From IMG/VR virus record IMGVR_UViG_3300022743_000031, positions 1 to 20,450 of that record: DNA of 20,450 nucleotides; one strand, written 5' to 3'. The stretch comes from a virus. Positions 1 through 20,450 of this stretch are shown one piece after another. Under the pieces are notes generated by a model. That model saw only the letters and a program-made list of their open reading frames with translations. It was not told the DNA's origin and ran no database searches. The position numbers and the translations under genes are program-made. Every line of letters begins with the position of its first letter. Within the stretch, counting starts at the first letter, position 1.

Positions 1-1
1 C

Positions 2-211
2 ACTATCTCGGAAGTGTTTAACGCCCTCGGCCAGACCGTTGTCGCGTTTGTCATCGACTACCTCGTTGCAAACGGCAAGGCGCTCAACAACGAAAATGTT
101 GTTGGCGAGCTGAACAGGTTCTGCGCACTCGCATCTATGCAGGCTGGATTCATTCTCAGCAAGCCTGAAATTCACCAGCAAAGCGCTGAGTACCGAAGTT
201 CTCAAGCTTGA
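2..211 (+). CDS. Unknown small protein, 3' part (5' end outside window)
   Basis: The frame is open to the left edge of the window (codons from base 2), so the true start lies upstream; the GTG at 14 is only the first start-like codon visible. The visible 69 residues have a hydrophobic stretch (VVAFVIDYLVA) followed by a mixed helical region and a polar end (SSQA). I recognise no motif. It is followed after 21 bases by the next gene, which has its own clear ribosome binding site, so both probably belong to one + strand early or middle operon. No function is assigned. Confidence 0.6.
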   Translation, partial: TISEVFNALGQTVVAFVIDYLVANGKALNNENVVGELNRFCALASMQAGFILSKPEIHQQSAEYRSSQA

Positions 212-232
212 GAACAACCAAAGGAGAATTAA

Positions 233-469
233 ATGCTGAATACCATCTTCCCGACCAAGACCGTTGACTCTGTTCTGTCTACATTCAACAAAGTGGTCAC
301 CGACCTGCAAGAAGTCGTAGCAAAGAATGAAGCTGAAGTCTCGAAGCAACACCAAGTCATTTTGGATGCTCAAGCACGCTCGCGCGCTGCTGAAGACCAA
401 ATCTCTCGTGCAAACGCTGTCGCAGACAAGATCAACGACATGCTATCGCCCTGGCCGCTGGGCAACTAA
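233..469 (+). CDS. Small coiled-coil-like phage protein of unknown function
   Basis: Seventy-eight residues starting at an ATG with a strong Shine-Dalgarno (aaaggagaattaaATG). Residues 12-67 are almost entirely helix-forming with hydrophobic residues at heptad-like spacing (VLSTFNKVVTDLQEVV, then A/I/L-rich), so a coiled coil or helical hairpin is likely; the last residues (SPWPLGN) break the helix. Small proteins of this shape are common in early phage operons, but I cannot name the family. It lies between a partial unknown gene and the SSB gene. The stop TAA is directly followed by a GTG that could restart translation (see the 470-586 ORF). Confidence 0.75.
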   Translation: MLNTIFPTKTVDSVLSTFNKVVTDLQEVVAKNEAEVSKQHQVILDAQARSRAAEDQISRANAVADKINDMLSPWPLGN

Positions 470-586
470 GTGCTTCAGGACGAGAGTAAAGAAACAGAAA
501 TAAAGCGATGCGCAGAGGTATCCTCTACGCTGCTTGACCCTCGCGTCAAAGACGCACTACTGGCGTACAACGTCCAACGAAACTGA
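470..586 (+). CDS. Possible 38-codon ORF with GTG start coupled to upstream stop
   Basis: The GTG at 470 follows the TAA of the upstream gene with no gap, and the frame stays open for 38 codons to the TGA at 584-586, ending 9 bases before the SSB start. The product would begin VLQDESKETEI and end LLAYNVQRN, a plausible mixed helical peptide. No convincing Shine-Dalgarno precedes the GTG, so translation would depend on coupling to the upstream stop. The alternative is a non-coding spacer leading to the SSB ribosome binding site. No function is visible. Confidence 0.4.
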   Translation: MLQDESKETEIKRCAEVSSTLLDPRVKDALLAYNVQRN

Positions 587-595
587 AAGGAATTT

Positions 596-1495
596 ATGAG
601 CTTCAAACCTGTAAATGCTTCGCGTACCTCTGGCGGCAACTTCGAGCCGAGCAATTTCCCCACCCCGCGTGCTGGTAGCCGCAAGGCACGAGTTTCGCTG
701 ATCGTGGATATGGGTGTCCAGAACCGCGAACCTTTTGAAGACCCGAACACCAAGGAAATGAAGGAACAGAAGCCCTGTCAACAGGTTGCTGTGTTCGCTG
801 ACCTTGTTGCAGACACCGTTGACTACGGTGGCTCGATTGGCAAGCAACACTACCGCCTGCTTCTGAACAAGAGCTTCCAAGGCAATATCCAAGGCGTCAA
901 CTTCGTCGCTACTCCGCCGAAGGATGCCAAGGGCAATCTGATCGCTGGCAAGCCGTGGGGTTTCCATCCTGCGAACCTTCTGACCAAGGTTGCCAAGGCT
1001 GTCGGTCGCCCGGATGTCATCGAGTCGATGGACGTTGAAGAGCTGATGGGCCTGCCCTTCATGGCTCAAGTTGAAGTCAAGGAAACCGAAGACAAGAACG
1101 GCAAGAAGGACAAGGACGGCAACGTGCTGGTCTACAAGAACGTCAATTTCAAGGGCGCTGCTGAAGTTCCTGAAGATGACGACGGCAATCCGCTGCCTGT
1201 GGCTGAGCTGAACAACCCGGCTCTGTGCATCACGTTTGACAACGCTCGCAAGGAAGACATCAAGTGGATTCGTGCAAGCCTCGTCAAGCAAATCAAGCTG
1301 GCGAACAACTACGCTGGCTCTGCGATGCAAAAGGCAATCGAAGCCTTTGAAGCTGAAAACGCTCAAGGCGGCGACGAAGGTGAAGACGAAGCGCCGGCTC
1401 CGAAGCCTGCTGCAAAGTCGGCGCCTGCGAAGAAGACGGCTGCAAAGCCGAAGCCGGTCCCTCAAGACGACGCTGATGACGATGTGCCGTTCTGA
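596..1495 (+). CDS. ssb: Phage single-stranded DNA-binding protein
   Basis: A 299-residue protein with ATG after a gaaaggaattt ribosome binding site. The decisive feature is the C-terminus: a long acidic, Ala/Pro/Lys-rich linker (residues about 253-290, AP..KPAAK..PAKK) ending in DDADDDVPF. This is the acidic tip typical of bacterial and phage SSBs, which recruits other replication and recombination proteins. The N-terminal ~240 residues would form the ssDNA-binding OB-type domain, with basic N-terminal segments; it is longer than the bacterial SSB core and contains a charged insertion (KNGKKDKDGN). Role: coating ssDNA during phage replication and recombination. It sits just upstream of the FEN-family exonuclease, consistent with a replication module. 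The SSB role is well supported by the tip and context; exact subfamily is uncertain. Confidence 0.8.
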   Translation: MSFKPVNASRTSGGNFEPSNFPTPRAGSRKARVSLIVDMGVQNREPFEDPNTKEMKEQKPCQQVAVFADLVADTVDYGGSIGKQHYRLLLNKSFQGNIQGVNFVATPPKDAKGNLIAGKPWGFHPANLLTKVAKAVGRPDVIESMDVEELMGLPFMAQVEVKETEDKNGKKDKDGNVLVYKNVNFKGAAEVPEDDDGNPLPVAELNNPALCITFDNARKEDIKWIRASLVKQIKLANNYAGSAMQKAIEAFEAENAQGGDEGEDEAPAPKPAAKSAPAKKTAAKPKPVPQDDADDDVPF

Positions 1496-1496
1496 T

Positions 1497-1727
1497 ATGG
1501 AGTTTCATCGTTATGCCCGAAAGGGCTTTGCTGAAGCCCGCAGCCTTTCAGACGGTGAGGGCCTTCAAGAGCTGCGAAACGCAGGTATCAGCGTCACGAC
1601 TGAAGACGCAATTGCATTCGATTCGCTTCCGGCTGGAATGGTTTTCAGGAACCCTGTGAACCACTCGGACCAGTGGTACGTCGCCCGAGCGTTCTTCGAC
1701 AAGAACTACGACACGACGCCAGCGTAA
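1497..1727 (+). CDS. Unknown 76-residue protein, last gene before a terminator
   Basis: The ATG at 1497 comes one base after the SSB stop (tgaTATGG), so translation is probably coupled to SSB. The frame is open further upstream inside ssb, but that part is a shadow of ssb; the product proper begins MEFHRYARKGFAEA. It is a small, mixed-charge protein with aromatic residues near the end (QWYVARAFFDKNYD). No known motif is recognised. The gene ends 7 bases before a near-perfect intrinsic terminator, making it the last gene of the SSB transcription unit. Confidence 0.65.
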   Translation: MEFHRYARKGFAEARSLSDGEGLQELRNAGISVTTEDAIAFDSLPAGMVFRNPVNHSDQWYVARAFFDKNYDTTPA

Positions 1728-1734
1728 AGCTGCT

Positions 1735-1769
1735 GCCCGCTACCTTCACGGGTAGCGGGCTTTTGTTTT
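1735..1769 (+). terminator. Strong intrinsic terminator after the SSB operon
   Basis: A perfect 10-bp stem (gcccgctacc, 1735-1744, with ggtagcgggc, 1751-1760) encloses a 6-base loop and is followed at once by ttttgtttt (1761-1769). This is a textbook rho-independent terminator on the + strand. The mini-HEG gene begins only 15 bases after the T tract, so it and the exonuclease need readthrough, antitermination or their own promoter. Confidence 0.9.
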
Positions 1770-1783
1770 GAAAGGAGAAGAGA

Positions 1784-1987
1784 TTGGTTGTTGAAGATTT
1801 CAAGAATGAAAAGGGCGAGTGGGTATATGGTAGACAGATACAGGGGAAGAGATCAATTACAGTTGGAGGTGGGTACTTCAACAGCATGAAGACTAGGTGC
1901 AAGAGAGTCGCCGAAGAGTACAAAGACCAGATTGATCCGCGTGTGTATCTGGCCTTGCTTGATTACACTGTTGAAATTGACGATTGA
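1784..1987 (+). CDS. 67-residue mini-HEG: in-frame internal deletion of the VEDFKN homing endonuclease family
   Basis: TTG start with a strong ribosome binding site (aaaggagaagagaTTG), the same unusual start codon used by the full-length relative at 13749. Residues 1-40 match residues 1-39 of that 192-residue protein (VEDFKN..G.W.Y...I.GK...TVGG.Y.N.M..RCK). Residues 41-67 match its last 27 (R-x-A-x-EYK-x-QIDPRVY-x-ALL-x-YTVEIDD). The central ~125 residues, with the HNH-like core and AP2-like DNA-binding domain, are missing, yet the frame is intact. A nuclease function is therefore unlikely; it may be a harmless scar or a small peptide with another role. Its stop is followed by aaggaaaatga, the Shine-Dalgarno of the exonuclease gene 12 bases downstream, so the element's 3' end doubles as the leader of the next gene. 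Confidence 0.75.
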   Translation: MVVEDFKNEKGEWVYGRQIQGKRSITVGGGYFNSMKTRCKRVAEEYKDQIDPRVYLALLDYTVEIDD

Positions 1988-1999
1988 AAAGGAAAATGA

Positions 2000-3034
2000 A
2001 TGGCAACCTTGTGTTTTGACTACGATTACGTTTTATATGCCGCTGGGTTCGTCGGGGAGACTCGTTCGATCCGAGTAGTCCACAGGGCATCAGGAGACGA
2101 ATACGAGTTTGCGAACAGGACGGCTTTTTTCGGTCACTGGAAAACTAAGTCTGGCGGTTGGCTGTCAGAGTATAATGCAGCCAAGAGCGAAGGCAAAAGG
2201 CGTGCAGTAGACGAGTTTGACATTACAGATGTACAGACTCCTGAACCATTGTCCAACTGCCTGCACACGGCTAAACGTATTATCGAGGGAATTGTAGAGA
2301 CTTTAGGAGCGGATTCGTACTATGGATACTCTGGCAGGGGTAAGACTTTTAGAGAAGATGTCTCGACTGTCATTCAGTACAAAGGGCAGAGAAAAGACTC
2401 TCTAAGACCCGTACACTTAGATGCTCTAAGGGAGTACCTTGTAAAGCACCACTCTTGTACAGTCGTAGAGACTATTGAAGCCGACGATGCGTGCTCAATT
2501 GACAGTTACACGGCATATCAGAAATGGAAAAAATCTCGAAAGGATTCTGACAAGCTTGTTCTCGTTGCAGTAGATAAAGACGCTCTGGGTACAGCCTGTC
2601 ACTTGTATAATCCGAACGAGCCAGAAAAAGGCATAGACTCTTACGAAGGCTTTGGCAGGCTGTACCTAAACGAAAAAGGTGCAGTCAAAGGCCGTGGCAG
2701 AATGTGGCTCTATCAACAGGTTCTGAACGGGGATGATGCTGACAACTACTTTGCCAACTCTGCTAGTGACATGAGTTGGGGCGAGAAGTCAGCGTATGCT
2801 CTCTTGAAGGACTGCAAGAACGACAAGGAAGCCTTTGAGGCGCTTGTAAAGGGCTACAAGACCCTCTACCCTCAACCTAAGACAATTACGGGCTGGAGAG
2901 GCGATACGCTCGACATTACGTGGCTAACGATGCTGCAAGAGAACTTCACGCTGGCGCACATGCTGCGCCACAAGGAAGACAAGGTAGACGTTGTTGCTAC
3001 GATGAAAAAGCTCGGCGTGGAGTTTGAAGACTGA
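2000..3034 (+). CDS. 5'-3' exonuclease, FEN/T7 gp6-like (PIN-like nuclease fold)
   Basis: A 344-residue protein, ATG after aaaaggaaaatga. The order of acidic motifs is that of the FEN-type 5' nuclease family (T7 gp6, T4 RNase H, T5 D15): an N-terminal Asp pair (FDYDY, residues 6-10), a basic YKGQRK segment (127-132), EADD (160-163), VDKD (191-194) and GDDADNY (244-250), which together bind two metal ions. Length agrees with phage exonucleases (~300 residues). Probable role: removing RNA primers and degrading DNA from 5' ends during replication and recombination. It overlaps the HNH gene by one base (TGATG), so the two are translationally coupled. It was recognised by motif order, not by a search; overall family confidence is high. 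Confidence 0.82.
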   Translation: MATLCFDYDYVLYAAGFVGETRSIRVVHRASGDEYEFANRTAFFGHWKTKSGGWLSEYNAAKSEGKRRAVDEFDITDVQTPEPLSNCLHTAKRIIEGIVETLGADSYYGYSGRGKTFREDVSTVIQYKGQRKDSLRPVHLDALREYLVKHHSCTVVETIEADDACSIDSYTAYQKWKKSRKDSDKLVLVAVDKDALGTACHLYNPNEPEKGIDSYEGFGRLYLNEKGAVKGRGRMWLYQQVLNGDDADNYFANSASDMSWGEKSAYALLKDCKNDKEAFEALVKGYKTLYPQPKTITGWRGDTLDITWLTMLQENFTLAHMLRHKEDKVDVVATMKKLGVEFED

Positions 3035-3585
3035 TGAGCAAGACCTTTCAACAACCTTGGGAGGTCTTCCCAGACATCTGGAAGACTAAGGCCGCGTTCT
3101 TTTCGTACCTGCGCGGCGGTCTGCGGATGATTTGGTCAAGATACCCTGCAAAGCTGGAATGGAAGAAAAAGCAGTTGACACCTGAGCGACCTCCGGGTTA
3201 CACTGGGCGTGGCAAGAGCTTTGGGAAGTGCCACTACTGTGGGTGCATGTTCACCGGGTCTGCTCTCGAAGTTGACCACGTAGAGCAGGTGGGTTCGTGC
3301 AACTCGTGGGAAACTGCTGGGCACTTCATGGAAAATCTGCTAGACTGTAATGACAACTGGGTGCTGGCTTGTAAGCCGTGTCACAAAGTAAAATCTCACG
3401 CAGAAAAGACTGGCGCCTCATTTGAAGAGGCCGCAATCCAGAAGCGAGTGATTGCCATGACGAAGAACAGCAAAGATTTTGTTGTTGACTTCTGCAAGAA
3501 AAATGGTTATAATGCCGACCAACTCACCAACTCCGAAAAGCGCAAAGCCGCGTTGACGGAAATTTTCACAAAGGAGCTTCAATGA
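3034..3585 (+). CDS. HNH endonuclease with zinc-binding cysteines
   Basis: 183 residues. Core: CHYC (66-69), EVDHV with the metal-binding D81-H82, an asparagine-containing CNDNWVLAC segment (105-113), and CKPCHK (113-118) followed by KSHAEKTG. Four cysteines in two pairs would hold a structural zinc and the DH/N/H residues would form the beta-beta-alpha-metal active site. Unlike the AP2-type HEGs elsewhere in this window, it has no AP2 or NUMOD module, and it is tightly packed between the exonuclease (TGATG overlap) and the next gene (ATGA overlap). It could be a housekeeping phage nuclease (junction resolving or DNA processing) or a free-standing HEG; the tight coupling favours the former. 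A consensus promoter is embedded in its 3' part (3485-3513). Confidence 0.8.
   Translation: MSKTFQQPWEVFPDIWKTKAAFFSYLRGGLRMIWSRYPAKLEWKKKQLTPERPPGYTGRGKSFGKCHYCGCMFTGSALEVDHVEQVGSCNSWETAGHFMENLLDCNDNWVLACKPCHKVKSHAEKTGASFEEAAIQKRVIAMTKNSKDFVVDFCKKNGYNADQLTNSEKRKAALTEIFTKELQ
3485..3513 (+). promoter_or_regulatory. Sigma-70-type promoter candidate inside the HNH gene
   Basis: TTGACT (3485-3490), a 17-base spacer, then TATAAT (3508-3513), 11 of 12 consensus positions. A start point near 3520 would lie about 60 bases upstream of the small gene at 3582 and would drive it, the phosphoesterase and the genes beyond. It lies within coding sequence, so chance is possible, but spacing and hexamers are close to ideal for host RNA polymerase. 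Confidence 0.5.
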
Positions 3586-3803
3586 CTTTCCAAGTAGGCG
3601 ACATCGTTCGTGTCACGTCTCGCGGCACCACTCTTGACCCGAACGGTATGGGGGAAGGCAAGGTGTGGAACAACGTCTGGGTTCCCGACATGGACGAGGC
3701 AATTGGCAAGACCTTTGTGATTGACTCAATCGAGCCTGAAGGCATCTGTTTCGATCCTGATGGGTATATGTTCCCCGCGAGCGTTCTTGAACTCGCAAAC
3801 TGA
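3582..3803 (+). CDS. Small beta-rich protein of unknown function
   Basis: 73 residues, ATGA overlap with the HNH gene, with the ribosome binding site aaaggagcttcaATG. The sequence (FQVGDIVRVTSRGT, then GKTFVIDSIEPEGICFDPDGYMFPASVLEL) has the alternation of a small beta-barrel (SH3/KOW-like: start with GDxVRV, end with a strand after a Gly/Asp turn). This is a fold guess only; no family is recognised. It is the first gene downstream of the candidate promoter at 3485-3513. Confidence 0.75.
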   Translation: MTFQVGDIVRVTSRGTTLDPNGMGEGKVWNNVWVPDMDEAIGKTFVIDSIEPEGICFDPDGYMFPASVLELAN

Positions 3804-3813
3804 AGGGAGTTTT

Positions 3814-4653
3814 ATGAGTAACGATTGGCAGCAAAAAGCTGCTACACTAGCTCAAACAAATATACTGTCGTGGCGTCAAATTGCCGGTGCGCTGCAGGTG
3901 CCGAAGAGTACCGTTTCAGACTACCTGCGAAAAAACTCCGGCCTCACTGAAGAGTCTGTAGAAGTCAAGGAGCCACCGACGCACGACAACTCTCGCATCC
4001 TGTTCATCAGTGACATGCACATCCCATACCAACACGAAGGTGTACTCCCCTTCCTTGAGGGACTGAAGAAACGCTATGAACCCACACGAGTTATTTGCCT
4101 GGGCGATGAGCTTGACAAGCACGCAATGTCGTTCCACGACAGTGACCCTGACCTCGATAGTGCAGGCCCTGAGCTTGAAAAAGCTTTGCCTGTTATCGCT
4201 CAAGTTGAAAGTCTTTTCCCTGTAATGGACCTGATCGACAGCAACCACGGCTCGATGGTGTACCGAAAAGCAAAGCATCACGGTATTCCGCGCCGATACC
4301 TTCGGCCGTACAACGAAGTGCTTGGAGTCGGCGAAGGATGGAAATGGCACATCGACATGACTCTGACCCTGCCTGACGGACAGAAGGTCTACGTGCATCA
4401 CGGCAAGTCGACTGACGCTATCAAGGTCAGTCAAGCAATGGGAATGTCGCACGTATGTGGACACTATCACGAAAGCTTTGGCGTCAAATACTGGGCAAAC
4501 CCACTTGGCCTGTACTGGGCCATGAATGTGGGTTGTCTTATTGATGACAAGTCACTCGCCTTTGCGTACAATAACGCAAATCTGAAGCGTCCGATTATTG
4601 GAACTGGTCTCATCATTGATGGCATTCCAATTCTGGAAGCCATGCCACTTTAA
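3814..4653 (+). CDS. Calcineurin-like metallophosphoesterase with N-terminal helix-turn-helix
   Basis: I chose the ATG at 3814, preceded by tgaagggagttttATG; the frame extends upstream but overlaps the previous gene. The 279-residue product has a helix-turn-helix-like segment at residues 16-40 (SWRQIAGALQVPKSTVSDYL) and then the motifs of the calcineurin-like phosphoesterase fold: D-x-H (D67, H69 in ISDMHIP), GDELD (97-101), SNHGS (143-147, normally GNH), HHG (195-197) and GHYH (216-219). These bind two metal ions and cleave phosphoester bonds. The target could be DNA or nucleotides; the HTH suggests DNA binding. Replacement of the usual GNH glycine by Ser is a small deviation. Related phage proteins are often annotated only as metallophosphatase; the biological substrate is unknown. 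Confidence 0.85.
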   Translation: MSNDWQQKAATLAQTNILSWRQIAGALQVPKSTVSDYLRKNSGLTEESVEVKEPPTHDNSRILFISDMHIPYQHEGVLPFLEGLKKRYEPTRVICLGDELDKHAMSFHDSDPDLDSAGPELEKALPVIAQVESLFPVMDLIDSNHGSMVYRKAKHHGIPRRYLRPYNEVLGVGEGWKWHIDMTLTLPDGQKVYVHHGKSTDAIKVSQAMGMSHVCGHYHESFGVKYWANPLGLYWAMNVGCLIDDKSLAFAYNNANLKRPIIGTGLIIDGIPILEAMPL

Positions 4654-4664
4654 GGAGAAACATA

Positions 4665-4943
4665 ATGCTACAACAAATTCAAATCCCCATCCGTGGTCTT
4701 CCGATTCACCTTGTTCTCTTGAGCAATGGTATGGTAGTCTTTGTCAGGGTTGCAGCATTCACTGCTATCCTCGAAGCTACAAAGCTTGACGGCTCGCCTT
4801 ATGGGTACTTCTTTGAAGAAGACTTCACCTTGTACGCCGACAAAGAGAGCAACGAATTCTCGTACAATACGATGTACGCCTACAAAACAATCCCCGTAAT
4901 GCTCAAGTGGCTGAAGTCCCAAGAGCTGCAAAACCCTTTCTGA
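4665..4943 (+). CDS. Unknown 92-residue phage protein
   Basis: ATG after taaggagaaacata, 11 bases after the phosphoesterase stop. N-terminal beta-like segment (LQQIQIPIRGLPIHLVLLSNGMVVFVRV) followed by an acidic, aromatic region (FFEEDFTLYADKESNEFSY) and a C-terminal helix. No recognised motif. It belongs to the run of small genes that follow each other with spacers of 10 or so bases, each with a ribosome binding site. Confidence 0.75.
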   Translation: MLQQIQIPIRGLPIHLVLLSNGMVVFVRVAAFTAILEATKLDGSPYGYFFEEDFTLYADKESNEFSYNTMYAYKTIPVMLKWLKSQELQNPF

Positions 4944-4954
4944 AAGGAATAGAC

Positions 4955-5104
4955 ATGGAACAAAAATGTATTGTGTGCGGTGCAGACGCCACTACCTATT
5001 TCGCAGGTAATCCGGCAATTCAACTTTGCAGCAACCCGGTCTGCGAACAAGTCATCTTGGACGACATCAACGCTGAGATTGCAGCAGAAGAGGAGGATGC
5101 ATGA
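4955..5104 (+). CDS. Small zinc-ribbon-like protein
   Basis: The start is the ATG at 4955 after ctgaaaggaatagac; upstream in-frame codons overlap the previous gene and lack a binding site. The 49-residue product has C-x2-C (C5, C8: KCIVCG) and a second pair (C25, C30: LCSNPVC), spaced as in a small treble-clef or zinc ribbon, then an acidic tail (INAEIAAEEEDA). Such mini zinc proteins are common in phages; the partner is unknown. It overlaps the next gene (ATGA), so the two are coupled. Confidence 0.72.
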   Translation: MEQKCIVCGADATTYFAGNPAIQLCSNPVCEQVILDDINAEIAAEEEDA

Positions 5105-5631
5105 GCCGAGTGTTTTCGTTCCGCGATCTACGCCTTATCCCTGCTTTGTCAAAGTTCAATGAAATCGATCTTCTGCAAATATCAAACGACGCTCTAGTCA
5201 ACTCCTACCTTGCGCAGCTTGGTTTCAATGTATCACGCGCTATCCTATATGTTCCCGCGAAGCACCGTGACCTGCAAGGAAATGTGGGCATCGGATTCCG
5301 TGCAGTAGGAGAAATCAGCCGTGACCGTGGATTCCTGACAAGCCGACTTTGCACGGCGACCGAGCGCCTGATTGCTGCATCGTACTACGATATGTCGCTG
5401 ACCAAAGAGCTGGCAAAGCTTCTTGGAAATTCAGTTGACCTGAGAAGTGACGTTGGCGACGAAGAAGATTCAAACTTCCCAGCAGAGCTTATTGAGCCAG
5501 ATTACAAGGAAGTGACGATTGAAATTCTCACGCTTGAGAAGATTCGTGACCGTATCAGAGGAACCCCGTACAACGATGCAGGCTCGCTGAAGACGCCTGA
5601 AGAGTACGCTGAAACAGGGAGTGTAAAGTGA
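5101..5631 (+). CDS. Unknown 176-residue phage protein
   Basis: The start overlaps the preceding stop (gcATGAgcc) with gaggagg upstream as a ribosome binding site. The protein looks soluble and mostly alpha-helical in the first ~110 residues (LLQISNDALVNSYLAQL, TATERLIAASYYDM), with an acidic linker (DVGDEEDSN) and a helical C-terminus (ITLEKIRDRIRG region). I recognise no family or catalytic motif. The gene is coupled by ATGA overlaps to both neighbours, the zinc-ribbon gene and the cupin-like gene, suggesting a co-regulated set. Confidence 0.72.
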   Translation: MSRVFSFRDLRLIPALSKFNEIDLLQISNDALVNSYLAQLGFNVSRAILYVPAKHRDLQGNVGIGFRAVGEISRDRGFLTSRLCTATERLIAASYYDMSLTKELAKLLGNSVDLRSDVGDEEDSNFPAELIEPDYKEVTIEILTLEKIRDRIRGTPYNDAGSLKTPEEYAETGSVK

Positions 5632-6038
5632 AGCTGTTCGCAGTTCGTAAAGACGGCGGGCCTGATTCAAACGTAACTGGGTATTGGCTTGTTGAGTGCA
5701 AGCCTTTATTCTCAATAGCCCTGTTGAAGTTTGAGAAAGGCTCTAGAGAGGCGTTTCACTCTCACGCATTCAACGCAGTATCTTGGATACTGAGTGGCGA
5801 GTTGAAAGAAGAGCGCATCATCGACGGGCAGAAGGTGCTGAAGACCTTCAAACCAAGTCTAAAGCCGATCATCACGACTAAGCATAATCTACACCGTGTA
5901 CACGGTATCACAGCAACGACGTGGGCACTCTCATTTCGAGGCCCTTGGGACAAGACGTGGATTGAAATGTTTGACGACGGATCAACAGTCACACTTACAA
6001 ATGGCCGCCGCATTATTGAAAGGGCTAAGTCACAATGA
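5628..6038 (+). CDS. Cupin-like phage protein
   Basis: 136 residues overlapping the previous gene (GTGAAG). The centre holds a cupin motif 1-like stretch: G-S-R-E-A-F-H-S-H-A-F (residues 38-48), then WILSGELKEE (53-62), typical of the beta-barrel cupin core with paired histidines for metal binding. A later H-N-L-H-R-V-H segment could supply the second histidine of motif 2. The middle aromatic FRGPWDKTW is typical of a cupin-like family I have seen among phage hypothetical proteins. The substrate is unknown. Position just upstream of the pyrophosphohydrolase-like remnant and nrdA suggests a nucleotide-related setting, but that is inference. Confidence 0.7.
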   Translation: MKLFAVRKDGGPDSNVTGYWLVECKPLFSIALLKFEKGSREAFHSHAFNAVSWILSGELKEERIIDGQKVLKTFKPSLKPIITTKHNLHRVHGITATTWALSFRGPWDKTWIEMFDDGSTVTLTNGRRIIERAKSQ

Positions 6039-6214
6039 CTCTTAATCAAGAACAAATGACTCCGTGGGAACCTGAGCGTGACCGTCTGACGTTGAAGATT
6101 CTCGGCAAACAACTTGAAGAGCTGAATGAACTCGGCTCTGCAACTGCCCGGTGCATCATTCAAGGCATCGAGGGGCGCGAGCCGGTCACAAAGAAGCCGA
6201 GTGCAAGAGAGTAG
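6035..6214 (+). pseudogene. Truncated MazG-like nucleotide pyrophosphohydrolase-like gene
   Basis: ATG overlaps the cupin-like stop (caATGAct). The 59-residue frame begins MTLNQEQMTPWEPERDR and continues LTLKILGKQLEELNELG.A.ARCIIQGIEGREPVT. This matches my memory of the N-terminal half of a phage MazG-like family, usually about 100 residues, in which EPVTGKPN is followed by a W..EEIADVL segment. Here the similarity stops at EPVT (about base 6189). The next bases are the 3' remnant of a VEDFKN-family HEG in another frame, adding only KKPSARE before a stop. The second metal-binding helix (E-x-x-D) is absent, so the enzyme is probably inactive. Family assignment is from recognition, not search. 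Confidence 0.6.
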
Positions 6215-6291
6215 CCGAAGAGTACAAATCCAAAATTGACTCTCGTGTATACAAAGCACTGCGGAGTTACACTGTAGACATTACTGATTAA
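6190..6291 (+). pseudogene. 3' remnant of a VEDFKN-family homing endonuclease gene
   Basis: In the frame aaa-gaa-gcc-gag (6190 onward) the sequence reads KEAECKRVAEEYK, then IDSRVYKAL and YTVDITD, stop. It aligns without gaps to the end of the intact HEG at 13749 (KEAGCNRLAVEYK, then IDPRVYQALL and YTVEIDD) and to the mini-HEG (tgcaagagagt occurs in both). Nothing upstream in this frame matches the family, so about 160 N-terminal codons were lost, and the break coincides with the truncation of the MazG-like gene. The stop TAA overlaps taaaggag, the ribosome binding site of nrdA ten bases on. Confidence 0.75.
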
Positions 6292-6300
6292 AGGAGTAAA

Positions 6301-7101
6301 ATGCTTAGAGCAATTCGTAAACGAAGTGGGGAAGTTGTCTGGTTTGATGCAAACAAATTAAATCGCTGGGGAGAATGGGCCGCTGGGATCGGAGTAGACT
6401 GGAGCGGAGTCGCCCTTGAAGCTACCCGCAAGTGTTTTGACGGCTGCACAACTGATGATCTTCACAAGGCATTGATTGCTGCTTGCGTTGACCGAGAGAC
6501 TACCGCACACCTGAAAATGGCTGGGCGCCTGTATATCGGCGCAATCTACAAGCAAGCCTTCGGCGATTGGCGTGAAATTCCGAGTGTGCAGGATATGTAC
6601 CGCAAGATGTCCAAACTCGGCCTATGGGCAGAAATGGACTACGCGGAAGAAGAGCTGAGCTACTGCAACGAGTTCATCAACCACGAACTCGACATGCAGG
6701 CCACGCTGACGGAAACCAAGCAGATCATCGACAAGTACGCTATCTCAGACCGGGTTGACAAGAAGGTCTATGAAACTCCGCAGTTTGTGTATATGCGGAT
6801 GGCCCTCGGCAACATGGAGAAGATGCCGAAAGATCGACGTATGCAGGACGTGAAGAAGCTGTACACCTTCCTGTCACAGAAGAAGATCAATCCGCCTACG
6901 CCGTTCAGCCTAAACCTTGGGACTGAGAAGAAGCAGTACGCTTCGTGTTGCGTCTTTACAACAGAGGACTCCGCTTCGAGCCTTGCTGCTGCTGACCACA
7001 TCGCCTACATGATGACCTGCGCATCGGCTGGCATTGGTGGGCACATCAAGACCCGTAGCAAGGGCGATAAGGTCCGCCAGGGCGCTATTCAGCACATGGG
7101 T
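6301..7101 (+). CDS. nrdA: Ribonucleotide reductase class Ia large subunit NrdA, exon 1
   Basis: Exon 1 encodes residues 1-267 (ATG after taaaggagtaaa). It holds an N-terminal region with a short ATP-cone-like start (RAIRKRSGEVVWFDANKL), then the helical domain leading to the catalytic barrel. QYASCCVF at 212-219 holds the equivalent of E. coli C225 (likely C217), which takes part in substrate reduction. The exon ends in GAIQHMG at T7101. Group I introns split the gene into three exons (6301-7101, 7921-8397, 8645-9637); joined, they give 756 residues, close to the 761 of E. coli NrdA. The enzyme reduces ribonucleoside diphosphates to deoxy forms together with NrdB. Without splicing, translation would stop five codons into intron 1. 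Confidence 0.95.
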
Positions 7102-7920
7102 AAATATTTGCCCCTGTAAGCCGGAAGGTTTACAGAAAACCTATTGAATTGCTGGAAGGCTAAGGCGCAAGCTATGCTAATCAGCAGGGAAGGCTTCAAG
7201 TACGACCTTTACGAAAGGAGGTTGTATGCGAAAATACTGGACGACAGAAGAGATAGAGCTACTGACAGAGTTTGCCTCGTGTGGCAGGTCATTTATTGAA
7301 CTTGCTACAATGCTTGGGAGAACACTGCAAAGCGTGCAGCATAAAGCTAGCAAGCTGTCAATTACGTTTGTACGAAAACCTGCCAAAACACTGTACGGTG
7401 AAGTGTGGGCGAAGTCTTACGTAGATGATGTTCTAGTCTCAAATCATGGAAGATTCAAGCGGGCCAGCACCAACTCTCTCCTAAGCGGAACTGTTCTTCA
7501 AGACGGCTACGTTCAAGTAGAGGTTTCCAGAAGTGGAGGCGCGGTCAAATGCTATGCACACCGGCTTGTTGCAGAGGCGTTCGTGGAGAACCCAGACAAC
7601 AAGCCAGAGGTCAACCATAAGAATAGGAACAAAGCTGACAACTCGGCAGAAAACCTAGAATGGGTGACAAGAAGTGAGAACATGATTCACGCCCATGCTA
7701 CGGGATTTATCCGTAGGTAGGCTATTGTCGTACTTGAAGCAACCTTCAGAGACTATCGAAAGCACGCGAAAGCGGAAGCGAGTAGAGTAGGAGAGCGAAG
7801 CCGATGCGCCTCCGAAGTGGTAGGCACCTGTTTACAGGTGATGATATAGTCCGATCCTACGCGAAAGCGTATGGCAGCACGTTATGGTGCGGGGCACACT
7901 TGCAAAGTGTCCGAACTTTG
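7102..7920 (+). mobile_element. Group I intron 1 in nrdA, carrying an HNH homing endonuclease
   Basis: 819 bases. The exon ends in T7101 and the intron in G7920, as expected for group I. Joining them restores QHMG-KLPYY in frame. An internal guide gcccctgt (7110-7117) pairs with exon acatgggt with the usual U.G at the splice site, and ttt (7107-7109) pairs with exon aaa (7921-7923) as P10. Core elements are visible: a P-like aattgctggaa near 7145, an R-like ttcagagactatc (7745-7757) and an S-like gatgatatagtcc (7839-7852); the last two form P7. The ORF 7226-7720 sits in a peripheral loop. Confidence 0.9.
7226..7720 (+). CDS. Intron-encoded HNH homing endonuclease (NUMOD4 type)
   Basis: 164 residues inside intron 1, with the ribosome binding site gaaaggaggttgtATG. 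Domains: an N-terminal helix-turn-helix or Myb-like segment (residues 4-46: YWTTEEIELLTEFASCG, SFIELATMLGRTLQSVQHKA); a NUMOD4-like stretch (58-80: GEVWAKSYVDDVLVSNHGRF); and an HNH core (110-150: YAHRLVAEAFV, then VNHKNRNKADNSAENLEWVT) in which N130-H131 stands where D-H is usual and N139/N143 follow. Such enzymes cut intronless nrdA alleles to spread the intron. It looks intact. The N-terminal HTH is an extra DNA-binding module compared with minimal NUMOD4-HNH proteins. Confidence 0.9.
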   Translation: MRKYWTTEEIELLTEFASCGRSFIELATMLGRTLQSVQHKASKLSITFVRKPAKTLYGEVWAKSYVDDVLVSNHGRFKRASTNSLLSGTVLQDGYVQVEVSRSGGAVKCYAHRLVAEAFVENPDNKPEVNHKNRNKADNSAENLEWVTRSENMIHAHATGFIRR

Positions 7921-8397
7921 AAACTTCCATACTACAAGGTCCAGCAAGCGGCTGTATCGGCCAATTTGCAGGCTTCCCGTGGTGGTGCTAACACGATGCA
8001 CTTCAACGTCATGGACCCGGAGATTTTCGACCTGCTGAAGTTGAAGAACGTCCAGACCATTGCCGACAAGCGTATCAAGGACATTGACTACTCTGTAGGG
8101 TACAATGACGAGTTCGCCCGACGTGTAGCTGCGAACGAGTCTTGGATGCTGGTCAGTTACGGTGACGCCCCAGAGTTGTACGAGGCCATGTATGACGGTG
8201 ACTCGAAGAAGTTTGTCAAGCTCTACTCTGAGGTAGAGGTAGACGAGAGCATTCAGAAGCAGTTCGTGAGCGCAAGAAAAATTGCCATCACGTTCTTGAC
8301 TGAAGCTGTTGAAACTGGCAGACTATACGAGCACAACACAAGCGAGCTGAATCGTCACACGCCTTTCAAGGACACTATCTACTCTAGCAATTTGTGT
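7921..8397 (+). CDS. nrdA: NrdA, exon 2
   Basis: Residues 268-426 of NrdA, from KLPYYKVQQAA to SNLC. It contains the RGGANTMHFNVMDPEI stretch and the DYSVGYNDEF region typical of class Ia large subunits (E. coli RGGAATLFYPMWHLEV and MDYGVQINKLM). The last codon is the cysteine aligned with E. coli C439, the residue that becomes the thiyl radical. The exon has 159 complete codons. The open frame upstream (from about 7804) is intron sequence and is not part of the protein. Confidence 0.93.
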
Positions 8398-8644
8398 TAA
8401 ATCTAGCACCCTTGCACGGTGACGTGCATTGAACAACCCATTGAACTCAGGGGAAACGTAGGAAACGTAATCCTGATCGAAGCCTATTTATAGGAACGAG
8501 CAACGACTATCCCGAAAGGGAGTACACCCAAGCGGGTGGAAGCGGTGGGCATCTCTAAAGGAGATGATGATATAGTCTGGTCTGCATAGGGATATGCAGC
8601 AGCCGAAAGGCGGGAAGTGATTAGCGACCACTTCTGAACTTACG
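8398..8644 (+). mobile_element. Group I intron 2 in nrdA, small and ORF-less
   Basis: 247 bases. Exon 2 ends in T8397 and the intron in G8644; joining gives SNLC-QEIGLPT, the conserved class I RNR active-site motif, in frame. Both core P7 strands are visible: an R-like gcaacgactatccc (8500-8512) and an S-like gatgatatagtctg (8565-8578), the latter sharing 12 leading bases with intron 1. A GCAC that can pair with the last four exon bases (GUGU, U.G at the site) occurs at 8406 and 8414. No ORF of useful length lies inside, so mobility would need an enzyme in trans. Confidence 0.88.
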
Positions 8645-9637
8645 CAAGAAATCGGCCTTCCGACTCTGGGCTACAACTCAGTGTATGACTTGTACCGGCC
8701 TGTGCCGGCTGCGTTCCAAGTTATCGAAGACATGGGCGAAATTGGCCTGTGCTCTCTTGCAGCTATTGCCGCAGGGCTAGTCAGTGACGAAGAGTATGAA
8801 GAGGTTGCCTATTATGCTTCGTTGATGATTGATAACGTCATCGACATCATGGAATACCCGTTCCCGCAGTTGAAAGTCACAGCTCAGGCTCGCCGCAGCA
8901 TTGGAGTAGGCATCACAAACCTCGCCTTTGCGATGGCCAAGGAAGGGCTGAAGTACAGTACGCTGGAAGGTAAGCAGTACATTTTCAGGCTTGCAGAGCG
9001 CCACAGCTATTACCTGCACAAGGCCTCGCTGCGGCTTGCCAAAGAGCGCGGCATCTGCGAATGGGCTGACCGAACGAAGTATTCTGAAGGCTGGCTTCCC
9101 ATTGACACGGCGAACAAGGAAATCCAGCGTCTGATTGGACAACCTCTGCTGTGTGACTGGGAAGCACTCCGCTCTGAAATGAAGGCTATTGGCGGACTCC
9201 GCTTCTCGGTACACGAAGCGCATATGCCATGCGAGTCCAGCAGCGTTGCTGGTGGGCACACGAACGGCCTGTACCCGATCCGTGCATACAAGGTTGTCAA
9301 GACATCTGGAACAAACAAAAACTTGTTCATTGCTCCAGAACTTGATACACTTGCATCGAGCTATGAGCTTGCGTGGGAGATTCCTACGAACGACATGATC
9401 GACGTGTATGCTATTGTCCAGTGCTTCACTGGTCAGGCTATCTCTGCCGACCTGTACATCAAGTACGACAAGGAAGGCAAACGAGAGCTGTCGGCGAAGA
9501 CGCTGTTGCAAGAGTGGCTGCGACGTGTTAAACTTGGCATGAAGACGAAATACTACACTAATTCTTCCACAGGTGTAGAGTTGGACGCTTCTCCGAAAGA
9601 AGAAGAAGCCCCGGTGTGTGACAGTTGCTCGCTTTGA
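8645..9637 (+). CDS. nrdA: NrdA, exon 3
   Basis: Residues 427-756. It begins QEIGLPT, so E428 matches E. coli E441. GLCSL contains C462 (as in E. coli), the partner in the active-site disulfide. KYY at 728-730 gives the two tyrosines of the radical path (E. coli Y730/Y731). The protein ends in VCDSCSL, whose C-x2-C (751, 754) is the swinging-arm redox pair re-reduced by glutaredoxin or thioredoxin; a glutaredoxin gene lies in the same module at 12542. The last ~26 codons, from TNSSTGV, are duplicated in diverged form at the end of the HEG at 9685. Confidence 0.95.
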   Translation, partial: QEIGLPTLGYNSVYDLYRPVPAAFQVIEDMGEIGLCSLAAIAAGLVSDEEYEEVAYYASLMIDNVIDIMEYPFPQLKVTAQARRSIGVGITNLAFAMAKEGLKYSTLEGKQYIFRLAERHSYYLHKASLRLAKERGICEWADRTKYSEGWLPIDTANKEIQRLIGQPLLCDWEALRSEMKAIGGLRFSVHEAHMPCESSSVAGGHTNGLYPIRAYKVVKTSGTNKNLFIAPELDTLASSYELAWEIPTNDMIDVYAIVQCFTGQAISADLYIKYDKEGKRELSAKTLLQEWLRRVKLGMKTKYYTNSSTGVELDASPKEEEAPVCDSCSL

Positions 9638-9640
9638 CGG

Positions 9641-9658
9641 AAAGGGCTTCGGCCCTTT
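9641..9658 (+). other. UUCG-tetraloop hairpin after nrdA
   Basis: aaagggc (9641-9647), ttcg, gcccttt (9652-9658): a 7-bp perfect stem with a C(UUCG)G loop, one of the most stable RNA tetraloops. No T tract follows, so it is more likely an mRNA 3'-end stabiliser or weak pause site than a full terminator. Confidence 0.6.
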
Positions 9659-9684
9659 AACAGTTAAGAAAGGACAAAGGACAA

Positions 9685-10311
9685 GTGCCGAAGGCAAAGG
9701 ACACATCACACATTGACTGGACCACTCACTTCTACTACGATGAGATCAGTCCTTCTAAGTTGCGCTGGGCGAGGAATGCCGGCCAAAGGGCACCGATTGG
9801 CAGTGTTGCCGGGTGCCTGAACAAAAGTTCACCCTACTACCGAGTCAGACTTGATGGGCAGACCTATCAAGTCCAGCGCATCATATGGGAGCTGCACTTC
9901 GATGGACTGAAGCCTGAAGATGTTGTTGACCACGAAGACGGTAATAGCTTGAACAATTTAATCGGCAATCTTCGGAAAGTGACTACTGAAGTCAATACAC
10001 GTAACAGGCGGGCACGTACAGACAACTCATCTGGTGTCCAAGGTGTATCACGTACATCAAACGGTAACGGCTCTTTCTACTGGACCGCTTGCTGGTGCGA
10101 ATTGAACGGTAAGGCGTGCAGGAAAGCCTTTTCAGTCAAGAAGTACGGTGATGAAAAAGCATTCAACCTAGCTTGCGATTTCCGCGCTACAGTGATAGAC
10201 TCCCTCAATGCAAACGGTGCAGGATACACCGACAGACATACCAACTCTTCGACTGGTGTCGATCTTCTGATCGAAGAGCCAGAGCCTGTTTGCGATAGCT
10301 GTTCACTGTGA
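9685..10311 (+). CDS. HNH-AP2 homing endonuclease ending in a fused NrdA C-terminal tail
   Basis: 208 residues from a GTG after aaaggacaaaggacaa. Segments: N-terminal HFYYDEISPSKLRW (15-28); a GSVAG strand region; an HNH core at 80-100 (VVDHEDGNSLNNLIGNLRKVT, D82-H83 with N90/N95); an AP2-like DNA-binding region at about 113-166 (NSSGVQGVSR, YWTACW, KKYGDEKAFNLAC); and the family end GAGYTDRH (178-185). From residue 186 the protein is not HEG: it reads TNSSTGV, an acidic stretch and PVCDSCSL, 23 residues resembling the end of the NrdA gene just upstream. I infer insertion at the 3' end of an nrdA allele, leaving the recipient's last codons fused to the HEG. The enzyme looks intact; whether the tail has a function is unknown. 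Confidence 0.88.
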   Translation: MPKAKDTSHIDWTTHFYYDEISPSKLRWARNAGQRAPIGSVAGCLNKSSPYYRVRLDGQTYQVQRIIWELHFDGLKPEDVVDHEDGNSLNNLIGNLRKVTTEVNTRNRRARTDNSSGVQGVSRTSNGNGSFYWTACWCELNGKACRKAFSVKKYGDEKAFNLACDFRATVIDSLNANGAGYTDRHTNSSTGVDLLIEEPEPVCDSCSL

Positions 10312-10317
10312 TACACT

Positions 10318-10335
10318 GCGGGGCGAAAGCCCCGC
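10318..10335 (+). other. GNRA-loop hairpin upstream of the 10354 gene
   Basis: gcggggc (10318-10324), loop gaaa, gccccgc (10329-10335): a perfect 7-bp GC stem with a GAAA tetraloop, 6 bases after the HEG stop and just before the next ribosome binding site (caaggag). No T tract, so probably a structure separating or stabilising messages. Confidence 0.55.
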
Positions 10336-10353
10336 CCATTCAAGGAGAAACCA

Positions 10354-10578
10354 ATGCCTGTGACTATTCACCGAAACGACTCCCGCGTTCGCACTTACGA
10401 AATTGAAGACCTGCAAGACGGGGACGCATACGAGTGCGACGGAGACATCTACATCATAAACAAGCACCACGGGGCCGGTGTTGCCGGATTCTCAATCGAC
10501 GGCAATAGCATCCTCTGGGAAGACAATCTCCATAGCGCCAAGCTGATCCCTATCAACCTCGAAATCACCGTCTGCTAA
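10354..10578 (+). CDS. Unknown 74-residue protein between nrdA and nrdB
   Basis: ATG after caaggagaaacca. The sequence has alternating strands and turns (YEIEDLQDGDAYECDGDIYIIN, then AGFSIDGNSILWEDN) and an acidic character, suggesting a small beta protein; no family is recognised. Its stop overlaps the start of the following HEG (TAATG), and that HEG's first codons are nrdB-like. Before the HEG insertion, this gene would therefore have been directly followed by nrdB. Confidence 0.7.
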   Translation: MPVTIHRNDSRVRTYEIEDLQDGDAYECDGDIYIINKHHGAGVAGFSIDGNSILWEDNLHSAKLIPINLEITVC

Positions 10579-11177
10579 TGACTGTATTCAACGCACAAAA
10601 TACTGAATGGAAGAGCCACTTCTACTACGATGAGACGAGTCCGACTTGCCTGCGTTGGGCGAGGGAAGTCCGCAGAGGAAAGGAGCTAAGAATTCTATTC
10701 AAAGTTTTTGGTGATGTGGCAGGTAGCGTCTCGAAGGGCTACTCTCAGGTCAGTTTAAGTGGGCGCAATTACAAGGCAGCCAGAGTTGTGTGGGAACTCC
10801 ACAACGGCCCGATAGAGCTTGGGTTGGACATTGACCACATAGATGGGGACATACATAACAACCGTATCGGAAATCTCCGAGCGGTGAAAACCGTCGTAAA
10901 CACCCGCAACTGTAGGCTGCGCATAGATAACAAGTCTGGTACAGCCGGTATCTCCAGAGTAGTTAAAAAAGGATATACATACTGGCGCGTAGTTTGGTAT
11001 TCTATAGAATGTAAGCGACATGAGTTATACTTCTCTGCGCTAAAGCTTGGAGAGTGTTGGGCAGAAGCCTCTGCAACTAAATTTGCACTCGATAAGAAAA
11101 TAGCCTTGAATGCTCAAGGTGCAGGGTACACAAATCGTCACGGAAAGGAAGTAAATGCCTGTCTTCAATTGCAATAA
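10578..11177 (+). CDS. HNH-AP2 homing endonuclease starting with captured NrdB codons
   Basis: 199 residues. Residues 1-11 (MTVFNAQNTEW) match the NrdB N-terminus (MPVFNCNNTEW) in 8 of 11 positions, with mostly silent or conservative base changes; from residue 14 the HEG family begins (HFYYDETSPTCLRW). Next come GDVAG (45-49), an HNH core (84-105: DIDHIDGDIHNNRIGNLRAVK, D86-H87), an AP2-like region (about 116-170) and the family end GAGYTNRHGK (181-190). The start codon is that of the original nrdB, coupled to the upstream gene by TAATG. The last 23 bases overlap nrdB. The codons for HGKE read ggaaaggaa and form the ribosome binding site of nrdB. The gene looks intact and the enzyme active. 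Confidence 0.88.
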   Translation: MTVFNAQNTEWKSHFYYDETSPTCLRWAREVRRGKELRILFKVFGDVAGSVSKGYSQVSLSGRNYKAARVVWELHNGPIELGLDIDHIDGDIHNNRIGNLRAVKTVVNTRNCRLRIDNKSGTAGISRVVKKGYTYWRVVWYSIECKRHELYFSALKLGECWAEASATKFALDKKIALNAQGAGYTNRHGKEVNACLQLQ

Positions 11178-12270
11178 TACTGAGTGGGTTAGCGGAGAGG
11201 GTACGCTGTTCCTCGGGCAACAGCCTGGGCTGCACGACACTATCAACACGCGGTTCCCAGAGATTTCAAAACTTGCATTGCGGCAGGTATCTCAACGCTG
11301 GGTATTTGATGAGTTTAACCACGAGCAGTCCAGGCTCGACCTACTGAACTGCCCTGAATCAGTGTACAAAGTAATGCTGATGAACTTGGCGTACCAGTGG
11401 CACGCCGACAGTGTAGCAAGCCGGGCTATCGCGCCACTGTTTGCACCGTTTGTGACAAACTCTGAACTATGGGAAGCACTGTTAGAAAATACCAACATGG
11501 AGATTACCCACGCTAAGACGTACAGTGAAATCGTTCGGCAGTGCGTTGCCGACCCGAGTGAAGTTTTCAAGATGGTAATGGAGAACGAAAAGACCATCGC
11601 CCGATCTTCCACGGTCAACAAGGTGTTCGATGGCCTTGCTGTTATTGGCGCCCTGCGCACGCTGAAAGAAAATGGCGTCAATCAGTTTGCTGTCGGAGAG
11701 CAGACGCAGTACAATACGGCGTTCATGGCCGTTGTCGCTTTGTACTGCCTTGAGCGAATTCAGTTCATGGCGTCATTTGCTGCAACCTTTGCTATTGTCG
11801 AGCAAGGCTACTTCCAGAGCATTGGCAAAGCTGTCCAGAAGATCATGCTTGACGAAATTGCAGTGCATGCAGCACTTGATGCCGAAGTGCTGAAGGTCGA
11901 ACTTTCTACCGAACGTGGCTTGATCGCTCGAAAAGAGTGTGGTAAACTGATCCACATGATGCTACAAGAGGTTGTTGACCAAGAGCTTCAGTGGTCAGAA
12001 TACCTGTTCAGCGAAGGCCGAGCTATCGTTGGACTGAATCCTGCGCTGCTGAAAGACTGGGTACGCTACAATGCTCAGCCTGTGTTCGACGCCTTGGGCT
12101 ATGATTTGGACTGGGATCGCATCACTGTCAACCCGCTTCCGTGGATGTTATCATGGATAAATATCGATAAAACCCAGAATGCCAACCAGGAGGCAGATGG
12201 GAACAATTACGCACTTAATGTCGTTAAAAACGACATTGGAATCAACGAGGTGTTCGATTTTGAGTTGTGA
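11155..12270 (+). CDS. nrdB: Ribonucleotide reductase class Ia small subunit NrdB
   Basis: 371 residues, E. coli NrdB being 376. The diiron ligands can be placed: D85 (HADSVASR), E116 and H119 (MEITH), E200 (CLERIQF), E234 and a histidine at 238. The radical tyrosine is Y123, four after H119 as in E. coli Y122. The distance E200-E234 equals that of E. coli E204-E238, but the following histidine comes four residues later (EIAVH) rather than three (EALH). The protein generates the tyrosyl radical used by NrdA. The start is the ATG at 11155, with its ribosome binding site inside the upstream HEG. The 3' end overlaps a TTG that starts the decayed HEG downstream. Confidence 0.94.
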   Translation: MPVFNCNNTEWVSGEGTLFLGQQPGLHDTINTRFPEISKLALRQVSQRWVFDEFNHEQSRLDLLNCPESVYKVMLMNLAYQWHADSVASRAIAPLFAPFVTNSELWEALLENTNMEITHAKTYSEIVRQCVADPSEVFKMVMENEKTIARSSTVNKVFDGLAVIGALRTLKENGVNQFAVGEQTQYNTAFMAVVALYCLERIQFMASFAATFAIVEQGYFQSIGKAVQKIMLDEIAVHAALDAEVLKVELSTERGLIARKECGKLIHMMLQEVVDQELQWSEYLFSEGRAIVGLNPALLKDWVRYNAQPVFDALGYDLDWDRITVNPLPWMLSWINIDKTQNANQEADGNNYALNVVKNDIGINEVFDFEL

Positions 12271-12545
12271 GTTTAATGAGTATTTCTACTACGATGAGAG
12301 TAGTCCGTCATGCTTGCGGTGGAGAATAGAAGTACGTTGTGGTAATGGGTATAATCGTGCTAAAACAGCAGTTGGCGACGTAGCTGGAACGATTCGTGTA
12401 TGTACAAACGGTAGACGGTACAGGGAAGTTCGGTTACGACGAAGGCTACCGCCTTGCATGCGAACACCGCGAAGCAATGATTCGACAACTAAACCTGCAA
12501 GGTGCAGGATACTCTCAACGACATGGAAAGGAACTGATACAATGA
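12260..12545 (+). pseudogene. Internally deleted, frameshifted HNH-AP2 homing endonuclease
   Basis: From a TTG at 12260, inside the end of nrdB (gagg 10 bases upstream as possible ribosome binding site), one frame reads CEFNEYFYYDESSPSCLRW, then GDVAGTIR and GRRYREVRL, matching the first ~60 residues of the HEGs at 9685 and 10578. From about 12429 a different frame reads FGYDEGYRLACEHREAM, then GAGYSQRHGKELIQ, matching their last ~35. The HNH core and AP2 region (about 100 codons) are gone and the two halves are out of frame, so no enzyme can be made. The HGKE codons (ggaaaggaa, 12525-12533) are kept and act as the ribosome binding site of the glutaredoxin gene, whose ATG overlaps the remnant's stop. 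Confidence 0.85.
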
Positions 12546-12766
12546 TTTTTGTCTACAGCAAGGGCGCCTGCCCTCAGTGCGACAAACTGAAAGCCGAGCT
12601 GAAGATTCACGGAACTGAGTACACTGAGGTCCGCGTCGATCAAGACTCAGACGCAATGAAATTTGTCCGAGAAGCAGGACATCGCAGCGTTCCGCAGGTA
12701 TACTCTGCGTATTGCGGTGGCGAATACATCGGTCAACGCATGGTTGACGTTGCCCGATTCATCTGA
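12542..12766 (+). CDS. Glutaredoxin/NrdH-like redox protein
   Basis: 74 residues. The start is the ATG at 12542; the frame continues upstream but only into the decayed HEG. Thioredoxin-fold features of a mini-glutaredoxin: first strand FVYSKGAC, active site C10-P-Q-C13, SVP with the cis-proline at 51, then a glycine pair and GEYIG. It would re-reduce the C-x2-C tail of NrdA (C751/C754) and so belongs functionally with nrdA and nrdB. Length and position in an RNR operon fit either NrdH or phage glutaredoxin (T4 NrdC type); the CPQC site alone does not decide. Its ribosome binding site comes from the HEG remnant. Confidence 0.88.
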   Translation: MIFVYSKGACPQCDKLKAELKIHGTEYTEVRVDQDSDAMKFVREAGHRSVPQVYSAYCGGEYIGQRMVDVARFI

Positions 12767-12776
12767 AAGGAGAACC

Positions 12777-12980
12777 ATGTTCAAGTCGATTGCAGCTTTT
12801 CTTACTTCCCTAGGCGCGTTTGGAGTCCTGGCTTTCGTAGTCATTTGGATTCTGGCAATCGTTGGCTGGTTTATGAACGTCTACAAGCTGTTTGTGCATC
12901 TGCCGCTGTTCGACATCGAAACCATCGTCCGATTGATCGGACTCTTTCCGTCAGCGGGTGCAATCGTCGGATGGTTCTGA
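12777..12980 (+). CDS. Small membrane protein, two hydrophobic segments
   Basis: 67 residues, ATG after gaaaggagaacc; the longer frame upstream overlaps glutaredoxin. A long hydrophobic segment spans residues about 6-32 (AAFLTSLGAFGVLAF, VVIWILAIVG) and a shorter one 50-67 (LIGLFPSAGAIVGWF). No lysis or transport motif is recognised. It is coupled by TGATG to another small membrane protein, so the two may work as a pair in the inner membrane; superinfection exclusion or a lysis accessory role would be guesses. Confidence 0.7.
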   Translation: MFKSIAAFLTSLGAFGVLAFVVIWILAIVGWFMNVYKLFVHLPLFDIETIVRLIGLFPSAGAIVGWF

Positions 12981-13162
12981 TGCGATACATCTTTAACTGG
13001 CCTCAGAAAGAAGGTAACGACCTCGCCCCGTGGTACACTGTGCTGCGTCGGATTGTTGGCCTTCCGTTCGTGTATACTGGGCTGACGCTGACATTTATCG
13101 GTGGAACCATCGGGTGGGGTCTTGACTACGCCCGCGACTGGCTCTACAATCAATCCCGTTGA
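12980..13162 (+). CDS. Small membrane protein, one transmembrane segment
   Basis: 60 residues starting with the ATG that overlaps the previous stop (TGATG). The charged N-terminus (FNWPQKEGNDLAPWY) and the basic VLRRIV are followed by one transmembrane helix (about 27-46, GLPFVYTGLTLTFIGGTIGW) and a short amphipathic C-terminus (LDYARDWLYNQSR). The function is unknown; the pairing with the preceding membrane protein is the only clue. Confidence 0.7.
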   Translation: MRYIFNWPQKEGNDLAPWYTVLRRIVGLPFVYTGLTLTFIGGTIGWGLDYARDWLYNQSR

Positions 13163-13180
13163 ACTGAAAAGGAGAAAGCA

Positions 13181-13306
13181 ATGTACTTCCGCGATATCGA
13201 ATCGAAGCCCGGCTACAAGGCCGCCCATGACAAGCTCCACAAGGAGCTGTCGGCTGAGCGACTGAAGAAGGTCGTTGCGAAGAAGCGAGCCAAGAAGGCG
13301 GGTTGA
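13181..13306 (+). CDS. Small basic protein of unknown function
   Basis: 41 residues, below many gene-caller limits, but with an excellent ribosome binding site (aaaaggagaaagcaATG). The product is rich in Lys and Arg in its second half (ERLKKVVAKKRAKKAG), preceded by YFRDIESKPGYKAAHDKL, and is almost certainly helical and nucleic-acid binding or ribosome/polymerase associated by charge alone. No family is recognised. It is followed by hairpins and then the DsbA-like gene. Confidence 0.65.
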   Translation: MYFRDIESKPGYKAAHDKLHKELSAERLKKVVAKKRAKKAG

Positions 13307-13321
13307 GCCGTAACAGGCCCG

Positions 13322-13341
13322 TGCCCAGCGGACACTGGGCA
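13322..13341 (+). terminator. Possible weak terminator hairpin
   Basis: tgcccag (13322-13328) and ctgggca (13335-13341) form a perfect 7-bp stem with a 6-base loop, followed by a short tttcta. A second perfect 8-bp stem (atccaaac 13351-13358, gtttggat 13368-13375) lies 10 bases further without a T tract. Together they fill the 115-base gap between the small basic gene and the DsbA-like gene and probably weaken or process the transcript. Confidence 0.5.
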
Positions 13342-13421
13342 TTTCTAGAAATCCAAACGCTTCTGATGTTTGGATGCACCTGTGGCAAGCTGCCAAAACG
13401 ACTATACCCAAAGGAGAATAC

Positions 13422-13691
13422 ATGACCGCCATCGCAATCCAGACCACTGAAGGCACCGTCAACGTCAACGCTGAACTGCTTCGCGCCTACTACACCGAAG
13501 CCAGCGAGCTGCTTCAGAGCGAAGCCGACGCAAAAGAGCAATTCAAGGAAGTCATCGAAGCGCAAGCAGAAGCGATGAACATCGACAAGAAGACCTTGAC
13601 AAAATACTTCAAGGCTAGGTTCAAGGAAGCCACCAAGGAGGCTTCTCAACAAGGTCAAGTTTTCGCTCAACTGGACGAAGCTTTCGAGTAA
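13422..13691 (+). CDS. DsbA-like phage dsDNA-binding / transcription regulator
   Basis: 89 residues from the ATG at 13422 (cccaaaggagaatac); the frame extends upstream into the hairpin region without a binding site. Most of the protein is predicted helix; the central part (FKEVIEAQAEAMNIDKKTL, then KYFKARFKEATKEA) and the acidic end (QLDEAFE) resemble small phage proteins related to T4 DsbA, which has the same length (89 residues), binds double-stranded DNA and affects late transcription. If so, it could help switch expression to the minus-strand late genes that begin beyond the convergent terminators. This is family recognition by eye, with moderate confidence. Confidence 0.6.
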   Translation: MTAIAIQTTEGTVNVNAELLRAYYTEASELLQSEADAKEQFKEVIEAQAEAMNIDKKTLTKYFKARFKEATKEASQQGQVFAQLDEAFE

Positions 13692-13703
13692 GTAGTTGTG
13701 CTA

Positions 13704-13730
13704 GCCCGCAAATTGCGGGCTTTTCTTTAT
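13704..13730 (+). terminator. Intrinsic terminator after the DsbA-like gene
   Basis: gcccgca (13704-13710) and tgcgggc (13714-13720) form a perfect 7-bp stem with a 3-base loop, followed by ttttctttat (13721-13730). As at 1735-1769, a VEDFKN-family ORF with a TTG start begins shortly after (13749). Confidence 0.88.
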
Positions 13731-13748
13731 TTGAAGGAGAGAAAATAG

Positions 13749-14327
13749 TTGGTTGAAGACTTCAAAAACAATCGCGGGATGTGGACCTATCAGCCAAGAA
13801 TTAACGGGAAGCAAGTGTTCACTGTCGGAGGCCAGTATTACAATGCGATGGCTAATAGGTGCAAACCAGGAGGATACGTTCAGAAGAACCACCACACTTA
13901 CATTGGCTGCACTACTACTTTCAAGTCTTGCCACGACTTTATTGAATGGGCAAGGAACCAAATTGGGTATGGATCAGGGCAATTAGACAAAGATATTCTG
14001 TTAAAAGGAAATAAAGTGTACTGCCCAGAGCTTTGCGTGTTTGTGCCAAAGGCAGTTAACGTGCTTTTTACAAAACATGATGCCGCGAGAGGTAACTGGC
14101 CGATTGGCGTGAGCTGGGATAAAGAAAAAGAGAAGTTTCAGGCAGGTTTCAGAGTCAAAGGAAAGCGGAAACACCTAGGCCGCTTCTCAACTCCAGAGGC
14201 AGCTTTCGCAGCTTATAAAACTGCCAAAGAAGCCGGATGTAACCGGCTCGCAGTAGAATATAAGCCACAAATCGACCCTCGTGTATACCAAGCCTTGCTT
14301 AACTACACTGTTGAAATTGACGACTAA
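13749..14327 (+). CDS. Intact VEDFKN-family HNH-like/AP2 homing endonuclease
   Basis: 192 residues from a TTG preceded by gaaggagagaaaatag. Regions: N-terminal VEDFKNNRGMWTY and TVGGQYYNAMANRC (1-38), where the C-terminal part begins the nuclease domain; YIGCTTTF..CHDFIEWA (51-68); LDKDILLKGNKVYCP..CVFVPKAVN (79-104), the position of the HNH core in this phage family although it reads D-K-D instead of the classical D-H; AP2-like GVSWDKEKEKFQAGF to AAFAAYKTAKEAG (120-163); and the end RVYQALLNYTVEIDD. Proteins of this layout are known in phages as HNH/AP2 endonucleases, probably mobile. Two decayed relatives occur at 1784 and 6190. It is the last + strand gene before the convergent terminators. 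Confidence 0.8.
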   Translation: MVEDFKNNRGMWTYQPRINGKQVFTVGGQYYNAMANRCKPGGYVQKNHHTYIGCTTTFKSCHDFIEWARNQIGYGSGQLDKDILLKGNKVYCPELCVFVPKAVNVLFTKHDAARGNWPIGVSWDKEKEKFQAGFRVKGKRKHLGRFSTPEAAFAAYKTAKEAGCNRLAVEYKPQIDPRVYQALLNYTVEIDD

Positions 14328-14334
14328 AAAAAAA

Positions 14335-14356
14335 AGCTAACCCTTTCGAGTTAGCT
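14335..14356 (-). terminator. Intrinsic terminator for the minus-strand late genes
   Basis: agctaac (14335-14341) and gttagct (14350-14356) form a perfect 7-bp stem. Read on the - strand, the stem is followed by ten T (complement of the A run 14326-14335), ideal for stopping late transcription after the holin gene. Read on the + strand it has no T tract. Confidence 0.85.
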
Positions 14357-14385
14357 CTAAATGCTTACCACAGCATAATCATTTA

Positions 14386-14420
14386 GCCCACCATGAGAAA
14401 TCGTGGTGGGCTTTTGCTTT
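14386..14420 (+). terminator. Intrinsic terminator for the plus-strand early/middle genes
   Basis: gcccaccatg (14386-14395) and cgtggtgggc (14402-14411) form a 10-bp stem (one G.U) with a 6-base loop, followed on the + strand by ttttgcttt (14412-14420). It faces the - strand terminator at 14335-14356; together they insulate the two convergent gene blocks. Confidence 0.88.
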
Positions 14421-14706
14421 ACTTGGCTTGTTCTTTTGCTGGCAGGATGCCTGCACTTTCGGACGTTACCCACGTCAGTACGACGTTGACTACGCTTACA
14501 AGTCCTGCGCAGACCGACGTAATAAGGTCAGCGTCAAGGTTAGCCGGGATATGGTAGCCATAGGCTTGGGCGACGTTAACTGCCGCGACAACTACACCAC
14601 CGACAACGGTTGCCGAGATTTGGCCCGACTTCCACGCTCCTTTGTTTGCAACAGCCTCGCCCTTGCGGAAGAGGTCTGATATTGCTACTACTTGAATCAG
14701 ATTCAT
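14419..14706 (-). CDS. Holin-like small membrane protein
   Basis: 95 residues, ATG after gaaaggaaacacacaa on the - strand. Two hydrophobic segments (about 31-49, SATVVGGVVVAAVNVAQAY, and 61-80, LITSVCAGLVSVVNVVLTW) are joined by a short turn (GYHIPANLDAD), with a charged N-terminus (DLFRKGEAVANKGAWKSG) and a short charged tail. This layout fits a small two-helix holin. It is the last gene of the late block, 247 bases downstream of the LydA-like holin gene. No endolysin gene lies next to it in this window. Holin is an inference from shape and location. Confidence 0.6.
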   Translation of the reverse strand: MNLIQVVAISDLFRKGEAVANKGAWKSGQISATVVGGVVVAAVNVAQAYGYHIPANLDADLITSVCAGLVSVVNVVLTWVTSESAGILPAKEQAK

Positions 14707-14953
14707 TTGTGTGTTTCCTTTCTAGTATGCCAAGGGCACAACGACCAGTACAGGCTGCCCTAGAGGCGATTTTAGCCACGTAACGGAGCTGGCCTTACCA
14801 GTGTCATACCTAAGCCAAGAAAGCCGCTTGGCGGGCTTCTGAGTCGCTTTTGAGCCTTGTCATAGCATTGATTAAAGATGGTAGACTCCCCCACCACGCG
14901 TCTTCACATGTGGTATAATTGAGAGAAGCCGAGTCAACTAACGCCGGCTTTGT
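14707..14953. other. Intergenic region between the two holin-like genes
   Basis: A 247-base gap with no convincing gene. It holds a hairpin (aagccgc 14821-14827 with gcgggctt 14831-14838, one bulge) which on the - strand follows the LydA-like gene and could end or attenuate its message, and an extended -10 element on the + strand (14911-14919). The ribosome binding site of the 14706 gene lies at its left edge. Confidence 0.5.
14911..14919 (+). promoter_or_regulatory. Extended -10 promoter candidate facing the late genes
   Basis: TGGTATAAT (14911-14919) matches the extended -10 consensus TGnTATAAT exactly. No good -35 lies 17 bases upstream. Transcription would start near 14926 and run antisense into the LydA-like holin gene. 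It is a single short motif, so chance cannot be excluded. Confidence 0.35.
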
Positions 14954-15283
14954 TTACTTTTCTTCCTTGTCGTCAATCACGTTGCGGACAATCCTGAGCT
15001 TCATGGCTAATGCAATGAGGGCTGGAGTTCCCATGTGAGCTGCAACACCGCAGAGAACGCCGACTAGCGGACCAGAAACGCCTGCGTATTCACACCCGAA
15101 GAATGTCATCATGCCTGCAAAGGATGCAGAGCTAAGATGCGCAATCAGGTTGTACCAAGAGAACTTCTCCTTCTTCTCAAAGTAGGATACAATCCCACCC
15201 CAAAGAGAAATACCAAGAACTCCGAGGTACGTCAGGATACCAGAATGAATGAGTTCGTTTTTTGGGTCTAAATTGTCCATCAT
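14954..15283 (-). CDS. LydA-like holin
   Basis: 109 residues, beginning one base after the stop of the upstream fibre gene (taacATGATGG; a second ATG follows at once). Hydrophobic helices lie at about 15-34 (GILTYLGVLGISLWGGIVSY), 45-63 and 67-92, with a K-rich loop (FEKKEKFSWY) between the first two. The pattern W-G-G-I-V-S-Y, A-G-M-M-T-F-F, then G-P-L-V-G-V-L-C-G-V-A-A-H-M-G-T-P resembles P1 LydA and related phage class holins. It would form lesions in the inner membrane that release or activate the endolysin. The C-terminus is charged (RNVIDDKEEK), as usual for holins. Confidence 0.72.
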   Translation of the reverse strand: MMDNLDPKNELIHSGILTYLGVLGISLWGGIVSYFEKKEKFSWYNLIAHLSSASFAGMMTFFGCEYAGVSGPLVGVLCGVAAHMGTPALIALAMKLRIVRNVIDDKEEK

Positions 15284-15284
15284 G

Positions 15285-16184
15285 TTAGACCATGTAACTG
15301 CCGTTGATAAGGAGATCGCCAGACGTGGCCACTGGCAATGCCGTTAGTGTTGGAGCAGCGGACGACTGCTGTGCCAGCGTTACAACGCCAGCACCGGAGC
15401 TGATGTATGCAACGAGTGTCCCTGTGTACGTGACATTGATACCGATCACGCTGAGGGGTGATGTCGGAGCTGCCCCGCTCAGCGTAAATGGCAGTCCAGC
15501 GATAGTAAGGCTACCCGTGCCTGTGTGAGCCGTCCACAGCACCCGCAGGGAGAATTCAACACGATTACCAATGCGGGTGTATGTACCTGTCTGAAGCGTG
15601 TATGTTCCTGCCCCAGCCGTTGTCAGTCCAACCACTGTCGGTACGAACGTACCCTCTTGGTAGTAGTCAAGTGTGTTGACATCCGCTGACAGCGTTGTGC
15701 CGATCTTGTAGCCCGATGCACTCGTAGGTGCAGCGTTAAACGTGATTACGTTCGTCCCACCGCCTGACGTGCCGATGTTGATATTCGTTGTTGAACCAGC
15801 AACACCACCTGTACCGATGTTGACTGTCTTTGTCGTGGCTGTTACTGTAGCGCCCGTGCCGATGTTTATCGCTGTGGTTGCCGTAGAGTTGCCTAACGTC
15901 AGCGAAGTCCCGGTGACAGTGAACGTAGCATTAGAGTACGTCGTAGGCCCAATGAATGTTTGTGTCAGGTTGCCCAGCGTTGCTAGCTGCCCTGTAATGG
16001 CAGGCAGCGCGAACGTGTAAGTCGTAGCAGTTGGAAAGCCAGATACAGCGAACTTCGCTAGCTTTGTTGCGTCTGTAGCGTCTGCGATGCCGAACGTATT
16101 CGAGTTTGCAGTGCCGCCAGAAGACGCAGCCAGTATATTAAGTTGTTCGATGTAGTCCGTCTGCCCTATGTAGAATGTTGGCAT
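15285..16184 (-). CDS. Tail fibre or tail-spike-like protein with NIGTG repeats
   Basis: 299 residues, starting at an ATG that overlaps the previous stop (TGATG) with tgaggaaa as ribosome binding site. The N-terminus (MPTFYIGQTDYIEQLN) is a short attachment-like segment. The middle is Thr/Gly/Ala-rich with repeated INIGTG-type units (INIGTGATVTATTK, VNIGTGGVAGS, INIGTSGGG), suggesting a beta-helical or beta-prism shaft. From DYYQEGTFVPTVVG onward the C-terminal ~110 residues follow the pattern EGTF.PT..G...G.Y....G.YTRIGN.VEFS of C-terminal domains found in several phage tail fibres and spikes. It is probably a distal host-binding or accessory fibre; no catalytic site is visible. Confidence 0.72.
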   Translation of the reverse strand: MPTFYIGQTDYIEQLNILAASSGGTANSNTFGIADATDATKLAKFAVSGFPTATTYTFALPAITGQLATLGNLTQTFIGPTTYSNATFTVTGTSLTLGNSTATTAINIGTGATVTATTKTVNIGTGGVAGSTTNINIGTSGGGTNVITFNAAPTSASGYKIGTTLSADVNTLDYYQEGTFVPTVVGLTTAGAGTYTLQTGTYTRIGNRVEFSLRVLWTAHTGTGSLTIAGLPFTLSGAAPTSPLSVIGINVTYTGTLVAYISSGAGVVTLAQQSSAAPTLTALPVATSGDLLINGSYMV

Positions 16185-17014
16185 CAGATTTCCTCAATTT
16201 GTAGTGATGTCGCAAACTGGTTCATGAACTGGTATTGCAGCCCCGAAGCTCGCGTCATCTTTCCGTATAGCTGGAAGATTTGCTCTTCCATTGTGTCACT
16301 AGACTCTGGGCACAGACTAACAAACACTGGCTTGTACATCCCGTTTCCACGGATGATATTCCACATCTGGTTACGATCAGTCGTAGGCATAAGCCCAAGA
16401 TCAAAAGTGAGCGTCTTGTAAGAAGCTCCGCGATCTGTACGAAGATCACCTGCATCGCTGCGTTCGTGTTTTGTAGTCTCGTCAACCCCCACCTTTGCAC
16501 CATACCCGGTGTTTACTGAAGGCGACCAATACTGCCCTACAACAATCTTTGCAGCTTCTACATACCCAAGAGCATTAGCCGAGTCAACTAGGTCAATGAC
16601 GACCTTCTTAACCGCTGCTGGCGTCAGCCATACATCCGCGTAGGCTGATCCACCGTAAGAGTATGCGTTGACGCCGAGCGGCATCGTGCCCCAGGTTGAG
16701 CTACCAAGAGAGCTTGGAGCTGCAAGGATTGTGCCAGAGTCTGTTACTGGCGTTACATCCGCTGTGCCTGTGTAGCACCGCACGCGAATTGTTGCAGTGG
16801 ATGTCAAGCTGCAAAATGGCAATGCCACTGCACTAACTACCTCCGCTGTGTTCCAAGTCAATGTGATGGTAGCCGAAGTCGAAGTGCTTCGCCATACCTC
16901 TGATTTGATATCCGTCAGCATGTTACTAGCTGCCAGAGTTCCTGCAGTAGTTGATGCTATGAGTGTTGCTGCACGGTTTGCAGCGTTGTCGTACACAATA
17001 CGCAAGTTAGCCAT
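16184..17014 (-). CDS. Tail-associated structural protein
   Basis: 276 residues from the ATG at 17014 (MANLRIVYDN). Longer in-frame starts exist at 17056 (ATG with ggaggag upstream) and 17068 (TTG), adding 14 or 18 residues; I prefer 17014 because the extra residues sit in a stem-loop. The first half is a beta-sandwich-like region (IVYDNAANRAATLIAS, SATITLTW, VALPFCSL, TATIRVRCY) as in discoidin-like or jelly-roll modules; the second half continues with KTLTFDLGLMPTTDRNQMW and ends FATSLQIEEI. The last gene overlaps the fibre gene by TGATG. By position it is a virion protein near the tail tip. Confidence 0.68.
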   Translation of the reverse strand: MANLRIVYDNAANRAATLIASTTAGTLAASNMLTDIKSEVWRSTSTSATITLTWNTAEVVSAVALPFCSLTSTATIRVRCYTGTADVTPVTDSGTILAAPSSLGSSTWGTMPLGVNAYSYGGSAYADVWLTPAAVKKVVIDLVDSANALGYVEAAKIVVGQYWSPSVNTGYGAKVGVDETTKHERSDAGDLRTDRGASYKTLTFDLGLMPTTDRNQMWNIIRGNGMYKPVFVSLCPESSDTMEEQIFQLYGKMTRASGLQYQFMNQFATSLQIEEI

Positions 17015-17043
17015 TATACACCATCCATTCAAAACACAAGTAG

Positions 17044-17066
17044 GGAGGAGACACATAGCCTCCTCC
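17044..17066. other. Hairpin over an alternative ribosome binding site
   Basis: ggaggag (17044-17050) and ctcctcc (17060-17066), 7-bp stem, 9-base loop. On the - strand the ggaggag arm is a near-ideal Shine-Dalgarno for the in-frame ATG at 17056, which lies in the loop; folded, it would hide that start and favour the ATG at 17014. Confidence 0.5.
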
Positions 17067-17099
17067 AAGTTACTGGTAGTTCTGTAAACTCTGCAGATT

Positions 17100-17132
17100 C
17101 ATTATAGGGACAGGTGGCCTGTCCCTATAATG
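17100..17132. terminator. Perfect 15-bp inverted repeat between tail genes
   Basis: cattatagggacagg (17100-17114), loop tgg, cctgtccctataatg (17118-17132), fully complementary. It sits 8 bases past the stop of the large - strand tail gene. Without a T tract it is not a classic intrinsic terminator, but a 15-bp stem could stop or pause polymerase, stabilise the mRNA end or be a processing or binding site. Because it is palindromic, TATAAT occurs on both strands. Confidence 0.6.
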
Positions 17133-17140
17133 GCTTCTCA

Positions 17141-20100
17141 TCAACAATTGTTCACAACTATGTGTGTGTTTGAGGTAATCTCAGAGTACGCATCCACCAT
17201 AGATATTTGATCGCCGAAGGAATTGTACGCTGTAACTACTACCTTGACATACACGTTGTGTGACGTTGTTGTCACATTGTTTATGAACAAAGGTATTGTC
17301 AGTGCCACTGTACTTCTTGAGTAGTCTGTTGACCCTATAACTGCAGGGAATACCAAGTCTGCCATAGAGAAAGTTCCAAGATTTGTATCCACTGGGTCTG
17401 GATTGTCTACTTGGGCATACACGCTTACATTAAACCAGCTTAGAGTATTTCCTGCGGGTGGAAAAGCCTCTAGTCTGAGCCGTACAGCTGATGTCACGAA
17501 CACGTTAGCTATGGATGTTGCCCCTGACGGTATTGCAAGCGTGAACGGTAGGGCATACACTCCAGTGAATGACAAAACATTCCCATGGCTTATATTCCCA
17601 GAAGAACCTACAGAAGTGCCGGCCGTAGTCAGGTCGCCAACTGTGATCTGACTAGCGACAAGCTTGCCAACAGTAATCTTTGCGGCACTTAGGTTGCCTA
17701 CTTGGGCATCACCGATAGCAGCACTAGCGATAAACGTGCTAATGTTGGTTCCGGTAATCTGGCGAGAAGAGCTGATCCCAAACCCGGGAGGGTTCCACGG
17801 CCCAGCCGCAGTTGCCATCGCCCCAACCTCTTCGAGCTGTACCCGCACAACGAACATAAACGAATCTGTGTTCGGGGACTTTGTAGCATTCTTTCTCAGG
17901 CATACCTTTACGCTGGTGCAGCCAGCGGGGGCTGTAAAAGCCTGCTGGTGGCGCTTGTAACCCGCTAATGTCTGCCCGCCATTTGATGCTTCGTCGTTGA
18001 TGTCTATGCCGGCTCCGAAGCTAGCCGTGTTATTTCCGGCTGCATCAAAAGCATATACAAACACGTCTACGCTACAACGAAGCGCCCCTGTGTACGCACT
18101 TACTGCGTACCTTTTGCCAGCCACAACAATAATAGGATCGCTCTGAATTTCAAAGTATCCGGTTGTCGTGCTATTAGGTTGTTGCACATGGAGTGTCGTT
18201 GTTCCCTCTCCGATGCCTGCGTTCAATGTCCGTGCAGCGCCCGCCATAACGACGTGGCTGGAGTTACAGTAGTCGTAGGCGGCAGCAAACGGGTTGCTAG
18301 ATACTGTCCAACCTTGCAAGCCGTGACTGAAGTCAGCATTATAACACACGTTTCCAGCAAAGGCAATAACGTCGTTACTGACTGCCGTACCAGCTCCGGA
18401 AGCTACGCCCTGAATCTTACCCGCTGTATCTACGGATGTCGTATTTGCGTCAAGAGTACCCGTATACGCGTTTCTGTCTAGGTCTTGAACCCATGCGCCC
18501 CACGTAGTAGCGTCTCCAGCCGGGTCTGCTGAATATCTGCGCCAAGTTGTTGTGCCCTGATAGCCATACTGATATACGCCACCGCTCGCCGCCGTTGTAG
18601 CCTGCTTGGTAGTTTCTAGCGTACAGAATGCCCCGTTCAAGCTATTCAGGCCGACGTTGGTCGCCGTCTTGAGTTGCTTAGTCATTCCGTATGGGTACTC
18701 GCTGGGCGCGTCGTTTCTGGTTCTCGCCCCAAAGACTCCCGTAGCGGCCCCCAAATCAATAGTCGGCAGTGCAGTGACTTGCCCACCACCGGCACCGGAG
18801 AGTACCCCGGTAGAACTAATGGAGATTGCATTGTTCTGGAATGCTGACGGTGCAAAGAACTTGACAAGAGGATATTCAGAGCCGTCAACACTCTGCAGGA
18901 GAGGTTGCCCAAATTGAAGGGTAACATTCTGCGTGAAAGCTGTTGAACGATACAAGCCCTGGCGAGCAGCGAAGACCGTAGCTGAAGATGCCCAGCAAAA
19001 ATTAGTGCCATTTACGATTTTGGCACCAGTCAATGCATCATATATACCAGCGTCTGTGCTTGTCATGCCTGATGATCCAGCGGGATACACGTACCCTACA
19101 GCAATACCCCAGCGGTCTTGCGTAAGTCCGGCTAGTGATGTTGCAGCAAAATATGCATTATTGCTTAGCGTGGAGGTGTTAAGGTCACAGACGTTAGAGT
19201 CAAACTGCTGGACTCCGATATATGCGAAGCCAGAGTCTATATTAGCACCTACGCGCTTAACAGGGATGATGTAGCGATACGTCTTAGCCGGGTCAATAGT
19301 GATCCTGCGGGTGAGTGGGCCGCCTTGCCAATTGGCTTGACCTATTGTGCTGGTAACTTGCCACACACGTTGCTGACTACCATCACTTCCAACAGCCATT
19401 AGCTGGGTTTGCGTTCCAGCCGTTCCATAGGCTGTCCAACCATCTACGCCGACTGCCCAGCGCGAGGGGTCCACCATGTTCTTGCGAAGAGCTTCTTGGG
19501 CGAATCCAAACCCCTGCTGGTCAGCTAGGTTAGTAATCAACAGCGGCGAGCCTGCGGCGAGAATGACATTGCCAGAGGCGTCTTTGATACTGAGTCCACG
19601 GGAGTCAATCTTTGTCGCTGTAAGCGACCCGTCAACGACGACAGAGGCGTCGATAGCGTCAACAAGGCGAAGGTTTTGGCAGGCATGCGTGACGAGGTTT
19701 GAGCCGACCTGACTGTACTGCATCCATATACCGACTCGAATGTATGCAACATTCACCGGTATCAACCGCGCGGCTACCCCCGCACCAAACTGTCCACCAC
19801 ACTCTACCCACTGGTTTTGAGGCGACACGAGCCCCCCGAAGACGTATCCAGAGTACAAACCACCCCAGCCCGTAGAGCCCACTTCAGTACCCGCTGCCGT
19901 GAACATCCGGACATACAGATACATATTTCGATCAGAGCCTGTCCCGGAGAACAGGTTAGCTGTCAACTTGTAAGTCTTGGAAGGATTGATCTGAATATTT
20001 CGGCTCTCTGCACGGGAGTCTAGAGTTGTGGAGTCAATATAGAGGCTTCCAGCCGCGCCTGTGGCAGTTGTGTTGCTCTTGTATGCCACCGCGCCGGTCG

Positions 20101-20450
20101 TGACAGTCCACGCCGCAGGATCAGAGAACGCTGGGTCATCATTAAGTGCGCTACCCTTGCCGGTTACCTTCAGTTTATCTGTAGTTACTTCGTTTGCACC
20201 AATTTTGCCAGCCGTGACGGCATTTGCCGCCAGGGCTGCTGTACCAACCGTTCCAGATACCAAAAGGTTCCCGTCAACAACTGTATTAACAAGAACCCAT
20301 GCAGTACCGTTCCAGAACTTTGTCTGTGAAAAGCTGACAGAGTTGTTGTACTGAACAACAAAGTCATTCATAATAGGCCCGCCGTTAGACGTAGCCGTGG
20401 TGGTGGCCAGAGTATCGCTGTATGTGTTTGTACCGCCAGAGAGGGCGACG
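17141..20450 (-). CDS. Large tail-tip/host specificity protein (J-like), C-terminal part; 5' end outside window
   Basis: The frame is open through the right edge of the window (last complete codon at 20449), so the ATG at 20371 is probably internal and at least 1102 residues are visible. Sequence around the edge (SGGTNTYSDTLATTTATSNGG, FVVQYNN, KFWNGTAWVLVNTVVDGNLLVSGTVGT) and then LAANAVTAGKIGANEVTTDKL is typical of the C-terminal half of lambda J-like tail-tip proteins. The rest contains several carbohydrate-binding-like beta modules (NIQINPSKTYKLTANLF, RRITIDPAKTYRYI) and a late helical connector, GDAQVGNLSAAKITVGKLVASQITV. Role: central fibre or host recognition at the tail tip. Position in the late block, upstream of two smaller tail proteins, agrees. 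The J identity is inferred from style and context. Confidence 0.72.
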   Translation of the reverse strand, partial: VALSGGTNTYSDTLATTTATSNGGPIMNDFVVQYNNSVSFSQTKFWNGTAWVLVNTVVDGNLLVSGTVGTAALAANAVTAGKIGANEVTTDKLKVTGKGSALNDDPAFSDPAAWTVTTGAVAYKSNTTATGAAGSLYIDSTTLDSRAESRNIQINPSKTYKLTANLFSGTGSDRNMYLYVRMFTAAGTEVGSTGWGGLYSGYVFGGLVSPQNQWVECGGQFGAGVAARLIPVNVAYIRVGIWMQYSQVGSNLVTHACQNLRLVDAIDASVVVDGSLTATKIDSRGLSIKDASGNVILAAGSPLLITNLADQQGFGFAQEALRKNMVDPSRWAVGVDGWTAYGTAGTQTQLMAVGSDGSQQRVWQVTSTIGQANWQGGPLTRRITIDPAKTYRYIIPVKRVGANIDSGFAYIGVQQFDSNVCDLNTSTLSNNAYFAATSLAGLTQDRWGIAVGYVYPAGSSGMTSTDAGIYDALTGAKIVNGTNFCWASSATVFAARQGLYRSTAFTQNVTLQFGQPLLQSVDGSEYPLVKFFAPSAFQNNAISISSTGVLSGAGGGQVTALPTIDLGAATGVFGARTRNDAPSEYPYGMTKQLKTATNVGLNSLNGAFCTLETTKQATTAASGGVYQYGYQGTTTWRRYSADPAGDATTWGAWVQDLDRNAYTGTLDANTTSVDTAGKIQGVASGAGTAVSNDVIAFAGNVCYNADFSHGLQGWTVSSNPFAAAYDYCNSSHVVMAGAARTLNAGIGEGTTTLHVQQPNSTTTGYFEIQSDPIIVVAGKRYAVSAYTGALRCSVDVFVYAFDAAGNNTASFGAGIDINDEASNGGQTLAGYKRHQQAFTAPAGCTSVKVCLRKNATKSPNTDSFMFVVRVQLEEVGAMATAAGPWNPPGFGISSSRQITGTNISTFIASAAIGDAQVGNLSAAKITVGKLVASQITVGDLTTAGTSVGSSGNISHGNVLSFTGVYALPFTLAIPSGATSIANVFVTSAVRLRLEAFPPAGNTLSWFNVSVYAQVDNPDPVDTNLGTFSMADLVFPAVIGSTDYSRSTVALTIPLFINNVTTTSHNVYVKVVVTAYNSFGDQISMVDAYSEITSNTHIVVNNC

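Follow-up and report, generated by a model that had tools for sequence, protein, structure and literature searches.

The window analysed here is the whole 20,450 bp stretch of DNA, a metagenome contig from an uncultured virus record that is known from assembled sequence alone. Its RNR operon carries five mobile insertions (two introns and three homing endonuclease genes, HEGs), and a close relative, the IMG/VR contig IMGVR_UViG_3300035180_000125 (hereafter L001), carries none. Aligning nrdA with its uninterrupted counterpart in L001 gave the exon limits. The features of the operon are listed below.

6301–9637, + strand: nrdA, class Ia large subunit (756 aa), with exons at about 6301–7104, 7924–8397 and 8645–9637.
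7105–7923, + strand: group I intron 1 of nrdA, with an HNH_3 ORF at 7226–7720 (Rfam RF00028 and PF13392).
8398–8644, + strand: group I intron 2 of nrdA, without an ORF (Rfam RF00028, 81.8 bits, match 8388–8599).
9546–9637, + strand: foreign (donor) nrdA 3′ end, beginning where identity to L001 drops at 9546.
9638–9684, + strand: spacer without a counterpart in L001, containing the hairpin AAAGGGCTTCGGCCCTTT and a Shine-Dalgarno-like GAAAGGA for HEG1.
9685–10311, + strand: HEG1, an HNH_3 and AP2 homing endonuclease with its core extending to 10239 (PF13392, PF00847, phrog_99, 1u3e).
10240–10311, + strand: displaced native nrdA 3′ end, TNSSTGVDLLIEEPEPVCDSCSL plus stop, 90% identical to the L001 nrdA tail.
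10312–10343, + strand: native post-nrdA hairpin, GCGGGGCGAAAGCCCCGC, with the same sequence in L001.
10354–10578, + strand: native small ORF of 74 aa (91 aa in the L001 homologue), without a Pfam or PHROGs match.
10578–10616, + strand: displaced native nrdB 5′ end, MTVFNAQNTEWKS, which is the N-terminus of HEG2; 97% identical to the L001 nrdB start.
10578–11177, + strand: HEG2, an HNH_3 (phrog_99) endonuclease with the native nrdB start at its N-terminus (Pfam, PHROGs and alignment).
11155–11517, + strand: foreign nrdB 5′ part, 72% identical to L001, with a change-point at 11518.
11518–12146, + strand: native nrdB body, 98.7% identical to L001.
12147–12270, + strand: foreign nrdB 3′ end, 69% identical to L001 over 12147–12220, with a change-point at 12147.
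About 12179/12260–12545, + strand: HEG3, a decayed HEG of the same family that keeps core positions 1–47 and 142–174.
12542–12766, + strand: native glutaredoxin gene (PF00462), 97% identical to L001 over 12526–12780.

The match of intron 1 to RF00028 (39.4 bits, E 2e-8, span 7092–7873) falls under the gathering score. Long in-frame, intein-like insertions are found in related phages, in nrdB of L017 (3160–5241) and in nrdA of L003 (1676–4885), so this type of RNR operon is targeted by several kinds of mobile element. Elsewhere in the window, the ORFs at 1784–1987 and 13749–14327 have both ends in common (VEDFKN..GxW..TVGGxY(F/Y)NxM..RCK and EYK.QIDPRVY.ALL(D/N)YTVEIDD), and the latter holds about 125 more residues in the middle of the protein, including an AP2-like stretch. 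The difference between the two is a HEG-like domain inserted or deleted internally.

HEG1 runs from a GTG start at 9685 to a stop codon at 10309–10311 and encodes 208 aa. Searches against Pfam place an AP2 domain (PF00847, 39.8 bits) after an HNH_3 domain (PF13392, 34.1 bits), both over the cutoff, and the best PHROGs assignment is phrog_99 (HNH endonuclease, E 8.5e-36). Among solved structures, the homing endonuclease I-HmuI (1u3e) comes closest by both profile and fold, the fold match being weak (TM-score 0.34–0.39). Residues D82, H83 and N104 are invariant in the family alignment, and they are spaced exactly as are D74, H75 and N96, which form the catalytic set of I-HmuI (PMC12724721); the catalytic core of HEG1 therefore appears intact from its sequence. 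No group I intron was matched around HEG1 in Rfam, the sole gathering-level match in the window being that at 8388–8599. The gene has its own start and the nrdA stop precedes it, and HEG1 is thus a free-standing HEG located outside any self-splicing element.

The C-terminus of NrdA, TNSSTGVELDASPKEEEAPVCDSCSL, is encoded at 9557–9637. After the HEG1 family domain ends with GAGYTDRH at 10239, the reading frame continues in phase with TNSSTGVDLLIEEPEPVCDSCSL, so that the NrdA tail occurs twice and its second copy is carried in frame on HEG1, as a sequence-only reading of this DNA had described; the gap between the two genes, given there as 48 bases, is 47 nt (9638–9684). Aligned as proteins, the two tails score 78, compared with a maximum of 41 among 5000 shuffles, a similarity far beyond chance. 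Their DNA is 68% identical, with a 9-nt length difference included. Nearly all family members end at or just after YTxRH, both among eight aligned sequences and in a second family alignment. As other members stop at GAGYTxRH(GK), the extra 23 residues of HEG1 are those of NrdA and not those of a HEG.

This arrangement was sought in other genomes. A tblastn search of phage GenBank sequences returned 1756 HEG relatives and, among the matches listed, all but one end at or before HEG1 residue 200. The exception, Ep020, was considered as a tail carrier (match to residue 203) and rejected, as it ends in EGYTDRHGRKE and the longer match is a chance extension. No second HEG with an NrdA tail was found in IMG/VR scans with NrdA, HEG1, NrdB and the HEG2 core, or with a degenerate DNA pattern for the GYTxRHTNSSTG junction. 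The sequence-only reading had named HEG relatives with a CDSC tail away from nrdA as a finding that would count against it, and none were found in IMG/VR or phage GenBank.

Which of the two tails is native can be read from L001, which was retrieved by a search with nrdA. This contig has the same gene order, with an uninterrupted nrdA (753 aa), nrdB (368 aa) and glutaredoxin but no introns and no HEGs, and being without all of the insertions it serves as the empty site. A further contig (L014) overlaps from nrdB onward, is near-identical there, and is without HEG2 and HEG3. In L001, the NrdA C-terminus is INSSTGVDLMIEEPEPVCDSCSL, followed by the hairpin GCGGGGCGAAAGCCCCGC. The tail fused to HEG1 is 90% identical to this L001 tail, and the sequence is the same through the hairpin that follows. 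The present nrdA tail has 62.5% identity to L001, the stretch 9546–9637 has no blastn match in L001, and neither the spacer nor the hairpin behind the tail has a counterpart there. Since the HEG1-fused tail and its downstream DNA match L001 and the current tail does not, the fused tail is native and the tail on nrdA is foreign. L001 is thus the kind of allele that the sequence-only reading had proposed to look for, an uninterrupted nrdA whose tail resembles the fused copy.

Within nrdA itself, identity to L001 is 94% over 9305–9545 and falls to 62% from 9546. Taken alone, this change-point is marginal (gain 7.9, shuffle maximum 7.7) because only about 35 aligned bases lie past the break, and the argument for nrdA is consequently carried by the tail comparison. 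A donor phage with the foreign tail and HEG1 was not found by the IMG/VR scans or the junction pattern, leaving the empty-site relative as the basis for the direction of transfer. The nrdA introns were also considered as the origin of the pattern and were rejected, as the exons flanking both of them are not foreign.

A mirror image of the HEG1 arrangement, overlooked in the earlier reading, lies close by at the start of nrdB. HEG2 starts with MTVFNAQNTEWKS and nrdB of the window starts with MPVFNCNNTEWVS; these align with a score of 49 against a maximum of 39 in 20,000 shuffles. The first 39 bases of HEG2 (13 codons) account for the 97% identity to the nrdB start of L001. The rest of nrdB is a mosaic when compared with L001, with identities by segment of 72%, 98.7% and 69% and breaks near 11518 and 12147, for which the change-point log-likelihood gains are 57.8 (one break) and 38.1 (second break), compared with a maximum of 10.3 in 300 shuffles. 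The foreign 5′ part adjoins HEG2 and the foreign 3′ part adjoins HEG3, each foreign tract sitting on the HEG-facing side of the gene. The edge of HEG2 has a short shared string, which reads TGACTGGA at the equivalent position of HEG1 and TGAATGGA in nrdB; this is compatible with microhomology, but from the sequence it is only a hint.

HEG3 retains only the two ends of the core, has an internal deletion and a frame change, and lies in two frames, thus providing a snapshot of HEG decay beside the intact HEG1 and HEG2. Its right junction lies just past the position of the native nrdB stop. Each of the three HEGs is thus flanked on one side by a foreign gene terminus, while its opposite edge is joined directly to native DNA. 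For HEG1 and HEG2, this native piece is still coding and in frame with the HEG, forming the C-terminus of the former and the N-terminus of the latter.

In order to evaluate whether HEGs at other genes carry native termini, an in-frame terminus test with cross-locus null pairs was applied to 164, and later 193, HEG ORFs of related loci. It superseded a crude scan for similarity between upstream and downstream sequence, which gave false positives from low-complexity out-of-frame translations. A single-protein scan of genome contigs yielded three loci only. The HEGs of the window and one independent tail-fibre series, which repeats the pattern, came out at the top of the in-frame test. In L121–L124, an HNH HEG carries at its own start roughly the first 14–20 codons of a tail-fibre gene (for instance, MPKNKVSEWSATAS), and the fibre gene behind it starts with a different version (MAKNKVSEYSSTAANNT); the native codons kept number 14, 14, about 20 and about 19. 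With L137 and L138 representing the uninterrupted tail-fibre gene, the captured starts are 79–88% identical to L138 over 42 bases in three of the four, while in L124 both copies are 67% identical to L138 and the comparison does not discriminate between them. L125 has an out-of-frame scar, and L126 and L127 have none.

In L121 and L122, the captured N-terminus, the HEG and the replacement N-terminus form a common block that is 90% identical over about 708 bp, with unrelated DNA upstream and downstream. Across L121–L127 (HEG near 3001–3550), the block of HEG and fibre N-terminal domain is common, in contrast to the remainder of the fibre and the genes upstream, which vary. HNH HEGs at fibre starts may help to shuffle tail fibres.

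Two weaker candidates were also recovered. In L143 (2800–3366), the HEG and the portal-like gene that follows it have similar starts (MPEMQDADLCKVV and MAEMAPVDVCKIV), and in L080 (2833–3450) a HEG has a tail-fibre-like start unlike that of the next fibre gene. The in-frame test gave no convincing terminus capture for the HEGs of T5-like SP01, one of which lies between nrdA and nrdB, or for added prophage loci. Most HEGs of this class examined have no terminus capture, which is therefore not universal.

The best explanation for the locus, and one that we hold with high confidence, is that HEG1, a free-standing HNH and AP2 endonuclease gene, inserted at the nrdA 3′ end through one-sided homing. 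The comparison with L001 shows that the recipient's own nrdA 3′ end (10240–10311) has been displaced and serves HEG1 as an in-frame C-terminus, and that nrdA ends in a foreign yet complete tail followed by a foreign spacer. HEG2 is the mirror case at the nrdB 5′ end, with the native nrdB start as its N-terminus and an nrdB that begins with foreign sequence, while HEG3 came in beside the foreign nrdB 3′ segment and decayed afterwards. We infer that HEG1 cut a HEG-free allele near the codons at the YY–TNSS junction, whereupon the broken end on the nrdA side would have used homology to copy the donor tail, spacer and HEG, and the HEG core would have been joined directly at its far edge to the other broken end. 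This one-sided join may have occurred in this phage or in an ancestor that passed on the fused form. The in-frame join gives HEG1 the stop and HEG2 the start that they require, which is presumably why the frame was kept, and the imported terminus leaves the host protein whole.

The sequence-only reading had proposed that the HEG arrived with a donor nrdA 3′ end by co-conversion and left the last codons of the recipient on the HEG. The arrival and the origin of the fused codons are borne out by the match to the L001 tail, but ordinary co-conversion alone does not suffice: between fusion-free alleles it cannot create the fusion, and the event must therefore have been one-sided at some point.

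Among the alternatives, the one that survives best is that the fused form is itself mobile, HEG1 and both nrdA termini having pre-existed in a donor and moved by ordinary two-sided homing. The block shared by the L121 and L122 fibre loci, from captured to replacement N-terminus, is what such a unit would look like and, being common to otherwise unrelated contigs, it shows that fused units can travel later. At nrdA, however, the fused tail and the DNA that follows look local to the lineage (90% to L001), and the junctions vary among the tail-fibre relatives in the number of codons kept; we regard this alternative as possible but unlikely for HEG1.

A second alternative concerns the fused tail rather than its origin. 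The sequence-only reading had pointed to a redox-active C-x2-C arm on the endonuclease and raised the question of whether it is only a scar or interacts with glutaredoxin. If the arm were functional, a glutaredoxin or the RNR complex would bind or reduce it and link the endonuclease to redox state or RNR. The CDSCSL motif is intact, a glutaredoxin gene lies in the same operon, and five of the seven differences between the fused tail and that of L001 are synonymous, although the insertion may be too recent for decay. In the AlphaFold2 model of HEG1, block means in the core are mostly 82–96, lower at residues 100–120, whereas the last 26 residues have pLDDT <50 and are predicted to be disordered. 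The arm is absent from the other HEG family members examined, which end at GAGYTxRH, and HEG2 captured an unrelated native terminus equally well. The redox proposal thus found no support and a functional arm appears quite improbable; given the model and the absence from relatives, a scar with no redox function is the most likely interpretation of the arm.

A simple tandem duplication, in which a single genome duplicated its nrdA 3′ end and the HEG lies between the copies, would account for adjacent tails in the same orientation. The copies nevertheless differ in length and are only 68% alike, whereas the distal copy and the L001 tail share 90% identity, hairpin included; a fused tail nearer to its orthologue than to its neighbour effectively excludes this origin, and the earlier judgement that the tails are not a recent tandem copy holds. 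The spacer behind the proximal copy, without an L001 counterpart, and the separate foreign nrdB tracts beside HEG2 and HEG3 also argue against a duplication, which we consider extremely improbable. Equally improbable is an assembly chimera of two co-occurring phages, conceivable for an uncultured virus record but at odds with the in-frame junctions, with the repetition of the same rule at three places in the window as well as in unrelated contigs, and with a gene order that is otherwise that of L001.

One-sided homing with capture of a native terminus can be compared with several known systems. I-HmuI and the HNH_3/AP2 endonucleases share the catalytic core and residue spacing of HEG1; I-HmuI is intron-encoded and has no host-derived tail, whereas HEG1 is free-standing. 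The closest parallels are in fungal mitochondria. According to a later account, a mobile ORF with an inserted C-terminus was described at atp6 of Allomyces macrogynus (Paquin et al. 1994, cited in PMC3630166), and mitochondrial mobile ORFs with inserted C-termini occur at atp6, atp9, cox2 and nad3 of Glomus, where the atp6 element carries a LAGLIDADG ORF and the native atp6 C-terminus is 91.2% identical to relatives, compared with 63.5% between the two copies (PMC3630166). The common design is a HEG that enters an essential gene at its 3′ end and supplies a foreign C-terminus that leaves the gene whole, with the native C-terminus now lying downstream of the HEG. At nrdA and HEG1, a foreign in-frame C-terminus is likewise followed by the HEG, and the displaced tail is closest to the HEG-free relative (90%). 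Unlike the fungal elements, which are mitochondrial and belong to other endonuclease families, the insertions described here are in a phage operon, HEG1 is of the HNH and AP2 type, and gene starts are captured too. HEG1 therefore works like the fungal elements but is not a member of them, its endonuclease lineage being different.

Within phages, mobE of T4 (between nrdA and nrdB) and mobE of Aeh1 (which splits nrdA) are likewise free-standing HNH HEGs of RNR operons with co-conversion of flanks, but they abut or split nrdA, and the portions of these reports consulted do not describe a duplicated nrdA terminus or a fusion to host residues (PMC2988022, PMC3653736). HEG islands resemble the present locus in having essential phage genes flanked by HEGs, which mark the boundaries of recombination; fusions of HEGs with displaced native termini are not mentioned in the parts of that report consulted (PMC10448857). 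A search of the open-licence PubMed Central literature found no description in phages of HEGs fused to displaced termini. The design at gene ends is thus known from fungal mitochondria, and what is new here is its occurrence in another endonuclease lineage together with the capture of gene starts.

How selfish endonucleases without an intron settle in or beside essential genes without killing the host is poorly documented in phages, and the uninterrupted relative makes one such insertion legible base by base. The solution adopted by these HEGs is to import a spare gene end and to reuse the displaced one as their own start or stop. This explains odd host-derived tails on phage HNH proteins that could otherwise be read as functional fusions, and it leaves a signature that can be scanned for in sequence data. 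We give roughly even odds to the more general reading that terminus-capture homing is a recurrent insertion route of phage HNH HEGs, in which a HEG edge is joined in frame to a displaced native start or end that supplies translation signals, a foreign terminus is delivered to the gene, and the ends of essential genes (RNR subunits, tail-fibre N-terminal domains and portal) are repeatedly remodelled. The locus also links HEG homing to the mosaic ends of RNR and tail-fibre genes, and the mirror-image cases at other genes suggest a recurring reshaping of phage gene ends by such HEGs.
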